A stretch of DNA of 64,000 bases from Neglectibacter timonensis. Its GTDB lineage: Bacteria; Bacillota; Clostridia; Oscillospirales; Acutalibacteraceae. The notes below the pieces were generated by a model that searched no databases, was not told the DNA's origin, and saw nothing but the letters and a program-made list of their open reading frames with translations. Location: positions 1,194,758-1,258,757 of the forward strand of contig NZ_LT160640.1 of the NCBI RefSeq assembly GCF_900048895.1, given 5' to 3'. Shown in pieces: positions 1-64,000 of this stretch (positions are counted from its first letter, which is position 1; every line of letters starts with the position of its first letter). The position numbers and the translations under genes were made by a program.

Positions 1-1242
1 GATGATATCGCTGCTGTTTTCCATTCCGCCCTGAGCCTGGCAGCAAATTTCCCTCACCATGCCCAGCAGGTAATTTTCCAGCTCCGACATGTGCTTGAAA
101 TTATAGAGGTCGTAGCGCCTGGAAAACATCAGCAGCACCCGGTCGTCCGACGGGGAATCCGAACGGTGGTAATGCCGGTTTAAAATGCTCAGCACACTGA
201 TGATTCTCCGGTAAAGTCCGTAGATATCCCCGTTCTGCAGCAGCTCAGGGTCTTCAAAAATCCGGCAGATTACCTGTTCCGCCCCGCGGCAGTCAGAATT
301 CCCCAGCGCTTTCTGCAGCCCTATCTCATCCTGCTGGGACAGGGCGGGGACGGAATCCCGTTCGCCGTTGTAAACATAGACATGGTCCCAACCCTGCAGC
401 AGCCGCTGGCTGATGGCGTAGACCGCTTCCTTATACGCATCGTACAGCTCTCCCATACCTTGGTGGCACCGGCTGAGCGAAATGCTGGCGCTGCACCCCG
501 TTACCGCTTTGCTCCATGCCAAGGCCGAATTTGCACAGCTTTTCAAGCTGTGCAAGGACGCCGAGGCGTCCTCATAATAGGCCAGCAGTACGTACTCCCG
601 GTTGTTCTTGAAATAGAATGCCTCGCAGGCCTGTGTCCCTGCTTCTTCCCGCAGCCTGCGCTTGATTTCTTCTTTTTGGGGGTAGGAGGTCTCCCCATCC
701 ACCTGCATCAGCAGGACCCGGTAGCAAAGGGAAGCGGCGTATTCGGGGCAGCCGCCCATAAACTGTTCCTGCAGCTCGGGATTTTGGGCCAGCTCCTGAA
801 TGGAAAGCTGCTCTTTGGAAATTTCGAAGACGCTTTCCTGGATTCTGTCCTTCACTTTTTTCTCTTCCCGCTGCCTGCTTTTCTCAATATTCAACAGGGC
901 GCTTTTCAAATTCTCTTTGCCGATAGGCTTCGTGATGTAATCCCTCACACTGTACTGGATGGCCTGCCGGGCATACTTGAAATCCGCGTAGCCGGTTTCT
1001 ATGACCACGGCAATCTCCGGATACTCCCTGTGCACGTATTCCGCCAGCTTCAGGCCGTCCATCTCCGGCATTCGGATATCGGTCACCACTACGTCCACAT
1101 CCGGATTCCCAGCCAAAAACTCAACAGCCTCTTTTCCCGTTTCCACATCGGCAGCCACTTCCACCTCCAGGCCGATATCGTTCAGCATCTTGACCAAAGC
1201 CTTACGTGCGTAGAATTCATCGTCTGCCACCAACACTTTCAT
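1..1242 (-). CDS. Response regulator, YesN/AraC type (C-terminus outside window)
   Basis: Receiver half of a YesM/YesN-type two-component pair. The visible 414 residues start with a complete REC domain: acidic pair D7/D8, phospho-acceptor D55 in VTDIRMPEMDG, T83 and K105 in ITKPIG. The rest is the helical linker typical of YesN proteins. The AraC-type helix-turn-helix expected at the C-terminus lies beyond base 1, so DNA binding is inferred from the family and not seen. The ATG at 1242 has AGGAA about 10 bases upstream and directly opens the REC fold. The gene starts 87 bases after the histidine kinase gene ends and is probably co-transcribed with it. By context the pair should control the sugar transporter directly upstream. 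Confidence 0.9.
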   Translation of the reverse strand, partial: MKVLVADDEFYARKALVKMLNDIGLEVEVAADVETGKEAVEFLAGNPDVDVVVTDIRMPEMDGLKLAEYVHREYPEIAVVIETGYADFKYARQAIQYSVRDYITKPIGKENLKSALLNIEKSRQREEKKVKDRIQESVFEISKEQLSIQELAQNPELQEQFMGGCPEYAASLCYRVLLMQVDGETSYPQKEEIKRRLREEAGTQACEAFYFKNNREYVLLAYYEDASASLHSLKSCANSALAWSKAVTGCSASISLSRCHQGMGELYDAYKEAVYAISQRLLQGWDHVYVYNGERDSVPALSQQDEIGLQKALGNSDCRGAEQVICRIFEDPELLQNGDIYGLYRRIISVLSILNRHYHRSDSPSDDRVLLMFSRRYDLYNFKHMSELENYLLGMVREICCQAQGGMENSSDII

Positions 1243-1329
1243 AATTGACGTTCCTGCCTTTCTTCCCCATGCAATCATGATGCCCTTTCGGACATATTCC
1301 CATTCATTCCCACAGTTTCACGACCCGCT

Positions 1330-3216
1330 TCATTCTTCCGTTTCCTGTTCCCCGGTTTCCGTCTGTTCCGGAAACAGCCCGTCTTCCCTGTTCTCCGGGC
1401 GGTCTCCGGTACCGCTGAGCGTCTTCAGATGCAGCGTCACCTCTGTATAACCGCCCTTTTCACTGGAGATTTGGAGCCCATACCGGGGGCCGTAAAAATT
1501 CTTTATTCTGGCGTTCACATTGATCAGGCCGATCCCGTTGTCATCGTCCTCTTCAGACGATGCCTCGGCATTGCCCTCCGACAGCCGCCGGTTCCATCTC
1601 TCACAGACCTCCTCTTCCATTCCCACGCCATTGTCATAAATCGAGAGGTACAAATCCTCTCCGTCCTGTTTTGCCCTGATTTCAATACAGGCGTCTGTCC
1701 TCTTGTCGGAAAGACCGTGGGAGATGGAATTCTCCAGGATGGGCTGAATCAGGAATTTCAGCATATAGCAGTTCCCCACGTCCGCGGGCACCTCAATTTT
1801 GGTGTGGAACCGGCCCGGAAAGCGAATATCCTGAATCTGCAAATAGTTGCGCATGTATTCGATCTCATCCCGGAGCAGAACCACGTCCTTTCCCTTGACA
1901 TTGTAATAAAGGATTTTTGACAGACTGCCCGCCATCTGCACAATCCCGGGAACCCCTTCGATTTCGGCCAGGGCGCTGATGGTGTTCAGAGTATTGTACA
2001 TGAAGTGCGGGTTGATCTGATAGCGCAGCATCTTCAGCTCCATCCGCTTGTGATTGATCTCATAAAGATAGGTGGCGTCGATATCGTCGTTGATCCGCTG
2101 TGCCATGGAATTGTAATTGTGCAGCAGCTCCCCCATTTCGTTGCCCTCAAATTCCTGTGGGATCTCCATGAGCTTCAAATGGCCTTTCGTGGTGAATTTC
2201 ATGGCGGATATCATATTTTCCAACGGCTGAATCGTCTGCCGGGACAGAAAAATACTGAAAAAAACAGCTACCAGCAATACCGCGAGAAATACCAGCAGCA
2301 TGTTCTTAATCCCTTCAAAACCTATGGTGTTCATCACGTCCATGGGCACATACTGCAGCAGGGTCCACCCCGTTTTCTCATTCTGGATAGCAGTGACTAA
2401 ATACTCTTTTCCCTCAATCAGAATCTTTCGGGAAGTCTCATTCAGCCCTATCATGGAGGCTGCCTCCTCCCGCAGGTGGGAGAGCAGATCCCCTTGCCCC
2501 AATTCTTCATCTTCCAAATAAGCCGCCGGTGAATTGTAGATCAGCCCGTCCCTTCCGACCACGCACAGCGAGCTGACAAAATTGGCGGAATAGGTCTTGT
2601 CCAGGCGGCGGACAAGCTCATCGTAATTGAGGTCGACGCTGAGCACGCCCACATAGGAGCCGTAATAGTACAGCCGCTGCAGTACTGTGATCACCTTACG
2701 GTTCGCCAGCTGGATGACGGTTTCGTGCACGCCTGTCAGGTAAGCTTCATTCTGTCCCTCCCAGGTAAACCCGCCCATCAGCTTTCCCACGTATTCCTGG
2801 TAGCTGTCCGTATCGGAGCTGATACTGCAGTAGACATCCCCGTATTTGTTGATCACAGCCCCCCGGAGGATAAAGGCGCTGCTCCGGAAGGAATGATTCA
2901 GGGCGTTGCGAAGATAGAGATCGTCTTCAAAGCGCTGCGCACTGGTTTTTTTGGCGCTGTCCGACACCAGGATGCGCCGCATTTCACCATCGGAATAGTG
3001 GAGATAATTGATGCGGTCCAGAGGAGAAAAGATCATTTCCACGTTCAGATTCAGCTGACTGTTGATCTGATTCATATAGTTGATGTTGGAATCAATGGTC
3101 TCCTCCATCGCCTGGCTGTAAAACATGATGCTGGGGCAGAGAAACATCACCAGCAGCAACAGGTTTCCCGCCATAATTTTGACACGCAGCGGCTGCTTTT
3201 GAAAAAATCTTTTCAT
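1330..3216 (-). CDS. Sensor histidine kinase, YesM family
   Basis: Membrane sensor kinase of 628 residues. TM1 lies at ~2-22, an extracytoplasmic Cache-like sensor at ~30-300, TM2 at ~305-325, then a HAMP-like region. The His_kinase domain follows, with the phospho-accepting H404 in YQINPHFMYNTL, and then a HATPase_c domain with N-box (QPILENSISHGL) and G-box (DNGVGM, GIGLINV). Such proteins phosphorylate a neighbouring YesN regulator in response to extracellular glycans. An upstream TTG at 3252 stays in frame, but the ATG at 3216 puts the first membrane helix right at the N-terminus and is preferred. The C-terminal ~25 residues are a Glu/Gly-rich tail past the kinase core. The ligand is unknown. 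Confidence 0.93.
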   Translation of the reverse strand: MKRFFQKQPLRVKIMAGNLLLLVMFLCPSIMFYSQAMEETIDSNINYMNQINSQLNLNVEMIFSPLDRINYLHYSDGEMRRILVSDSAKKTSAQRFEDDLYLRNALNHSFRSSAFILRGAVINKYGDVYCSISSDTDSYQEYVGKLMGGFTWEGQNEAYLTGVHETVIQLANRKVITVLQRLYYYGSYVGVLSVDLNYDELVRRLDKTYSANFVSSLCVVGRDGLIYNSPAAYLEDEELGQGDLLSHLREEAASMIGLNETSRKILIEGKEYLVTAIQNEKTGWTLLQYVPMDVMNTIGFEGIKNMLLVFLAVLLVAVFFSIFLSRQTIQPLENMISAMKFTTKGHLKLMEIPQEFEGNEMGELLHNYNSMAQRINDDIDATYLYEINHKRMELKMLRYQINPHFMYNTLNTISALAEIEGVPGIVQMAGSLSKILYYNVKGKDVVLLRDEIEYMRNYLQIQDIRFPGRFHTKIEVPADVGNCYMLKFLIQPILENSISHGLSDKRTDACIEIRAKQDGEDLYLSIYDNGVGMEEEVCERWNRRLSEGNAEASSEEDDDNGIGLINVNARIKNFYGPRYGLQISSEKGGYTEVTLHLKTLSGTGDRPENREDGLFPEQTETGEQETEE

Positions 3217-3360
3217 TTTCTCACATTCAGGACTGCTTCCACCGCTCGGCAAACAGCCCTGCCTTTCCCCATTTTTCTACCCTTCCGGAAAGGTGCAGAA
3301 CGGCTGAAGCCCTTCCGGATGCTCTGACACACAAATACTGTATTCACAACTTTTCAGTCT

Positions 3361-3389
3361 ATTTTACCATGAGGAAGCCGGTTTGAAAA
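3361..3389 (-). promoter_or_regulatory. Candidate promoter for the yesM/yesN pair
   Basis: Read on the minus strand: TTTTCA (3389-3384), a 17-base spacer, then TAAAAT (3366-3361), about 150 bases ahead of the kinase start. Only moderate matches to the sigma-A consensus, so this is a weak call. Confidence 0.35.
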
Positions 3390-3451
3390 CAATTTTCTCA
3401 CCCTTCCTCATCTGGCAAATTTTATTTTCGGTCTCATGGAATACGGTTTAT

Positions 3452-3488
3452 AAAAAAACCTCCCCGCTCAAGGAGAGGAGGAGGTTTT
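3452..3488 (-). terminator. Intrinsic terminator after the MalG-type permease gene
   Basis: AAAACCTCC (3455-3463) pairs with GGAGGTTTT (3480-3488). On the minus strand the hairpin is followed by seven T. It lies 14 bases past the permease stop and separates the transporter operon from the two-component genes. Confidence 0.75.
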
Positions 3489-3501
3489 GAAAGAACACAA
3501 C

Positions 3502-4341
3502 TCAGGTCTTCACAGCGCCCTGGGTAAGCCCCGCTACAATGTATTTCTGCGCACAGGCATAGGCAATCATCACGGGGACCATGGCCACCAGATAGGAGGC
3601 GAACGCCATATTGTAGTCGAAGGTGTACTGGGACTTGAAGTTGTACTGGAACAGGGGCAGCGTCCAGGTGGACGGATCCTTGTTCAGGATGATCAAGGGC
3701 ATCTGAAAATCATTCCAAATCCACAGGGCGTTCAAAATGAGCACCGTCATGGTCATGGGTTTGATCAGAGGCAGAACCACGCGCCAGTAAGCGCCAAAGG
3801 TGCTGCAGCCGTCGATGGCGGCAGCCTCTTCCAAATCCGGCGGAACAGAACGGATGTAGTTCACCAGCAGGAAGATCGCCTGGGAAGACGCCAAAGAAAT
3901 ATGCATCAGGATCAGACCGAACTGGTTGGTCAAACGCAGGTCGCCCAAATATTTGACCAGAGGGATCATAATGACCTGGAACGGCACAAAAATTCCGCAC
4001 AGGGTATAAAAATAGATCGTCTTGTAATAGATCTTCTGCATATTCCGGGAGATTGCATAAGCACACATCGGCGTGATGATGTAGATTGCCAGAACCGAGG
4101 TGACCGTAACAACCGCCGAGTTTCTGAAATAGGTAAAGTACCCGGCTTTCTGGAACACGCTTTTGAAGTTATCCAGATAAAAGCTGGAGGGAAGTGAAAA
4201 AAAGCTTTCCGCCGACTCAGCCGGAGTTTTCAGTGAGGTGATGATCGTGATGAACAACGGAAACAGGATCATCAATGCTCCTACAATCAAAAAGACATAG
4301 GAGAGTACCTTGAGTACCAAACCGCCTTTAGATAGTTTCAT
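3502..4341 (-). CDS. Sugar ABC transporter permease, MalG/UgpE type
   Basis: 279-residue inner-membrane permease of a carbohydrate uptake (CUT1) ABC transporter. About six transmembrane helices are visible, and the ATPase-docking EAA loop is at ~172-190 (EEAAAIDGCS...). Its ATG overlaps the stop of the upstream permease by one base (TGATG), so the two are translationally coupled. It is the last gene of a three-gene unit (binding protein, two permeases) and no ATP-binding subunit is present. An MsmX-like shared ATPase encoded elsewhere is therefore expected (inference). The substrate cannot be read from the sequence; the adjacent glycosidase operon suggests an oligosaccharide. Confidence 0.93.
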   Translation of the reverse strand: MKLSKGGLVLKVLSYVFLIVGALMILFPLFITIITSLKTPAESAESFFSLPSSFYLDNFKSVFQKAGYFTYFRNSAVVTVTSVLAIYIITPMCAYAISRNMQKIYYKTIYFYTLCGIFVPFQVIMIPLVKYLGDLRLTNQFGLILMHISLASSQAIFLLVNYIRSVPPDLEEAAAIDGCSTFGAYWRVVLPLIKPMTMTVLILNALWIWNDFQMPLIILNKDPSTWTLPLFQYNFKSQYTFDYNMAFASYLVAMVPVMIAYACAQKYIVAGLTQGAVKT

Positions 4342-5255
4342 CAGTCGTCACCTACCTGTTTATTGCTCGTCAGCTTGATGGTGGCGAAGGAGACGATGGC
4401 CACAATCACAAAGAGGATCATGGACTCTGCCACAGACTGTGCAAACTTTCCTTCGCTCATGGCATGACGGTAGATCAGGATGCCGATAGCTTCCGTCGCC
4501 TGGGCGGGGCCGCCGTCGGTCATAGCCTTGATGTAGTCGAAAATGGTCAGGCCGCCCTTTGTAGTTGTGATGACCACCATGGTGATGATCGGGATCAGGA
4601 AGGGGACCGTGATCGCTTTAAACTTCTGCCAGGCATTGGCGCCGTCAATAGTAGCCGCCTCATAGAGGTCCTTGGGCACGCTCTGCAGGCCGGCGACAAA
4701 CAGCACCGTCGGAATGGCGCAGCCCTGCCACAGGTTGACGATCAAAACGCCGAACATGGCAGTTTTGGGATTTCCCAAAATATTTGTGCTCAAAAAACCG
4801 ATGCCCAGGGATTTGCCGATCACCGGCAGAGCCCGGAGGAACAGCTCGTTCCAAATCAGGCCCACAGTTACCAGGCTGAGCACAGCGGGAATAAAATAGA
4901 CCGAGCGGAAGAATGTACTGGATTTCCCCAGCTGGTTCAGTGCCAGTGCGATGAGCAGGGAAAGCAGGATCGTCCCGATCACCAGGCAGATGGTATACTT
5001 GAAGTTGAAGAAAATAGCATTGTAAAAACGCTTATCCTGCAGGACCGTCGCATAGTTTTTCAGACCGATAAAATCAAAGGTCTTGCTGATGCCGGTCCAG
5101 TTTGTCAGGCTGTAATACACGCCCAGAATCATCGGCACCAGGAAAAATACCGAGTAGAGAATCAGAACAGGGAGAGTAAACAGCACCATGACCACGTTCT
5201 TCCTCTGCAGGCCGTTTTTCGGCCTATCCGCACCCTGCGCGGGGAGTTTTGACAT
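4341..5255 (-). CDS. Sugar ABC transporter permease, MalF/UgpA type
   Basis: 304-residue permease with six predicted membrane helices, the first at ~25-48 after a short basic cytoplasmic tail. The EAA loop follows the fifth segment (EAATIDGANAW). It pairs with the MalG-type permease that overlaps its stop codon by one base. The start ATG at 5255 has GAGGAGGTG upstream at normal spacing. It lies 83 bases after the solute-binding protein gene, and a strong hairpin sits in that gap. Confidence 0.93.
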   Translation of the reverse strand: MSKLPAQGADRPKNGLQRKNVVMVLFTLPVLILYSVFFLVPMILGVYYSLTNWTGISKTFDFIGLKNYATVLQDKRFYNAIFFNFKYTICLVIGTILLSLLIALALNQLGKSSTFFRSVYFIPAVLSLVTVGLIWNELFLRALPVIGKSLGIGFLSTNILGNPKTAMFGVLIVNLWQGCAIPTVLFVAGLQSVPKDLYEAATIDGANAWQKFKAITVPFLIPIITMVVITTTKGGLTIFDYIKAMTDGGPAQATEAIGILIYRHAMSEGKFAQSVAESMILFVIVAIVSFATIKLTSNKQVGDD

Positions 5256-5287
5256 AACCGGACACCTCCTCGTTGTTCCTCCTTATC

Positions 5288-5318
5288 GAGAAGACCCGGA
5301 GATTTTCCGGGTCTTCTC
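5288..5318 (-). other. Hairpin between binding-protein and permease genes
   Basis: Perfect 12-base stem GAGAAGACCCGG / CCGGGTCTTCTC with a 7-base loop, just after the binding-protein stop. The minus-strand flank has only a short T-run. In ABC operons such hairpins usually protect the upstream message and lower downstream permease expression (inference). Confidence 0.65.
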
Positions 5319-5338
5319 AATTCGGGAAGTTTTGATTT

Positions 5339-6673
5339 TTACTGCTCAGAAGCCGCAGCGGCCAGGAAATCTTCGGTCATCGTGGTCAGGAACGCATTTA
5401 CGTCCTTGTCGATGAGAACCTGCTGAAGCTTGGAACGCTTGGTCTCCTCAAAGCCTGCGGGAGGAGCGGAAATATCCAGAACACCTGCGGTGTCGATGAG
5501 ATCCAGCACTGCCTGAGCCTGAGGAATCTGAGCCTCAACGCCCTTGATGCAGGAGGGAGAGTGGTCCTTGTCAGAGTACATCTGCGCAGCTTCTGTGCTG
5601 GACAGATACAGCAGGAACTTGTCCACAGCGTCAGCCTTGTCGCCGGTGGTATCGGCGCCGGCGCAGATGGCCACGTCAACACCCAGAGGCTGCTTCATGT
5701 CGCCCTTGTCGTTGGGCATCGGGAACATGGCAACGTTTTTGTCGGGGTTGGCAGACTCGATGGAAGGCAGGGCCCAGATGCCCTGGATGAACATATAACC
5801 GGTGCCGGTAGCGAAATCGTTGATGGCCTGGTCATAGCCGAGGGACAGGGTATCGCCCTGGGAATACTCGCGCAGTTCGATCATCTTTTCCATGGAATCT
5901 ACCGCGATGGGATCATCCTGATAGGTGGTGGTTCCAGCACGCAGCTCGTCATAGAACTTGCCCATCTCGCCGCCGCGGTCCTTGCCGCCGATGTTGTCCC
6001 AGCCCTGGGAAATGGTCCAGGAATCCTTGTCGGGCAGAACGAAGGCAACCTCGCCCTTACCCTGGATGTCCTTAGCCAGGTTGATGAACTCGTCCCAGGT
6101 TTTCGGCACTTCATAGCCGCCGTCCTTGAACTTGTCCACATCGTAGAATACGCCCATGAAGTTCAGGGAGATCGGCACGGTGTAATACTTGCCGTCCAGC
6201 TTGATGGACTCTTTGTAGCTGTCGATCACATTGTCCATGCAAGCGTTGTCGGTAAGATCCTTCAGGCGGCCCTGGGTGGCAAACTGAATATACGCTGCGT
6301 CAGTCGGCCAATGGGTGAGCACGTCGGGCATTTCATTGGAAGCCGCACGGGTCATCAGAACAGTGCCGGCATCCGGTACGGTGTTCTGGGTGACGGTGAT
6401 GTTGGGGTTCTGCTTCTGGAACTCCTGGATCAGCGCGTCAAACGTGTCAACGGCCTCTCTCTTCTGCTGCAGGAATTCGATTTCCACCTTGGCGCCGTCG
6501 TTTCCGGCGGGCGTGGACTCGGCACCGCTTTCAGTCGTGGAGCTGGTGGCCTTGGAACTGGAATCGTCCTTCGCAGCGGAGCTGGTGGAAGAACTGTTGT
6601 TGTTGCTGCAGCCAGCAAACAACGTTGCCACCATGGCGGTGGCGAGAATTGCAGATACGATTCTCTTCTTCAT
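5339..6673 (-). CDS. Sugar ABC transporter substrate-binding lipoprotein
   Basis: 444-residue extracellular solute-binding protein, family 1 fold. The signal peptide is a lipoprotein type: basic MKKR, hydrophobic core, lipobox LFAGC with C22 as the lipid-modified cysteine. A Ser/Thr/Ala-rich tether (~23-55) follows. The start is the ATG at 6673, with AGAGGGTG at good spacing; the GTG 12 bases upstream overlaps that ribosome-binding site. It captures sugar outside the cell and hands it to the two permeases encoded downstream. It is preceded by a 270-base regulatory region rich in inverted and direct repeats, so transcription probably starts here rather than only by readthrough from the glycosidase genes. 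Confidence 0.94.
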   Translation of the reverse strand: MKKRIVSAILATAMVATLFAGCSNNNSSSTSSAAKDDSSSKATSSTTESGAESTPAGNDGAKVEIEFLQQKREAVDTFDALIQEFQKQNPNITVTQNTVPDAGTVLMTRAASNEMPDVLTHWPTDAAYIQFATQGRLKDLTDNACMDNVIDSYKESIKLDGKYYTVPISLNFMGVFYDVDKFKDGGYEVPKTWDEFINLAKDIQGKGEVAFVLPDKDSWTISQGWDNIGGKDRGGEMGKFYDELRAGTTTYQDDPIAVDSMEKMIELREYSQGDTLSLGYDQAINDFATGTGYMFIQGIWALPSIESANPDKNVAMFPMPNDKGDMKQPLGVDVAICAGADTTGDKADAVDKFLLYLSSTEAAQMYSDKDHSPSCIKGVEAQIPQAQAVLDLIDTAGVLDISAPPAGFEETKRSKLQQVLIDKDVNAFLTTMTEDFLAAAASEQ

Positions 6674-6723
6674 TTGTTTTAGCACCCTCTTTTCAGATTA
6701 GTTGAACAACCGGCAACTTGTAT

Positions 6724-6835
6724 TGCACAATTTGTTTCAACTGAGTCGACCTCATTATAGCAATGTGCACAGCTTTCTTGCTATAAGATTTTTGACCTTT
6801 CCGATATTATAATTTTTACTTCCTGCACAATGTGT
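6724..6835 (-). promoter_or_regulatory. Promoter with inverted repeat upstream of the binding-protein operon
   Basis: A minus-strand TATAAT (6759-6754) lacks a good -35, as expected for an activator-dependent promoter. It overlaps a perfect 9-base inverted repeat, TTATAGCAA (6755-6763) and TTGCTATAA (6778-6786), with a 14-base spacer. Two direct copies of TGCACAATnTGT lie exactly 100 bases apart, at 6724-6735 and 6824-6835. Likely binding sites for the YesN regulator or a LacI-type repressor; the protein is not identified. Confidence 0.5.
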
Positions 6836-6943
6836 CCAAAACCGCTGTCAGTTTTTTTCCTGTTTTGGAAAAGGAGACGGCATTGGGCGGAAAAAATGGG
6901 AAACACCTTGCTTTTTGTATGAAATATACCCTGTTTTTTTCTG

Positions 6944-9304
6944 TCATTCAGCCGGAACGGCGCAGTTTTTATTCAAAAGCTTCACGGTAGCTGAACGTTC
7001 CTCCACGGTATATTCTTCCCCGTTGACCACGGCGCGCACCAAGGGCTGCTGGGTATAGAGGACAGCAGATGTCATGGGTAGTTCTGTTTCCACAATCACC
7101 GTACCGCCCTTGAGTTCCGCCCGGAACCGGTATTCCTGGCCGTCGTCAAAGAAAATTTCTTCCGCCGCCGTGGAAAGGTTCATCAGAACGCAGAGATCCT
7201 CGAAGGGCTTCTCCTCCGTAAAGAGCAAGTCCTTCCCCTGTATGGGCAGGGCCGAATTCTCCCGGAGGTAGACGGGTATATTCTCCAGCTGCTTCCCGGG
7301 ACGCACCCAACGTCCGCCTTCCGTAAAGCCGCCGGTCAGCAGTGACGCCCAGTTCCCCTCCGGCAGATACACCCGGAAATCGTCCTGGTCGAAAACAGGC
7401 GCCACCAGCAGCGAGGAACCCAGCATATACTCCATTCCAACACAGCGGGCGGTACAGTCGTCGGGGTATTCCAGCAGCAGGGCCCGCAGCATGGGAACGC
7501 CCGTGCTGTGCGCTTCCCATGCAATGGAATAGAGATAGGGGATCAGGCGATAGCGCAGCCTGTCGTAGGCACGGAAAATCTCCTGTGCCTGCTGGCTGAA
7601 ATACCAGGGTTCCCGGGGAGTTTTCCCATGGCAGCGGCTCAGGGGGCTCAGCAGTCCGAACTGGGCGCTGCGGATATATTGTTCCTCGGTGGGCGGGCAT
7701 TCATACCCGTCACTGTCGGTATTGTAAAAGCCGCCGATGTCATGGCCCCAGAAGGGCACTGCGGAAAGACCCATAGAGAGCCCGCCCCGCAGGATGCAGG
7801 CCAGGTTGTTCTCAGCGGTGGAGGAATCCCCCGCCCAGTTGCCAGGATAATTCTGGGTGCCGGCATAGCCGCTGCGCCCCCAGAGCATGGGCCGTTCTCC
7901 CTGTTCCTGCTTAACGTCGCGGCAGGCCTCATAAATGGTTTTCGCATAGAGCAGGGGCAGCTTGTTGTGGCCCTGCAGGCCGTTGGATCCGTCGTGGTAT
8001 ACGGCGTCCAGAGGCACAGCTTCGGAAAAATCGGTTTTAATTACGCCCACACCCTCTTTGACCACAGCCTGCACCAGGCCGCGGTACCAGGCCACCATCT
8101 CCGGATTGGTGAAATCAAAGGCGGCAAACCAGGCGTCGCTGGTGGCGGCGGAGTGGAAGGTGGATACCTCCCCCTTGTCATTCATCACCAGGTAGCCGTG
8201 GGCCCTGGCGTATTCATACCCCTCGGTGCCCACTGCAATATAGGGCCACATCCACAGGCTCAGATGGAAATGCTGCTCGGAAAGGGTTTTGATCATCCCC
8301 CTGGGATCGGGGAACCGTTCCAAATCCCATTGCCAAACCCCGGCCTCGCTCATTTTCTGCCAGCCGTCGATGTGAATCACATCCGCAGGAATCTGTTCCT
8401 CCCGCAGCCTGCGGGCCACAGCTTCCACCTCTTCCTGGGTCTGGTAGCTGCATCTCGACATCCACAGCCCGAAGGCCCATTTGGGAATCATGGGAGAACG
8501 TCCGGTAAGCGCTGTATAATCGGAGAGCAGCCCCTTGTAATCCCGGTTGCAGAACAGCATGTAGTCCAGCATCCTGTCGGCGGACTCCATCCCGTAGGAC
8601 ACGCCGGACCCCACGCCCATATCGAACACGTTGTCCGTATAGGTGTTGAGCAGGATGGAATATCCCCGGCTGCTCATAAAATAGGGGATGTTTTTATAGG
8701 ATTTTTCCGTGTTGGTGGACAGCGCGTCACACTGGCGGCAGTGAATGACCTGGCCGCGCTTGTCGAATCCGGTAAATTTTTCGCCAAAGCCGTAAAAGGA
8801 TTCGTCGGAGGGGAGATACATGGTTTCCCTCACCCTGATCACCCGGCCCTGTTCGTCGCAGTCAAAACCAATGGGCAGGTATTTGCACATGTTGTCCACA
8901 TTGGCGTCACAGACATTTTCCCTGGTGAGCAGCTTCCCATCCAGAAATACCGAAAGTTCCCACGGGCGCTTCCCAAACCGCAGGGTCATACGTCCTGTGC
9001 TGGCGGTGAGGCAGTCTTCCGTCACTTGAAGCTCATAGCCAGTCTTCCCTTCCAGCGGAAACACAGCATTTTCATATACTGCGGTATCCTCAAAGGGGTA
9101 CATCCGGAAGCGGAATGCCTCTCCGGTGAGGAAGTCGACGCGCACTTTGGCCGTCTTTTTCCGGTAGGTGCCCACAGTCAGTTCCAGGGCCGATTCTTCC
9201 TGTCTGTACTCCCGGATCTCCGTCAGAAAGTCAAAATTATGGGTAAATACCGTTTTCAGATACCCCAGCTGTGGGTTGTAGGTGACTTCTGCTTTCTTGT
9301 CCAT
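6944..9304 (-). CDS. Glycoside hydrolase family 31 (alpha-xylosidase/alpha-glucosidase type)
   Basis: 786-residue retaining alpha-glycosidase. An N-terminal beta-sandwich spans ~1-260 and the (beta/alpha)8 catalytic domain ~270-600, with C-terminal beta domains after it. The nucleophile is D425 in VIKTDFSEAV and the acid/base D493 in NWAGDSST; substrate-site motifs HIDGWQKM (~311) and FWGHDIGGF (~518) are present. No signal peptide, so it acts on imported oligosaccharides in the cytoplasm. The start is the ATG at 9304, with GAGGAG eight bases upstream; an in-frame upstream extension lacks that signal. It is the last gene of the long sugar operon. The overall pattern resembles YicI-type alpha-xylosidases, but specificity within GH31 (xyloside, glucoside, sulfoquinovoside) cannot be fixed from motifs alone. 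Confidence 0.92.
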   Translation of the reverse strand: MDKKAEVTYNPQLGYLKTVFTHNFDFLTEIREYRQEESALELTVGTYRKKTAKVRVDFLTGEAFRFRMYPFEDTAVYENAVFPLEGKTGYELQVTEDCLTASTGRMTLRFGKRPWELSVFLDGKLLTRENVCDANVDNMCKYLPIGFDCDEQGRVIRVRETMYLPSDESFYGFGEKFTGFDKRGQVIHCRQCDALSTNTEKSYKNIPYFMSSRGYSILLNTYTDNVFDMGVGSGVSYGMESADRMLDYMLFCNRDYKGLLSDYTALTGRSPMIPKWAFGLWMSRCSYQTQEEVEAVARRLREEQIPADVIHIDGWQKMSEAGVWQWDLERFPDPRGMIKTLSEQHFHLSLWMWPYIAVGTEGYEYARAHGYLVMNDKGEVSTFHSAATSDAWFAAFDFTNPEMVAWYRGLVQAVVKEGVGVIKTDFSEAVPLDAVYHDGSNGLQGHNKLPLLYAKTIYEACRDVKQEQGERPMLWGRSGYAGTQNYPGNWAGDSSTAENNLACILRGGLSMGLSAVPFWGHDIGGFYNTDSDGYECPPTEEQYIRSAQFGLLSPLSRCHGKTPREPWYFSQQAQEIFRAYDRLRYRLIPYLYSIAWEAHSTGVPMLRALLLEYPDDCTARCVGMEYMLGSSLLVAPVFDQDDFRVYLPEGNWASLLTGGFTEGGRWVRPGKQLENIPVYLRENSALPIQGKDLLFTEEKPFEDLCVLMNLSTAAEEIFFDDGQEYRFRAELKGGTVIVETELPMTSAVLYTQQPLVRAVVNGEEYTVEERSATVKLLNKNCAVPAE

Positions 9305-9531
9305 TGCAATTGCTCCTCTCCTGTTTTTCAGGGATAGCCGTACGGCGGTCAGTTCCAGACCGGCGCCTCCTGCCGCATGCGGATTCCCGCCCAATCTCCT
9401 GTGACTGGTTCTCTTCGTATTTTATCAAATCTGCCAAAGTATTTTTAGAAGTATTATGACATTTTGGATATCATTTATTTGACCGGACCTGCCGGAGGAC
9501 AACAAAACGCGCCGCTTTTAAACTTATCTTC

Positions 9532-10920
9532 TCAGTTCTTCAGTTCCCGGGAAATTACCGCGTTCTCCACAGCGGCGCTGCCGCCGGAGACGAACAGGCA
9601 CAGTTCTTCCCCCTCTTTCTGGTACATCCTGGCATTCATTGCCACGCCGTCCACATAGAGGGTGGCAATGCTGCCGTCCACCAACAGCACAACATGATAC
9701 TTTTCCCCCGGCACAAGGGTTATGGGCCGCTCCAGCCCAAGGTTCATACAGGCATACCAGGGGATATTGGGGCTTTTCTCAAACAGGAACCTGTTCTCCC
9801 CGCAGAGAAACCTGAATTGGTAAAAACTTTCCGTTCCGGAATCCCCGCAAAAGCCCAGACCAAAAAAGACGGTGCCCTCTTCAAAGGAAAGGTCGGCTTC
9901 AAATTTGAAGAAATCGCCGCAGCCCCTTGAGAGCACGGATAAAGTCCTGCCGTCCTCCCTGCATGCTGTGGAATCGGGAATGCGCGCCCCTTCGGCAAAA
10001 GCTGCCCGCACTGTCTCCGGCGGCTTTACGCCCAGAGTCCCGTCCGGCCGCTGGAAAAGCTCATGGGGCACAAAGGTGCCCGCCCATTCGAAATTTTTCG
10101 TATCGTCACAATCCTCTTTGGTGGGTACCCAGCCGAAGAGGATCCTCCTGTTGCCAAGGCAGAACGTGCGCCCCGCATAATAGGCCCTGCCGTCAAAGCA
10201 GTCGTCTTCCGGCTTGAACCAGGGTCCGGTGATGCTCTTCCCCATGCGGTACACCGTTCGGTTGCGGTCGCTGTATTCGGAGATGACATGGTACCACCAA
10301 TCCCCAATCCGGAACAGGTCGGGCATTTCATGCATGGTATAAAGGCCGGGCGCCCAGAAATCCCCTTGGAATTCCCAGGTATCCAAATCCCTGGAGGTAT
10401 ACCAGACCGTGCATCCGGAAAGCCGGGTTTTTGGTCCCTCCCTGCGCGCTCCCAGGAGCAGGACATAACGGAAGCCCTCTTCATCCCACAGCACAAAGGG
10501 ATCTCTCCAGTCGTCCGGGTCATAACCTTCCTGGGGAGGGAAGGCCAGTGCGTTTTTCTTCCACTGCTTCAGGTCATCGCTTACGGCATGCATCACGACC
10601 TGAGAAGCTTTTCCCAACTGGGGATAGTCCCGGTTATAGCCGGTGTAAAAGGCATGAAAGCTTCCATCCTGAGCTTCCAAAACACTGCCTGCAAAGATAT
10701 ACTGGTCCTGCTCCTCATCGCCGCCCCGTGGGATGGCGACCCCCAAATCCTCATAGGCGACAAAGTCCGAGGTGGTGGAAAGATGCCAGCCGAAAGGCTC
10801 GCCGCAGGGGCAGGGCTTTCGGGAATCCCGCTGGTGATAGAGATAGAATTTTTCCCCACGGCCGAAGGGCATGCAGTCGCCAAACCACCGGCACTGGGGC
10901 TGATAATACAGTTTGAACAT
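9532..10920 (-). CDS. GH32-like (clan GH-J) glycosidase
   Basis: 462-residue five-bladed beta-propeller glycosidase with a C-terminal beta-sandwich (~330-462). Clan GH-J landmarks are present but divergent. The nucleophile motif is WFGDC (D15) instead of the classic W-(M/L)-N-D-P-N. WRDPFV (D140) is the transition-state stabiliser, and MHEMPDLF (E198) replaces the E-C-P acid/base motif. No signal peptide, hence cytoplasmic. The start is the ATG at 10920, directly after GGGGAGGAG; the longer reading frame above it has no such site. It probably hydrolyses a furanosyl or related terminal sugar, but the altered motifs mean fructan specificity should not be assumed. Confidence 0.8.
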   Translation of the reverse strand: MFKLYYQPQCRWFGDCMPFGRGEKFYLYHQRDSRKPCPCGEPFGWHLSTTSDFVAYEDLGVAIPRGGDEEQDQYIFAGSVLEAQDGSFHAFYTGYNRDYPQLGKASQVVMHAVSDDLKQWKKNALAFPPQEGYDPDDWRDPFVLWDEEGFRYVLLLGARREGPKTRLSGCTVWYTSRDLDTWEFQGDFWAPGLYTMHEMPDLFRIGDWWYHVISEYSDRNRTVYRMGKSITGPWFKPEDDCFDGRAYYAGRTFCLGNRRILFGWVPTKEDCDDTKNFEWAGTFVPHELFQRPDGTLGVKPPETVRAAFAEGARIPDSTACREDGRTLSVLSRGCGDFFKFEADLSFEEGTVFFGLGFCGDSGTESFYQFRFLCGENRFLFEKSPNIPWYACMNLGLERPITLVPGEKYHVVLLVDGSIATLYVDGVAMNARMYQKEGEELCLFVSGGSAAVENAVISRELKN

Positions 10921-10984
10921 GGCTCCTCCCCGCTTTCCAAAACGCATCCCACCGGTTTCTGCAGGCTTTTCCTGCAAAGAAGAT

Positions 10985-11026
10985 GAAAATAAAATTTGCA
11001 AAGACCTCCGCAGAGGCCTTTGCAAA
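10985..11026 (-). terminator. Intra-operon terminator between dehydrogenase and GH32-like genes
   Basis: TTTGCAAAG (10995-11003) and CTTTGCAAA (11018-11026) form the base of a hairpin with a further CCTC/GAGG pairing inside. On the minus strand it is followed by TTTTATTTTC. It lies 35 bases past the dehydrogenase stop, so the GH32/GH31 genes may be expressed at lower level or by readthrough. Confidence 0.6.
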
Positions 11027-11061
11027 TGGTTCTCATCCGGGTCGGATCGCTTTTTATTTCT

Positions 11062-12141
11062 TTATTTGATCTCCATCCATTTGCCTGCCTCAGCAGACTC
11101 CAAAATGGTATCCACCACGTGCTGGTTTGCCTGGCCGTCGAAAATTGTGGCAGGCATTCCGTCGCCGACCCCATTGAGGATATCGGCAAAGGACTGCATC
11201 TGGTCGCTGTAATACTGCTGCGGAATGGGCAGCTTGGAGAAGACATGGGCGTCCGCGTTGATATCGCCGGAGCAAACCTCAATCTCATCCTCAAGTCCGG
11301 GCGTCGCGTCCAGGCTGTAGACGATGGCGCCTTCGCTTCCATAAATCTCCATGCGCTGATAGTTGCCGCGCCCAAAACCGAAGCGGGTGATCTGGAAGCT
11401 GGCGGAAATGCCGTCCTCCATGTCAGCCATATAGTTGCAGAAATCGTCCACATCCACCTGGCCTACGCCCTCGCCCTTTTCCAGCTTGCGCTCCTTCACA
11501 TAAGTGCCGGTGTGTCCCACAATGTTGGTGTACTCCTTGCCCAGCACAAAACGGACCAGATCCAGGGCGTGGCAGCCCAGATCACCCAGCGCGCCGGAGC
11601 CTGTGCGGTTCTTGATAAAACGCCAGGCCAACGGGCAGTCCACACGGGGCAGGCCCCACGCCTGGAAATACTGCATATCCACATGATAGACTTTGCCAAT
11701 CTTGCCCTGGGCGATCAGGTCCTTGGCATAGCGGGCCGCGGCCTTAAAGCGGTAGGAGAAGCACACCATGTTTTTGATGCCCTTTTCCTTGGTGGCGTTT
11801 GCCAGAATGTCAGCTTCTTCCGCGGTCATGGTGATGGGTTTTTCAATGTCATAGGGTTTGCCGGCCTCTACCGCGGCCATGCCGATTTCAAAGTGGGCGT
11901 CGTTGGAGGTGCAGATATCCACCGCATCCACGTCGGGGCAATTGATCAGGTCGTGGTAGTCCACAAACCGGTGGGCTTCGTCGATGCCGTATTTTTCACC
12001 GGCAGCCTTCAGCTTCTCCTCATCGATATCGCAGATAGCTACCAGCTCCAAATCCGGGCTTCTGCGGATGCCGGGTTCATGAACGCCCGTCCAAATACCG
12101 CCCAATCCTACAGAACCAATACGAATTACTTTCTTTTCCAT
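11062..12141 (-). CDS. Gfo/Idh/MocA family sugar dehydrogenase
   Basis: 359-residue NAD(P)-dependent oxidoreductase. The N-terminal Rossmann fold carries the dinucleotide motif GSVGLGGIW (~9) and CDID. The conserved EKP motif is in DIEKPITM, with its lysine next to the nicotinamide, and the C-terminal alpha/beta domain contains GDLGCHALD with the likely catalytic histidine. The strong AAAGGAG site sits just ahead of the ATG at 12141. Members oxidise or reduce a sugar or sugar-acid carbonyl; with a ThuA-like protein in the same gene string, a ThuB-like 3-keto-sugar role is possible (inference). It is followed by a terminator-like hairpin. Confidence 0.9.
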   Translation of the reverse strand: MEKKVIRIGSVGLGGIWTGVHEPGIRRSPDLELVAICDIDEEKLKAAGEKYGIDEAHRFVDYHDLINCPDVDAVDICTSNDAHFEIGMAAVEAGKPYDIEKPITMTAEEADILANATKEKGIKNMVCFSYRFKAAARYAKDLIAQGKIGKVYHVDMQYFQAWGLPRVDCPLAWRFIKNRTGSGALGDLGCHALDLVRFVLGKEYTNIVGHTGTYVKERKLEKGEGVGQVDVDDFCNYMADMEDGISASFQITRFGFGRGNYQRMEIYGSEGAIVYSLDATPGLEDEIEVCSGDINADAHVFSKLPIPQQYYSDQMQSFADILNGVGDGMPATIFDGQANQHVVDTILESAEAGKWMEIK

Positions 12142-12172
12142 TGCTGTATCTCCTTTGTATCAAAATAAATGT

Positions 12173-13924
12173 TTACTGAACTGTTTCCTTTTTCAAAATA
12201 ACAGACGAAAACGCCGGCAGCTTCAGCCGGATCTTTCCGGCCTCCCCTGTATACCCCGCTCCGCTGAGCAGATCCAGGGCCCTGTTTCCGGGCAGGACAA
12301 ACTCCTGCTCCCCGTCTGTGTTGTTCACTACAGTCACAAGGGTGTCTTCCCCGCAGCTGCGTTCCATAGCGAACACCTCTCCTGCCGAGCAGAAGCGGAC
12401 CGTTCCGTACTGCAGCGCTTTCTGGCCTTTCCGCAGCGCCATCAGCTTCTGGTAGAACTCAAACAGCTCCCGGTTCCAATGGCTTTCTTCCCAATCAAAG
12501 GTCCGGCGGCAGTCGGGGTCGTTGCCGCCCATCATGCCAATTTCCGTACCGTAATAGGTGCAGGGCATTCCCACAAAGGTGTATTGGAAAACCGCCGCGT
12601 TTTTCAGCCTGCCCGCCTCTCCTCCGCAGGTGTTGAGAAACCTTGCAGTGTCGTGGCTGTCCAAAAGGTTGAGCATGCAGTCGTTGGCCTGGTCAGTATA
12701 GCGCACCAGATTTTCCGTGAGGGACTCTTCAAACTTCTTGGGACCGATGCGGTCCTCCGCAAAATAGAGAACGCTGGCGCGCTGTACCGCGTAGTTCATC
12801 ACGCCGTCGAACTGATCGCCCCGAAGCCAGGGTTCTGCGTTCCACCAGTTCTCTCCAATGATCACGGCGTCAGGGTTGATGCCGCGTACGGTCTTGCGGA
12901 ACTCCCTCCAGAAATGGGCGTCCACTTCATCCGCCACATCCAGCCGCCAGCCGTCGATACCGGTTCTGGTCCACTTGGCCACCGCGCCCAGAAGGTACTC
13001 CATGACCTCCTGGTTTTCCGTGTTGAACTTGGGCATATAGGGTCCGATGGCGAAACCGTCGAAGTTCGGCGGATCCAAGGTGACGGGAAAACTTTTGATG
13101 TGGAACCAATCCCGGTAAGGGGATTTTTCACCGTGCTTGAGCACATCCTGAAACTGCCGGAAGAAGAAGCCGCAGTGGTTGAACACGCCGTCCAACATGA
13201 TGCGGATGCCCCTCTCGTGGGCCTTCTGCACCAGTTCCACCAGGGTACTCTCATCCCCGAAATGCGGGTCGATACGGGTGTAATCGTTGGTGTCGTACTT
13301 ATGGTTTGTGGAAGCTTCAAAAATCGGCGTAAGGTACAGGGCGTTGACACCCAACTCCGAAAGATAGGGAAGCTTCTGGATGACGCCGGGCAGGTCGCCG
13401 CCGAAGAAATTCATCCGGTCCGGCTTCCCACCCCACTGGCAGACAGTTTCCGGCGAGAGGGAAGGATCTCCGTTGCAGAAGCGCTCCGGGAAAATCTGAT
13501 AGAATACCGCACTGTTGACCCAGGACGGCTTTTTGTGCACGTCGATTCCATTGATAAAGGGAAATTGAAAATGGACGAAACCGATGCGGTCATGGTCAAT
13601 ATCCACGCTTCCTAGTTCCAGGAAGCCGTTTTCCGTGTAGATGAGCTCTTCTTCCCCCTTCTTCAGCAGGAAGTAGTAACCCAGGCGGGTATCGGTGCAG
13701 TGGTACTCATACTGATAATAGTCAAACAGTCCGTCGGAACCCAGCTTTTCCATGGGGAACTCCTCACGGGTTTCCCACAGGTATTGATTGCCGATGACCA
13801 GTCTGACGGAATCCAGGTCGCCCCGGCCCGCCCGGAGCCTGACACGGAAGTCCAGCCCCGACACGGGATAGGCGTAGTTGCTTTTTGGAATATGCAGGAT
13901 CGCCTGCAGGTTCATGGTTGACAA
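12173..13924 (-). CDS. GH13 neopullulanase/cyclomaltodextrinase-type alpha-glycosidase
   Basis: 583-residue alpha-amylase family enzyme. An N-terminal CBM34-like beta domain (~1-125) precedes the catalytic barrel. All four classic regions are present: DGVFNH (~245), GWRLDVADEV with nucleophile D329, VIIGENWW with acid/base E358, and LLDSHDTARF with transition-state D425. No signal peptide, so it degrades imported alpha-glucans or maltooligosaccharides inside the cell. The start is a TTG at 13924, chosen because AGGAGG lies seven bases upstream; the ATG three codons later is 16 bases from it. The gene sits 12 bases after the DUF4867 gene and is clearly co-transcribed with it. Confidence 0.93.
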   Translation of the reverse strand: MSTMNLQAILHIPKSNYAYPVSGLDFRVRLRAGRGDLDSVRLVIGNQYLWETREEFPMEKLGSDGLFDYYQYEYHCTDTRLGYYFLLKKGEEELIYTENGFLELGSVDIDHDRIGFVHFQFPFINGIDVHKKPSWVNSAVFYQIFPERFCNGDPSLSPETVCQWGGKPDRMNFFGGDLPGVIQKLPYLSELGVNALYLTPIFEASTNHKYDTNDYTRIDPHFGDESTLVELVQKAHERGIRIMLDGVFNHCGFFFRQFQDVLKHGEKSPYRDWFHIKSFPVTLDPPNFDGFAIGPYMPKFNTENQEVMEYLLGAVAKWTRTGIDGWRLDVADEVDAHFWREFRKTVRGINPDAVIIGENWWNAEPWLRGDQFDGVMNYAVQRASVLYFAEDRIGPKKFEESLTENLVRYTDQANDCMLNLLDSHDTARFLNTCGGEAGRLKNAAVFQYTFVGMPCTYYGTEIGMMGGNDPDCRRTFDWEESHWNRELFEFYQKLMALRKGQKALQYGTVRFCSAGEVFAMERSCGEDTLVTVVNNTDGEQEFVLPGNRALDLLSGAGYTGEAGKIRLKLPAFSSVILKKETVQ

Positions 13925-13936
13925 ACCGATTCCTCC

Positions 13937-14431
13937 TCAGGGCAGGATGCGGATACGGTCTTCGCCTTCCAGCATGGTAAAGGTACAGTCGTTGCCAAAG
14001 GTACGCTCGGGCAGCAGAACCAGAACGTTGACCGCAGGGGTGTTTACCACAAACTGACGGCCATGCAGTACACCGGGATTCAGTTTCACAAAGGTGCCCT
14101 GAGGAACGCGGAAGGCCTCCACAGTCGCAGGATCCACGCGGAAACTGGAAGGTCCTACAAAGATATCGATATCGCCGTCCAGGGGCAGGATGCCCTCACA
14201 GGTGAACTGGTGGTATTCCAGCGCCGTGATGATGCGCTCGCACTCGGAAACCCTGGCCACACAGGCGGACGCAGGCATGCGCCCATCCAGATGCAGCGTC
14301 ACCAGGTCAGGTGCGAACACATTGTTGGCCTCGGGCTTTGCTTCAATCTGCTTCACATGCAGCAGATCCATAAAATCGCCGTAGGGGCGGAACGCCTCCC
14401 GGCAGAGGGTTTGAGCTTTAATCTCTCTCAT
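13937..14431 (-). CDS. DUF4867 family protein (ureidoglycolate-lyase/cupin-like)
   Basis: 164-residue small beta-rich protein resembling the DUF4867 family, which shares the cupin-like fold of ureidoglycolate lyases. Visible features are an N-terminal helical start (REIKAQTLCREAFRPYG), central LPLDGDIDIFVGPSS and a C-terminal LNPGVLHGRQFVV stretch. No biochemical role can be assigned. It lies between the isomerase and GH13 genes, which suggests it handles a sugar or sugar acid, possibly as an epimerase or mutarotase (inference). Of two in-frame ATGs, the one at 14431 has AAAGGA at usable distance; the one at 14443 abuts it. Confidence 0.75.
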   Translation of the reverse strand: MREIKAQTLCREAFRPYGDFMDLLHVKQIEAKPEANNVFAPDLVTLHLDGRMPASACVARVSECERIITALEYHQFTCEGILPLDGDIDIFVGPSSFRVDPATVEAFRVPQGTFVKLNPGVLHGRQFVVNTPAVNVLVLLPERTFGNDCTFTMLEGEDRIRILP

Positions 14432-14556
14432 AGTCGCAGCCATCCTTTCGTATCGGGGGCGGAGTCCGCCTCCCCGTCTGTTCCATCAAGTTTCCCCGCG
14501 AAGAAACCTTCTCCGCGGGAACCCTTGAGGAAATTCAAATCCGTTTCTGCACCGGT

Positions 14557-15942
14557 TTACAGGCTGTAAACGCCCTGCTCGTCGGCATCGTCGAAGATCA
14601 TGCCCAGATAGCGGGCAGCTTCCCGCAGGACCGGCTTGTAGTTGCCATAAATACCGCCCACATGGTGGATGTAGGGGCCAAACATCAGCTTCTCTTCCCA
14701 GCGCTTCCAGTTGTCGGCTTCAAACCAGACATAAGTGCCGTTGGTCTCAGGACCGTCCACGGCTCTGCCCTCGCCGCCGAAGAGATAGTACTTGCCGTCA
14801 ATATCGTCGAACCGGCAGAGGGTAATGTCGCCCTTCTTCAGTTCGAAGCGCTCCTGGCCCCCCACCAGCCTTGCCTTGCTGGCAGGATCCTTCAGGGAAT
14901 AGGGGAACGGTCCACAGTGCCACAGCAGCTCCGCGTTGTCGTTCTGGGGGTGACGGATTGTCAGGTCGGCCAGGAACTCCGACTCCTTGCCCAGCGTTAC
15001 GGCATGCAGCATGGCCAGCGTGACAGCGCCGTTGATGTCCGTTTCGCAAGAGATGGGCATGCCCTCGTCAGCCATTTCGCCCAGCGTCATGCAGATCGGC
15101 ACGCCCAGAATAGAGGTTGCGCTCCAGCACTCCATGGCGGCGGCGCCGCAGTTGTTTTCCACCATCAGGTCCTGAACCGCCAGCTTTACGGCAGCGGCGC
15201 GGGCAACCTGCTGCTCCATCATGGCAGAGGTGTCCATCCTGCTCTTGATATCTGCCAGATACTCTTCATAACGGGGGTCCTTCTCCTCCACGATTTTGTC
15301 CGCCCGGGCCGCAATGGCGTTGGGGGAGATCGGGATGGTGGTGATGCCGAATCTGGTAGCCAGGTCGGCCTCGTTGGCCATCACGCTCATGAAGGGCACA
15401 GGACGGGCGCCGAACTTGGCGATGCGCAGGTTCTTCACCGTCTTAACCACGGAAACCACGCGGATAAAGCGGTCAAAGCCGTTTTTGAAATCCTCGCTTT
15501 CCGTCTCGCAGTTCCAGATATAGCTGTACTGCACGCCGAAACGCTTCATCACCTTGGTGCAGGCAAACATGCCGCACTGGGTATCGCGGCCGCGGCTCTC
15601 GTCGGTGTTGGGCCGCTCATCCCTGGCGCCCCACATCAGGGTGGGAACCTTCATGGCAGCAGCCACGCCCGCCGCACACTGCTCTTCACCAAAGTCGCAG
15701 TGCGGGGTGAAGAGGGCGTCGATCTTCGCAGCCTTGAACTTGTCGACCACCGCGGGGATCTTGGCGGTCTCATACAGGATGCCGTTCTCGCAGATATCGT
15801 CGATATCCACAATAGTGACCACATCGGGATGAATGCTGCGGATCACCGCCATGAACTTATCCTTCTGGCGCTTTGCCTCTTCCATGCTCAGGAAGCTCCG
15901 CTTGGTGGGCGCTACACCCAATACAATGCTCTGCTTTTTCAT
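14557..15942 (-). CDS. L-fucose/L-arabinose isomerase-like sugar isomerase
   Basis: 461-residue protein with the overall organisation of the FucI/AraA superfamily: an N-terminal alpha/beta domain with VAPTKRSFLS and FTPHCDFGEEQ, a middle domain with LMWGARDERP, and a C-terminal beta-rich domain. These enzymes interconvert aldoses and ketoses with a metal ion. Its ATG overlaps the stop of the PfkB kinase gene by four bases (ATGA), so the two are translationally coupled. Isomerase, kinase, aldolase and reductase follow one another here, the standard catabolic order for an aldose cleaved after phosphorylation. The exact sugar is unknown; related proteins act on fucose, arabinose and, in some Firmicutes, sulfoquinovose. 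A GC-rich hairpin (14486-14528) lies between it and the DUF4867 gene. Confidence 0.82.
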   Translation of the reverse strand: MKKQSIVLGVAPTKRSFLSMEEAKRQKDKFMAVIRSIHPDVVTIVDIDDICENGILYETAKIPAVVDKFKAAKIDALFTPHCDFGEEQCAAGVAAAMKVPTLMWGARDERPNTDESRGRDTQCGMFACTKVMKRFGVQYSYIWNCETESEDFKNGFDRFIRVVSVVKTVKNLRIAKFGARPVPFMSVMANEADLATRFGITTIPISPNAIAARADKIVEEKDPRYEEYLADIKSRMDTSAMMEQQVARAAAVKLAVQDLMVENNCGAAAMECWSATSILGVPICMTLGEMADEGMPISCETDINGAVTLAMLHAVTLGKESEFLADLTIRHPQNDNAELLWHCGPFPYSLKDPASKARLVGGQERFELKKGDITLCRFDDIDGKYYLFGGEGRAVDGPETNGTYVWFEADNWKRWEEKLMFGPYIHHVGGIYGNYKPVLREAARYLGMIFDDADEQGVYSL

Positions 15943-16901
15943 AGTTGCAATTTCCTCCCATAGAACGCCACGCGTTCGTCAATTTCCGTATAGTCGATTT
16001 CGCCTGTCTTCAAATATTTCTGAACGGTATCCCAATCCGGGATGCCGGCCCGGCCGCCGATGCGGGTGCATTTGATGCAGGACACCGCCGTTGCCAGCCG
16101 TGCCGCCTCCTTGGCGGAATAGCCGCGCAGCAGGCCTACCACATAGGCTCCGTGGAAGACGTCGCCCGCACCCACGGTATCCTGAACCACCACGTCGAAG
16201 GAGGGCAGTTCAAAGAAGCCTTCCTCCTTGCTGTAGCCCACGCATCCCTTGGCGCCCAAGGTGAATACCACAATGGAGGGGCCCATCTCACAGACCTTTT
16301 TGCAGTTTTCCTCATAGTTTTTATCGTGGAACAGCACATCGTAGAAAAACTCCGAGCCCACAAAGGCATCGATGAGATCAATATGCTCCATCAGCTCCGA
16401 AGAATAGGAATCCGCATCCACGATCACCTTGGCCCCGGCATTCTTGGCGCGCTTGGTTGCCTCCATAGAAACTCCCGTGATATGGGAGATGAAGAACCAC
16501 TCGCAATTCTCCAGGATTTCGTTGTCCAACTCCTCCGGCCTCAGACTCTGGGCCGAACCCCGGCGGTATACGATGCTGCGGCCATTGGTCTCCCGGTCGC
16601 TGAGCACGATGGAGAGAGAGGTGGTCTCCTCCTGACGCATCTTCATGCCGGAAACGTCTATCCCATGGCGCTCAAAATCCCGGATGCAGAACTGACCGTA
16701 GTCATCGCTGCCCACCGCGCCCAGCATGGCGCATTTCGCGCCCAGCCTGGCGGAGGCCACCATGCCGGAGGCCACCTTGCCGCCTCCCTGCCAGCTCAGG
16801 GCATTGATGCCCGTACCGCCGTTGGGCTTTGGGAATACATCCACATTTACTGCCAAATCCACACAGGGCATGTCGTACCCTGCCACTTCAAACTTTTTCA
16901 A
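15939..16901 (-). CDS. PfkB/ribokinase family carbohydrate kinase
   Basis: 320-residue ATP-dependent sugar kinase. The N-terminal substrate site has the GGG motif (WQGGGKVASG, ~38-47). The C-terminal PfkB signature DTVGAGDVFHGA (~241-252) holds the catalytic base D247 and the anion hole. It should phosphorylate the ketose made by the isomerase encoded downstream, priming it for the class II aldolase encoded upstream. The gene overlaps the isomerase start by four bases. The length is normal for the family and no residue of the signature is missing. Confidence 0.92.
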   Translation of the reverse strand: MKKFEVAGYDMPCVDLAVNVDVFPKPNGGTGINALSWQGGGKVASGMVASARLGAKCAMLGAVGSDDYGQFCIRDFERHGIDVSGMKMRQEETTSLSIVLSDRETNGRSIVYRRGSAQSLRPEELDNEILENCEWFFISHITGVSMEATKRAKNAGAKVIVDADSYSSELMEHIDLIDAFVGSEFFYDVLFHDKNYEENCKKVCEMGPSIVVFTLGAKGCVGYSKEEGFFELPSFDVVVQDTVGAGDVFHGAYVVGLLRGYSAKEAARLATAVSCIKCTRIGGRAGIPDWDTVQKYLKTGEIDYTEIDERVAFYGRKLQL

Positions 16902-16932
16902 TGCTGTTTCTCTCCTTACCTTCTCAAGCCGC

Positions 16933-17787
16933 TCAGAGAGAGAACTTGTTGGGATTGAGAAGCTTCATCTTGCCGCGGACAAAATCGATGGCAGCCTCGG
17001 AGGAAGCGTCCAGCAACGCCATAAAGTTGCCGTCCTTCGCCTCTTTGTCAACCTGCGCCGCAATGCTCTTGTAGATAGCGCGGAAATACTCGGTGGCAAT
17101 GTTGAATTTGCTCATGCCCAGCCGTACGCTTTCCTGGAGCTGCTCATGGGGAATATCGGAACAGCCGTGCAGAACCAGCGGTACCGGCACCGCCTTGTGC
17201 AGCGCGGTGATGCGGTCAAAGTCCAGATTCGGAACCTTCACATAGGCGCCGTGGGCATTTCCCACCGCTACCGCCAGGGAACCGCAGCCGGTGCGCTGTA
17301 CAAATTCCACCGCCTGGTCCACATTGGTGTAATTGTCGGCGTTCACAATGTCGTCCAGGTTTGCGCCGGAACCCACATGGCCCAGCTCCGCCTCCACGTC
17401 CACATTGAACACATTGGCCGTACGCACCACAGCGGCCGTCACCTCTACGTTTTCCTCATAGGGCAGCGCAGAGCCGTCTACCATCACCGACGGGAAACCG
17501 GCCTTGATGCCGCCTACGGCGATTTCATATCCCGCGGAATGGTCCAGATGCACTGCAATCGGCACATCGGACTGCACCGCAAAATTCTTGGCGAAATCGG
17601 CCACGTGCTTGAGAGCTATGTACTTGTCAAAGCCGGGATACAGCTGGATGATTACCGGAATCTTCTCCCGGTTTGCAGCTTCAGCCACCCATTTGACCGT
17701 CTCATAGTTGAACACGTTCATCGCGGCCACACCATAATGGTTTTCCGTTGCGTGCTGCAGGACTTCGTTTACCTTTGCCAATGGCAT
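16933..17787 (-). CDS. Class II (metal-dependent) ketose-phosphate aldolase
   Basis: 284-residue zinc-dependent aldolase of the FbaA/GatY/IolJ family. D82 is the proton-transfer residue and H83 a zinc ligand in HLDHS; further residues are E134 in EAELGHVG, H179 in GNAHGAY and H207 in LHGCSD. The last motif differs from the usual HGGSG, which may indicate a substrate other than fructose bisphosphate. It should cleave a ketose-1-phosphate or bisphosphate into DHAP and an aldehyde. The start at 17787 follows AAAAGGAG. It lies 32 bases from the PfkB kinase gene, and the reductase encoded upstream is a candidate for removing the aldehyde product. Confidence 0.9.
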   Translation of the reverse strand: MPLAKVNEVLQHATENHYGVAAMNVFNYETVKWVAEAANREKIPVIIQLYPGFDKYIALKHVADFAKNFAVQSDVPIAVHLDHSAGYEIAVGGIKAGFPSVMVDGSALPYEENVEVTAAVVRTANVFNVDVEAELGHVGSGANLDDIVNADNYTNVDQAVEFVQRTGCGSLAVAVGNAHGAYVKVPNLDFDRITALHKAVPVPLVLHGCSDIPHEQLQESVRLGMSKFNIATEYFRAIYKSIAAQVDKEAKDGNFMALLDASSEAAIDFVRGKMKLLNPNKFSL

Positions 17788-17867
17788 TTCAATCCAACTC
17801 CTTTTCTATTTCTCACACCGTTCTTGCCGAAGGTGTACAAAAACCTGGGTTCATGCGGACAGTTGGC

Positions 17868-18827
17868 TCAGTCAGCCGTCTCCGTGTTAAAGAACAGGGT
17901 ATAATTGGGCAGGCTGTCCGTAAACTTTTTGCTGGCAGCGTTGATGATCTCATAATCTTCCTCGCTGAACTTCCAGCCGGATGCCTGAATATTCTCCTCC
18001 GCCTGCTTCCCGTTCTTGGCGCCTACGATGGGGGCCGTGATGCCGGGGGTCTGAAGCAGCCAGGCAATGGCGCCCTGAGCGGGGGTTTTGCCGTATTTGG
18101 CGCTCACCTCGCTGAGCACATCGGTGACCTCCAGGCAGCGGTTATAGTTTTCAGGCTGGAACAGGGCCGCCTTGGCGCGTCCGTCGGTGAACACGGCGTC
18201 CTTCTTATACTTGCCGGTCAGAAGCCCCTGGGCCAGGGTGCTGTAGGGGATGACGGAGACATTGTTCTCCGCACTGAACTTGACCAGTTCCTCATCATAA
18301 CGCCACAGCAGGCTGTAGCAGGGCTGGATCACATCCACTTCCCCATATTTCATAGCGGCCTTCATCTCCTCAATGGAGAAGTTGGAAAGGCCGATAGCGC
18401 GGATTTTTCCCGCTTTCTTCAGCTCCATCATCGTGCTCATACGCTCCTCGATGGAAACCTCTTCCTCCGGGATGGGGTAGTGCAGGAAATAGACGTCCAG
18501 ATAATCGGTGCCCAGACGGGAAAGGCTGTCCTCGCAGGCCTTGATCATCTTGTCATGCTGCATGGAAGGCTTAAACACCTTGGAGATAACGGAGAGCTTA
18601 TCGCGCCCGATTCTCTTAATGGCCTCGCCGACCACGCGCTCCGAACGGCCGCTGCCGTAAATTTCCGCTGTATCCAGAGTGTTTACGCCCAGCTCGTAAG
18701 ATTTTTCTATGGCCTCCAGAGAACTGGTGTCCTCCGTGGCGCCGAAATAGTCGCCGCCCATTGCCCAGCAGCCCAGAATCAGTTCCGAAACCTTGACGTC
18801 TCCCTTACCTAAAGTCTTGTACTCCAT
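17868..18827 (-). CDS. Aldo/keto reductase
   Basis: 319-residue NADPH-dependent aldehyde reductase with a TIM-barrel fold. The catalytic tetrad is intact: D52 and Y57 in LDTAEIYG, K83 in VISKVF and H116 in YFLHYP. The C-terminal cofactor-binding segment (APIVGAKN) is also visible. The ATG at 18827 has GGGAGGA at seven bases and is preferred over the in-frame start 21 bases upstream. In this operon it likely reduces the aldehyde left by the class II aldolase, as FucO or YihU do in related pathways (inference). A terminator directly ahead of its ribosome-binding site leaves no room for a promoter. Confidence 0.92.
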   Translation of the reverse strand: MEYKTLGKGDVKVSELILGCWAMGGDYFGATEDTSSLEAIEKSYELGVNTLDTAEIYGSGRSERVVGEAIKRIGRDKLSVISKVFKPSMQHDKMIKACEDSLSRLGTDYLDVYFLHYPIPEEEVSIEERMSTMMELKKAGKIRAIGLSNFSIEEMKAAMKYGEVDVIQPCYSLLWRYDEELVKFSAENNVSVIPYSTLAQGLLTGKYKKDAVFTDGRAKAALFQPENYNRCLEVTDVLSEVSAKYGKTPAQGAIAWLLQTPGITAPIVGAKNGKQAEENIQASGWKFSEEDYEIINAASKKFTDSLPNYTLFFNTETAD

Positions 18828-18854
18828 TGAAAATTCCTCCCATTGCAATTTTTC

Positions 18855-18903
18855 AAAAAAAGAGCCCCAAAAGCCGATTTGCTCCGGTCTCGGGGCCTCT
18901 TTT
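18855..18903 (-). terminator. Terminator/attenuator between the ThuA-like and reductase genes
   Basis: On the minus strand GAGGCCCC pairs with GGGGCTC across a ~24-base loop, followed by seven T (plus-strand A-run 18855-18861). It starts 13 bases past the ThuA-like stop and ends ~15 bases before the reductase ribosome-binding site. Confidence 0.7.
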
Positions 18904-18915
18904 CCTCTTCATTTC

Positions 18916-19680
18916 TTACTTTTTCTCGTGCAGGCCCTGAATGCTGTGTTCCAGCTGAGCCTTGATCTCCACGACCGGCGGGGGATTGCCATAGGTGACA
19001 TTGGGGAAGTTGATGGGCGCGGCCCACTTCACCGCATTCGTGATCACCTTCTGGATCTCCGGCTGATGGTAGATCGGGAATACCTCATGGCCGGGACGGA
19101 AGTAGAACACTTTCCCCTTCCCTCTGTGGTAGCAGCAGCCGCTTCGGAACACTTCCCCTCCCTCAAACCAGCTGATGAACACCAGCTCGTCGGGCTGCGG
19201 GATGTTGAACCGCTCTCCGTACATCTCCTCGTGCGGGATGATGATCTTCTCGTCCAACCCCTCCACGATCGGATGGCTTGGGTCGATCACCCACAGGATC
19301 TCCTTCTCTCCGTCCTCTCTCCATTTTAGGTACCCGGAATTGGTTCCGCACACCTTCCTGAAGATCTTCGATGCATGACCTGAATGCAGCACGATCAGAC
19401 CCATTCCGTCCTGGATTCTCTGGTGCACTCGGTCCACTATCTCATCCTGTACCTGGTCGTGAGCCATATGCCCCCACCAGATCAGCACGTCCGTGTTGTC
19501 CAGCACTTCCTGCGTCAGACCGTGCTCCGGCTCCTTCAAGGTCGCCGTCTTTACCTCCATCCCCGCTTCCTTCAAAAAGTCCGCGATGCACCCGTGTATC
19601 CCCTTCGGGTACACCTCCGCGATCTCCGGAAACTGTACCTCATGCAGGTATTCGTTCCACACTGTTACTCTGATTGCCAT
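18916..19680 (-). CDS. ThuA-like (trehalose utilization) domain protein
   Basis: 254-residue protein with the class I glutamine-amidotransferase-like fold of ThuA. It starts directly with a sheet strand ([12 protein letters not shown]). Family marks include [29 protein letters not shown] and [10 protein letters not shown]. ThuA works with the dehydrogenase ThuB in making or handling 3-keto-disaccharides in rhizobia, but its exact chemistry is unsettled. Here a Gfo/Idh/MocA enzyme, the ThuB superfamily, is encoded downstream. It is the first gene of the island, with AAAGGAG ahead of the ATG, and is followed at once by an intrinsic terminator, so it may be made in larger amounts than the rest. 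Confidence 0.88.
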
Positions 19681-20363
19681 TCTCTTTCTCTCCTTTTCAA
19701 AAAAGTCTTATGTTCACCCAGTACAGAGGCAGATAAGCCTTCAGGGGGAAATGCCTTGGCCGGTCCCGTTGGCCGGCCCGGCAATCCCGTACGTATCAAA
19801 ACTCCCCAAAAACAGTCCCGGCCTACTGCCGGAATGTAAAAATCGGTTTTGTGCCTGTCCAGTCGTTATCGTACATGCGGATGGATTTTTCCGTGTTTTT
19901 CCCGCTGTCCGTGAAAAGGCCGGCCTCTCTGCGGCTCTGCCGCGGCAAGGAAAACTCCGGCGTCTGAAAAGCATTTCCGCCGCTTTTTTTCCTTACGTGC
20001 TCACTATACCCTTCAGAGACAACAAAAAGAATGGATAATTCAGTTTTTTTTTTGACATTTCCGACTTTACCGCCTATCCCTTCCGAAGCTGTTTCTTTTT
20101 GCCCGTGCAGATAAAACATCCCGCCTGCCACAGGCGGATTTCTGCGGGTGAGGAGAGGAAACAAAGCGTTCCCATCCGGCTGTCCGGCGCCGAAAGTGCC
20201 TCTACAGGCGCATTCTCAGAAGTTTCTGAGGATAGCAAACTTCAACAAGGAAGGTTTTATCCCATTGTCAACGAGTCCGTCACCAACAGTGTGCTGACCG
20301 TCTGTACTGTGACCGACGGCAACACCTTGAAGGCTAGCAAAAGGGATTTATGAAAGAAAAATG
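19681..20363. other. Long non-coding leader region of the sugar operon
   Basis: About 680 bases without a convincing gene. A minus-strand TATAGT (20008-20003) with a poor -35 (TTCTTT, 20031-20026) could start a ~315-base leader for the ThuA-like gene. A plus-strand TTGACA follows a T-run near 20050. An 84-codon plus-strand frame (20099-20353) has atypical, repetitive-looking sequence and no ribosome-binding site; it may be a gene remnant. GC-rich inverted segments occur near 19750-19790. No riboswitch was recognised. Confidence 0.4.
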
Positions 20364-20411
20364 AAAAACACGTGTTGAATGGGGCCGCAGTCCCGTTCAG
20401 CACGTGTTTTC
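20364..20411 (-). terminator. Intrinsic terminator after the AraC regulator gene
   Basis: A 19-base stem (20365-20383 with 20392-20410, two G-T or mismatched positions), with the core ACACGTG/CACGTGT. It is flanked by T-runs on both strands; on the minus strand it closes the AraC gene that ends at 20455. Confidence 0.85.
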
Positions 20412-20454
20412 TTTTGTGGATAGAGGAAAGAGCCTGCGTCAGCCGCCCTGTCCC

Positions 20455-21360
20455 TCAGCCGCCCTTCATCCTGCCCTTGGAATAGAGCGCCGGGGAAACG
20501 CCGGTATACTTTTTAAACTGCCGGCTGAGATAGAACTCGTCGGAAAATCCGGTTTCCATAGCGATCTCTGCCAGTTTCATATCGGTGGTCACCAACAGCT
20601 CCTTGGCCCGGTTGATCCTTACCCTGCCCAGGTATTGGAAAATGGTTTTTCCCGTCAGTTTGCGGAAAGTGCGGTTCAGATAGTCGAAGTTCATGCCCAG
20701 CATATCTTCCAGCTGCTTTCCCGTGATCTTCTCCATGTACTGTTCGTTGAGATAGGCGGTCAGCTCCTCCATGCGGCGCATGGTTCTGGCGGGCAGCTCG
20801 CTGTTCACCGCTTCAAAGGCTGCGTCCGCACTGTTCTGGGAGATGGCCATCAGAATTTCCAGAAATTTGCAGGCCCAAAACACCCGGTAGTTCTGCGCGC
20901 CGCTGCGGGCCCGCTCGATGGCCTCGTCAAAGCATTTGGCGATCTGTGCCCGCGCTTTTTCACTGCGGATATGCAGGAGCTTCGGCAGTACGCAGTGTTC
21001 CATATCGTACTGGCCTTCTCCCCCCTCCTCATAGGTCTGAAAAAAGTCCGCGTCTCCCTCCAGGGGCACCGTTTCACGCTCAAAGGGAAGGATACAGATG
21101 TTGCTGAAATGAACGAAGTAGTAAGCGCACCCGGCGGGCTTTGTCCCCTCGTGCACCAGGCCGGGCTGCAGGAGAAATACATCCCCGGCCTTCAGGGAGT
21201 ATTCCTTCTCCCCCTCCCGGAGATGCATGGCGCCGTCCACCAGGTAATAGAGGATATATTCCCCGTTCTGACGGCGGAAATGGGTCCACTCCCCCTTAGG
21301 GGCAAAATAGTTCATAAAACTGATGTGGGGCAATGTGTTGAAGGTACAGAGATACTGCAT
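20455..21360 (-). CDS. AraC family transcriptional regulator
   Basis: 301-residue regulator. The N-terminal AraC-binding/cupin domain (~10-160) includes LKAGDVFLLQPGLVHEG, typical of sugar-responsive members. The C-terminal double helix-turn-helix lies at ~200-300 (MLGMNFDYLNRTFRKLTG and MKLAEIAMETGFSDEFYLSR). The ATG at 21360 follows GGAGGT at ten bases; an in-frame upstream codon is not supported. It lies directly upstream of, and on the same strand as, the sugar operon but is separated from it by a terminator and a long leader, so it is probably the local activator (inference). Confidence 0.92.
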   Translation of the reverse strand: MQYLCTFNTLPHISFMNYFAPKGEWTHFRRQNGEYILYYLVDGAMHLREGEKEYSLKAGDVFLLQPGLVHEGTKPAGCAYYFVHFSNICILPFERETVPLEGDADFFQTYEEGGEGQYDMEHCVLPKLLHIRSEKARAQIAKCFDEAIERARSGAQNYRVFWACKFLEILMAISQNSADAAFEAVNSELPARTMRRMEELTAYLNEQYMEKITGKQLEDMLGMNFDYLNRTFRKLTGKTIFQYLGRVRINRAKELLVTTDMKLAEIAMETGFSDEFYLSRQFKKYTGVSPALYSKGRMKGG

Positions 21361-21728
21361 GAAACCAAGGACCTCCACAGGTGCGATTTGCGCTGCCGCA
21401 ACGGCATGGCATTCTTCTTTAGCTTACCAGAATTCCCGCGGAAAGTCCAATCTTTTTTTACGGCGCACACCCGGCCGCAGAATACCAGAAATGTATGGAA
21501 GATGGGCTAAAGCTTCCCGCCGAAAGCATAAAAATTTTCAAAGGCCATGCGGTCCGGAAAAATTCGCCCTCCTTCCCGTGGACTTGTCCCCTTCCCCGTG
21601 CTATACTGAATCTATCGTTTGCAACGCGCCCTTGCGCAGGTATGAAATGAAAAACCGGATACACGGAAGCTGCGTCACATGGAAGCGCCGGCCTGCGTCA
21701 GGAACGTAGCCTGTAAGAGAAAGGAAGA
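21361..21728. other. Intergenic region between divergent AraC and oligopeptidase genes
   Basis: 367 bases. TATACT at 21602-21607 could be the -10 of the oligopeptidase promoter, but I see no -35 at normal spacing. Nothing else is recognisable. Confidence 0.3.
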
Positions 21729-23429
21729 ATGAAAACAATGAGATTTTCCGAGATGACCTACCAGCGGCCGGATTATGAAGCCGCCTTTGAGCGCCTTGAC
21801 GGGTTCACCGCCCAACTGGCCTCCGCGCAAAACGCCGGAGAGCAGCTGGAAATTTATAGGACCTACGAAGAGCTTTGCTCTCATTTGAGCACGCAGATCA
21901 CCCTCTGCTCCATCCGCAACAGCATAGACACCCGGGACACCTATTATGAGGCGGAACAGGCCTATAATGACCAGCAGGCTCCCTTGCTGGAAGAGAAGGC
22001 CCAGGCCTTCGGCAAGGCGCTGGTGGAATCACAATTCCGGCCCCAGCTGGAGGAAGCGCTGGGCAGCCTGCTGTTCAAAAATCTGGAGATGGACCTGCGC
22101 TCTTTCTCCCCGGAGATCATTCCCCTGATGCAGGAGGAAAACCGGCTGACTACGGAGTACCAGAAGCTCTATGCCAGTGCCCGGGTGCCCTTCCAGGGGA
22201 AGAGTCTCACCATCGCCCAGCTGGGACCTTACAAGGAGAGCACAGACCGCGCCACCCGCAGAGCCGCCCTGGAAGCGGAAGGCGGCTTTTTCGACGAGCA
22301 CCGGGAGGAATTCGACAGCCTCTTCAGCCAGCTGGTGAAAAACCGCACTGAGCAGGCGAAAAAGCTGGGCTTCGAAAGCTTTGTGGAGCTGGGCGCCCTG
22401 CGCCGCCAGCGCAACTGCTACAGTCCTGCGGATATCGCCCGGTTCCGGGACGACGTGGTGCGGGATCTGGTTCCTCTCACAATGCGCCTCAAGGAGCGGC
22501 AGGCCTGCCGCCTGGGGATTTCCGATTTTCAATTCTGGGACAACGCCCTGAAGTTCCGGGACGGTTCCGCCGCGCCCCAGGGCTCTCCGGAAGAAATCCT
22601 GGCTGCCGGAAAAAAGATGTACGCTGAGCTTTCCCCGGAGACTGCGGAGTTCATCTCCCTGATGTTTGAAAACGGGCTGTTCGATGTGCTGGCCAAAGAA
22701 GGCAAGGCCCCGGGCGGATACTGTACGGGCCTGGAGGATTACGGCTACCCCTTCATTTTCTCCAACTTCAACAGCACCTCCGGGGACGTAGACGTGCTCA
22801 CCCATGAAGCGGGCCACGCCTTCGCCGACTACACCGCCACCAAGACCGTGCCGGTACACGCCCTGCGCTGCCCCACAATGGAAGGGGCGGAAACCCATTC
22901 CATGAGCATGGAGTTTCTGACCGCGCCGTGGCATCATCTGTTTTTCGGCCCGCAGACCGAAAAGTACGAGCTCTCCCACGCGGAGGACGCCCTCCTCTTC
23001 ATTCCCTACGGCTGCCTGGTAGACCATTTCCAGGAGGAAGTTTACCGCCATCCGGAGATGACGCCGGAGGAGCGCAACGCCCTCTGGCTTCGTTTGGAAA
23101 AGCGTTACCGTCCCTATCTGGACTTCGGTGAACTGCCCTTTTACGGAAGAGGCGCGGGCTGGCAGCGTCAGCTGCACATCTATCTCTATCCTTTCTATTA
23201 TATAGACTACTGCCTGGCCCAGGTGATGTCTCTCCAGTTTTTCCGCCTCTCCCTGGAGGACCGGGATGCCGCCTGGAAAAAGTATATGGATTTTGTGCGT
23301 CTGGGCGGCACCCGGACCTTCATCGGTCTGGCTCACGCGGTAGGCCTCCGTTCCCCGTTGGACGAAGGCTGCGTCAGGGAAGTCTGCGAAACAGCCTTCC
23401 AGTGGACAGAGGCACATTTGGTGGAGTAA
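21729..23429 (+). CDS. M3 family oligoendopeptidase (PepF-like)
   Basis: 566-residue cytoplasmic zinc metallopeptidase that trims small peptides. The active site is complete: H359-E360-A-G-H363 with the third zinc ligand E388, 25 residues after the second histidine as in thimet-type enzymes. The N-terminal half is the helical region covering the substrate channel, and the length is typical of the pepF family. AGAAAGGAAG precedes the ATG. It is a single-gene unit, divergent from the AraC gene and closed by a strong terminator. Confidence 0.95.
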   Translation: MKTMRFSEMTYQRPDYEAAFERLDGFTAQLASAQNAGEQLEIYRTYEELCSHLSTQITLCSIRNSIDTRDTYYEAEQAYNDQQAPLLEEKAQAFGKALVESQFRPQLEEALGSLLFKNLEMDLRSFSPEIIPLMQEENRLTTEYQKLYASARVPFQGKSLTIAQLGPYKESTDRATRRAALEAEGGFFDEHREEFDSLFSQLVKNRTEQAKKLGFESFVELGALRRQRNCYSPADIARFRDDVVRDLVPLTMRLKERQACRLGISDFQFWDNALKFRDGSAAPQGSPEEILAAGKKMYAELSPETAEFISLMFENGLFDVLAKEGKAPGGYCTGLEDYGYPFIFSNFNSTSGDVDVLTHEAGHAFADYTATKTVPVHALRCPTMEGAETHSMSMEFLTAPWHHLFFGPQTEKYELSHAEDALLFIPYGCLVDHFQEEVYRHPEMTPEERNALWLRLEKRYRPYLDFGELPFYGRGAGWQRQLHIYLYPFYYIDYCLAQVMSLQFFRLSLEDRDAAWKKYMDFVRLGGTRTFIGLAHAVGLRSPLDEGCVREVCETAFQWTEAHLVE

Positions 23430-23460
23430 AGGCAAACGCAGTTTCTCCGCCCTGACCGGG

Positions 23461-23504
23461 AAAGAACGGCTTTCCGACTAACCTCGGAAAGCCGTTCTTT
23501 TTAT
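23461..23504 (+). terminator. Intrinsic terminator after the oligopeptidase gene
   Basis: Perfect 17-base stem, AAAGAACGGCTTTCCGA (23461-23477) and its complement (23484-23500), with a six-base loop and a following TTATT. Confidence 0.9.
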
Positions 23505-23619
23505 TCCGCTTTTTAAATCCAGCAGCAATTTTCCGGCAATAACCCTCAACGCGTACTTCTTAAGGCCTGCACCCCAGGAAAACGAACACTGCTGAGAGAA
23601 TCCGGCCTCTCTTGTCCGG

Positions 23620-24219
23620 TCAATCCCCCTCCGGATTTTCCGGCAAAGATTTCATGGGTTCTCCCCATCTGCCCAGCGCACGCCCGCCAATGGAAACGTA
23701 ATTTTCTTCCCCTGGGGAGAGCACGGGAGCAGCCTGGCGCAGCCGTTGGGCAAACTCCACGCTTTGGTCCGCCAGTGCCTCCTCCTGCATCACATTGCGG
23801 ATGCTGCAGAGAAACAGGTCGCTTCCTGGGGCCAAATGAATTTCTCTCCGCACCTCCAGCTCAAAGGTGACCGGACTCTCTGCAATGGTGGGCACATTCA
23901 GAACCTGTCCCCGCTCCACCGTGGGGAGACGCTTCATCTTGTCCGCAGAATAGCCGCTGGTATTGCCGTAATAATCCGCCAGGGGCAGCAGTTCCTCCGT
24001 AACCAGATTGGCGGAAAACACGCCGGTTTTGCGGATCAGGTCCTTTGTCAGCTTATCCTCGCCGATACAGGCCATGACGCCCAGCCCATCCTCCAGCCAT
24101 ATATAACTGAACCAGCAGAACAGGCCAAAATCCGGCGTGCCGTTCTCTTTGTAATTTCCGTACAGAAACAAAGTCTGAGGGCAAAAATCGTTGTAGACCG
24201 TCCTTGTCACTTTAGCCAT
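23620..24219 (-). CDS. Flavin reductase family protein
   Basis: 199-residue FMN-binding split-barrel protein (flavin_reduct domain). It contains the family pattern around TLFLYGNYKENG, IGEDKLTKDLIRKTGVFSAN and LADYYGNTSG. Family members bind FMN and act as NAD(P)H:flavin oxidoreductases. Its start overlaps the end of the MarR gene by 13 bases; AAAGGA lies nine bases ahead of the ATG at 24219. It forms a two-gene operon with that regulator, which probably senses a redox-active or phenolic compound the flavoprotein acts on (inference). Confidence 0.9.
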   Translation of the reverse strand: MAKVTRTVYNDFCPQTLFLYGNYKENGTPDFGLFCWFSYIWLEDGLGVMACIGEDKLTKDLIRKTGVFSANLVTEELLPLADYYGNTSGYSADKMKRLPTVERGQVLNVPTIAESPVTFELEVRREIHLAPGSDLFLCSIRNVMQEEALADQSVEFAQRLRQAAPVLSPGEENYVSIGGRALGRWGEPMKSLPENPEGD

Positions 24220-24680
24220 TTTGTTACGTCCTTTCCTCTTTTTAAATCGTTCTCACTTCGTTCCAGATTAACCAGCACCTTGGAGAGCAGACACTCCAGC
24301 TCCGCGATCTCCGCCGGCGTGAACCCCTTGAAAAATAACAGATTTGCCCGCTCGGAGACCTCGTCGTACTTTTCCTCCAGCTCCCGTGCCTTGTCCGTCA
24401 GGCTGATAATGGTTTGGCGGCGGTCCTCCTCGCTCTGCTCCCGCAGGATCAAACCGCTCTCCTCCATTCGCCCCAGCATACTGGTAAGGGTATTTTTCGC
24501 CAGACCTGTCTTTTGAGAGAGTTCTACAATGGGCACCCTGTCCGCCTGCCAGAGTACGTAGAGAATACGCCCCTGGGCGCCATTGAACTCCTCCACTCCG
24601 CAGTCCTGCAGGATGCGCTCGAACAGCCTGCCCGACACAGACTTAATCTGCGAAATCAAAAATCCCGTACGTGTATCCAC
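24207..24680 (-). CDS. MarR family transcriptional regulator
   Basis: 157-residue winged-helix repressor. The DNA-recognition helix region is IVELSQKTGLAKNTLTSML and the wing is EESGLILREQSEEDRRQ, with the DRR signature of the family. It starts at a GTG (24680) six bases after AGGAGG. Its promoter is flanked and overlapped by two copies of a 14-base element, which suggests autoregulation. Co-transcribed with the flavin reductase gene. Confidence 0.93.
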   Translation of the reverse strand: MDTRTGFLISQIKSVSGRLFERILQDCGVEEFNGAQGRILYVLWQADRVPIVELSQKTGLAKNTLTSMLGRMEESGLILREQSEEDRRQTIISLTDKARELEEKYDEVSERANLLFFKGFTPAEIAELECLLSKVLVNLERSENDLKRGKDVTKWLK

Positions 24681-24701
24681 AAAACACCTCCTCCCTGCCT
24701 A

Positions 24702-24746
24702 ATAGTACTATATAGAACTTATTCTGTCAAGATACTAGATCGAACT
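24702..24746 (-). promoter_or_regulatory. Promoter and paired operators of the MarR-flavoprotein operon
   Basis: Minus-strand TTGACA (24730-24725), a 17-base spacer and TACTAT (24707-24702). Two direct copies of TACTAnATnGAACT at 24706-24719 and 24733-24746 match in 12 of 14 positions and lie 27 bases apart; one covers the -10, the other abuts the -35. Each is part of an imperfect palindrome of the TAGTTCnnnnTAGTA type usual for MarR proteins. The 198 bases to the left (24747-24944) hold nothing I recognise. Confidence 0.8.
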
Positions 24747-24944
24747 AATTTCGATTCACCCGTAGAGGAAGGACGAGATCACGCCCAAATCAAGAACCCC
24801 CGAACCTTTCTCGCTTAGCAAGAGATAGTACACCCTCTCAGTTGAAATCACAGCTGTCTGAGGCGCAACTTTTGAGAGTAATTTTCTCACATGTACGGGA
24901 AAACCAACATAACATGAATTCTTTTTCCTGTCTGAAACCCAAAA

Positions 24945-24970
24945 GGCCGCCGCGGAACTCCGCGGCGGCC
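24945..24970 (-). terminator. GC-rich terminator after the zinc-ribbon gene
   Basis: GGCCGCCGCG (24945-24954) pairs with CGCGGCGGCC (24961-24970) over a six-base loop, followed on the minus strand by TTTT. It lies 16 bases past the stop of the acidic zinc-ribbon gene. Confidence 0.8.
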
Positions 24971-24986
24971 TCCTTACCCTATTTCG

Positions 24987-25421
24987 TTATTCCTTGCAGC
25001 CTTCGCAGCCACAGCCGCAGGGTTCGTCCTCATCGTCGTCAAAATCGAACTCCAGCTTTTCCTTGCAGTTCGGGCAGATAATGAAGCCTTCCTCCAGCAT
25101 CTCGTCATTGAGCTCAATCGTATCGCCGCAGCTGGGGCAGGTCACTTCAAACACAGCCTCGTCCTCATCTCCATGGGCATGGCAGCCGCAATCGTCGCCC
25201 AGACCGTAGTAATCCTCTTCCAGGGTTCCCAGGTCTTCGTCGATTTCATCCACCTGATCGGCAAGCTCTGCCACACCGTCCTCCAGCTCCTCCATAGAGA
25301 GGCAGAGGTCGTCCAGCAGTTCTACCATTGCATTGAACACCTTGGTTTCCTTTGCGGCAGGATCGAGTTCCAGCCCGTCCATCAGGCCGCGGATATAAGA
25401 CGCTCTTTCAGAATTGGTCAT
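24987..25421 (-). CDS. Acidic zinc-ribbon protein, CD1247-like, efp neighbour
   Basis: 144-residue very acidic small protein. The N-terminal ~60 residues are helical (SERASYIRGLMDGLELDP...) and match the CD1247 N-terminal domain I associate with Clostridia. A coiled, Glu/Asp-rich linker follows, then a zinc ribbon (CPSCGDTIEL...ICPNCKEKL). A Cys-rich tail (CGCGCEGC) ends the protein. AAAGGAGG precedes the ATG at 25421; the longer frame upstream has no such site. It is the last gene of the yqeG-pepQ-efp string. No function is known; the ribbon and the position suggest a translation-linked role (inference). Confidence 0.82.
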   Translation of the reverse strand: MTNSERASYIRGLMDGLELDPAAKETKVFNAMVELLDDLCLSMEELEDGVAELADQVDEIDEDLGTLEEDYYGLGDDCGCHAHGDEDEAVFEVTCPSCGDTIELNDEMLEEGFIICPNCKEKLEFDFDDDEDEPCGCGCEGCKE

Positions 25422-25589
25422 AGTACTGTCCTCCTTTTGATGCTCCGTCAAAGCCGGCATGCGCCGGAATCCGGCGCCCGCTTCCAGCGGAGGTTTTTTC
25501 AGTTTTACAGCAGAGCGGCAACTCTGCTGCGGTCGTGCTTTTCCTGGCCGGCTTCGGCGCTGCCGCCGTGCCGTCTCAAGAAGTATCGG

Positions 25590-26147
25590 TCAGGCGCGCT
25601 CCATATATTCGCCGGTACGGGTATCGATGCGGATCCTTTCCCCCTCATTGATAAACAGGGGCACTCGGATCTCCGCGCCGGTCTCCAGCGTGGCGGGCTT
25701 CAGCGTGTTGGTGGCGGTGTCGCCCTTGATGCCAGGCTCGGTCTTCACAATTTCCAGCTCCACAAAGTTGGGAGGCTCGACGCCGAACACATTGCCCTTA
25801 TAGGAAAGCACCTTGCACTCCATATTTTCCTTCACAAACTTGAAATTGTCGCCCAGCACGCTGCTGTTGATGGGCGTCTGTTCATAGGTCTCGTTGTCCA
25901 TGAAATAATAGAGATCGCCGTCGCTGTAGAGATACTGCATATCTTTTCTCTCGATATAGGCGGTGGGATATTTATCATTGGGGTTAAAGGTTCTCTCCGT
26001 TACAGCGCCGGTGATGACGTTGCGGATTTTGGTGCGCACAAAAGCGGCGCCCTTGCCGGGCTTTACATGCTGGAATTCGATGATGGAAACCACGTTGCCG
26101 TCCATCTCAAACGTAACGCCGTTTCTGAAATCGCCTGCGGTGATCAT
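25590..26147 (-). CDS. efp: Translation elongation factor P
   Basis: 185-residue three-domain EF-P, which relieves ribosome stalling at polyproline stretches. The KOW-like domain I carries the loop KPGKGAAF with K32 at the position modified in other bacteria. Domains II and III follow, including the C-terminal signature region near [21 protein letters not shown] precedes the ATG. It is encoded between an M24 aminopeptidase and the CD1247-like protein, an arrangement common in Firmicutes. Confidence 0.97.
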
Positions 26148-26253
26148 AAAGTAACAACCTCCAAATATTTTCTCTCGCTATTCTAGCTTATTTTCTGCAG
26201 GATTTCAAGCAAAATCGCTGTTTCCCGCCGAAAAAGGGATTCTGTCTTCTTTT

Positions 26254-27333
26254 TTACAGCAGGATGAGCTCTTTCGGCGACTTGGTCAGGCTTCTGCAGC
26301 CTTCCTCCGTCACCAGCACCATGTCCTCAATCCTCACGCCGAAACGGCCTGTCAGATAGATGCCGGGCTCGTCGGTGACCACCATACCCGCTTCGCAGGG
26401 GGTGGGGTCCAGCCTGGAAAACCGGGGTTCTTCATGGATTTCCACGCCTACGCCGTGTCCCAGACCATGCCCGAAGGTCCCGGGGTAGTCCTTTTCGATG
26501 ATATCCCTGGCAATCCGGTCCGCCTCGTTGCAGGGCAGGCCGGGCTTCACGGCGTCCAGCACCGCCAGGTGGGCCTTCAGCACCGTGTCATACACAGCCC
26601 TCTGCTCTTCGGAAACAGCGCCCAGCGCCACTGTGCGGGTCATATCGGAATGGTAGCCGTCCAGCAGTGCGCCGGTGTCCATTGTGATAAAATCGCCGCG
26701 CTGCACCCTGTTTTCAGAGGGAACGGCATGGCACTGAGAGCCGTTTTTCCCCGCGGCCACGATCAGGTCAAAGGCAACGTTTTCCGCGCCCTGGTGCCGC
26801 ATGAAGAACTCGATCTCCAGCGCCAGCTCCCGCTCGGTGACCCCTTCCCTGATGTAGGGGAGGATATGCTCGAAAGCAGCGTCCGTAATCGCCTGGGACG
26901 CCTCGATCTTCCGGATCTCCTCCGGAGACTTGATCATCCGCAGGCTGCGGACGGCACGGTCCAGCTCCGGCGTGAGCAGGGCTTCCGCCCCCGCGGCTGC
27001 AAACGCCTTTTCAAAGCGCTGGGCCTGGGCCACGGAGAGCGTCTCCGTCTCCAGGTACACCGCCTTGACGCCGTGCTTGCGGATCAGCTCCTGCAGCTTC
27101 TCCATGAGGGAATCAAAGCCGATCACCTCGCAGTTGCGTGCGCCGTAGTGAGCCGCCTCTTCATAGCGGAAGTCCATCAGCAGATAGGCCTTGTCCGCTG
27201 TGATAAACAGCGCCCCGTCGGTGGCGGGGAACTGAGTGAAGTAACGGCGGTTGCGTTCGGAAAAGATCAGCGCCGCTTTCTGGGCGTCGCCGCCGAGCAG
27301 CATGCCGCTCAAACGTTCCACTGGATTTTTCAT
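26254..27333 (-). CDS. Xaa-Pro aminopeptidase/dipeptidase (M24 family)
   Basis: 359-residue pita-bread metallopeptidase removing residues next to proline. An N-terminal creatinase-like domain (~1-130) precedes the catalytic domain with the five metal ligands: two Asp in MDTGALLDGYHSDMTR, His in FGHGLGHGVG, Glu in VTDEPGIY and Glu in GVRIEDMV. Its ATG overlaps the yqeG stop by one base (TGATG); the GTG just before it is less likely. The neighbour efp also deals with proline-rich proteins. Confidence 0.94.
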   Translation of the reverse strand: MKNPVERLSGMLLGGDAQKAALIFSERNRRYFTQFPATDGALFITADKAYLLMDFRYEEAAHYGARNCEVIGFDSLMEKLQELIRKHGVKAVYLETETLSVAQAQRFEKAFAAAGAEALLTPELDRAVRSLRMIKSPEEIRKIEASQAITDAAFEHILPYIREGVTERELALEIEFFMRHQGAENVAFDLIVAAGKNGSQCHAVPSENRVQRGDFITMDTGALLDGYHSDMTRTVALGAVSEEQRAVYDTVLKAHLAVLDAVKPGLPCNEADRIARDIIEKDYPGTFGHGLGHGVGVEIHEEPRFSRLDPTPCEAGMVVTDEPGIYLTGRFGVRIEDMVLVTEEGCRSLTKSPKELILL

Positions 27334-27839
27334 CACTGTATCCCATCCTTCCGGTTACGATATTTTTCCCGGAGACCCCGTTCGCAATGCCTGCGCATTT
27401 TGAAGGTGATCCCTTCTTCCGGCTCGATCGGCGTAAGCAGAACAGATTTCATCCCGCAAAGGTTTGCGCCGATCACATCGGTAAAAATCTGATCCCCGAT
27501 GATGACGCATTCCCGGCAGGGCACCTGCAGCCGCTTTCTGGCCGCAAGGTAGCCGCAGGGCAGCGGCTTCATCGCGAAGCTGATGCAGTCGAGCCCAAAC
27601 CTTCTGGCAAAGGGCTCTACCCGCTTCTTGAAATTGTTCGAGACGATCATCACCCGGAACCCGGCTTCCACCATATTCTGTGCCCACTGCACCGCGCCCT
27701 CGATCGGCTCGTGGGAGGTGTAGGAAGCAATCGTGTTGTCCACGTCGAGCAGCACAGCCCGCGCCCCCAGCTGTGACAAAAAATCGGGGGTCAGCTCTGT
27801 AACGCGCCCTCTCATGGCAGTCGGTTTGAAAATACCCAT
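27333..27839 (-). CDS. yqeG: YqeG family HAD IIIA-type phosphatase
   Basis: 168-residue HAD-superfamily protein with motif I LLDVDNTIASY, motif II (VSNNFKK) and motif III/IV (GDQIFTDVIGA). No cap domain, as in YqeG. The physiological substrate is unclear; related proteins act on phosphatidylglycerol phosphate in plants and algae. The ATG at 27839 has GGAGG three to four bases upstream, slightly tight. It leads the operon with the aminopeptidase gene, efp and the zinc-ribbon gene. Confidence 0.92.
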   Translation of the reverse strand: MGIFKPTAMRGRVTELTPDFLSQLGARAVLLDVDNTIASYTSHEPIEGAVQWAQNMVEAGFRVMIVSNNFKKRVEPFARRFGLDCISFAMKPLPCGYLAARKRLQVPCRECVIIGDQIFTDVIGANLCGMKSVLLTPIEPEEGITFKMRRHCERGLREKYRNRKDGIQ

Positions 27840-27864
27840 AGTCCTCCAAAACTCCAGAAACCAT

Positions 27865-27893
27865 AAAAAAGCGGGCGAGCAGCCCGCTTTTTC
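27865..27893 (-). terminator. Intrinsic terminator after rpsU
   Basis: Perfect 11-base stem AAAAAGCGGGC / GCCCGCTTTTT with loop GAGCA. It lies 24 bases past the S21 stop and T-rich on both sides. Confidence 0.92.
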
Positions 27894-27916
27894 TGACAAG
27901 AACAAATTCCGGCAGC

Positions 27917-28093
27917 TTACTTAAACTTACGTTTGCGAGCTGCTTCTGATTTTTTCTTGCGCTTGACAGAGGGCTTCTCATAAGCCTCTCTCTTGCGCAC
28001 CTCCTGGATCACACCCGCTCTCGCGCACTGCTTCTTAAAGCGCCTGAGCGCGCTATCCAGAGATTCATTATCCTTAATTCGGATCTCAGCCAT
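27917..28093 (-). CDS. rpsU: 30S ribosomal protein S21
   Basis: 58-residue S21. It reads [19 protein letters not shown] at the start and ends in the basic tail [15 protein letters not shown]. The conserved [12 protein letters not shown] core is present. GGGAGGG precedes the ATG. It is a single-gene unit between a consensus promoter and an intrinsic terminator. Confidence 0.97.
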
Positions 28094-28154
28094 CTATTTC
28101 CCTCCCATCCGCCATCCGGCAGGGGTCTTGTTACTCATTGATATAACACAAGTA

Positions 28155-28183
28155 ATTATATCTTCCAGGCCCGAGCTTGTCAA
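28155..28183 (-). promoter_or_regulatory. Consensus promoter of rpsU
   Basis: Minus strand TTGACA (28183-28178), exactly 17 bases, TATAAT (28160-28155). Both hexamers are perfect sigma-A consensus, fitting a highly expressed ribosomal protein gene. Confidence 0.92.
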
Positions 28184-28213
28184 GCCCTTCTTTCTTTCAT
28201 TTTTCGAACAATC

Positions 28214-29332
28214 TCAGCCAAGCCGGCGGCAAAAGACAAAAAGTCCGCCGGACAGATCGTCGAACTGCAGCTGCCGTTCCACGGTAAAGCCGCAGTTCTC
28301 CAGCAGCCTGCAGGACCCCCGGTTTTCAGACACAACATACCCCCGCACACTGCGGATTCCCGCACGCTCTCCCCTGCGCAGCAGCTCCCGCAGTATGATG
28401 CCGTTATAGCCCTTGCCCCAATACTCCGGCCTTGAAAAGACGGAAAGGTCCGCCTCCTCTGATTCCGTTCCCTCCCGTTTCAGCGCGGCCACGCCTATGG
28501 GGCTTCCATCCAGGGTTTCCGCCAGGAAGGCAAGACCTCCCCGCTTCCCATAGGCGGCGATCAGCTCCTGTGCTTCGCCAAGGCTTTCATGAGTGTCAAA
28601 ACGCATATACCGGGCCACCCGTGGGTCTGAGGTCATGGCAAATACCGCGGATGCATCCTCCGCCCGCAAAGGCCGCAGCCGGAGCCCCTTCAGATAGGCA
28701 GGCAGCTCTTCCAGCCCGCCCAGCACAGGCACTCCCATAGCCTCCAGCCGCGGCCTGTCCTGATGTCCCGACGCCGTCAGCACACAGGGGGAACCCACTG
28801 TCTGCGCCACCTCACAATCATGTACCGTGTCCCCCACAAAAATCGCCTGATTGGGAGCCACGTTCCTTTCCTCCAGATAGCGCCGTGCCACGCCTGCCTT
28901 TCCCTCTCCCAGAAAATTCTCAGCCCCCAGCACCGCCTCAAAACAGCCGGTCAAGCCATACTGCTCCGCCTGTTCCTCCAACGTTTCGCTCTCCGTGGCT
29001 GAAACCAGGAGCTGCCGGAACCCCATAGCCTCCGCCTCCCGCAGAATTTCCCGGGCATAAGGGACGAGACCGCAGGAAAGCGCACGGCGGTTATATTCTG
29101 AAATATATTCCAGGGCAAGTTTCTCAAAGGATTCACGCGCAGGGTCAAGCCCCGCCTTTTTATAATACTCCCGCACCGGAAAGGTAAAAATCCCCCGGTA
29201 GCATTCCACGCTCTTCAGAGGGGCCAGCCCCCTCCTTTCCAGCATGCCGTTCATCACGTCCACACAAGTCTCTACATCGTCCAGAAGCGTGCCGTTCCAA
29301 TCCCAAATCAAATACCGTTCCCTGTTCTCCAT
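28214..29332 (-). CDS. HAD hydrolase-GNAT acetyltransferase fusion
   Basis: 372-residue two-domain protein. Residues ~1-205 are a HAD phosphatase of the phosphoglycolate-phosphatase type: motif I IWDWNGTLLDD with D11 as nucleophile and N13 at the usual second Asp position, and GDTVHDCEVA as motif IV. Residues ~210-372 are a GNAT N-acetyltransferase, starting at LRLRPLRAEDASAVF, with the acetyl-CoA-binding segment around SRPEYWGKGYNG and the C-terminal SENRGSCRLLENCGF. A single reading frame crosses the junction, so this is a real fusion and not two adjacent genes. It probably repairs or detoxifies a metabolite, but no substrate can be inferred. AGGGGG precedes the ATG. Confidence 0.9.
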   Translation of the reverse strand: MENRERYLIWDWNGTLLDDVETCVDVMNGMLERRGLAPLKSVECYRGIFTFPVREYYKKAGLDPARESFEKLALEYISEYNRRALSCGLVPYAREILREAEAMGFRQLLVSATESETLEEQAEQYGLTGCFEAVLGAENFLGEGKAGVARRYLEERNVAPNQAIFVGDTVHDCEVAQTVGSPCVLTASGHQDRPRLEAMGVPVLGGLEELPAYLKGLRLRPLRAEDASAVFAMTSDPRVARYMRFDTHESLGEAQELIAAYGKRGGLAFLAETLDGSPIGVAALKREGTESEEADLSVFSRPEYWGKGYNGIILRELLRRGERAGIRSVRGYVVSENRGSCRLLENCGFTVERQLQFDDLSGGLFVFCRRLG

Positions 29333-29447
29333 TGCGGTCCCCCTGTGATTTCTCTGTTTATTATATAGGAATTGGATAAAAAGCGCAAGAAAGTAGGAAA
29401 ACAGGCCGGGCTCTTCCTGGCTTTCCGCCTAAAAAAACCAGCTTTTC

Positions 29448-29476
29448 TTTACAATTTTAGAGCGGTACGCTATACT
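29448..29476 (+). promoter_or_regulatory. Promoter of the esterase gene
   Basis: TTTACA (29448-29453), a 17-base spacer and TATACT (29471-29476), about 38 bases ahead of the esterase ATG. Confidence 0.75.
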
Positions 29477-29514
29477 GGATACAAGTAATAAAATAAGAGA
29501 AGGAGTGTTTCACA

Positions 29515-30348
29515 ATGGCCCTGATCCAATGTAATTTTTTCTCCAAAGCCCTGATGCGAACCGTACCCATTCAAGTGGTTCTTCCCACCGACAAGATGGT
29601 GTTCCCCGGGCAGCCCCAGCCGGAGGAAAAGCCCTTTAAAACCCTCTACCTGCTCCACGGTATTTTCGGGAATTATACCGATTGGGTCTGCGGCACCAGG
29701 ATACAGGCCTGGGCGCAGGACCGGAACCTGGCTGTGGTGATGCCGTCGGGAGAAAATAAATTCTATGTGGATAACCCCGTATCCAATGAAATGTACGGTA
29801 CCTTTATCGGCAAAGAGCTGGTGGATTTCACCCGTCGTTCCTTCCCGCTCTCCCGGAACCGGGAGGACACCTACATCGGCGGCCTCTCCATGGGCGGGTT
29901 TGGCTCCATCGTCAACGGCCTGCAGAATCCTGAAACCTTCGGAGCGGTCTGCGCCCTCTCCTCCGCCCTGATTCTGGACAAGGCGGCCTCCATGACGGAG
30001 TATACCGATTTCCTCATGGATAACAAGGGCTACTATGAATCCGTGTTCGGCGATCTGGGACAGCTGCGGGGCGGCAATAAGGACTATGACACGCTGGCAG
30101 AGAAGCTGGCTGCCTCCGGCGAACCCAAACCCAGCTTTTACCTGGCCTGCGGTACGGAGGACGACCTCATCACCCCCAACCGCGCTTTCCGGGATCATTT
30201 GAAAGCCCTGGGTTTCGACGTCACCTGGGAAGAGGGTCCCGGCAGGCACGACTGGACCTTCTGGGACACCTATATTCTGCGTGCGCTGGACTGGCTGCCC
30301 CTGGACAGCGCCGTGCAGGGCGTCAGCTCCGGCCATGTGACTGACTGA
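29515..30348 (+). CDS. Esterase, CE1/EstA type alpha-beta hydrolase
   Basis: 277-residue serine esterase of the feruloyl/acetylxylan esterase group (esterase D-like). It has the oxyanion strand LYLLHGIFGNYTDW, the nucleophile elbow GGLSMGGFGS with S125, and a C-terminal histidine in GPGRHDWTFW. No signal peptide, so it acts in the cytoplasm, probably deacylating imported plant oligosaccharides. GAAGGAG is nine bases ahead of the ATG. Confidence 0.93.
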   Translation: MALIQCNFFSKALMRTVPIQVVLPTDKMVFPGQPQPEEKPFKTLYLLHGIFGNYTDWVCGTRIQAWAQDRNLAVVMPSGENKFYVDNPVSNEMYGTFIGKELVDFTRRSFPLSRNREDTYIGGLSMGGFGSIVNGLQNPETFGAVCALSSALILDKAASMTEYTDFLMDNKGYYESVFGDLGQLRGGNKDYDTLAEKLAASGEPKPSFYLACGTEDDLITPNRAFRDHLKALGFDVTWEEGPGRHDWTFWDTYILRALDWLPLDSAVQGVSSGHVTD

Positions 30349-30414
30349 TAGAGATGCTTCCGCCCCCGGTGTTTTTCCGCAACCAGAGTCCGCCGAAAGG
30401 GAGGGAATCGTTTT

Positions 30415-31749
30415 ATGAAAAATTTAAAAAAGGCGGCCTGGACCACACTTGCAGTACTCAGCAGTCTGCTGGCGCTGTTCACTCTTTTGCTGATCGGCGT
30501 GCAGACTGCGGATTGGATAAAATACGGCTACCGTTCCACCGATCTGAAGTATGTGCTGCTTGCCGGCGGCTTCAGTATCGCGATGGCTGTGCTGGCGGTG
30601 CTGGGGATCCGTATGGCGGGAAAAGGCAGGGAAAAGCAACCGGCACTTTCCGCCGCACCTCTGCAGGTCTCCGACATGAGAAGAGAACCCGAACGGAAAA
30701 TCTACCGCAGCGCGCCCCGTCTGCTTGCCGCAGAATTCGGGAAGAAATTGATTTTTCTTGGTTTTTTCTGCATTCTGGCAGTGCAGCTGCTTCTGTCCGG
30801 AAACCCAAATCTGTTTTTAAGCCTTCCTTTCCCTGCTTGGGTTTCAGAGTGGGTCCTTCCGGTACTTCTGGCAGCGCTCCTCTCCTCCCTCTGGGCCTTT
30901 TACTGGTGCCGAATCCGCATTGAGATCAGCCGGGACGGGCTTGCCTTTTTCCGTAGAAACAGGCCGTACGCCTTCTATCCGTTGGACGCCCCTCTGCAGG
31001 TCAGCGTGACAAAGAAAAGCTGGAACGGCCTTTTTCTGGGCACCAGCCGGGAATTCTTCCTGCCGGGCCGGGGGCCTCTTAGGAAGACCGTTTCCTGCTG
31101 GTGTATTGATAACGCCAGCTTTTCTTCCCTTGTGGAGGAGTTCAACCGGCTACGACAGGACGGCCCGAAGGAATCCCCTCTTCGTCCTGCCAGGGAGGAC
31201 CTCTATGGTCTCGGCCAGAATTCCGTGTTCCGCCTTCCCAAGGAAGAGCTGCTCTCCCGGGAGAAGGCGCGCCTGTTGGCCATTTCTGCCGGGAGTGCCG
31301 GGGCCGGGCTACTTCTGGCCCTTCTCTGGTTCTTCTTGGTATACCGGGGGCCTTTAAACGGCCATGCCGCTGCCTGCGCGCTTTTCATTTTTCTGTTTTT
31401 CTCCCTGGCAGCCCTTCCGCAAGCTCTCCGGTACCGCAGCCTTGCCAGTAGGATTCCGGAGCGCATCACTCTTACCAATGCCTCGATACGGATAGATGAG
31501 CGGAGCTTTTCCGCCCGGGAGTTAAAAAGCGTGGTGATGACGCCAGCCAGCCAAACCGTTTCTGGAGGCGGAATCTCCTTTCGCAGGCAGCTTTTCCTGC
31601 AGACGGCTTTGGAACAGACCAAATACCTGCTCGGCAGCACGCCGGACGCTCCCAAGGGACTGCTCTATGAGGAATACGGCAGCCTGCTGGAGACCATTCG
31701 GAGCTGGTGTGCGGAACAGGGCGTCTCCTTCCGGGAAAATCTGAACTGA
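30415..31749 (+). CDS. Uncharacterised multi-pass membrane protein
   Basis: 444 residues, no family recognised. Hydrophobic helices lie at ~6-26, ~45-64, ~112-128, ~143-162, ~290-312 and ~322-343. Two soluble stretches (~165-285 and ~350-444) are rich in Arg and aromatic residues and resemble PH-like or bacterial YcxB-type domains in spacing only. AAAGGGAGGG precedes the ATG. It lies 66 bases after one esterase gene and 44 bases before another hydrolase, so the three may be co-transcribed. Function unknown. Confidence 0.75.
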   Translation: MKNLKKAAWTTLAVLSSLLALFTLLLIGVQTADWIKYGYRSTDLKYVLLAGGFSIAMAVLAVLGIRMAGKGREKQPALSAAPLQVSDMRREPERKIYRSAPRLLAAEFGKKLIFLGFFCILAVQLLLSGNPNLFLSLPFPAWVSEWVLPVLLAALLSSLWAFYWCRIRIEISRDGLAFFRRNRPYAFYPLDAPLQVSVTKKSWNGLFLGTSREFFLPGRGPLRKTVSCWCIDNASFSSLVEEFNRLRQDGPKESPLRPAREDLYGLGQNSVFRLPKEELLSREKARLLAISAGSAGAGLLLALLWFFLVYRGPLNGHAAACALFIFLFFSLAALPQALRYRSLASRIPERITLTNASIRIDERSFSARELKSVVMTPASQTVSGGGISFRRQLFLQTALEQTKYLLGSTPDAPKGLLYEEYGSLLETIRSWCAEQGVSFRENLN

Positions 31750-31793
31750 ACGCCCTGCTATCCCAATATTTTTCAAGAAAGGATTCCATCACA

Positions 31794-32714
31794 ATGAAAA
31801 CGGATTTGATACGCCTCTATGAAAACCGGGAGGATGTGACACTCACCTGTTATCTCTGGGACGACTCCCCGGAGCTGCTCAATGGAAAGAAGCGTCCCGC
31901 CGTGTTAATCTGCCCCGGCGGGGCCTATCTGGGCTGCTCAGACCGGGAAGGCGAGCCTGTGGCCCTCCGGTTCGCGTCGATGGGCTACCATGCCTTTGTC
32001 CTGCGCTATTCCACCTATACGGAGGGGAAAAACGGCCCGGTGGACTGCTCCGTCCCCCTTTCCCCAAAGCCCCGCCTGACCCACCCCGCCCCTATGAGGG
32101 AAATCGGGCAGGCCATGCTGATCCTGCGGGAACATGCTGAAGACTGGTTTTTGGATGCAGAACGCATCGCCATCTGCGGTTTCTCCGCAGGAGCACACAA
32201 CTGTGCCATGTACGCCACCCATTGGCACACCGCAGAGCTCTGCGGCCATTTTGGAAGGCCCTCGGCGCTCTTTCGCCCGGCCGCAGCCATTCTCGCCTAC
32301 ACTCTCAGCGATTACCACCTGCTGGGCGCGGCAGCCGCAGACGCCAGCGCCGTGCAGCTTTTCGAAGCCAGCAACGTGGCGCTGCTGGGAACCGCCCGTC
32401 CTACGGAGGAGCAGCTGACCAGCGTGAGCCCCGCTCTCCACGTCTCCGAGAAAACACCTCCCACATTTCTGTGGGCCACCTTTCAGGACCATCTGGTGCC
32501 GGTGCAGCAGTCCCTGCGCATGGCCTCCGCCCTGGCGGATGGGGGAGTTCCCTTTGAACTGCACGTGTTCGAGGCTGGGGAGCACGGCTTGAGTCTGGCG
32601 GACCAGACCTCCTCCACAGATTGTTCCCAGCTCGATCCGGACGCGGCCAAATGGGCCGGGCTTGCAGCAGCCTGGCTGCACAAAAGGTTTGCTCTTCCGC
32701 TGCCGAACGCCTGA
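31794..32714 (+). CDS. Alpha/beta hydrolase, acetyl-esterase type
   Basis: 306-residue serine hydrolase of the Aes/xylan-esterase group. Marks are the oxyanion segment VLICPGGAYLGCSDREG, the nucleophile elbow CGFSAGAHNC, a C-terminal DHLVPVQQS for the acidic residue and EHGLSL for the catalytic histidine. No signal peptide. The ATG at 31794 has AAAGGA ten bases upstream; the longer in-frame start would overlap the preceding gene. It probably deacetylates sugars. Confidence 0.92.
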   Translation: MKTDLIRLYENREDVTLTCYLWDDSPELLNGKKRPAVLICPGGAYLGCSDREGEPVALRFASMGYHAFVLRYSTYTEGKNGPVDCSVPLSPKPRLTHPAPMREIGQAMLILREHAEDWFLDAERIAICGFSAGAHNCAMYATHWHTAELCGHFGRPSALFRPAAAILAYTLSDYHLLGAAAADASAVQLFEASNVALLGTARPTEEQLTSVSPALHVSEKTPPTFLWATFQDHLVPVQQSLRMASALADGGVPFELHVFEAGEHGLSLADQTSSTDCSQLDPDAAKWAGLAAAWLHKRFALPLPNA

Positions 32715-32719
32715 TAGAA

Positions 32720-32758
32720 AAACTGGCGGCGGTTTCTGCCGGAAACCGCCGCCTTCCA
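32720..32758. terminator. Bidirectional terminator between convergent genes
   Basis: Perfect 12-base stem GGCGGCGGTTTC / GAAACCGCCGCC with a five-base loop. The minus strand continues with AGTTTTTC, the plus strand only with TTCC. It sits between the converging hydrolase and exonuclease genes. Confidence 0.85.
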
Positions 32759-32787
32759 AGGCCTGCAGGGCGATATTTTGCCTAACA

Positions 32788-33723
32788 TCAGGGCAGCCCT
32801 TCTTCCCGGTTTCGAACCAGCCGGAAAAAAGCCTGCTCCGTCAGCACCGCCATGCCGCGCCCCTTCTGCAGGGGCACGGCATTTTCTTTGGCAGGCAGAG
32901 CCGTAGACCCCACCACCAGATAATCGGTGCGGCTGCCCACACTGTCACAGTTGACGCCGCCCGCGTCGGCCACCAGCTGCATGGCCTCCTTCCGGGGAAT
33001 GCTCAGCTCGCCTGCAAAGGCCACACGCTTCCCATACAGCGGATGCGTCTCATCGAAATTTTTCCTGTCTGTCCCAATGTCCCGTGCCCGGTACTCCATC
33101 TTTTTCCTGGGGAACAGGCGAATGAATTCCTCCTCGGAAAACCGTTCCAGCGCCAACTCCCGCAGTTTCAGATAGCAGCCGTGGGTGATGCGGCAGTCCG
33201 CCTCTGCCCGGTGGGCGCCCTCATAACGAACTCCCAGCGCAGCCGCCAGGTCGGAAAGCCGATGGTGCGGCAGCTCCGGCAGCAGCTTCCGGGACAGGCG
33301 CAGCGTATCGAGAAAATCGTTCCGCAGCGGCCTTCCAAGCCATTGTTCAAAGGCATCATAAAGAAAATTCACATCGAACTGTACATTGTGTCCCAAAAGG
33401 ACCCGATCTTCCAAAAAGGCATGGGCCTTCGGAAGGATTTCTTCCGGGCCCGGAGCATCCTCCAACATCTCGTTCGTAATGCCGGTCAGCCCTGTAATAA
33501 AGGAATCGGCATAGGCATACCTCACCTCGCCGAACTCGCAGATCTCCTGTTTGGGCGGACGGATTAAGCTGGAAAACACTTCCGTCACCTCTCCGTTCCG
33601 AACGCGCAGGGCCGACAGCTCAATGATATGGCTGCGCCCGCTGCTCAGGCCCGTGGTTTCCGTGTCCACAACCACGTAATCCACCGGCAGCGCCACCAGG
33701 CTTTTCCCCTTCTCCTCCCGCAT
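32788..33723 (-). CDS. DnaQ-like 3'-5' exonuclease with BRCT domain
   Basis: 311-residue DEDDh exonuclease. ExoI is at VVVDTETTGL (D and E metal ligands), ExoII around GHNVQFDVNF, and ExoIII HRAEADCRIT with the catalytic His. A C-terminal BRCT domain (~228-300) contains GKRVAFAGELSIPRKEA and DYLVVGS. Such proteins resemble the epsilon proofreading subunit and are common in Firmicutes as DNA-repair accessories. GGAGGG precedes the ATG. Confidence 0.93.
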   Translation of the reverse strand: MREEKGKSLVALPVDYVVVDTETTGLSSGRSHIIELSALRVRNGEVTEVFSSLIRPPKQEICEFGEVRYAYADSFITGLTGITNEMLEDAPGPEEILPKAHAFLEDRVLLGHNVQFDVNFLYDAFEQWLGRPLRNDFLDTLRLSRKLLPELPHHRLSDLAAALGVRYEGAHRAEADCRITHGCYLKLRELALERFSEEEFIRLFPRKKMEYRARDIGTDRKNFDETHPLYGKRVAFAGELSIPRKEAMQLVADAGGVNCDSVGSRTDYLVVGSTALPAKENAVPLQKGRGMAVLTEQAFFRLVRNREEGLP

Positions 33724-33946
33724 TCTTCCGATCCCTCCTGTTTTGCCTCTGCCTGTACCGGGTCAGCCCTACCTGTTTGGCCTTTTTTATGGAAAAAGCG
33801 GCCGGAAAACCTGCTGGAACACCCCTGACCGCCAACCCGGCGCGTCTCAAATATAGCGAAGGTGTATTTTCTTGAAAGCCCTTTTCCATAAAAAACAGGT
33901 TTTCCGTTCACCTGCGCTGCACAGGCTATGGAATGCATCTGAAAAA

Positions 33947-33975
33947 AGTATAGCATTTTCATCCAGGAGCGTCAA
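33947..33975 (-). promoter_or_regulatory. Promoter of the exonuclease gene
   Basis: Minus strand TTGACG (33975-33970), 17 bases, TATACT (33952-33947). The implied leader is ~220 bases. The leader holds two 10-14-base segments with complements in it (33783-33796 with 33882-33895; 33804-33813 with 33896-33905), in an order that allows alternative pairing. Confidence 0.65.
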
Positions 33976-34023
33976 ACAGGCGCGGCGGGCAACCCGTTTC
34001 TGGTCTCCCGCCGCGCCTGTTTT
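33974..34023. terminator. Terminator after the anti-sigma gene
   Basis: AAACAGGCGCGGCGGG (33974-33989) and its complement (34007-34022) form a perfect 16-base stem. The T-run is longer on the plus strand. It lies 43 bases past the anti-sigma stop and abuts the exonuclease promoter. Confidence 0.78.
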
Positions 34024-34065
34024 CATTTTGGAAGTCACGGCCTTGTACGGAAGCGCAGCCAGATT

Positions 34066-35121
34066 TTACTGCACAGCCTCCAAACCGTTCAACGGTATCT
34101 CCACTCCCTCTATGGAGACGGACTCCAAGTCCTCCAAAAGGACAGGCTGGTCAAAGACAAGACTGCACTGACATTCCAGCACGCCGCCCTTCTGCTCAGA
34201 ATTTCCCCAGCCGTTCTGGATATGAGAATCCCCTCCCTGCTGAGGATCTCTCATGGCCCTGTTAGCAATACGGGTACCATCCTTTTTGAGGATGACAATG
34301 TCCGGCCACTCCAGCCGTTCCCGTAAAACGCTCTTACCATTATGGTCCAGTACTGCTTCCATATCCGCCTCGGTGAGCTTTGCCGTACTTATCACGCGAA
34401 TGGACAGTGGGGAAATCGTCACCTGATTCACGGTGATTTCTGCGCCTTCCACGGATAGGGTCTGTCCTGTGGGCAAATCGGCAGACTGATCAGCATACCC
34501 CATATCGAATTCCAGCTCCCATCTGCCCGGCACAGTCTGTTCTGTCAGAACGCCGTGAGAATTTATCACCAGGTTCTCTAAGACGACGGCTGCTTTCCCT
34601 CCCGGGATGACGGATTCATCGCCCATCCAGGAGACCACATACCTGGCTTTGCCGTCGCCCGATACAGAGTCGGACGATGATGCGGCTGGACCGGTAAATT
34701 CGGCGCCGCCCACCTTCAGAGTGGACCTGTCAAACAGGAACCCCTTACCATCTATATCACTTTTTTCAACAGTGAGCACCAGCGTGCAGTTGTAACGATC
34801 CCGCACCACGGAATCTACTGTGACGGCAACGCCGTTGTCCGTCACGCTAACGCCTACGGGAGCACCAAGCCTCGCAATCAATTCGGGATCCAGGGAGCTC
34901 TGCCGTGCGCCGGGAAATGCAGGGCCAAAAAGGTTTTCAAGGCTCTCAAAATCTCCTGCCGCGCCTACACCGATGGCCAGGATGAGCGCCAAAACGGCCG
35001 CCGCGGCCGCAGTCCAAACGATCCGTGTCCGGGGTGTTTTCTTCTTTTCAGCAGGTCTTGCCGCAAAAATCAGGCCGTCGTCAATGGTGCCGATAGCATG
35101 AAGCAATTTTTCGCTTTTCAT
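34066..35121 (-). CDS. Membrane anti-sigma factor, DUF4179-like
   Basis: 351-residue single-pass membrane protein. It has a short cytoplasmic N-terminus (~1-33), TM at ~34-55, and a large extracytoplasmic beta-rich region (~56-351) of the DUF4179 type. Its ATG overlaps the ECF sigma gene stop by four bases (ATGA), the standard coupling for a sigma/anti-sigma pair. The N-terminus would hold the sigma factor at the membrane until an envelope signal releases it (family knowledge). No zinc-finger (ZAS) motif is visible. Confidence 0.85.
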   Translation of the reverse strand: MKSEKLLHAIGTIDDGLIFAARPAEKKKTPRTRIVWTAAAAAVLALILAIGVGAAGDFESLENLFGPAFPGARQSSLDPELIARLGAPVGVSVTDNGVAVTVDSVVRDRYNCTLVLTVEKSDIDGKGFLFDRSTLKVGGAEFTGPAASSSDSVSGDGKARYVVSWMGDESVIPGGKAAVVLENLVINSHGVLTEQTVPGRWELEFDMGYADQSADLPTGQTLSVEGAEITVNQVTISPLSIRVISTAKLTEADMEAVLDHNGKSVLRERLEWPDIVILKKDGTRIANRAMRDPQQGGDSHIQNGWGNSEQKGGVLECQCSLVFDQPVLLEDLESVSIEGVEIPLNGLEAVQ

Positions 35122-35678
35122 AATATGATATCCTCCTTTGCAAGATGGTGTTTTAGTTTTTTTCGCATACGGAACAGCAGAGATTTCACCTTCGATTCAC
35201 TCATCCCGTACTCGTCCGCCAGCTCCTGGATGGAGCTTATATACCAATAGCGGCGAATAAACAGATTTCGTTTCAACCTCGGCTGGGAGTAAAGGAATTT
35301 CTCGATGGACCAGGTAAGAAGCTCGTCTTCCACCGCCTGCTCTATGCCGGTCTTTGCCGGGATACATTCCTCTAACTCCGATAACGCCAGCTCTGTCTGT
35401 CCTTCTCCACGCTTTTGGGCGTTGTACTGTTTCCAGCGGTTCAGGGAAACATTCCGGGTTATCTTCCCAAGGAACGCCGCCACTCTTTCCGGACGGTGAG
35501 GAGGAATGGAATTCCAAGCGGCGAGATAAGCGTCGTTTACACATTCTTCGGCGTCCTCCGCGTTGTGTAGGATACTAAAGGCAATAGAGTAACAGTAATT
35601 CCCATATTTCTCAGCCGTAGCCGCGACGGCATCTTCCGATCGCATCCAGTACAAGCCGACCATTTCTTCATCCTTCAT
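35118..35678 (-). CDS. ECF-type RNA polymerase sigma factor
   Basis: 186-residue group 4 sigma factor. Region 2 is at ~20-90 (NYCYSIAFSILHNAEDAEECVNDAY-type helix, FLGKITRNVSLNRW) and region 4 at ~125-180 with the helix-turn-helix SIQELADEYGMSESKVKS. GGAGGTGG precedes the ATG. It is translationally coupled to the membrane anti-sigma gene downstream and probably controls its own operon. A possible ECF promoter (GCAACG ... GTATAC, minus strand, 35754-35721) lies just upstream. Confidence 0.93.
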   Translation of the reverse strand: MKDEEMVGLYWMRSEDAVAATAEKYGNYCYSIAFSILHNAEDAEECVNDAYLAAWNSIPPHRPERVAAFLGKITRNVSLNRWKQYNAQKRGEGQTELALSELEECIPAKTGIEQAVEDELLTWSIEKFLYSQPRLKRNLFIRRYWYISSIQELADEYGMSESKVKSLLFRMRKKLKHHLAKEDIIL

Positions 35679-35693
35679 AGGGCCACCTCCCTC

Positions 35694-35959
35694 TCAGTAA
35701 CTAAAAGGCCTTTCACATAGTATACACAACAAAAAAACACTCACGTTGCGCCACGGTGCAAAAATCAGACGGCATTTCCCTGATTGTATCAATCTGCAAC
35801 GATTTTTACCGTGGGCTACGCGCCGTTTCCTCGGCTGTGCCCGCGTGTCTCGATGGGAGATAAAAAAGGCTTTTGCGCCGCTCCTGCAAGAGCTGCAGAG
35901 ACAGTTTTTGTGGAAAAGTCGAAAAGAAAAAAACCGTTCATTTTTTTGTGGATTGATGC
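35694..35959. other. Intergenic region with repeat-like sequence upstream of tRNA-Asp
   Basis: About 265 bases without a supported gene. The plus-strand translation of ~35800-35930 includes ATRRFLGCARVSRWE and LLQELQRQFLWKSR. It resembles spurious peptides that I recall being annotated repeatedly in Clostridia intergenic regions, so this may be a dispersed non-coding repeat (inference). Confidence 0.35.
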
Positions 35960-35988
35960 TTGACAAGAATGATTTCCTAAGATATAAT
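35960..35988 (+). promoter_or_regulatory. Promoter of the tRNA-Asp/tRNA-Thr unit
   Basis: TTGACA (35960-35965), 17 bases, TATAAT (35983-35988): perfect consensus, 45 bases ahead of tRNA-Asp. Confidence 0.95.
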
Positions 35989-36032
35989 AATGCAGTCGCC
36001 TGATGACGAGCCCGTCCCCGGGCGAGCAAGAT

Positions 36033-36109
36033 GGCCCGGTAGTTCAGCTGGTTAGAACGCTAGCCTGTCACGCTAGAGGTCGACGGTTCGAGCCCGTTCC
36101 GGGTCGCCA
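36033..36109 (+). tRNA. tRNA-Asp (anticodon GTC)
   Basis: The acceptor stem GGCCCGG pairs with CCGGGTC. The anticodon stem-loop CTAGC-CTGTCAC-GCTAG reads GTC, the T-loop is GGTTCGAGCC, and CCA is encoded (36107-36109). Confidence 0.97.
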
Positions 36110-36112
36110 TAT

Positions 36113-36188
36113 GCTGCTATGGCTCAGTTGGCAGAGCACGTCCTTGGTAAGGACGAGGTCACGCGTTCGAATCGCGTTAGCAGCTCCA
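36113..36188 (+). tRNA. tRNA-Thr (anticodon GGT)
   Basis: The acceptor stem GCTGCTA pairs with TAGCAGC. The anticodon loop TTGGTAA between CGTCC and GGACG reads GGT. The T-loop is CGTTCGAATCG and CCA is encoded. It follows tRNA-Asp by three bases, one transcript. Confidence 0.97.
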
Positions 36189-36190
36189 TC

Positions 36191-36233
36191 AAGCACTGTG
36201 TTTCATAAAGAAGCACAGTGCTTTTTGTTTTTT
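36191..36233 (+). terminator. Terminator of the tRNA unit
   Basis: AAGCACTGTG (36191-36200) pairs with CACAGTGCTT (36214-36223), followed by TTTGTTTTTTC. Confidence 0.93.
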
Positions 36234-36383
36234 CTGCAGCCTCTTCTTTTCACCGCATGGCAGCGAGGATTTGGAGTGCAGCCTCCTCACCTCTCCCCGT
36301 TCCGGTCGTTCCAGACTCATCCGGCCTCTTTTTATGAAAAAGCCAAATGCACAACGCCCCTGATTTTTCTTATATGCCAGGAA

Positions 36384-36435
36384 TTGACAGGAGGTCAAAC
36401 AAGAGCTATAATAGTTGCAAATGACACTATCATAG
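36384..36435 (+). promoter_or_regulatory. Promoter with operator-like palindrome for the MATE gene
   Basis: TTGACA (36384-36389), 17 bases, TATAAT (36407-36412), both perfect. A 30-base imperfect palindrome (36406-36435) has arms CTATnATAGT and ACTATnATAG and covers the -10 and start point, an ideal repressor site. No local repressor gene is evident. Confidence 0.8.
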
Positions 36436-36479
36436 AATAGCCGCCATTTTTCGATTATGAAAGAAAAGGATGAGAGGAA

Positions 36480-37889
36480 ATGCCAAAAGCGGCCAGCCAG
36501 GAATATCGGAAGACGAGAATGCTGACGGAGCCCATCCCCAAAATCATCACCAGCATGGCGGTACCGTCCATTATCGCTTTCCTTATCAACTCCATCTACA
36601 GCCTTGCGGACACTTATTTCGTCAGCGGAATCGGCATCAACGCTACGGCAGCGGTAAGCGTGAACTCCTCTCTGGATCAAATTATCATGATGGCGGGATC
36701 TTTGCTGGCGGTAGGCGCCAACAGCTATATTGCCCGCCTGCTGGGAGCCAAAAAAGAAAAAAAGGCCAACGAGGTGCTGTCCACAGCCTTCTTTTTGGCA
36801 GCGGTTTTCGGCATCGCAGTGATGCTTTTAGGCTCGGTGTTTATGAGACCCATGGTACAGATGCTGGGAGCCACCCCCACCTGTGAGCAGTATTCCATCG
36901 ACTACGCCACCTATATTCTGCTGGCTGCACCATTTATGGCTGCCAGCTTCGTAATGAACCAATGCCTGCGGGCAGAGGGCAGCGCTCTGCTTTCCATGAT
37001 CGGCATGGGCGCAGGCGGGGTTTTAAACTGTGTGCTGGATCCCATCTTTATTGTCGGGCTGGACTTGGGTGTGGCGGGCGCCTCTATGGCCACAGCTATT
37101 TCCAAGCTGGTAAGCTTCGGTATTCTGATCTTCCCTTACCTCACCCATCACAGCATCCTGCGCATTTCCATCAAGAACTTCCACCCCACTAGGGACATTA
37201 TGTCCCAGATCATCAAGGTGGGCTCCTCTTCTATGTTCCGCTCAGGCCTGGCGGTGGTGGCAGCTATCATGCTCAACAATCTAGCCGGGCAGATTTCCGA
37301 TGATGTTTTGGCAGGCATCGGGGTTTCCACCAGAATCATGATGTTCCCCTTCGGCATCATTCTGGGCTTCGGTACAGGCTTTCAGCCTGTTGTGGGCTTC
37401 TGCTGGGGCGCAAAACACTATGACCGGGTGCGGGCCGCTTTCCGCTTCTCCGCTTGGACAGCGGCGATCGGCGGCGGGATCATGGGGTTACTCGTGGCGG
37501 TTTTCGCCGGGCCCATTATCGCCATGTTCGGCAAAAGCTCTCAGGAGATGCTGGAGATCGGCGAACTCTGTATTCGCCTGCAATGCCTTGCCCTGCCCAT
37601 CCACGGTTGGGTGGCAGTGGTAAACATGCTGTGCGCCGGACTGGGCGACGCCAGGGGGGCGCTCCTGCTGTCCACCGCCCGTCAGGGCAGCTGTTTTATT
37701 CCCATTGTACATCTAATGGCCTTCCTGCTGGGAGCCACGGGAGTGGCCTCGGTGCAAGCCGTGGCGGATATTCTGTCTCTGGCTCTGGCAATTCCGGTCC
37801 TGCGCCGCGTGATGAAAAAGATCCCATCGACGGAGGACATCCAGAATCTGCCGAAAGAAGCCGTCCCCATCCCGGAAGGGCAACTATAA
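36480..37889 (+). CDS. MATE family multidrug/metabolite exporter
   Basis: 469-residue exporter with about 12 membrane helices in two six-helix halves, typical length. It opens with the family pattern EPIPKIITSMAVPSIIAFLINSIY-like helix 1 and SLADTYFVSG. The second half starts near SRDxMSQIIKVGSSSMF and continues to GFGTGFQPVVGFCWGAKHY. It exports cationic drugs or metabolites in exchange for Na+ or H+. AAAGGA lies nine bases ahead of the ATG. Confidence 0.94.
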   Translation: MPKAASQEYRKTRMLTEPIPKIITSMAVPSIIAFLINSIYSLADTYFVSGIGINATAAVSVNSSLDQIIMMAGSLLAVGANSYIARLLGAKKEKKANEVLSTAFFLAAVFGIAVMLLGSVFMRPMVQMLGATPTCEQYSIDYATYILLAAPFMAASFVMNQCLRAEGSALLSMIGMGAGGVLNCVLDPIFIVGLDLGVAGASMATAISKLVSFGILIFPYLTHHSILRISIKNFHPTRDIMSQIIKVGSSSMFRSGLAVVAAIMLNNLAGQISDDVLAGIGVSTRIMMFPFGIILGFGTGFQPVVGFCWGAKHYDRVRAAFRFSAWTAAIGGGIMGLLVAVFAGPIIAMFGKSSQEMLEIGELCIRLQCLALPIHGWVAVVNMLCAGLGDARGALLLSTARQGSCFIPIVHLMAFLLGATGVASVQAVADILSLALAIPVLRRVMKKIPSTEDIQNLPKEAVPIPEGQL

Positions 37890-37920
37890 GGCATACGGCA
37901 TATAGTAGTGGATTCTATGC

Positions 37921-37963
37921 AGAAAAGAAGACGCCCACAGCAATTGTGGGCGTCTTCTTTTCT
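37921..37963. terminator. Long perfect hairpin terminator between convergent genes
   Basis: Perfect 19-base stem (37921-37939 with 37945-37963) with a five-base loop. It is A-rich on one side and T-rich on the other, so it can stop transcription from both the MATE and the Hsp20 genes. Confidence 0.92.
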
Positions 37964-38013
37964 GGTACACAGCTTCATCCCGGAGCCTTTACCCTCTTAC
38001 AAGGACAAAGAGT

Positions 38014-38448
38014 TCAGCGGATCTCCAGTCTTCTGGAATTTGGTAAACCGTTTTCTTTTTTAGGCATTATCAGCTTCAAAACACCATTTTCATAGGATGC
38101 GGAAATATCATCCGCTTTCACATTTGAAATATCGAAACCGCGGCTGAAGGAGCCGTAAGAGCGCTCTCTACGCACATAATTATCTTTCTCTCTCTTTTCC
38201 TCGGTCTCGCTGCTGTGTTCTGCTGTGATGGTGAGATAATCCCCCTTGATATCGATGGCGATATCGTCCTTCTGGAACCCAGGCAGTTCCGCCTCCAGCA
38301 AGTAGGTATCGCCGCTGTCTTTAATGTCTGTCCGGAAACCTCCGCTGAAGTTGTTCCCGAAAAAGGCCTCTTCCAATTTATCCAGGTCCCGGAAGGGGTG
38401 GTAGAACGAAAGTCTGTCTCTGTGGTCAAATGGGGTGAGTTCAAACAT
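38014..38448 (-). CDS. Hsp20/alpha-crystallin small heat-shock protein
   Basis: 144-residue ATP-independent chaperone. The alpha-crystallin domain (~40-130) is present with AELPGFQKDDIAIDIKGDYLTI. The conserved SYGSFSRGFDI segment and the C-terminal ENGVLKLIMPK follow. It holds unfolded proteins during stress. The only CIRCE element in the window lies ~190 bases upstream of its start, so HrcA control is likely. A terminator follows the stop within 50 bases. Confidence 0.95.
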   Translation of the reverse strand: MFELTPFDHRDRLSFYHPFRDLDKLEEAFFGNNFSGGFRTDIKDSGDTYLLEAELPGFQKDDIAIDIKGDYLTITAEHSSETEEKREKDNYVRRERSYGSFSRGFDISNVKADDISASYENGVLKLIMPKKENGLPNSRRLEIR

Positions 38449-38638
38449 AATTCATACCTCCTGATTGCTGTTTTTCGTTTTTTTGTTTGTGCTGTCATTT
38501 CTATTTTGCGGCGCCGCCGCAGCATGCGCGTTCTCCTGAATCTGTTCCATCGGCATCGCCTTCTTTTCTTTTTTGTAGTTTTATTCTACCCGGTATTTAT
38601 TTCAAAATCTCAGATAAAGTATGAGCAATTTGTAAATA

Positions 38639-38665
38639 TTAGCACTCTAATTATAAGAGTGCTAA
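38639..38665 (-). promoter_or_regulatory. CIRCE element (HrcA operator)
   Basis: TTAGCACTC-N9-GAGTGCTAA, a perfect match to the CIRCE consensus. On the minus strand the nine-base spacer contains TATAAT, which could be the -10 of the hsp20 promoter. It lies between hsp20 and the divergent EamA transporter gene; the EamA promoter is ~95 bases further away. Confidence 0.96.
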
Positions 38666-38758
38666 TATTTCTGAATTAGACTGGAAATATCAATGCTATT
38701 TTCTCAGTCAGTATCCTGTTGTCTTGCAGAAATCCTCCTAAAAGGATTCGGGGAAGGC

Positions 38759-38787
38759 TTGACCCGCTTCCGGCAATAGGCTATGAT
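38759..38787 (+). promoter_or_regulatory. Promoter of the EamA transporter gene
   Basis: TTGACC (38759-38764), 17 bases, TATGAT (38782-38787), 35 bases ahead of the ATG. Confidence 0.8.
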
Positions 38788-38822
38788 GGGTACTGTCACT
38801 GCCATCCGGAAAGGACGATTCT

Positions 38823-39650
38823 ATGCTATTCCTGTTGCTTGCCATTTTATCCAGTTCCGTACTGGCGATCGTACTGAAATACCTCAGTACAGATAACACT
38901 TATGGGGTTTACTTTGTCAATTACTGTACCTGTGCGCTGCTGGCCTTTCTGTTTCTGGAGCCGAAGTCCTTATGGAACGGAGATTTCCTGCCCCTGGGAC
39001 TTGGCGCGGTGAGCGGCGCCCTTTATCTGGCCGCTCTGATCGCCTACGGCTACAGCATCCGCAAAAGCGGCGCTGTGCTGTCCTCCGTTTTTTCACGGCT
39101 GGGAGTGCTGGTGCCCATCCTGCTTTCCGTGTGCCTGTTTGGGGAACAGCCCTCCTTGTTCCAAATGGGCGGCCTGGCCCTGGCCCTGCTGGCTATTGTG
39201 GTAATAAACCTGAAATCCGGCACAAAATCACAGGCAAAGCTCCCCATCGTACCGCTGCTGCTGGTGTTGCTGCTCAATGGCTCCAGCGACAGCATGTCGA
39301 AAATCTTTGCTCAAACCGGCAGCCGCACAGACGACGGCTTGTTTTTATTCTGTATTTTTGCTTCCGCCGGTCTGTTTACTCTCTTTCCCCTCTTCCGCAG
39401 CCATAAAAGGCTCGAAAAGAAGGATTGGCTGTTTGGCATAGCTGTCGGGGTGCCGAACTTCATGTCCGCCCGTTTCCTGCTGGCCGCTTTGACAGAGCTT
39501 CCCGCTTTTGTGGCTTATCCCACCTACAGCGTGGGCGCCATCGTGGTGATCAGCCTGTTCAGCTTTCTGCTGTTCCGGGAAAAACTGAGCAAACTGCAGC
39601 TTGCCGGCGTAGGGATCATTTTAGCAGCCCTCGTCCTTCTGAACCTGTAA
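38823..39650 (+). CDS. EamA/DMT superfamily transporter
   Basis: 275-residue transporter with about ten membrane helices arranged as two EamA-like halves, joined near residue 135-150. It opens MLFLLLAILSSSVLAIVL. Family members move small metabolites such as amino acids, sugars or nucleotides. No substrate clue is visible. It is a single-gene unit with its own promoter. Confidence 0.9.
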   Translation: MLFLLLAILSSSVLAIVLKYLSTDNTYGVYFVNYCTCALLAFLFLEPKSLWNGDFLPLGLGAVSGALYLAALIAYGYSIRKSGAVLSSVFSRLGVLVPILLSVCLFGEQPSLFQMGGLALALLAIVVINLKSGTKSQAKLPIVPLLLVLLLNGSSDSMSKIFAQTGSRTDDGLFLFCIFASAGLFTLFPLFRSHKRLEKKDWLFGIAVGVPNFMSARFLLAALTELPAFVAYPTYSVGAIVVISLFSFLLFREKLSKLQLAGVGIILAALVLLNL

Positions 39651-39808
39651 AAGCGGCCTTCTGCCAATGCAACTGCCCGTTACCGGCCACAGGCCGATTC
39701 TCTGTGGCCGCCTTGTACAATGATTTTGCTAAGCGTCCGTAAGACGGATCAATCCCCTTTTCCTCTTCCAGAACTTTTATGTTTTCGATGATTTTTTTAA
39801 ATCAACTC

Positions 39809-39837
39809 TTGACAGAAATGACTCAAAATGATACTAT
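39809..39837 (+). promoter_or_regulatory. Promoter of tRNA-Trp
   Basis: TTGACA (39809-39814), 17 bases, TACTAT (39832-39837), which runs into TATAAT at 39835. The tRNA starts 21-24 bases later. Confidence 0.85.
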
Positions 39838-39860
39838 AATCAGGCACGAAACAAAGAAAT

Positions 39861-39936
39861 AGGGGTATAGCTCAGTTGGTAGAGCAGCGGTCTCCAAAAC
39901 CGCGTGCCGAGGGTTCAAGTCCTTCTGCCCCTGCCA
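39861..39936 (+). tRNA. tRNA-Trp (anticodon CCA)
   Basis: The acceptor stem AGGGGTA pairs with TGCCCCT. The anticodon loop TCTCCAA between CGG and CCG reads CCA, the T-loop is GGTTCAAGTCC, and CCA is encoded (39934-39936). The last 18 bases are duplicated downstream as the first part of a tandem repeat. Confidence 0.96.
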
Positions 39937-40440
39937 AAAGTGGAGAGGTAAGCTTTATGCTTACCTCTCCACTTTTCGTTACCGTGCAGAAGGGGTTGGC
40001 AACGAGGCGCGCCCTGCGGGTCGAGGGGCGAGTACGTGCCAGTGGCACGTACTCTACGAGCCGACCGAGCCGGCAGGCGAGACCACGTCCTTCTGCCCCT
40101 GCCAAAAGTGGAGAGGTAAGCCTTATGCTTACCTCTCCGCTTTTCGTTACCGTGCAGAAGGGGTTGGCAATGAGGTGCGCCCTGCGTGCCGAGGGGCGAG
40201 TACGTGCCAGTGGCACGTACTCTACGAGCCGACCGAGCCGGCAGGCGAGACCACGTCCTTCTGCCCCTGCCAAAAAGTCAGGTACCGCAAAGGCGATACC
40301 TGACTTTTTTCGTAAGCGTGCAAATGACTTGGCAATGAGGTGCACTCCGCGTTCCACGCGGTGCGTGTCTTGGAGCGAGTGCGTGCCGGTCTCCGCCGAA
40401 GCGTCAGTCGGTCTTGGGCGGTCCCTACAGAGGGCCAAAC
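39919..40440 (+). repeat. 168-base tandem repeat growing from the tRNA-Trp 3' end
   Basis: Unit 1 (39919-40086) and unit 2 (40087-40254) are 168 bases each and differ at six positions by eye. A third, diverged unit runs from 40255 to about 40440. Each unit begins with the last 18 bases of tRNA-Trp (GTCCTTCTGCCCCTGCCA). A terminator-like hairpin follows (AAAAGTGGAGAGGTAAGC and its complement; in unit 3 the stem is AAAAGTCAGGTA). A conserved block and a palindrome with 11-base arms (GAGTACGTGCC) around AGT come next. The hairpin stem in unit 3 has a different sequence but the same shape, which argues for structural selection. Bases 40441-40657 hold nothing I recognise. Confidence 0.88.
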
Positions 40441-40657
40441 CCTTCTATCCCCGCTCAGTCCCCTGCCCACGGGATAAATCCTTCAAAGTCTTCCAGCTCC
40501 GCTGTTTACTCTCCGTATGCACAGGAACGAACGGCGCCTGCACATCTGACGCCTGCTCCAAATATCCGGTCAAAGCCTCGGCATTGCGGAAAAAGCAGCC
40601 CGTTTCCCACTTTGTCCTTTCCCGTTTTGGCGGGGGTTTGCTTTCTGCCGCCATAGG

Positions 40658-41527
40658 TCATTCCCTGCTGCCGGTTTCCGCCGAATCGGGAAGGAATCCG
40701 GCAGAGTCGGCATTCGAGCTTCGGAACTGGGAAGGCGTCATGCCCGTTTTGCTTTTGAACACCTTCAGAAAGTAAAGATAATCATCGAAACCGCAGGCTC
40801 CGCTGGTGTCGGCAATGCTGTAGCCGGAGCTGAGCATGCGCTTAGCCTGGTCAATCCGAAGGACGATCTGCATTTGCTTAATCGTCATCCCATACACAGA
40901 AAGAAAAATCGTATTCAGGCGGCGGTAAGATTTTCCAAACGCCTCCGCATAGTCCTGGGTTTGAAGCTGACGCCCCTTGTTGTCGTCTATAAAATTCAAA
41001 ATCCTGTAAGCCATTCCGTTCTCCTGTTTCGACCAGAGCGCTCTTTTCTGCATGGTGAGGCTGAGCTGATACAGGATCGCCCGAATCTGCGAAGAGAGGA
41101 ATTTCTCACTGAAGAACGGCGGAGCCCTGTGGCGGACCGCATACTCCATCAGGTCAAAGCAGTGCAGTTCAAGGGGGACCTGGCCGTACAGCGGCAGCAG
41201 AATGCTGTCGGGGTCCAGTTTGGCGGGAGGAGCGATCTGCGCCCCGTCTGCCCGAAAGTGGACAAAATAAGCCTGATGCGTGTCGTATTTGACGCCGCAG
41301 TGCCGCACATGAGGCGGCAGAAGGAAAAATTCGTTGCCGCGGACCGCATATTCTTCCCCGTAGATTCGAAAGGTACGCTCTCCGCCGCTCATCAGAACCA
41401 GAACCCACTGGGACATCACGCGGTCAGGATGGACATTCCCTCCGCTGAATTTGTCGACCATTTCGATGTGGATGTCTCCTGTTAGCACGAACCAACGGGG
41501 CAGGGCTCTGCCATGATCAAATTCCAT
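40658..41527 (-). CDS. AraC family transcriptional regulator
   Basis: 289-residue regulator. The N-terminal cupin-like sensor includes GNEFFLLPPHVRHCGV. The C-terminal double helix-turn-helix (~190-280) includes YAEAFGKSYRRLNTIFLSVYG and SIADTSGACGFDDYLYFLK-type helices. The ATG at 41527 follows AAAGGAAGGGG. A longer frame would run into the divergent dehydrogenase gene and is rejected. It probably activates that gene through the repeats between them. Confidence 0.92.
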   Translation of the reverse strand: MEFDHGRALPRWFVLTGDIHIEMVDKFSGGNVHPDRVMSQWVLVLMSGGERTFRIYGEEYAVRGNEFFLLPPHVRHCGVKYDTHQAYFVHFRADGAQIAPPAKLDPDSILLPLYGQVPLELHCFDLMEYAVRHRAPPFFSEKFLSSQIRAILYQLSLTMQKRALWSKQENGMAYRILNFIDDNKGRQLQTQDYAEAFGKSYRRLNTIFLSVYGMTIKQMQIVLRIDQAKRMLSSGYSIADTSGACGFDDYLYFLKVFKSKTGMTPSQFRSSNADSAGFLPDSAETGSRE

Positions 41528-41619
41528 TGCCTGTACCCCTTCCTTTCTGCCTGCTTTCCGTTCAAAATATACCATCTCATTATAGTCCGACGCAATAAGA
41601 AAGTCGATATGGAGCAAAT

Positions 41620-41687
41620 GAAATTTCCATTTATTCCATACAGCTTTCTTTAATTCTATAGGAATTTCCAACGGGGTGCGGTATGAT
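41620..41687 (+). promoter_or_regulatory. Putative AraC-activated promoter of the dehydrogenase gene
   Basis: Two direct repeats, GAAATTTCCA (41620-41629) and GGAATTTCCA (41661-41670), 41 bases apart (four helical turns). The -10 TATGAT (41682-41687) lacks a consensus -35; the promoter-proximal repeat covers the -35 position. This is the layout of an AraC-dependent promoter. Confidence 0.6.
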
Positions 41688-41716
41688 GGGTTCAAGAACT
41701 CAAGGAGGAATGCGGC

Positions 41717-42874
41717 ATGAAAAACGGCAAACTCAGAGTCGCCCTGGTCGGCGTCTCCTTCGGCGCGGAATTTGCGCCGATCTATCTGAAACATCCGGAT
41801 GTGGATTCCCTAGTACTGGTGGACAGCAACCGGGAACTGCTGGACGAAATCGGCAATAAATTCCTGGTGAACGAAAGACTGACAGATTTTGACACGATGC
41901 TGCAGGACGAGACCATTGACGCTGTACATCTGGTCACGCCCCCTGCAACGCACGCGCCGCTGTCGGTTCGGGCGCTGAACGCGGGCAAGCACTGTGCCTG
42001 TACGATTCCCATGGGCATGAGCATTGACGAGCTGTATCAGGTTATTGAAGCCCGGAAAAAGAGCGGGAAGCACTATATGTTCATGGAGACTTCCGTGTAC
42101 GGGCGTGAATTCCTGTATGTGAAGGAGCTCTATGAAAAGGGTGAGCTGGGAAAAATCCAGTTCATGCGCTGTGCCCATTATCAGGACATGGAAGGCTGGC
42201 CGGAATACTGGCTGGGATTCCCGCCGCTGATGCATCCCACCCACGCGGTTGCTCCATGCCTGATGCTGATCGGCAAGCGTCCCGAGACGGTATACTGCAA
42301 GGGCTCCGGCACAGTGCGCAAGGAGGTGGAAGCGGCATACGGCTGTCCTTATGCCTTTGAATCCGCCTTGATTTCGCTGAAGGACAGCGATACCAGCATT
42401 GAAATGGCAAGATTCCTCTACCATGTGGCCCGGGGCTACACGGAAAGCTTCAACGTGTACGGTGAACGGAAGACCTTTGAATGGCAGCAGCTGGAGTCGG
42501 AAAAGCCGGTCATGTTTTCCATGGAATTCGATGACAGCGCCAACCATGTGATGAACAGCTACGGCCGGGGCGGCCTGGTAACGGAGGAACGCATTGATAT
42601 TCCCGACTTTGCCGAGCGCCTGCCGAAAGAGATCGGACGCTTTACCAAACAAACGGTTTACGATGACAGCAATCCCCATCTTTCTTTCCTTCAGGGCGGC
42701 GGCCACGGCGGCTCTCATCCCCATCTGGTACACGAATTTGTCCGGTGCATTCTGGAGGACCGCGAGCCCGTTCCCAGCGATATCGACGGCGCGTATTGGA
42801 CCGGCGTAGGTATCTGCGCCCATCAGTCCGCTATGGAGGGCGGCGTTGTAAAAAACATTCCCATTTTTGAATAA
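41717..42874 (+). CDS. Gfo/Idh/MocA family oxidoreductase
   Basis: 385-residue NAD(P)-dependent sugar oxidoreductase. The N-terminal Rossmann strand LRVALVGVSFGAEF lacks the usual third glycine, and the standard EKP motif is replaced by the segment HCACTIPMGMSIDEL. The C-terminal domain contains PTHAVAPCLML, carrying the histidine expected in the active site. AAGGAGG precedes the ATG. It is the sole gene downstream of the AraC-type promoter. The missing EKP lysine makes its chemistry uncertain, possibly a non-redox or altered-substrate member. Confidence 0.85.
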   Translation: MKNGKLRVALVGVSFGAEFAPIYLKHPDVDSLVLVDSNRELLDEIGNKFLVNERLTDFDTMLQDETIDAVHLVTPPATHAPLSVRALNAGKHCACTIPMGMSIDELYQVIEARKKSGKHYMFMETSVYGREFLYVKELYEKGELGKIQFMRCAHYQDMEGWPEYWLGFPPLMHPTHAVAPCLMLIGKRPETVYCKGSGTVRKEVEAAYGCPYAFESALISLKDSDTSIEMARFLYHVARGYTESFNVYGERKTFEWQQLESEKPVMFSMEFDDSANHVMNSYGRGGLVTEERIDIPDFAERLPKEIGRFTKQTVYDDSNPHLSFLQGGGHGGSHPHLVHEFVRCILEDREPVPSDIDGAYWTGVGICAHQSAMEGGVVKNIPIFE

Positions 42875-42961
42875 AGGTAAAATCGGACAGGGGCGGGTGA
42901 GGAGAGCAGGTCCCCATTCGCCGCCATCTGTTTTGGGCTGCTTTGGCCCTGTTCTGAAGCT

Positions 42962-43012
42962 AAAAACGCACTCGGCTTAGCCCTTTTCGGCTCAGCCTGG
43001 ATGCGTTTTCTC
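42962..43012 (+). terminator. Terminator after the dehydrogenase gene
   Basis: AAAACGCA (42963-42970) pairs with TGCGTTTT (43002-43009); an inner GGCT/AGCC pairing extends the stem. TCTTTC follows. Confidence 0.65.
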
Positions 43013-43073
43013 TTTCTGTAACTCTCCTGTGTACAGGCGAAAAGCGGCATCCTGCACCATCCCTTGTCTGCTG

Positions 43074-44291
43074 TCAGTCTTTGGCAGGCTCCCACTTTCC
43101 GGTATCGCGAACCCGATAAGCCGTTCCATCCGGGGCGTATTTGTACCAGACGGCGCCCTTTTCCGCCTGGCCCGCCTCCGGGTCCAGTACACCGGACACC
43201 AGTTCCGTCCAACGGCGATCGTATTCCAGATGATAGAACTTTCCATCGATATCCACGGCATTGACGATCGCTTCGATTTTTGCGGTGCTGCCCACCTTGA
43301 CTGCAGCAATATTTTTCCAGCTTTCCACCTCGGGAGCCATAAATTCCGCATACCGGCCGGTCATCCGGAGATCCCCGTCTTTGGTAAGGCCGACGATCAT
43401 ACCGTCCGACATGCTGAGGCAGGCCAGGGATCCCCAGCTCAAAATCTCGTCCGCATAATCGCCGCAGGCCATCACCGTGCCGTCGTACTGGATTCCCGCA
43501 ATGGTCAGCGCCGGCTCTTCCATATCATTGGCGACGCCGATCATGGCCATCTTCTCCCATTGAAAGCAATCCATACCCATATAGTCCGTTCCTCCGCCGC
43601 TACAGACGAACGCCTGACCAGCCTGGTTTAACAGGAAAAAATCATGCTTATCCACGGCAACGCCCGAAAGCGTACCGGATACCGGCGCGCCCTGTTCCGA
43701 AGACAGATTCTGGAAATTGACGTTCCATGCAGTGCGGGCTACCGTTTTGCCGCTGCCGGTGTCGATATAATTTTCCGGATTGGATTCCCGCAGCGCAGCA
43801 TTGATCTTGCCGGTATCCCGGCAATCGATGTTGAACACCTTATCCCCGGAAATAAACATGCCGCTTTCATTTACATTGGTGGTGGCATAGGCAATGTCCT
43901 GCACCCCATCCGCCACCTTCTGCTGCCGGTAATACAGCCCGCCGTCTTTCGTCAGGGTAAACACAGTCATGCCGCTGGCGGAGACAGCCAGCTTTTTTTT
44001 ATCTTCCACAGCGGCGGAATCCGCCGCCAATCCATCCCAACTCTTCTCCTGGCAGGTCAGAACCGAGCCGTCGTCAGCCAGGAAATAGGTGGAGGAAGAC
44101 AGTTGATTGCCGGCCTCCATAGCACTTTTCACATATTCTGCGGTTTCGGCATTTTCCTGCTGCGCCGACAACGCGCTGCCCACGCTTTCAGGCGAGGAAA
44201 AGGGGTCGGCGCTGTCACAGCCTGCCGCCAGTCCTGCCATCATGACTGCCGCCAGCAGACCGGTCAAAATACGTTTCCCTGCAAATTTCAT
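43074..44291 (-). CDS. Lipoprotein with RCC1-like beta-propeller repeats
   Basis: 405-residue surface lipoprotein: signal peptide MKFAGKRILTG, lipobox LAAGC with C25. The mature part has recurring ~50-residue blocks around short strands such as TKDGGLYYR, QYDGTVMACGDYADEIL and TKDGDLRMTGRY. These resemble RCC1/beta-propeller repeats (inference). The C-terminal ~30 residues include a KGAVWYKYAPDG stretch. The start is the ATG at 44291; a longer frame upstream lacks a signal peptide. It lies 136 bases past the 4-TM gene in the sigma-factor locus. Function unknown. Confidence 0.8.
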   Translation of the reverse strand: MKFAGKRILTGLLAAVMMAGLAAGCDSADPFSSPESVGSALSAQQENAETAEYVKSAMEAGNQLSSSTYFLADDGSVLTCQEKSWDGLAADSAAVEDKKKLAVSASGMTVFTLTKDGGLYYRQQKVADGVQDIAYATTNVNESGMFISGDKVFNIDCRDTGKINAALRESNPENYIDTGSGKTVARTAWNVNFQNLSSEQGAPVSGTLSGVAVDKHDFFLLNQAGQAFVCSGGGTDYMGMDCFQWEKMAMIGVANDMEEPALTIAGIQYDGTVMACGDYADEILSWGSLACLSMSDGMIVGLTKDGDLRMTGRYAEFMAPEVESWKNIAAVKVGSTAKIEAIVNAVDIDGKFYHLEYDRRWTELVSGVLDPEAGQAEKGAVWYKYAPDGTAYRVRDTGKWEPAKD

Positions 44292-44427
44292 ATTGAATCT
44301 CTTCCCTTCTCTTTCCCTGTCAAGGGTTCCGTTTTGCCGCGGAGGGCTACCATTCCCGCATATTCGTAATGGCGGACGAAACGCCTGCCGCGCCAATTCT
44401 GGAACTACCTCTCTGGACGCTGCCGAA

Positions 44428-44979
44428 TCATCCCCGGCGCCAGCCGTTGGGCAGCCCGTCCGACAAATCCGAAGTGTAGAATTGCACCTGGCGGCCGGTC
44501 TTCTCACAATAATAGTCGGCATGGTCGCCGCTGTCACTGAGCAGCCGGAACTGGTTTTCTTCGGGGTCGTAGAGTATGGCTGGGAAAGCGGTCCCGTCCT
44601 TTCCGCTTTCCATGGGAACATGGGCCACAATAGCGGCCAGCAGCCGCCAGCAGAAGCCGCAGCCAATCAGGCAGGCCGCAAAAGGCAGTAGAATGCGCTG
44701 CTTCACGGTCTGGCAGCGGGTCAGCATGACATAGACCATATATCCCAGGCAAAGAATCATAACGATCACCCCAAGAATGATTTCCAGCGCAGAAACGTTG
44801 GACTCCCCGGTAACAGTTCCAATGATTTGTCCGACGCTCGACGCCAGAAGCATAATGCCCAGCAGAACGAGGTAGGAACCGCCGACGCCAATGGTTCCAG
44901 CATATTTTCTCCGCAGAGGGTTATAGGCGCAAAATCCCAGAATCATGAAAGCTACCGCCGCGATAATCAAAAATGGCAT
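44428..44979 (-). CDS. Four-helix membrane protein with GDHADYY C-terminal module
   Basis: 183 residues. Helices lie at ~2-18, ~33-50, ~64-84 and ~97-115, followed by a soluble C-terminus. Residues ~130-168 (PAILYD...GDHADYY) align with the C-terminal module of the SEL1 protein encoded just upstream (PSIVYD...GDHAEYY). GAGGAT precedes the ATG. No known family recognised. Confidence 0.75.
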   Translation of the reverse strand: MPFLIIAAVAFMILGFCAYNPLRRKYAGTIGVGGSYLVLLGIMLLASSVGQIIGTVTGESNVSALEIILGVIVMILCLGYMVYVMLTRCQTVKQRILLPFAACLIGCGFCWRLLAAIVAHVPMESGKDGTAFPAILYDPEENQFRLLSDSGDHADYYCEKTGRQVQFYTSDLSDGLPNGWRRG

Positions 44980-45026
44980 ATGTTTATCCTCATTTCTATG
45001 TGATATTTTTTCGGTGCAAAAGACTT

Positions 45027-46421
45027 TTAATACCAGTGCAGGGTACCGGCGCTGGTATTGGCCGAGCTGCCGGAAATTTCGGCGTTCCAGATGGTCACCG
45101 TGTCGCCGTTGTCGTTGTAATACTCAGCGTGGTCGCCGTAAATGCCCCGGCGCTGCCACCGGTTGTTTCCGCTGTCATAGACGATGGAGGGTATCCGGGA
45201 CAAATCGTAGGTGGTGTCGCTGAAGCCGGGTTCGCGGGCTCCTTCTGCTTCGTCATAACCTGAACTCTCGCCCTCATCGTCTTCGGGCCCGTCATCCGGG
45301 TTTTGCAGCTCCACATTCACCCGCGGCGGTTTGGTTTCCGCGTGGATTCCGGTCACCCCCTGCATCACCGCCAGATGAGAGCGCAAGTCCCTCCTGATCT
45401 GTTCGGCCGCATTCAGCCACTGCTCCTCATGCTCTCTGTCAATGACCGCCAGCTGCAGGGCAGCGCTCAGACTGCCGTTTTCTGCTGCGGCACGAATGAG
45501 CCGGAGGCCTTCTTCCCGATTGACCTGGGTTCCGATGCCCTTCAGGTAGCAGTTTCCCAGCATATAGCAGGCGTACACACTGCCTTCCTCACCGGCAGCC
45601 TTATAGTAAAGAGCAGCATCTTTCTGTGGATCCAGGCCCAATTCTTCTTCCCCGATTTTCCGGATGCCATAGAGGAATTCTTCCATCAGCGCGGCGCCTT
45701 CCACCAGGCTGTTCTGCACCATATCCTTGGCAAACAGCACCGCCAGCGTGGCATATTCCTTCGTGGGACGAGGCCAGCCTCCCAGCATGGTATGGATAAT
45801 ATTCATCTGTTTGTTGACATCGTTTTTCTTCTGCGCTGCAAGAAAGGCGTTTTTATAGTAGTCCTGGGCCTTTTCCACATCCACGGCGCAGCCCTCGCCG
45901 CCGGAATAGGCGTAGGCCAGCTCCTCCCAACAGTCGTAAATGATGTGCAGGTCGTCCACCTTAAACCGGTCCCGGTTCACGACATCCATGCAGACCTCCA
46001 ACAGGATTTCATAGTAATAGACGGATTTGGCAGCATCCCTTGGGTAGACGCCGTCGTATCCCATCTGGTAGGCCATAGCTGTGAAATGGCAGGCGTCGAA
46101 AAAGAGATCGGCGTCCATATAGGGAGTATTGGCGTCAGCCGGCAGATTGGCCCGATCCCGCTTAAACGCCGCATATCCCAGGTCGGCCGTCTGTCGGGCA
46201 CAGAGCAGGCCATACACGCTTTCCATAGGGGAACTCTCGTAATTCTTATATGCCTTCCGCAGCTTATTGGGTACCACATAGCTCTGCCCGTCCGGTCCGG
46301 TAACGGTTGTACCGTTTTCCGGAGGAGGCTGCGCGGCCTCTCCGCTTTGGTTCTTTTTCTTGTAACTCCGCCATACGAAAAAAATGACGGCGGCCGCCAG
46401 GATGATGAATGGTACTGACAT
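45027..46421 (-). CDS. Membrane-anchored SEL1-like repeat protein
   Basis: 464 residues. An N-terminal membrane anchor (~2-20, MSVPFIILAAAVIFFVW) is followed by a basic stop-transfer (RSYKKK) and a long helical region. SEL1/TPR-like repeats lie at ~270-345 (YYKAAGEEGSVYACYMLGNC and following). A low-complexity acidic stretch precedes the C-terminal module with IPSIVYD and GDHAEYY (~429). AAAGGAG is nine bases ahead of the ATG at 46421. It lies 59 bases after the stand-alone sigma gene. As the first membrane protein after an ECF sigma factor, it might be that factor's regulator (inference). Confidence 0.8.
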   Translation of the reverse strand: MSVPFIILAAAVIFFVWRSYKKKNQSGEAAQPPPENGTTVTGPDGQSYVVPNKLRKAYKNYESSPMESVYGLLCARQTADLGYAAFKRDRANLPADANTPYMDADLFFDACHFTAMAYQMGYDGVYPRDAAKSVYYYEILLEVCMDVVNRDRFKVDDLHIIYDCWEELAYAYSGGEGCAVDVEKAQDYYKNAFLAAQKKNDVNKQMNIIHTMLGGWPRPTKEYATLAVLFAKDMVQNSLVEGAALMEEFLYGIRKIGEEELGLDPQKDAALYYKAAGEEGSVYACYMLGNCYLKGIGTQVNREEGLRLIRAAAENGSLSAALQLAVIDREHEEQWLNAAEQIRRDLRSHLAVMQGVTGIHAETKPPRVNVELQNPDDGPEDDEGESSGYDEAEGAREPGFSDTTYDLSRIPSIVYDSGNNRWQRRGIYGDHAEYYNDNGDTVTIWNAEISGSSANTSAGTLHWY

Positions 46422-46480
46422 GGCAAATTTCTCCTTTTTAAGTAAGTGTATATCATCGGACACAGTGCCCGCAGATACCG

Positions 46481-46990
46481 TTATAACTCCATCTGCTGCA
46501 TCAGCTTTTTTAAAGCACGCTGCAGACGTTTCCTGACGCGTTCATACTTCATATCCAGCCTGGCGGCGATTTCCCTGGCAGAACAGCCTTCATAATACTT
46601 GAAACGCAGGATACGCGCATCCAATTCCGGAAGCCGGGCAAGGGCCTGGTTCACCTGTTCCCGCCGTTCCCATGCCCCGATGTCGTCGGCCTCTGCCGGT
46701 GACGCTTGAGAAGCAAGCCACTGCCGCTGATTCTCCCGCCACTGGCGGATGGCTTTGCGTGTGGAGATGGTGACCAGATACCCCCGCAGGCTTCCCTTGG
46801 ATGGGTCAAACCGGTTTCTCTGCAGATAAAAATCCGAGAAAGTATCCTGAACACAGACCCATATGTCTGCCTCATTGTTCAGCCGCTGAGCGGCTGCCAG
46901 ACGCACCGGTTCACCGTACAGGATCTGCAGCAGTTTCATCCCGTCCACCGGACTGGCATCCAGTATTTTCAGAAGTTGAGAATCCTCCAA
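46481..46990 (-). CDS. ECF-type sigma factor, paralogue of the fusion protein's N-terminus
   Basis: 169-residue sigma factor with region 2 (~20-90, FSDFYLQRNRFDPSKGSLRG) and region 4 (~110-160, CSAREIAARLDMKYERVRKR). It aligns closely with residues 1-165 of the fusion sigma factor: FDPxKGxLxGYL, WRENQR and SAREIAA/TAREIAA are shared. I prefer the TTG at 46990, eight bases after AGGAAG and aligned with the paralogue's start; the GTG at 46999 sits too close to that site. No anti-sigma gene of known type follows. Confidence 0.87.
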   Translation of the reverse strand: MEDSQLLKILDASPVDGMKLLQILYGEPVRLAAAQRLNNEADIWVCVQDTFSDFYLQRNRFDPSKGSLRGYLVTISTRKAIRQWRENQRQWLASQASPAEADDIGAWERREQVNQALARLPELDARILRFKYYEGCSAREIAARLDMKYERVRKRLQRALKKLMQQMEL

Positions 46991-47015
46991 GCGCTTCACT
47001 TCCTTCCACTAACTA

Positions 47016-47043
47016 ATTGCGGATTCAGAAGCAAAAAGGGACA
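47016..47043 (-). promoter_or_regulatory. ECF-type promoter motif ahead of the stand-alone sigma gene
   Basis: Minus strand TGTCCC (47043-47038), 16 bases starting with a T-run, then CGCAAT (47021-47016). It matches the motif ahead of the fusion sigma gene and differs from sigma-A promoters in the window. Confidence 0.6.
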
Positions 47044-47067
47044 GGAACCACAAAATATTTTAGAAAC

Positions 47068-47100
47068 AAGCGGCCCTCCTGATTTACAGGAGGGCCGCTT
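47068..47100 (-). terminator. Terminator after the sigma-fusion gene
   Basis: Perfect 14-base stem AAGCGGCCCTCCTG / CAGGAGGGCCGCTT with loop ATTTA, 12 bases past the stop. The minus-strand flank is GTTTC, so the T-run is weak. Confidence 0.8.
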
Positions 47101-47112
47101 CATTCGGAGAAC

Positions 47113-49659
47113 TTATTCCGGAATGGTAACAGGAATGTCAAAAGTGTGGTTCCAGCGGTAGGTGGGATTGACAAAGGTGAAGTCAGCGGTATAGAGCCCC
47201 GGCACATGGTGCAGCAGCAGTCCGCTGAAGCGGACTCCGGTTTCCTCAAAGGAATACTGCCTTTCACAGGCTCCGAGGAAGGAGGCCTCTTCGGTCATCC
47301 ACAGCCGTATCCCCACGTCCACCAAGATATACTCCTCTTTCCCCGACTCCAGGGAGAGATCCAAAATCGATGTCAACGGGGCATTTTCCGGGGTTGAGAT
47401 CGCTCCGTTGGAATGAGTAATCGCCGCAGCACCGGCGGACGGCTCAAAGTTTTCGGCCGGTCCCATGCCGGTGATCGTATTCAGGACGAGAGTTGTCTCG
47501 TAATCCAGAGGCAAAGATTCCACAGACAGCTCCTGTCCCTCTTCCTGGGGCAGCGGGATATCCATATGATGCTCCCCCCGCACCGTTGTGTAGAGATAAG
47601 GAACATGAAGGGTATACTGTCCCGTTGGAACGTCCCCGAAGTCCCAGTCGCTGTAAGCATCCGTACGTCCAGGCCGGAAATTCCCCATGTACACCCTTCC
47701 GCATGTATCAGTCAGAGTGATGGGCTCGTCCGCCTCCCCCATTGCCGTCAGAGGACTGCGGACAATGCTGCCGGAGGGAAGCAAATGGTCCTTTTCTGAC
47801 GCAGGGCGCAGGGAAAGGATTACCTGGTCGCTGACCCTGCGGGGAACGGCCGTCAGGGTGTAGTCCCCGGCGCTCTGCGTGAACTTCTCCCGCTCTTCCT
47901 CGGGCGGCACCGTCATGGGAATGGAAAAAGAATGGTTCCAGCGATAGCAGACGCTTTCCGTTTGGATGGAAAAAGCCACGCTGTCCCAGCCCTCCATAGC
48001 TCCCAACACGTAGCCGGGCGACATGGTATACAGGCTTCCAGTGTCCGGATCCGCCGCAGCTCTGGTCCACAGTTTGATCTCGGTATTGGAACAGGACATC
48101 CCGTCCACCACGGTATGGCCGGTTTGCTCAGCCGCGGCGGGAATTGCTGCCGGGAACCGCTCCGGATCCTTCCCCTCCCAGATGGTTTCCAGTGACCACC
48201 ATTGGTACCCCAATGTATTGTGCATGTCGGATACAGTGTCACAATATGCGGTTACGTCGAAAATTGGGGCCGGCTCCCCAAACATCAGCCTGCCGCCGGG
48301 CAGGGAAAGACACGTACCAGCGCCGCTGCCGTCCCCATCCAGGATTGCCTCTGCGCTTCTCGGCGCTTTGTCAGCGGCAGGATACTGATAGACATATGGG
48401 ATGTGCAGGATATAATTTCCCGGCTGGGCCGGGCCGAAATACCAGTCCAGATAGGTGTCCCCACTGAAGGGATTGTAAGAGGCCGGTTCCCCCTTCCATA
48501 CAGCGCCGTCCGGCGAGACAACGGTAACGGGCTGGTCGGGACCGCCGTAGCCCTTCCATACCCCCTGGTTGAGAAAGAAATAGGTGCTGAACTCCCCCTC
48601 GTTCAGCGGATGGATGGAAACCACCAGCTCCCCGTTCTCGATCCGGGGTACAGCCAGCAAACCTCCATCCGACTCGGTCACTGCATAAAAGCCCGCTTCT
48701 TCTACGGAACTCTTGTCCGCCGCCGAGAGCGTCACAGGGATATCTGTTCCATCCAGGGTCATGGTCAGGCACAGGGTATTTCCGACGCCTTCTGGAAGTT
48801 CCCCCTCAAAAATGACCCGCAGGGAGTAGCCGCCGGCCGCTGTTTGTCCATCGTGGCTTTTGGATATGTGCCGGACATTGTCCAGGCCGCTGAGAGAGGT
48901 GCTCAGATAGTTTTGATAGGGATTGTTTTCGCCATACAGTGTTAAATCGGCGATGAAAGAGCCCTCCTGCCAATAGGCATCTTCCAAATGGAACTCATAC
49001 TGTTCTCCGGATACCACCGTACCGCTTTCCAGAACATAAACGGCTGCACTGCCGCTGGAAACACCATAACCGGGCACAAAACCGAAATGGCGCAGAACCG
49101 CATACGTGCAGGCGGCCAGCAGGCCCAGAAGAGCGGCTACTACCAGACCTATTGCCAGTCCCTTCAGCAGCTTTTTCATACTGCGCTGATATCGTTTTTT
49201 CACCGTCTCGTAGGGCAGGCCGAGAGAGGCGGCGATCTCCCGGGCAGTCATTCCGCCGTAGTATTTCATGCGGACAATTTGCTCGTCTAACGGCTCCAGC
49301 GCGGCAAGAGCCGCCTCCAACTCGTCCTTGCTTTCCATGCGGGAGAAAGGATCGGATTCCTCCTGTTCCTGCGGGGCGGCCCCTTCCCAACGCTGGTTCT
49401 CCCGCCAGCGGCGCTGGGCACACCGGCGGGCAATGACCGCCAGATACCCCTTCAAAGCGCCTTTTTCCGGGTCGAACCGTTCCCTATGTAAGTAAAATTC
49501 AGAAAATATTTCATTGACGCACTCTTTCACATCTTCGGTGTTTTGCAGGTATTGGTGGCATACCGTCCACAGCAGTCCACTGTATTCCTCAATCAGAAGC
49601 GCCATTCCCTCCTCAGGCTCACGGTCCAGAAGGGAGATGATGGTTTGGTCTTTTTGCAT
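47113..49659 (-). CDS. ECF sigma factor fused to TM helix and large extracytoplasmic region
   Basis: 848-residue single chain. Residues ~18-90 are sigma region 2 (TEDVKECVNEIFSEFYLHRE) and ~112-165 sigma region 4 with its helix-turn-helix (TAREIAASLGLPYETVKK). One hydrophobic helix lies at ~167-189, and ~190-848 is extracytoplasmic. Residues ~200-320 resemble the ectodomain of DUF4179 anti-sigma proteins. The rest is a tandem duplication: ~326-585 and ~598-848 share GNYILHIPYVY/GQYTLHVPYLY and RWNHSFSIPMTVP/RWNHTFDIPVTIP. Sigma factors are normally soluble; here the factor is tied to its own sensor. AGGAGA precedes the ATG. The reading frame is unbroken, so it is not two misjoined genes unless the assembly is wrong. 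Mechanism (regulated cleavage or tethered action) is unknown. Confidence 0.9.
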   Translation of the reverse strand: MQKDQTIISLLDREPEEGMALLIEEYSGLLWTVCHQYLQNTEDVKECVNEIFSEFYLHRERFDPEKGALKGYLAVIARRCAQRRWRENQRWEGAAPQEQEESDPFSRMESKDELEAALAALEPLDEQIVRMKYYGGMTAREIAASLGLPYETVKKRYQRSMKKLLKGLAIGLVVAALLGLLAACTYAVLRHFGFVPGYGVSSGSAAVYVLESGTVVSGEQYEFHLEDAYWQEGSFIADLTLYGENNPYQNYLSTSLSGLDNVRHISKSHDGQTAAGGYSLRVIFEGELPEGVGNTLCLTMTLDGTDIPVTLSAADKSSVEEAGFYAVTESDGGLLAVPRIENGELVVSIHPLNEGEFSTYFFLNQGVWKGYGGPDQPVTVVSPDGAVWKGEPASYNPFSGDTYLDWYFGPAQPGNYILHIPYVYQYPAADKAPRSAEAILDGDGSGAGTCLSLPGGRLMFGEPAPIFDVTAYCDTVSDMHNTLGYQWWSLETIWEGKDPERFPAAIPAAAEQTGHTVVDGMSCSNTEIKLWTRAAADPDTGSLYTMSPGYVLGAMEGWDSVAFSIQTESVCYRWNHSFSIPMTVPPEEEREKFTQSAGDYTLTAVPRRVSDQVILSLRPASEKDHLLPSGSIVRSPLTAMGEADEPITLTDTCGRVYMGNFRPGRTDAYSDWDFGDVPTGQYTLHVPYLYTTVRGEHHMDIPLPQEEGQELSVESLPLDYETTLVLNTITGMGPAENFEPSAGAAAITHSNGAISTPENAPLTSILDLSLESGKEEYILVDVGIRLWMTEEASFLGACERQYSFEETGVRFSGLLLHHVPGLYTADFTFVNPTYRWNHTFDIPVTIPE

Positions 49660-49697
49660 AGGCGTAATTCTCCTGTTTTTATATCTCTATAAAAGTA

Positions 49698-49724
49698 TTG
49701 TCGCACAATCAAAAAAAAGGGACA
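49698..49724 (-). promoter_or_regulatory. ECF-type promoter motif ahead of the sigma-fusion gene
   Basis: Minus strand TGTCCC (49724-49719), 15 bases starting with eight T, then CGACAA (49703-49698), ~40 bases ahead of the ATG. It shares the element with the paralogous sigma gene, consistent with autoregulation. Confidence 0.6.
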
Positions 49725-49791
49725 AGATGAAAAAATTTTCTTCTTTCACTTTTGAACGCCTCAAAACCGGGGCAGCGGACTGGACTATCGC

Positions 49792-49828
49792 CATTTGGTA
49801 GACAGTAGGATATACCATCTACCAAATG
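49792..49828. repeat. Inverted repeat between the GH51 and sigma-fusion genes
   Basis: CATTTGGTAGA (49792-49802) and TCTACCAAATG (49818-49828) are perfect 11-base arms around 15 bases. It directly abuts the next hairpin. Possible operator for the sigma-fusion gene. Confidence 0.6.
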
Positions 49829-49830
49829 CA

Positions 49831-49890
49831 GCTGATAAGAAGAACGCAGACACCCACAAAAGTGTGAGTGTCTGCGTTCTTCTTATCAGC
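49831..49890 (-). terminator. Long hairpin terminator after the HTH-GH51 gene
   Basis: Perfect 23-base stem (49831-49853 with 49868-49890), with CACA/TGTG pairing continuing inside. It lies ~110 bases past the GH51 stop. The sequence resembles the hairpin at 37921-37963 (AAGAAGA, CGC and CCCACA in the same order). Confidence 0.8.
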
Positions 49891-50000
49891 GCTGCGTGAT
49901 CAGAGCCGGTCTGCTCTGACTGCTGACGATCTTCCAGCCATTGGCCCAGGCCAAAACGCCCGGGATTCCGGCGCAAGGGCACTCGCCAACAGCAGGCGGC

Positions 50001-52085
50001 TTAAAACCGCAGCAGCAGGACGCTGTGCGGGGGCATACACAGCGAGCCGTTCCGGGCCTGTTCCAGAATATCCCTCTTCTCAAAAGCAGAGGGAGGCAGA
50101 ACGGTGGAACTGGTGTAAAGTATGGCCTCCCGGCAGGGGCCGTACTGAGAGAAATCCACAGGTTTTTCCCTGCAGAAAGAGGCGTTCACAAGGGTGGCCG
50201 TCACCGCATTTTCCCGGTCAACTGTGACCACGGCCTCTTGGGAAGCGGAACACACACGGTTCCCGGCATGGCGGTTCATCAGGGAAAACATCTGGCCCTG
50301 GGCTGTCAGGCTGACGCCTTCCGGCTCTACGCAGAGCATCCCCTCATTTACAGCCTGAAAATGGCAGGCAAGCGCCACACCGCTTTTTTCAGCTTCCTCC
50401 ATCAGCAGGTGCATGGCCAGCGCGGCATAGATGCCGTCTGTCACGCTTGAGGGCCGGTACCAGGCATACCAGACATTCCACTCGTCCAAAGAGATACTCA
50501 CATTGGGTTCCAGCCAGCGGCGGGATTCACGGATGAGCGCCCTCATCCGCGGGATGGAGGCCAAACACCTGTTATATTCCTGCTCTATCGTGGAGATATC
50601 TGTGTAGGAGGGATCATATCCGTAGTAATGCTGGGAGATCATCTGGGCGATGCCGGACAGGGGCCGCGCTGAAAGCTCCGCCCACTCCTTGCTGGGATAA
50701 GGGCCGGAGGAGCACAGGCTGAGGTTGTGGGATACCTCCAGCATTTTTTTGCCGTTTTCCAAAGCGGTCTGGCAGTAACCGCTGGGGGAATTATCCCCTT
50801 CCATGTGACCATATCCAAATTCGTTGCCCAAAGACCAGAGCTGCACATGATAGGGCTCCTCATATCCCCGTTCCGCTCTGAGCCGCCCATATTTTGTAGA
50901 GCGGTCGCCGTTGCAGTATTCCACCCACGCTGCGTTTTCCTCCGGAGTGTTCCAGCACGGGTTGATGGTGATGAACGGTTCCGCGCCTATCTCCCTGCAC
51001 AGAGCGATAAAATCGTCTGTATTGATCTCATGATAATCGTATCCCATAGAATGGGGCTGCGTCTCCAGGCCAAGGAATGATTGGAAGGGAGCCCGCATAT
51101 CCACTGGAAGAAGCCCATCCATCCAGCTGTACTCCCCAGCGAAATTGCCTCCCGGCCAGCGCAGAACCTTGATCCCAATTTCCGCCATTTTCTCGACCAC
51201 ATCCCGGCGCATTCCCCGGAAATGATCCTTTGGCAAAAGGGACAGGGCCCCAAAACAGACGCTCCCCTCCCCTTCCCACTGAATGCGCAGATCCGCGTCC
51301 CGGTCAGCGGCATTTGGGGTAAGTTCTATCTCGTATCGGATCCACTCTTCCGACTCCGCCGCAATCACGCCGCAGTCGTACACAAGGTTCCCCTCCCGGT
51401 CTGTCAGGGCCACAGAAAGGGTGACAGGCCCCTTTGTCCGCACCACCGCTCCAAACAGATAGTTCTTCCCCTGCTGAATGGAAAGGCCATGCTGCCCCAG
51501 ACCCGCGGTCTGTCCCGGGAACGGATTCAGGATGCTTAGGGAGTTGCACTCCAGCGCCCGCTTCATGTGATACCCTTCCCCGTGACGGGTGTACGGCCGA
51601 TCGAAAGTAAAAACCGCCCTCTCTCCAATGGGATACCATTCTGCCGCGCAGCCTTTACAGGCGGAAGGTTTTCCTGCGAATTTCCGGTTTCGCAGCAGCT
51701 GTGCAGACAATCCTCCCTGAATGCAGGAACGGGTGTGTTCCAAATTGCTTCCAAAAAGATAGGGAGATACCATCAGGTCTCCGGCGTCCAAAGGCTGCAG
51801 GGAAAGAGGCTTGGCATAATCCACCTCTTCCCTGGCCGCAGCTTCCCCGTCCAGATTACTGCTGCGGGCAACATCGAGAATCTCCCCGCTCAGTATCTCG
51901 ATAACGCTCACCCGCAGTTCTGCCGCCAAGCGGTTGAACAATGAGATATCAGGCAAACTTTTCCCCCTCTCCCATTTAGAAACCGCCTTGTCCGTAACAT
52001 CCAGCCGCTGGGCAAGCTCAGCCTGGGTCATTCCCAAAGCCGTCCGCAGCTGGGCGATCAGACGGCCTGTCTGTGTCATGTTCAT
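50001..52085 (-). CDS. XRE helix-turn-helix fused to GH51 alpha-L-arabinofuranosidase
   Basis: 694-residue fusion. Residues ~6-65 are an XRE/HTH_3 DNA-binding domain (LGMTQAELAQRLDVTDKAVS, KWERGKSLPD). A short linker (~70-100) joins it to a complete GH51 barrel and C-terminal beta domain. Both catalytic residues are present: acid/base E422 in WSLGNE and nucleophile E535 in ISLDEWNVWY. No signal peptide. GGAGGAG precedes the ATG. The frame is continuous through the junction. It could be an enzyme that represses its own synthesis, or a regulator that reads sugars through a glycosidase domain; sequence cannot decide. It is divergent from the ferredoxin-type aldo/keto reductase gene. Confidence 0.93.
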   Translation of the reverse strand: MNMTQTGRLIAQLRTALGMTQAELAQRLDVTDKAVSKWERGKSLPDISLFNRLAAELRVSVIEILSGEILDVARSSNLDGEAAAREEVDYAKPLSLQPLDAGDLMVSPYLFGSNLEHTRSCIQGGLSAQLLRNRKFAGKPSACKGCAAEWYPIGERAVFTFDRPYTRHGEGYHMKRALECNSLSILNPFPGQTAGLGQHGLSIQQGKNYLFGAVVRTKGPVTLSVALTDREGNLVYDCGVIAAESEEWIRYEIELTPNAADRDADLRIQWEGEGSVCFGALSLLPKDHFRGMRRDVVEKMAEIGIKVLRWPGGNFAGEYSWMDGLLPVDMRAPFQSFLGLETQPHSMGYDYHEINTDDFIALCREIGAEPFITINPCWNTPEENAAWVEYCNGDRSTKYGRLRAERGYEEPYHVQLWSLGNEFGYGHMEGDNSPSGYCQTALENGKKMLEVSHNLSLCSSGPYPSKEWAELSARPLSGIAQMISQHYYGYDPSYTDISTIEQEYNRCLASIPRMRALIRESRRWLEPNVSISLDEWNVWYAWYRPSSVTDGIYAALAMHLLMEEAEKSGVALACHFQAVNEGMLCVEPEGVSLTAQGQMFSLMNRHAGNRVCSASQEAVVTVDRENAVTATLVNASFCREKPVDFSQYGPCREAILYTSSTVLPPSAFEKRDILEQARNGSLCMPPHSVLLLRF

Positions 52086-52115
52086 ATGTTACTCCTCCCC
52101 TCTCAGGTTTTCTTC

Positions 52116-52153
52116 AGCATACCACAAACAGAGCGTCCGAACAATCGACTGTT
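52116..52153 (-). promoter_or_regulatory. Promoter and palindrome of the HTH-GH51 gene
   Basis: Minus strand TTGTTC (52144-52139), 17 bases, TATGCT (52121-52116). A 14-base palindrome AACAnTCGAnTGTT (52140-52153) overlaps the -35, a likely operator for the XRE domain of the gene product. Confidence 0.6.
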
Positions 52154-52246
52154 GGTTTACCCTTCCCGCTGTTCTCAGGTCTTCCGTCTTTTTGGACAGG
52201 CTGATCCTATACATTCCAGGTATGGGGGCCTATTCTCTTTACGTAT

Positions 52247-52275
52247 TTGCTATTTTGTGCATTCCCCTTTATAAT
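52247..52275 (+). promoter_or_regulatory. Promoter of the ferredoxin-type aldo/keto reductase gene
   Basis: TTGCTA (52247-52252), 17 bases, TATAAT (52270-52275), 50 bases ahead of the ATG. Confidence 0.8.
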
Positions 52276-52325
52276 AGAAAAAACAGGAAGTTCTGACCGA
52301 TGTTTGATGAAGGAGGAAGTGTGAG

Positions 52326-53450
52326 ATGTTCGGCGATAAAAAATTAGGATTTGGCTGTATGCGCCTGCCCCTGCTGGACGCAGGAGACCCCACAAAAATT
52401 GATCTGGAGCAAACAGAGAAGATGGTGGACCTGTTTCTGCAGCAGGGCTTCACCTATTTTGACACAGGCCATCCCTACCACAACGGATTCAGTGAAAAAG
52501 TGGTGGGAACCGCCCTGGTAAAGCGCCACCCACGGGACAGCTTCACCATTGCGGATAAGCTGCCCATGTTCCGGCAGCCCAGGGAGGATGAACTCCCCGG
52601 GATTTTTCAGGAGCAGCTGGAACGCCTGCAGACAGACTACATAGACTTTTACCTGCTTCATAACCCTCACGGCGAAGCTTACGAGAACGCGGAGAAAGTG
52701 CATGCGTTCGACTTTGTCAGGAAGCTGAAGGAGGAGGGAAAAGTCAAGCACATCGGCTTTTCCATTCACGACAGTGCCGACCACATCGACAGAATTCTGA
52801 CCCTGCATCCGGAGATGGAGTTTGTACAGATTCAGCTCAATTACATCGACTGGGAAAACGAAGGCATCCAGGCCAAAAAATGCTATGAGGTCTGTCAAAA
52901 GCATGGCAAACCCGTAATCGTCATGGAACCCGTCAAAGGCGGCACACTGGTTAACCTTCCCGAGGCGGCGGAAGAACTGCTGAAAAATGCTGACCCCAAC
53001 GCCTCCCTGGCCTCCTGGGCCATCCGCTATGCCGCCAGCCTCGACGGGGTGGAGATGGTGCTTTCAGGTATGTCCAACCTGGAACAAATGGAGGATAATC
53101 TCTCTTACATGAAAGACTTCCGTCCCTTCTCCAAAGCGGAATATGAAACGGTGGGCAAGGTGGTGGGAATTATCAATTCCTCCATCGCCATTCCCTGCAC
53201 CGCCTGTCAGTATTGTGTAAAGGACTGTCCCAAGCAGATTCCCATTCCCACCTATTTTGCCCTGTATAACGCAGAAAAGCAGGATAACAAGCACGCTTGG
53301 AAGTCACAGGGGGATTATTATGCCAGCCTGGCCTCCCGCGGCAGCGCGGCCAGCGATTGCATCAAATGCGGAAAATGCGAATCTCTCTGTCCTCAGCATC
53401 TGCCCATCCGGGAACTTCTTCAGGATGTGGCAAGGGAGTTTGAAGGATAA
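52326..53450 (+). CDS. Aldo/keto reductase with C-terminal 4Fe-4S domain
   Basis: 374 residues. The AKR barrel carries the tetrad D46, Y51, K78 and H112 (FDTGHPY, IADKLP, YLLHNPHG). The C-terminal ~90 residues hold two cysteine clusters, CTACQYCVKDCPKQIPIP and CIKCGKCESLCPQHLPIR, typical of [4Fe-4S] centres. Common in anaerobes as ferredoxin-linked aldehyde or ketone reductases. AAGGAGG precedes the ATG. Confidence 0.95.
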   Translation: MFGDKKLGFGCMRLPLLDAGDPTKIDLEQTEKMVDLFLQQGFTYFDTGHPYHNGFSEKVVGTALVKRHPRDSFTIADKLPMFRQPREDELPGIFQEQLERLQTDYIDFYLLHNPHGEAYENAEKVHAFDFVRKLKEEGKVKHIGFSIHDSADHIDRILTLHPEMEFVQIQLNYIDWENEGIQAKKCYEVCQKHGKPVIVMEPVKGGTLVNLPEAAEELLKNADPNASLASWAIRYAASLDGVEMVLSGMSNLEQMEDNLSYMKDFRPFSKAEYETVGKVVGIINSSIAIPCTACQYCVKDCPKQIPIPTYFALYNAEKQDNKHAWKSQGDYYASLASRGSAASDCIKCGKCESLCPQHLPIRELLQDVAREFEG

Positions 53451-53505
53451 GCCCGGCGGCGTCCCTTTCCCTGTTCCAACCGGCAAACTGAACACCCGTA
53501 AAAGC

Positions 53506-53549
53506 GCAATGTCCGAAACCGGCTGGCGAAAACCGGTTTCGGACATTGC
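53506..53549. terminator. Hairpin terminator between convergent genes
   Basis: Perfect 17-base stem GCAATGTCCGAAACCGG with its complement and a ten-base loop, between the AKR and ferredoxin genes. The T-run is short on both sides. Confidence 0.75.
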
Positions 53550-53610
53550 CTTTGATCCAGAAAAAAGTAAAAGAACCATGCGCTATGCCGCAGAAGAAAG
53601 AGCGCTGAAT

Positions 53611-53796
53611 TCATTCTTCCATCCGAATCACTTCCACTGGGCAGCTTGCCGCCGCCTCCCTCACGCTGTCTTCCGCCGCTTCCGGCGTCCCGTAAACCTC
53701 GGCGCGTCCGTCCTCGGCAATCCGAAAAACCTCCGGGCAAATTTCAGGGCAAAGGCCACAGCTGATGCAGCCCTCCCGGTCAATCCAAACCTTCAC
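53611..53796 (-). CDS. Small [4Fe-4S] ferredoxin
   Basis: 61-residue ferredoxin. C10, C13, C16 and C20 (CISCGLCPEIC) and C52 before Pro are the single-cluster ligand pattern. It starts at a GTG after AGGAGG. It is an electron carrier, perhaps for the ferredoxin-type reductase encoded head to head, but it is a separate unit. Confidence 0.93.
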   Translation of the reverse strand: MKVWIDREGCISCGLCPEICPEVFRIAEDGRAEVYGTPEAAEDSVREAAASCPVEVIRMEE

Positions 53797-54000
53797 TTTT
53801 CACACACCTCCTCCGGATACCTTATTCTTGCCGCCACGGACATCTTCTATTCCTGAACAGCCAAGAACAGAAGGGGAAGAGACCTGGTTTTCCCAGAAAC
53901 CGGCAGGGCCTACCCTTTGCCGCACTGCCTGGGAACAGGGAATACCCACACGATCCAATTGCATTATTCTAAAACACCCTTGGGAAAGGAAGTAGTTAAA

Positions 54001-54519
54001 ATGAGTCAAAAAGAAAGCCTTCAGGCATTGACCAGAGAAGAACTGATTGAATTGATCGGGCTCTATTCCAAGAACTGGCTGGCTATGGACGGCGTATGGT
54101 TCCAGTCGGTGGAGCGAAAATCCGGCATGGAAGAAGCCATGTATCACGACGCTGAGGCATGGAAATCATTTACCGTGATCGAGGCGCGCAGAATCAAGCA
54201 GTTCCTACAGCTCCCTGAAAAGGCTGGTCTGGAGGGACTCGCAAGGGCGCTGTCTTTCCGGTTTTATGCAAACCTCAACCGGGATGAAATCCACATCCAG
54301 GGCAACACTCTGCTCTACAGAACCCTGGACTGCAGGGTGCAGGCGGCGAGAAGCAGGAAGCAGATGGAGCTTCATCCCTGCAAATCCGTTGGAATCATCG
54401 AATATTCGGGATTTGCCCGCACCATCGATGAGCGGATCACCTGTGAATGCGTCAGCTGTTACCCGGACGTCACCGACAGCACCTGCAGCTGCGCCTGGCT
54501 GTTTACCCTGCAGCCGTAG
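54001..54519 (+). CDS. DUF6125 family protein
   Basis: 172 residues. The start LTREELIELIGLYSKNWLAMD and the C-terminal cysteine-rich end (CECVSCYPDVTDSTCSCAW) match what I know as the DUF6125 family of anaerobes. Cys spacing suggests a metal or Fe-S site or redox disulfides. AAAGGAAG precedes the ATG at 54001; the longer frame upstream is not supported. No reaction is known. Confidence 0.75.
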   Translation: MSQKESLQALTREELIELIGLYSKNWLAMDGVWFQSVERKSGMEEAMYHDAEAWKSFTVIEARRIKQFLQLPEKAGLEGLARALSFRFYANLNRDEIHIQGNTLLYRTLDCRVQAARSRKQMELHPCKSVGIIEYSGFARTIDERITCECVSCYPDVTDSTCSCAWLFTLQP

Positions 54520-54579
54520 AATGTCTGCCGTCCTGTTTATAATCCGGATCAGGCTGCAGTATGGCCAAAGTTTGCCGGT

Positions 54580-55065
54580 CTAACCCTTAAGTTCCTTTTG
54601 TGCCGCTTTCCGGCGCGTCTTGCGGATGGCGTTGCGCTCACAGGCCGCCTCCCATTCCCGCTTTTCCGCCTCTGATTCCACAACAAGCTTCGGCACTTCG
54701 GTGGGCCGTTCTTCTGCGTTCAGGGCAACCATTACCAGATAGGCCACGTTGATCAGCCGTTTGAGGCCGCTGAGTTCTTCCACATACGTCCTGACGCACA
54801 CCTCCATAGAGGTACGGCCCGTATAGGTGATGTACCCGCAAAGCACGATGGTATCGTTGGCATAGGCAGGCCCCTCGAAACGCAGGTTGTCCACGGATGC
54901 GGTGGTGACATTGCATCCGGAATGCCGCCTGGCCACCACGGCAGCCACCACGTCGATCCATTGCATCAGCTGACCGCCGAACAGCCGGTTATACCCGTTT
55001 AAGGTGGACTGGGACAGAATCTGTACCTGCTCTGTATAGGATTCCGACACATGTTTTCCTGCCAT
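54580..55065 (-). CDS. Acyl-CoA thioesterase, hotdog fold
   Basis: 161-residue hotdog thioesterase of the YciA/BFIT group. It contains NRLFGGQLMQWID with the active-site region, VDNLRFEGPA and a basic tail. It hydrolyses acyl-CoAs. The ATG at 55065 follows AGAGGT; an in-frame upstream extension is low-complexity and rejected. Confidence 0.92.
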   Translation of the reverse strand: MAGKHVSESYTEQVQILSQSTLNGYNRLFGGQLMQWIDVVAAVVARRHSGCNVTTASVDNLRFEGPAYANDTIVLCGYITYTGRTSMEVCVRTYVEELSGLKRLINVAYLVMVALNAEERPTEVPKLVVESEAEKREWEAACERNAIRKTRRKAAQKELKG

Positions 55066-55173
55066 TGAAAGGACCTCTTTTCTTTTTGGATTCAGTATAG
55101 CGAAATGGAAGCTTTCTGTCAAACGGCAGGATAGACGCACCGCCGCATCTTTCCTCCGGCGCGCAGAAGAGAA

Positions 55174-55218
55174 GCAGCCGTCCCCTTTGCCAAAAGCGGC
55201 AAAAGGGACGGCTGTTTC
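55174..55218 (-). terminator. Terminator after the sulfatase gene
   Basis: AGCCGTCCC...TTTGCC (55176-55191) pairs with GGCAAA...GGGACGGCT (55198-55213) with one bulge; TGCTTCTC follows on the minus strand. Confidence 0.7.
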
Positions 55219-55270
55219 TCTCATAGCTGTATCACATTTTGTTCTCCCGTGCTGCAGGCCCCGCAAGGAT

Positions 55271-56731
55271 TCAGCACAGGTCCTTCAGCCCCATACGCAC
55301 GAGCTGTTCTTCAGGAGCGTCGTTCTCCTGCAGGTGCCGGGCAATCTCCCGCCGGAACCGTGCTTCCAGCTTCTCCTCCCGGAAGGGGCGCTCCTGCCAG
55401 GGGTCCTGCTTCAAGTCGAACAGCAGGGTCTGTTCCTCCAACGCAGGCCTGTTGTAGAAGGGATCCGCGGGAATTTTCATCAGCGGGCAGCCCTTGGTGA
55501 AGGGGAAGGGCTGGGACAGCGACATATCCCGCAGTTCCTCCGGGCTGAACATGGCCCGCATATGGGTAGGCATCAGGGTATATTCATAAAGCTGTTCCCG
55601 CTTGTCCGGCGGCAGAATATAAGTATAGGTCCCGTCGGTACAGGCTACAGGCCCGCCATGCACGCCGTAGATGCAGGTTTCCCGGACCGGAGCGTCAGAG
55701 GCCACCGCGTCCTTCAGAACCTTCCCCAGCATGCTTTCCGGAACGGGCACGCCGAAGTATTCCAACACCGTAGGAGCCAGGTCGATGGTCTGCACCAGGG
55801 CGCTTCTTCTGCCCGCCGCCCTGGAACGGGGGTCATAAATCAACAGCGGCGTATGGGCCACCTCCTCATAGAGGTTCATGGGGTTGCTCTTTGCCCACCA
55901 GCCGTGCTCTCCCAGGAAAAAGCCGTGGTCTGTGTTGACAATGAGCAGGGTATCCTCCCAGAGGCCATACTCGTCCATCTTATCCAGAATCTTTCCCAGA
56001 TTCCTGTCGCACATGGTGACCAGGGCGGCATACATATTCCGCACATGCTCCACATAGGGCTTTTCCTCCTCCTTCACCGGGTGATAGCCCGGCCAGTCGA
56101 AGAAGGGGCCGTCATAGTCCTGCTCATAGAGCTCCCGATACTCCGGCATGGAGAAGAATGGTTCGTGCGGGTCAAAGGTCTCCACATGGAGAAACCAATT
56201 GTCCGCATCGTGGTTCACATCCAGAAACTCCAGGCCAGCGCCGAAGGTTTTGCTCTGAGGCTGGTCAGCCTCTGTCTTCATATAGCTGCGGTTTACCACA
56301 TCCTGCCGCCAAAGCTGGCCCAGGTGTTCCGGAACCTCTACCTCCCCGGCCACAGGCTTCCAAGGGTCTCCTTCTTGGCCGCGGTGGCATTCCCATGTGC
56401 TGTAACGGGTGTGGTAGGTGCAGCCGCCGTCCTCCCAGTAATGGCCGTGGTCGCTGGTCAGATGGGAATGGATACCGTTCTCCTTGAGCAGCTGGGGCAT
56501 GGAGTCGTCATAGGGCTCCATCGGTCCCCAGGAGCGATGGAGAAAATTGTACCGCCCCGTGTGCAGCTCCCGTCTGGCCGGCATGCAGGGCATGCTGCCC
56601 ACATAACAGGTATCGAACACAGCGCATTTTTCCGCCAGCCGCTCAAAGTTGGGGGTCTGCACCCAATCGCAGCCATAGGGCGACAGAAACCTCCTGTTCA
56701 GTGAATCGTAGGTCACCATGATCGCTTTCAT
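55271..56731 (-). CDS. Cytoplasmic sulfatase (S1 family)
   Basis: 486-residue alkaline-phosphatase-superfamily sulfatase. The formylglycine motif is C49-M-P-A-R53, followed by ELHTGR as usual. Metal ligands include the N-terminal YDSLN and HSHLTSDHGHYWEDG regions and VNTDHGFFLGEHGWW. No signal peptide, so it desulfates sugars after import. It needs an anSME-type maturase, which is not in this window. It is the last gene of the LplB-LplC-binding protein-sulfatase operon, pointing to use of sulfated glycans. Confidence 0.93.
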   Translation of the reverse strand: MKAIMVTYDSLNRRFLSPYGCDWVQTPNFERLAEKCAVFDTCYVGSMPCMPARRELHTGRYNFLHRSWGPMEPYDDSMPQLLKENGIHSHLTSDHGHYWEDGGCTYHTRYSTWECHRGQEGDPWKPVAGEVEVPEHLGQLWRQDVVNRSYMKTEADQPQSKTFGAGLEFLDVNHDADNWFLHVETFDPHEPFFSMPEYRELYEQDYDGPFFDWPGYHPVKEEEKPYVEHVRNMYAALVTMCDRNLGKILDKMDEYGLWEDTLLIVNTDHGFFLGEHGWWAKSNPMNLYEEVAHTPLLIYDPRSRAAGRRSALVQTIDLAPTVLEYFGVPVPESMLGKVLKDAVASDAPVRETCIYGVHGGPVACTDGTYTYILPPDKREQLYEYTLMPTHMRAMFSPEELRDMSLSQPFPFTKGCPLMKIPADPFYNRPALEEQTLLFDLKQDPWQERPFREEKLEARFRREIARHLQENDAPEEQLVRMGLKDLC

Positions 56732-56773
56732 CGGATCACTCTCCTCTGTCTATTCTGAAAATCCCAGCAGGCA

Positions 56774-56796
56774 CCCGGCAGATTTTCCCTGCCGGG
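56774..56796 (-). other. Hairpin between binding-protein and sulfatase genes
   Basis: CCCGGCAG (56774-56781) pairs with CTGCCGGG (56789-56796). No T-run; probably a message-protecting element, like the one at 5288-5318 after the other binding-protein gene. Confidence 0.6.
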
Positions 56797-56812
56797 CCCT
56801 CCCTGATTCCGT

Positions 56813-58501
56813 TTAACCGCCCAGAAGTTCCATCATCCTGTCATAGAACGCCTGCTTGATCTCCACATACCGGGTGATGTCATACTTCTGCACATCCTCC
56901 AGGTGTTTCTGCCACTTGGCATCGTCGATGCCCTTCATGATGGCCTCAGACTGGAAATTGTCCATATAAGTGCGGATTTCGGTGATGAGCACCGCCGCCT
57001 CCTGGGAATTCTCCACTGTATCCTGTCCTACGGGAATCTGGTCCTTGTCGTCAATGGCGTACTCCATCAACGGATCCCGGCGGGCATAGTACTCCACGTC
57101 CCGGTCATTGGTGATGGCAAACTCCGCCTGATCGGCGTCGTCCCAGAGGATGGGCCCGAGAACGCCCATAGAGAGGGTATGGCGAACCTCTGCATAGCTG
57201 CTGAAGCCCTCGGGCAGATCTGCGTTCAGACGCAGGATTTTGCCGTCTTCCGTCTTTTCCCAGGCCTCGCCTTCGGGGCCCCAGTCAAAGAGCAGTTTAT
57301 TCTCAAAGGAACTGTTGAGGTAATCGTACAGCCGTACCATAGCGGCGGGGTATTCGCAGTTTTTCGTTACGATAAACCGGTTGGGGTTGACGTCGCCGGA
57401 AAATTTATTGGGCACGTAGGTCCGTTTGCCCTCTGCATTTTCCAGGGGCAGGAAGTATTCATATTCATCGCCCCGGTCGCCCACCATAATATCGATGTAG
57501 CTGCCGACCCAAAGGGTGCCGACCTTGCCTTCCTTGCCCTTGGCCTGAATGTCCACTTCTTCCTGCACAAAGCTGTTGGGGTCGATCAAGCCTTCCCTGT
57601 AAAGCTTATTCATATATTGCAGGAACTGATAATAGCTGTCCTCAATGGGATAAAAAGTGACTTTTCCATCCTTCACATTGAGATAAGGGGTGTCGATGTT
57701 GTCGGGAGATCCGTTTCCGTAAATCCCAAAGGGGGCGAGCAGCCCGGTGAGGGTTTCCTTTTTTCCAAACGAGAAGGGGATTTCGTCGCTGGGGTCGCCG
57801 TTGCCGTTTGCATCCTGCTCCTTAAAGGCCTTAAGCACCTCATAGAGCTCGTCCAGCGTATTGGGCGCCTGCATGCCCACATTGCCGAGCCAATCCTTAT
57901 TGATGAAATAGACGCCTGTGGCACGGGTGTTGTTCATCTGCACCTGAGGCAGCCCGTAAAGCGCCCCGTCGGGGAATACGCTGGCCGCTTTGATGCTGGG
58001 ATACTCCTGGAAAAATTTTACCACAGTGGGGCTGTAATCCGCAAGGTATTCATCCAGCGCGGTGAAATTTCCCACGAACTGGGAAAAACTGGGAACTCCG
58101 TTCCAGAAGACGTCCGGCATGTCGTTGGCGGCAAGCTGAATGCCCACCTGATCGTTATAGGAATTCTGCGGGATACCCACCCATTCAATCTTGAGGCCGG
58201 TGTCCTCCTCAATCTTCCTGGTGTAATCCTTGTCCTCCCAGTTGCCCACCAAATCGCCGGTGCTGATGGAATGGACGATTTTGAAGGTGTGTTCCTCCTG
58301 CATAACGGGGAATCCGGTCTTGCTGACAGGCCCCTCCTCCCCATTCGACGAGACTCCGGACGAGGTGGCGGAAGAAGCGGCGGAACCGGGTTTTGCCGCG
58401 GCTGAGGACGACGGTTCGCCGCCCTTGCAGCCCGCAAAGCAGGACGCGGCCAATGCGGCAGCCAAGAAAGCTGCCAGTACTCTTTTCCTTTTCAATGTCA
58501 T
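56813..58501 (-). CDS. Sugar ABC transporter substrate-binding lipoprotein, LplA type
   Basis: 562-residue extracellular binding protein, longer than MalE-type proteins as usual for the Lpl group. The signal peptide ends in lipobox CFAGC (C25), followed by a Ser/Ala-rich tether. It contains VGIPQNSYNDQVG and NANGDPSDEIPFS, common in this family. AGGAGG is very close (three bases) to the ATG. It feeds the LplB/LplC permeases; a sulfated oligosaccharide is the likely ligand from context. Confidence 0.94.
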   Translation of the reverse strand: MTLKRKRVLAAFLAAALAASCFAGCKGGEPSSSAAAKPGSAASSATSSGVSSNGEEGPVSKTGFPVMQEEHTFKIVHSISTGDLVGNWEDKDYTRKIEEDTGLKIEWVGIPQNSYNDQVGIQLAANDMPDVFWNGVPSFSQFVGNFTALDEYLADYSPTVVKFFQEYPSIKAASVFPDGALYGLPQVQMNNTRATGVYFINKDWLGNVGMQAPNTLDELYEVLKAFKEQDANGNGDPSDEIPFSFGKKETLTGLLAPFGIYGNGSPDNIDTPYLNVKDGKVTFYPIEDSYYQFLQYMNKLYREGLIDPNSFVQEEVDIQAKGKEGKVGTLWVGSYIDIMVGDRGDEYEYFLPLENAEGKRTYVPNKFSGDVNPNRFIVTKNCEYPAAMVRLYDYLNSSFENKLLFDWGPEGEAWEKTEDGKILRLNADLPEGFSSYAEVRHTLSMGVLGPILWDDADQAEFAITNDRDVEYYARRDPLMEYAIDDKDQIPVGQDTVENSQEAAVLITEIRTYMDNFQSEAIMKGIDDAKWQKHLEDVQKYDITRYVEIKQAFYDRMMELLGG

Positions 58502-58597
58502 CTGCCTCCTAAATTTATTATGTTCTTCCGAGCTGTACGCCGGAAGCGTCTGCTCAGAACAAACTGCGATGGATTTGAAAATGTAGAACCCCTCCGC

Positions 58598-59521
58598 TCA
58601 GCCCTTTACCGAACCGATCATCACCCCCTGCACGAAGTATTTCTGCAGGAAGGGATAAGCCGCTATGGCCGGAGCCGACGAGACGATGATCACCACATAT
58701 TTGATGATCTGCGCAATGCGCTGCCGTTCCGCCATAGCCTCCAGCTCGCTGGCGTCGGTAATATTGGTGAGGGACTGTCCCAAAATCAAGATATCCCGCA
58801 GTACCAGCTGCAGTGGATAGAGCTTTGTATTGGTCGTGTAAATCATGGCGGTAAAATAGGAATTCCAATGGGACACTGCCACATACAGGGCAATCACCGC
58901 CACAATGGCTTTGGAGAGGGGCAGAGCGATCTGCAGGAAAAATCTGGCTGTTCCGCAGCCGTCCAGCTCCGCTGCCTCAAACAGTTCTTCGGGCAGGGTG
59001 TTCTGGAAAAACGTACGGGCAATAATCATGTTGTATACGGAGACTGAGCCCAGAAGGATCAGCACCAGCCGGGTATTGACAAGCCCCAGACCGTTGACCA
59101 CCATATAGGTGGGAATCAGCCCGCCGGAGAAAAACATGGTGAACACCATTAGCTTCATGATGACGTTCCGGCCCCAAAGTTCCTTCCGCGACAGGGCGAA
59201 CGCGGCCATCAGCACCACGGCGGTGCCAAACACCGTTCCAAACACCGTATAGAAGATAGTGTTCGCATAGCCGCTCCAGATACGCGATTCCTTTAAGACA
59301 AATTGATAGGCGTCAAAATTGATTTCCTTGGGCAGGAACACCACCTTGCCCAGCGAGATGGCCTCCGGCGAACTGATCGAGGCAATCACCACGAAATACA
59401 GCGGATACAGGGAAATCACCAGTGCCAGCACTGCAACCACGCGAACCGTGATATTGAACACGGTATCCGCCCTGGTGAGCTTGATTTTCTTCCGAACCCG
59501 TGGGTTTTCTGCTACTACCAC
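58598..59521 (-). CDS. Sugar ABC transporter permease, LplC/YtcP type
   Basis: 307-residue six-helix permease with EAA loop EAAELDGCGTARF. The start is a GTG at 59521, eight bases after AGGAGG; a TTG 48 bases upstream in the same frame has no ribosome-binding site. It follows the LplB gene and precedes the binding protein gene. Confidence 0.92.
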   Translation of the reverse strand: MVVAENPRVRKKIKLTRADTVFNITVRVVAVLALVISLYPLYFVVIASISSPEAISLGKVVFLPKEINFDAYQFVLKESRIWSGYANTIFYTVFGTVFGTAVVLMAAFALSRKELWGRNVIMKLMVFTMFFSGGLIPTYMVVNGLGLVNTRLVLILLGSVSVYNMIIARTFFQNTLPEELFEAAELDGCGTARFFLQIALPLSKAIVAVIALYVAVSHWNSYFTAMIYTTNTKLYPLQLVLRDILILGQSLTNITDASELEAMAERQRIAQIIKYVVIIVSSAPAIAAYPFLQKYFVQGVMIGSVKG

Positions 59522-59623
59522 AACATTTTCCTCCTTTTTTTCGTCCTTCTCCCTGTGGGATGAAGGCAATTCGGCCCTTTGCCCTTCACAAATTATTTAA
59601 ATTTCGAAAATTCAGCTTCTGTA

Positions 59624-60526
59624 TTACCAAAGCGATGTCTCCCCCAAACGGCGGGCAGCCTGGTTTACCGCGATCAGGATGACGAAATTGATTGCATTGT
59701 TGAAGAGTCCGATGGCGGACGCGTAGGAATACTGTTGGCCCTGCAGGCCGATCTTGTAGACATAGGTGCTGATGATCTCTGAAACCGCCAGATTCGGAGA
59801 GGTCTGCATCAGATAAACCTTCTCAAAACCCAAATTCATGACGTTGCCGCAGTTGAGGATCAGCAGGATAATAGCAGTAGGAATGATAACGGGAAAATCC
59901 ACATGCAGGATGCGCTGCATTTTGGTGGCCCCGTCCACAATGGCGGCCTCATGCAGCTCGGGGCTCACGCCGGCCAGCGTAGCGATGTAGATCACCGAGG
60001 CCCATCCGGTAGACTGCCATACGCCGGACCACACATAGAGATGCCGGAAAGCTTCAGGATCCATGGTCAGCTGGGGATTTGTCATGCCCAGCTTCCGGAG
60101 CAGCTGGGTGCCCACACCCGATGTGGGATCGAAAAACACCAGCAGCATCCCCACCAGCACTACGGTGGAAATGAAGTAAGGCGCATAGGTGGCGGTCTGG
60201 GTAATCCTCTTCAATTTCCTGCCCGGCGTATAATGAAGCACCAGCGCCAGCAGGATGGGGATGGGAAAAGATACCACCAGCTGATACAGGCTCAGAATCA
60301 GCGTGTTCGCAAGCAAGGAGCCGAACAGCGGCGAACTGAAAAATTTTTCGAAATGGGCGAACCCCACCCAAGGGCTCCCCAGAATGCCTTCGGAGGCAAT
60401 AAAATTTTTAAAAGCAATCTGCAGGCCGTAGAGCGGCGCATAATTGAACACCGCCACATAGAGCAGCATGGGAAGCAGAAACAGATACAATACAAAATTT
60501 CTTCGGATGCTCAATACTCTCTTCAC
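59624..60526 (-). CDS. Sugar ABC transporter permease, LplB type
   Basis: 300-residue permease, helices from ~9-30 onward, EAA loop HEAAIVDGATKMQ. It starts at a GTG (60526) after AGGGGGG. It is the first gene of the second transporter operon and divergent from the YesN/YesM pair. No ATPase gene is present here either. Confidence 0.93.
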   Translation of the reverse strand: MKRVLSIRRNFVLYLFLLPMLLYVAVFNYAPLYGLQIAFKNFIASEGILGSPWVGFAHFEKFFSSPLFGSLLANTLILSLYQLVVSFPIPILLALVLHYTPGRKLKRITQTATYAPYFISTVVLVGMLLVFFDPTSGVGTQLLRKLGMTNPQLTMDPEAFRHLYVWSGVWQSTGWASVIYIATLAGVSPELHEAAIVDGATKMQRILHVDFPVIIPTAIILLILNCGNVMNLGFEKVYLMQTSPNLAVSEIISTYVYKIGLQGQQYSYASAIGLFNNAINFVILIAVNQAARRLGETSLW

Positions 60527-60650
60527 TAAAATCCCCCCTGATTTTTTCTCTAGGTCCTATTTTATTCATAATCCGGAAACAAATCTATGGATATCTATAG
60601 TTTTTTATGTCAGATCATGTTCCAATTTGTACCAAACCACCTCAAATGAG

Positions 60651-60679
60651 TTGACTTTTTCCGTCCAAACTCCTATATT
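60651..60679 (+). promoter_or_regulatory. Promoter of the second two-component operon
   Basis: TTGACT (60651-60656), 17 bases, TATATT (60674-60679), 60 bases ahead of the regulator ATG. For the divergent permease gene I see no consensus promoter, fitting activation by the regulator. Confidence 0.75.
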
Positions 60680-60738
60680 TTGAAAAGAGGGGCGGCGCGA
60701 GGCGCCGGGAATTTTTCTGAGAAGGGATGATATCCGCC

Positions 60739-61494
60739 ATGTTAAAAGTGATGCTCATTGACGACGAGCCCTGGGTCTTAATTCATCTGGAACGCCTGGT
60801 CGATTGGGAAACGCTGGGCTTCAAACTCTGCGGCTCGTTCCAGAGCTGCGCCACGGCTCTGGAGGAAATGCAGAAGGAACCTCCGGACATCCTGTTTCTC
60901 GACATCAGTATGCCGGAAACCAGCGGCTTGGATTTTCTGCGAAAGCTGCACAGCACCGGCCTGTTTCCCCATACTGTAGTGCTCACCGGGTTTGCGGAAT
61001 TCGAGTATGCCCAGGACGCCCTGCGCCTGGGTGTGGTAGACTATCTGCTCAAACCTCTCAGCGAGGCTAAACTGCGCGCCCTGCTGGAGGAGCTGAAAAA
61101 GAAAGGCCGCCCCACCCACAGCACGGAGGGCAATCACCTACACTACAAGCTCAAGCAGATGCTCGCTTATCTGGACGAACACTTCAGTGAAAAACTCTCC
61201 GTCCAGTCCCTGGCCGACCAGTTCAGCGTGAGCGCCACCTATTGCAGCAAGCTTTTCAGCAAGGAGCTGGGAAAATCCTTCTCTCAATATCTGTTGGACC
61301 TACGCATGACCTGCGCCAAAGAACTGCTGATGGGTACGGATACCGCCCTCAAGGATATTGTGGAACGCTGCGGATACTCCGACTATTTCCATTTTCACAA
61401 GGTCTTCAGCAAATACGCGGGCATAACTCCCGCCAAATACCGGCAGCAGTACCGGGAGGCTGGCAATTCCGCCAGCGGGGAGGCCGCACCATGA
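60739..61494 (+). CDS. Response regulator, YesN/AraC type (short form)
   Basis: 251 residues. The REC domain has D8/D9 and phospho-acceptor D55 in LFLDISMPE and ends near 120. It joins a C-terminal AraC double helix-turn-helix (~150-245; LADQFSVSATYCSKLFSKEL and DIVERCGYSDYFHF). It lacks the long middle region of the first YesN. The second in-frame ATG (60739) has AAGGG at proper spacing; the first abuts it. Its stop overlaps the kinase start by four bases. Confidence 0.93.
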   Translation: MLKVMLIDDEPWVLIHLERLVDWETLGFKLCGSFQSCATALEEMQKEPPDILFLDISMPETSGLDFLRKLHSTGLFPHTVVLTGFAEFEYAQDALRLGVVDYLLKPLSEAKLRALLEELKKKGRPTHSTEGNHLHYKLKQMLAYLDEHFSEKLSVQSLADQFSVSATYCSKLFSKELGKSFSQYLLDLRMTCAKELLMGTDTALKDIVERCGYSDYFHFHKVFSKYAGITPAKYRQQYREAGNSASGEAAP

Positions 61495-63194
61495 GGCTTT
61501 CCTTCCGTAAAACCATCCTGATTGTCATCCTTCTGGCGCTGGTGCCGATGCTGCTGACACAGGCCTATTTTATCAACCGGGTGGACCGCACCGCCAGGGA
61601 GCAGGTGGCCTCTTATGCTGCCATCACCTCCGCGCAGATCGAGGAAAACTTCAACAACATTTTCCGTTCCATCTCTTACAGCGCAGTGTATCTGGCTGAA
61701 AATTCCATGACCAAGAAGTATCTGTCTGTCAACGACCCTCTGGAAACCTATCAGGCCCAGCAATATTTGGGAGAGCTGTTCCGGACCGTGGCCTCCCTGG
61801 AACCCTATCTTCTCAACGCCATTCTGGTGGACAACGCCGGAGAGCCGATCTATATGTACGACAACAACTACCGCACCTTTAATGCCATTGCGGAAGGCGG
61901 CTGGCTGGAAAGAAGCTATGGGAACGGCCCGGAATTTTTCCTGGTAAACACCCCTAACCAGACCTTTCCCGTCTGCGTGGTACCGGTACATTCCGGCACA
62001 AACGTTCAGATCGGTTCCATCCTGATCCCCATGAACCTGGCCGAGGCCACCCGTTCCTTTCAGGATATCGACAGCAAGGGCCAGGTGGAATTATATTTTC
62101 TGGGGCCGGACAACGTGGTCATCTCCTCCAACACAGATGCCCAGCTGCCGCAATCCACGGAAGGGTACACCTATATTGAGCACCAGCTTCAAAACTCTGC
62201 TTTCCGGGTGGTGTGCCGCATCAATGATGCGAAGGTGGCGGAGGATTTCACATTTTTCCAAACCAGCAGCCTGCTCACCGCAGGAGTGATGGTGCTGCTG
62301 CTCATCGCCGTGGGGCTGCTGTTCAACCGCCTGATTGCAAACCCCATCGGGTCTCTGATCTCCGAAGTAAACGAAATTGGCAGGGACCCGGAGAAAAAGA
62401 GTATTTCCGGCGGTTACGGCGTTCAGTTGGATCCCCTGGTGCAGCGCATCAACCGGATGTTGGAAAACGTTTCTGCCCTGACCCAGGAGGTGCTGGAAAA
62501 CCAGAAGAAGGCCTACACTCACGAGCTTATGAAGCGGGAAAGCGATCTGTATGCCCTGCGCAATCAAATCAACCCGCATTTTCTCTTCAACACCCTGCAG
62601 AGCATGAGCGGCATTGCCATGCTCCATGGCGAGCGGGAGGTCTGTGAGCTTGCGGCAGGCATGGCCGGTCTCTTCTATTATGCCCTGAAAGGCGGCGATA
62701 CGGTGGAGGTAAAGGAGGAGCTTGGCATGCTGCGGCAGTACCTGGAGATTATGGGAACCCGGCTGCAGGGGAAATTCACCTGGAGCGTCGACGTGCCAGA
62801 CTCCATGCTGGACATTGTGATCCCCAAAATGCTGCTGCAGCCTCTGGTGGAAAACGCCATGTCACACGGCATAGAAAAACGGGTGGATCAAACCGGAGGC
62901 CTGCTCTCCTTTGTTGGAAGGGAACAGGAAGAATATCTGTTCTTCACTGTTGAGGACAACGGCTGCCTATCGGAGCAGGCGCTCCGGCAGCTGCAGAACA
63001 TACTGGAGGACGAAGAGAACCTTTACCGGGAGAGCAGAGCCAAAAACGGTATCGGCCTGGCAAATATCCAGTACCGGGTGAAAATTCTCTACGGCAGCGA
63101 CTGCGGGCTCACGGTCTCCAAGGATCAAGGCCTCACCCGTTTCACCCTGAAGCTCCGCAGCGCATTGCCCCCACTCCCACAGCTTTCCAGCTAA
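61491..63194 (+). CDS. Sensor histidine kinase, YesM family
   Basis: 567 residues: TM1 ~8-27, extracytoplasmic Cache-like sensor ~30-255, TM2 ~261-281, HAMP-like linker, H363 in QINPHFLFNTLQ, and HATPase_c (QPLVENAMSHGI, DNGCL, GIGLANI). Coupled to the regulator by an ATGA overlap. The longer frame upstream lies within the regulator gene and is not used. Divergent orientation to the LplB-LplC operon suggests it senses the sulfated sugar. Confidence 0.95.
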   Translation: MRLSFRKTILIVILLALVPMLLTQAYFINRVDRTAREQVASYAAITSAQIEENFNNIFRSISYSAVYLAENSMTKKYLSVNDPLETYQAQQYLGELFRTVASLEPYLLNAILVDNAGEPIYMYDNNYRTFNAIAEGGWLERSYGNGPEFFLVNTPNQTFPVCVVPVHSGTNVQIGSILIPMNLAEATRSFQDIDSKGQVELYFLGPDNVVISSNTDAQLPQSTEGYTYIEHQLQNSAFRVVCRINDAKVAEDFTFFQTSSLLTAGVMVLLLIAVGLLFNRLIANPIGSLISEVNEIGRDPEKKSISGGYGVQLDPLVQRINRMLENVSALTQEVLENQKKAYTHELMKRESDLYALRNQINPHFLFNTLQSMSGIAMLHGEREVCELAAGMAGLFYYALKGGDTVEVKEELGMLRQYLEIMGTRLQGKFTWSVDVPDSMLDIVIPKMLLQPLVENAMSHGIEKRVDQTGGLLSFVGREQEEYLFFTVEDNGCLSEQALRQLQNILEDEENLYRESRAKNGIGLANIQYRVKILYGSDCGLTVSKDQGLTRFTLKLRSALPPLPQLSS

Positions 63195-63244
63195 AAGAGA
63201 GGGCAGCGCGGCCTAAAGTGTTTTCCGGGGCCCCTCCAGAGAAA

Positions 63245-63291
63245 AAGCAAGTGCCGCTGTGAAAGTAATTCTTTCACAGCGGCACTTGCTT
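63245..63291. terminator. Bidirectional terminator between convergent genes
   Basis: Perfect 21-base stem with loop TAATT (63245-63265 with 63271-63291) between the kinase gene and the hydrogenase-like gene. The T-run is poor on both strands, so a processing or stop signal rather than a classic terminator is possible. Confidence 0.8.
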
Positions 63292-63338
63292 GCGGCAGTC
63301 CTACACCATATTTATTTTTCGGGCTTGCCCAGGACAGG

Positions 63339-64000
63339 CTAAAATTTCCGGGTGAAGATATCGCTCTTTTCCAGCAGCGCTTCCACTGTATCAAACCCAA
63401 GGCGGTGCAGAAGCTCGACGACATAGGGATTCTCCAGCGGCGTCGGATAGGCTGCCTCTTCCCCGTAGCGGTTCACATGCTCCCTGCCGGTATCGTGGCC
63501 GATCAGCGCCTTGGGACCGCCTACACAGCCGCCTATGCAGCCCATGCCCTCAAAAAAGTTGGCGTCGGTCTCATTGTCCAGCAGCTGCCGGATCATCTCC
63601 TTGCAGGCAGGCACGCCGTCAGCCTGCTGCGCCCGCACGGCAATTTTCCTGTGCGGATGCAGGCGTTCCACCGTGCCTGTGACGGCTTCGCTGACCCCGC
63701 CGGACCGCGCATAAATGCGCCCTGCCCTGGAGGAATGATCCCGGTCGTCCTCAGGCAGCTCCGCAGGATCAATCCGGGCAAAGCTGAAAATCTTTTCAAC
63801 CTCTTGGAACGTCAGGACAAAATCCACTGCGCCCGCCAAATCCGGCTCTTTGGCTTCCGATTTTTTGGCAAGGCAAGGCCCGATAAAAATGGTCTTTGCC
63901 TCCGGATGCAGCGTCTTGATGGTGCGGGCGCAGGCGATCATCGGGGAGACGGAACCCGGCACATGAGGCATCAGCTGATGATATATTTTCCGTATCATGG
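63339..64000 (-). CDS. [FeFe]-hydrogenase-like large-subunit C-terminal domain (start outside window)
   Basis: The C-terminal 219 residues are visible. The segment MIACARTIK...IGPCLAKKSEAKEPD corresponds to motif L2 of [FeFe] hydrogenases, and EGMGCIGGCVGGPK to motif L3. HydA itself has MPCxxKK and ExMACxGGCxxGGG; the changed residues point to one of the sensory or HfsB-like groups rather than a classic hydrogen-evolving enzyme (inference). The N-terminal Fe-S domains lie beyond base 64000. Confidence 0.85.
   Translation of the reverse strand, partial: MIRKIYHQLMPHVPGSVSPMIACARTIKTLHPEAKTIFIGPCLAKKSEAKEPDLAGAVDFVLTFQEVEKIFSFARIDPAELPEDDRDHSSRAGRIYARSGGVSEAVTGTVERLHPHRKIAVRAQQADGVPACKEMIRQLLDNETDANFFEGMGCIGGCVGGPKALIGHDTGREHVNRYGEEAAYPTPLENPYVVELLHRLGFDTVEALLEKSDIFTRKF

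Follow-up and report, generated by a model that had tools for sequence, protein, structure and literature searches.

The closest described design is that of IutY of Pseudomonas putida, a single polypeptide whose ECF sigma domain is cytosolic and is joined through one membrane segment to a periplasmic domain; proteolysis involving Prc and RseP releases and activates it. The same report includes a variant without the membrane segment, IutY-168, and terms the one-piece sigma/receptor unique (PMC5411451). IutY, a sigma/anti-sigma hybrid of cell-surface signaling, is placed in group ECF243 (PMC8999054). In Streptomyces, SCO4117 (ECF52) likewise joins sigma domain, TM and ectodomain and also has a zinc finger (PMC5826349), and a one-protein arrangement of sigma factor, membrane segment and ectodomain is described for ECF52, ECF48 and ECF53 of Actinobacteria, with release by proteolysis proposed (PMC5826349, PMC8999054). 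The DUF4179 anti-sigma factors (RsiV; BAS1627/3FBQ; the ECF30 systems of Firmicutes) are proteins of their own that have a cytoplasmic arm as well as a juxtamembrane helix; in RsiV the signal peptidase site lies in that helix and is carried by the DUF4179 region (PMC6066255).

The window, the whole 64,000-nucleotide stretch of Neglectibacter timonensis DNA analyzed here, contains a gene whose product, like IutY, combines a sigma domain, a single TM and an extracytoplasmic domain in one polypeptide. Compared by description and by Pfam, the two differ in that IutY is Gram-negative and has a periplasmic cell-surface-signaling anti-sigma domain that works with an outer-membrane siderophore receptor and Prc/RseP, whereas the ectodomain of the present protein is probably of DUF4179 type; the FecR/CSS anti-sigma family had no Pfam match among 20 fused members at E 0.1. 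The ECF52, ECF48 and ECF53 proteins, described in these sources from Actinobacteria, differ in carrying a zinc finger (likely the anti-sigma element) before the helix, and ECF52 further in having a carbohydrate-binding domain along with a stretch rich in proline; Pfam detected neither a zinc finger nor a carbohydrate-binding domain in the fused protein, which has no room for the former between HTH and TM. Via two-gene relatives, its membrane-proximal region and ectodomain are probably homologous to those of the DUF4179 anti-sigma factors, but the arm is gone, and what follows the membrane has been altered and shortened in its juxtamembrane part.

Since IutY (PMC5411451) and SCO4117 (PMC5826349) precede it, the "undescribed signaling design" of the initial annotation was too strong a term. 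No Gram-positive sigma-TM-DUF4179 fusion was found in the literature searched, a body that excluded the 2021 ECF re-classification and the 2020 paper on ECF evolution. Within that literature the independent Gram-positive origin, the conserved lipobox-like site at the helix exit and the predicted regulon are new. The protein looks like an invention separate from the one-piece designs of Pseudomonas and Streptomyces, and the fusion indicates that a one-piece sigma/receptor emerged separately in Gram-positive bacteria.

Layout and conservation of the fused gene

The initial annotation described a complete ECF sigma factor (regions 2 and 4), a single membrane helix and a receptor-like ectodomain, covalently joined, and each of these elements was recovered within one intact open reading frame (Table 1). 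Sigma70_r2 (PF04542, E 1.1e-13) and Sigma70_r4_2 (PF08281, E 3.8e-13) match above their Pfam cut-offs and TIGR02937 matches at E 1.1e-25, while no Pfam model of sigma-70 region 1 or region 3 matches; having regions 2 and 4 without 1 and 3, the protein is an ECF sigma factor. The hydropathy profile contains one hydrophobic segment, at residues 162–192, and in the AF2 model a continuous helix from residue 150 to 192 (pLDDT 67–77 there) links the sigma4 recognition helix with the membrane helix.

A search for homologs with the same domain order, as had been suggested, returned intact sigma-helix-ectodomain reading frames at 17 of 20 homologous loci (19 frames in total), and further intact fused genes occur in genomes beyond those 20. 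A frameshift or misassembly near position 49150, or homologs in which the same regions are always two genes, had been named as contrary outcomes. No break was detected there, and L010, L011 and L012 have an identical layout throughout (63, 63 and 57% identity, respectively) in a single frame from end to end; the regions are fused at most loci, though deeper relatives are two-gene. The L025 gene is broken by a frame change 3' of the helix, L028 is disrupted in several frames and L029 is homologous in the sigma domain only. A stop lies within the second ectodomain unit of L102. L100 was left out of the counts, its protein start being identical to that of L019.

Table 1. Features of the fused gene and its surroundings (positions within the window)
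Feature	Position	Strand	Basis
Lipoprotein (signal peptide and lipobox by eye); homologs in L011, partly L010	43074..44291	-	start codon picked by eye
Small multi-pass membrane protein (by eye); homologs adjoin fused genes in L011, L016, L018	44428..44979	-	homology
Sel1-repeat protein with N-terminal hydrophobic segment (by eye)	45027..46463	-	Pfam for Sel1
Sigma-only paralog, 172 aa, GTG start	46481..46999	-	Pfam; tree
Promoter motif, second and sole other exact copy in the genome, upstream of sigma-only paralog	47016..47043	-	motif search
Hairpin, probable intrinsic terminator, between fused gene and sigma paralog	47069..47099		z -9.9
Gene for the fusion of ECF sigma factor, membrane helix and receptor-like ectodomain	47113..49659	-	848 aa, ATG start, single ORF
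Ectodomain unit 2, residues 591–848, duplicate of unit 1	47116..47889	-	self-comparison, alignment
Ectodomain unit 1, residues 326–590	47890..48684	-	self-comparison
Ectodomain N-terminal part, unduplicated, residues 200–325 (~125 residues)	48685..49062	-	alignment of fused proteins; AF2 model
Juxtamembrane RHFGFVPGYG, residues 190–199, aligned with RLFGFIPGYG of two-gene anti-sigma relatives	49063..49092	-	alignments
Membrane helix, residues ~167–189	49093..49161	-	hydropathy; AF2 model
LAAC, residues 181–184, lipobox-like signal-peptidase-type motif, outer end of helix	49108..49119	-	Cys conservation; small-x-small pattern
ECF sigma factor domain, residues 1–165 (region 2 22–90, region 4 112–164)	49165..49659	-	Pfam; Foldseek matches to ECF sigma structures
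Promoter-like motif TGTCCCNTTT-N14-YAAT, upstream of fused gene	49697..49724	-	motif search

The ectodomain and its two-gene relatives

The ectodomain had been read as two copies of a ~250-residue unit. The duplication is real, with 23% identity between the two units across 283 columns (E 1.6e-13), but the units do not make up the entire ectodomain, an unduplicated part lying N-terminal to them. Of the 20 fused proteins aligned, 16 possess one C-terminal unit; two units occur also in L010–L012, L099, L101 and L102.

Residues 190–848 gave no Pfam match at E 1, Pfam and NCBIfam assigned the ectodomain to no family, and DUF4179 was absent from all 20 fused proteins in Pfam at E 0.1. Two sequence searches of the PDB yielded one weak unrelated match (E 0.015) in one case and nothing in the other. 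Five other genomes encode two-gene relatives, in which a sigma gene directly precedes a gene for a DUF4179-like anti-sigma factor, and the ectodomains of these match those of the fused proteins in profile-profile comparison (E 7.3e-15, 300 columns, 15% identity). DUF4179 itself matches one two-gene relative at E 2.9e-4, under the cut-off of Pfam, and two of them score 21.6 and 16.2 bits, where the cut-off is 30.1. For the ectodomain model, Foldseek returned a sole PDB match under E 0.001, 3FBQ (E 2.0e-4, probability 1.00), but with TM-scores of 0.19/0.27 and an r.m.s. deviation of 11.8 Å; 3FBQ is an ectodomain structure from a DUF4179 anti-sigma factor (PMC6066255). By way of its deeper two-gene relatives, the ectodomain of the fused protein probably corresponds, at the level of sequence, to the extracytoplasmic portion of an anti-sigma factor of DUF4179 type.

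The cytoplasmic arm, ~55–75 residues long in the two-gene relatives, is missing from all 20 aligned fused members. In 23 of 23 fused proteins, the HTH arginine and the helix cysteine column lie 21–24 residues apart, a spacing that leaves no room for an anti-sigma domain. The comparison indicates that the single-gene form arose when a sigma gene became fused with the extracytoplasmic half of its anti-sigma factor and the arm was lost. In the sigma tree the fused clade has support of 92/81, under the usual threshold.

Helix exit site, promoter motif and neighboring genes

Bacterial lipoboxes follow the pattern [LVI][ASTVI][GAS]C. This strict pattern, sited after a cytoplasmic domain of ~160 residues, is found in 25 of 31 distinct fused proteins (20 of 23 by pattern match, the remaining eight proteins being judged by eye), and the cysteine is kept in 27, with Ser in three of the others and Arg in L101. 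The small-x-small pattern is present in 22 of 22 sequences examined, which are those left of 27 after omission of near-copies (L011, the second L016 copy, both L018 copies and L022); L101, outside that set, breaks it. The genome encodes Lsp and M50 proteases, as is usual, since 10 and 14 of 14 control genomes, respectively, have them. In L110, the homologous ectodomain belongs to a lipoprotein that has no sigma domain. An internal start at residue 161, giving a lipoprotein-like product (MKKLLKG...LAAC), was rejected: no ribosome-binding site is evident upstream by eye, and the position is Leu or Ile in 22 of 23 sequences.

Each of four genomes has exactly two copies of the TGTCCC promoter motif, one in front of the fused gene and one in front of the sigma paralog, and in a further genome, L099, it is at both places within the 4,275 bases examined. 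It was seen in close kin of the window only; elsewhere there is a different element, or neither was found. A scan for sigma-70 promoters gave 3 against 2.2 expected, none of them at the fused gene, and was uninformative. The position of a motif before a gene does not identify the sigma factor that uses it. In L010 and L011, the paralog is cut to ~93 residues and region 4 is gone, both motifs being kept and the fused gene intact; because the motifs outlast region 4 of the paralog, the fused sigma factor is the better candidate for their reader. The paralog falls within the fused sigma domains in the tree and, with a gap of 17 bases between them, probably forms one operon with the Sel1-repeat gene. 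At 13 loci (L013–L015, L017, L019–L027), no second such sigma factor was found in the flanks, some of which are short.

Lipoprotein and other secreted-protein genes are among the predicted targets in relatives. The kinship of seven candidate lipoproteins to L083 came mostly from signal peptides; when the first 60 residues were removed, L026 alone of four still matched (E 5e-6, in a four-sequence search). Pfam searches of ten neighbor proteins gave no functional clue beyond an RHS repeat in L013.

Proposed release of the sigma domain

The reading that we favor, with moderate confidence and from sequence evidence, is that the fused protein is a single-polypeptide sigma/receptor that would be tethered, self-inducing and freed by intramembrane proteolysis; the earlier reasoning that a covalent fusion must either be cleaved free or work at the membrane was judged correct. 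We infer membrane sequestration, cleavage, an order of proteases and feedback, as follows. The sigma domain would be kept at the membrane by a helix prolonging its own region 4, the DUF4179-type ectodomain would detect an extracellular signal, signal peptidase would then cleave at the point of helix exit, after which a site-2 (M50) protease would liberate the sigma domain, which with RNA polymerase would transcribe its own gene and the sigma-paralog operon. As the paralog has no anchor, it would amplify the response.

A further and less likely reading takes the sigma domain as the N-region, unusually large, of a signal anchor like that of lipoproteins. Once lipidated and cut by signal peptidase II at LAAC, the receptor half would become a surface lipoprotein and the sigma stub would pass to a site-2 protease, maturation being itself the signaling step, and some lineages would use a signal peptidase I site instead. 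Release of a sigma factor by lipoprotein maturation is not named in the literature searched.

The fusion makes testable whether membrane tethering by itself silences a sigma factor, and the two-site motif offers a simple reporter. The conserved lipobox-like site points to a chemically inhibitable enzyme, for which globomycin is an inhibitor. If the mechanism is true, the protein would be a compact chassis for one-gene biosensors.

Signal peptidase might instead cut each exported copy irrespective of any signal, producing free sigma factor and an envelope protein or lipoprotein. The frequency of the lipobox-like motif and the sigma-less lipoprotein of L110 agree with this, but we consider it unlikely: a dedicated motif common to the sigma paralog suggests a switched system, the cysteine is missing in four of 31 proteins, and in RsiV the DUF4179 region is shielded from signal peptidase until ligand is bound (PMC6066255).

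It is also rather improbable that the tethered sigma factor works uncleaved, a ligand shifting its orientation or oligomeric state and RNA polymerase and promoters being captured at the membrane. CadC and ToxR are ordinary transcription factors that act from the membrane, and a single-pass fusion with a receptor ectodomain and intact sigma regions 2 and 4 would suit such action, the paralog covering distant promoters. However, region 4 enters the membrane helix without a linker, as the continuous modeled helix and the short, uniform HTH-to-cysteine spacing show, and all IutY mutant variants that retain periplasmic residues depend on RseP for activity (PMC5411451).

The adjacent position of the paralog and its shared promoter motif would fit a scheme in which the paralog is the working sigma factor and the fused sigma domain a membrane-bound decoy, or in which the ectodomain functions independently of its sigma domain. 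This is very unlikely, given the truncated paralogs beside intact fused genes in L010 and L011 and the 13 loci where the flanks, some short, yielded no second such sigma factor.

An artifact (frameshift, misassembly or pseudogene) can practically be dismissed despite the broken genes of L025 and L028 (2 of 20 loci) and the stop in L102, and misassembly is ruled out because 17 of 20 homologous loci share the single-frame fusion, which is intact in further genomes as well.

Architecture and distribution of the fused protein

The fused gene encodes a polypeptide in which Pfam identified sigma-70 region 2 at residues 22–90 (E 1.1e-13) and region 4 at residues 112–164 (E 3.8e-13), with the ECF superfamily as the top NCBI model (1.1e-25) and a single hydrophobic segment at 162–192. 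Residues 190–848 have no Pfam family match at E 1. The reading frame, domains and hydrophobic segment bear out the initial annotation of a sigma factor, helix and receptor-like ectodomain in one protein. Its description of the ectodomain as two ~250-residue copies holds for the duplication, units 326–590 and 591–848 being 23% identical over 283 columns (E 1.6e-13), but an unduplicated part (200–325) comes first, and among 20 fused proteins aligned the second unit belongs to the window protein and those of L010–L012 (L-numbers denote homologous loci in other genomes), with a single unit in the other 16. Three later finds (L099, L101, and L102) also yield a second match to the unit.

Coordinates of the features discussed
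Feature	Locus	Position	Strand
Fused ORF (848 residues, ATG start)	Window	47113–49659	-
Sigma-only paralogue	Window	46481–46999	-
Sel1 protein	Window	45027–46463	
Small membrane protein	Window	44428–44979	
28-pair hairpin	Window	49831–49890	
HTH/arabinofuranosidase-like ORF	Window	50001–52085	-
Inverted repeat	L016, L018	~4826–4900	
Four lipoprotein genes	L019	6980–9873	
Two lipoprotein genes	L020	4337–6184	
Sigma gene overlapping membrane-protein gene	L031	741–2037	-
Second type of fusion (959 aa)	L108	216–3095	-
Stand-alone ectodomain protein	L110	2036–3493	+

A scan of genome contigs gave 20 homologous loci, 17 of which carry 19 intact single-frame ORFs with the same order of sigma domain, helix and ectodomain; the frame changes after the helix in L025, L028 is broken in several frames, and L029 is sigma-only. 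The fused gene, for which a frameshift, a misassembly or homologues always split into two genes had been considered, is therefore no artefact. The 17 loci come from Bacillota, including Flavonifractor, Lachnoclostridium, Mordavella, Claveliimonas, Faecalicatena, Dorea, Ca. Avimonas, and Ca. Howiella, which are gut bacteria.

The fused gene is rare and patchy in distribution. Within 60 genomes (Neglectibacter timonensis, 28 congeners, and 31 others) the ectodomain was matched in N. timonensis only, the remainder giving a sigma domain match or none. A helix-ectodomain profile matched 4 of 391 genomes of the class (N. timonensis and three two-gene forms) and 2 of 398 of the phylum (N. timonensis and one two-gene form). 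Matches in the family around the L027 genome (8 of 397) comprise seven fused forms, three known before, and one without a sigma domain, and those around the L012 genome (6 of 400) comprise L012 itself, L100 (the L019 contig again), L099, and L101–L103. The last four have sigma domain, helix and ectodomain in one frame, with a stop within the second unit in L102.

Proposed origin of the ectodomain and the membrane tether

In five genomes the same ectodomain lies on a separate gene directly 3' of a sigma gene (L061, L062/L066, L063, L067/L068, and L065). This second gene encodes a cytoplasmic arm of ~55–75 residues and then a membrane helix, followed in most cases by RLFGFIPGYG, which aligns with RHFGFVPGYG of the window protein. 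Profile-profile comparison also related the two-gene and fused forms (E 7.3e-15, probability 98.4, 300 columns, 15% identity). DUF4179 scored weakly on the two two-gene proteins scanned (E 2.9e-4 and 0.015, both below cut-off), and this Pfam family was not matched by any of 20 fused proteins. The ectodomain model (pLDDT 80.9) had a sole PDB match below E 0.001, 3FBQ (E 2.0e-4, prob 1.00), but with a low TM score (0.19/0.27); the full-protein model matched it as well (E 6.7e-4). According to PMC6066255, 3FBQ represents the ectodomain of BAS1627, a DUF4179 anti-sigma factor that is assigned with RsiV to ECF30; in RsiV the signal peptidase site lies in this region and is shielded by putative amphipathic helices, and the remainder of BAS1627 is described as unrelated to RsiV. 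Taken together, the two-gene relatives, the profile match and the 3FBQ match suggest, as the simplest account, that a sigma factor has been fused to the extracytoplasmic half of its anti-sigma factor, with the cytoplasmic arm gone. The sub-threshold DUF4179 scores and the low TM to 3FBQ count against the reading proposed below, in which cleavage frees the sigma factor. In L031 a related sigma gene overlaps a membrane-protein gene whose outside part appears by eye to be ankyrin-repeat-like, not DUF4179.

An anti-sigma segment is, as judged from sequence, absent from the fused proteins. All 23 examined have 21–24 residues between the HTH arginine and the cysteine column that lies close to where the helix ends on the outer side (Cys184 in the window protein). 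The AF2 whole-protein model (pLDDT 75.8, pTM 0.49) has a continuous helix at 150–192, in which the region 4 DNA-recognition helix runs into the membrane helix (confidence 67–77 by blocks, dropping to 43 at 191–200). This arrangement suggests that the tethered sigma factor may be unable to engage a promoter.

An IQ-TREE analysis of 46 sigma domains placed the 20 fused domains, the sigma-only paralogues of the window and L012, and the small sigmas of L016/L018 in one group (92/81), and the five two-gene sigmas in a separate group (96/95). Because the sigma-only copies nest among the fused domains, one fusion followed by two losses of the receptor half appears the favoured history, although support is short of firm; this moderate support counts against the proposed reading.

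A candidate release site

The outer end of the helix carries the motif L-[ASTV]-A-C-[AT]-Y. Its cysteine is found in 22 of the 23 fused proteins first examined and in 27 of 31 over all (L100 omitted as a copy of L019), and a strict lipobox pattern fits 20 of the 23 and 25 of the 31 (the other eight read by eye). Small residues occupy -3/-1 in 22 of 22 sequences at the cysteine column, 21 at the next column and at most 10 elsewhere, the count covering 22 of the 27 sequences known by then, with L089–L091 aligned by hand. L089 has LAGC; L090 and L091 have no cysteine and instead carry A-S-A, which resembles a signal peptidase I site. At this column L023 has Ser and L101 has Arg, the latter breaking the rule; the exceptions to the motif count against the proposed reading. 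The two-gene relatives are without the cysteine. L110 also encodes an ectodomain homologue (E 1.3e-9, against 0.8 or worse for 20 shuffles); it follows what reads by eye as a typical lipoprotein signal with VAGC at its end, and the 3,948 bases fetched contain no sigma gene.

Among experimentally tested systems IutY comes closest; it has a cytosolic sigma factor, one membrane segment and a periplasmic domain, and trimming by Prc followed by a cut by RseP frees the sigma factor (PMC5411451). Signal peptidase is the site-1 protease for RsiV and RsiP (PMC6066255 and PMC8844934). Because of these parallels, we infer each cleavage step of the fused protein: a ligand would expose the site, cleavage by signal peptidase and then by a site-2 protease would free the sigma factor, and the latter would act on its own promoter and that of the paralogue. 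The N. timonensis genome encodes Lsp and M50 proteases, as is usual. As a one-piece sigma factor, TM and ectodomain, the protein is of the same kind as IutY and ECF48/52/53, so that the initial suggestion of an undescribed signalling design goes too far; new here, within the literature searched, are the lineage, the proposed ectodomain origin, the candidate release site and the fact that neither a zinc finger nor an arm is present. This form of the design was not described in the titles and abstract openings of the literature searched, the main ECF re-classification aside. L108, from a genome of the window's family, encodes a second, different sigma-TM-ectodomain fusion, in which the sigma regions reach ~180 and are followed by a marginally hydrophobic stretch at ~193–216, a membrane segment at ~307–336 and ~600 residues beyond.

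Putative promoter elements and predicted regulon

Upstream of the fused genes of the window and L010–L012 and of the window paralogue lie TGTCCC, a run of T and, 18 bases beyond TGTCCC, YAAT. Across its 3.67 Mb the N. timonensis genome has exactly two occurrences of TGTCCCNTTT-N14-YAAT, before the fused gene and the paralogue, with no match to the reversed control, and there are exactly two at the equivalent positions in each genome of L010, L011, and L012, with one reversed match in that of L011. Allowing up to two mismatches gave no excess in the window (3 found, 3.0 expected). Of the eight sites, five were used in deriving the pattern; independent of it are the remaining three, all before paralogues, and the two sites within the 4,275 bases of L099, a genome new to the analysis. 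The motif was not found in the stretches fetched for L100–L103. The paralogue match of L010 and L011 ends after ~93 residues and region 4 was not found, but both motifs are still there, which makes the fused sigma factor the likelier reader of the motif. A strong hairpin separates the fused gene from the paralogue. Another, perfect over 28 pairs (81-base fold, z -12.4), lies between the promoter region of the fused gene and the next gene and is perhaps a two-way terminator.

Other fused members carry a different element, GGTTAnnTTTnACCTTGTTG. With one mismatch allowed, it has 8 matches in 9 genomes (four without any; no reversed matches): five before known fused genes, two before newly met ones (L081 and L084) and one before a lipoprotein gene (L083). 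A leave-one-locus-out matrix, in which close relatives stay in the training set and L083 was chosen because of the motif, yielded 26 sites over 17 loci (169,301 bases), where Markov resampling predicts 1.4. Ten lie before fused genes (one the broken L028), three without a suitable ORF, and 13 before other ORFs, including sigma-only genes (L016 and L018), lipoproteins (L026, L027, and L083), a secreted protein (L021, L022, and L028) and divergent genes (L013 and L015). The regulon predicted from these sites comprises the receptor-sigma's own gene, sigma-only copies and genes for envelope proteins. No matrix site precedes the fused genes of L014, L017, L019, L020, L023, and L025 or the second copies in L016 and L018; an element that varies by subclade and is not found in some members counts against the proposed reading.

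The fused-gene promoter of L016 and L018 lies inside a long inverted repeat, AATTGTTAAACTTTACATG ... CATGTAAACTTTAACAATT (by eye), so that the element is present in both directions. Tandem lipoprotein genes, identified by eye, follow the fused genes of L019 and L020; a lipobox scan flags all four in the former and one of the two in the latter. In the window, the Sel1 protein and the small membrane protein have in common a C-terminal stretch of ~50 residues with GDHA-YY (31% identity, E 4e-5). A further ORF combines an XRE-type HTH (HTH_3, residues 10–63) with an arabinofuranosidase-like region (NCBIfam ArfA, 290–545, E 2.5e-36, yet far below cut-off), its predicted product thus linking a repressor-like domain to a glycoside hydrolase.
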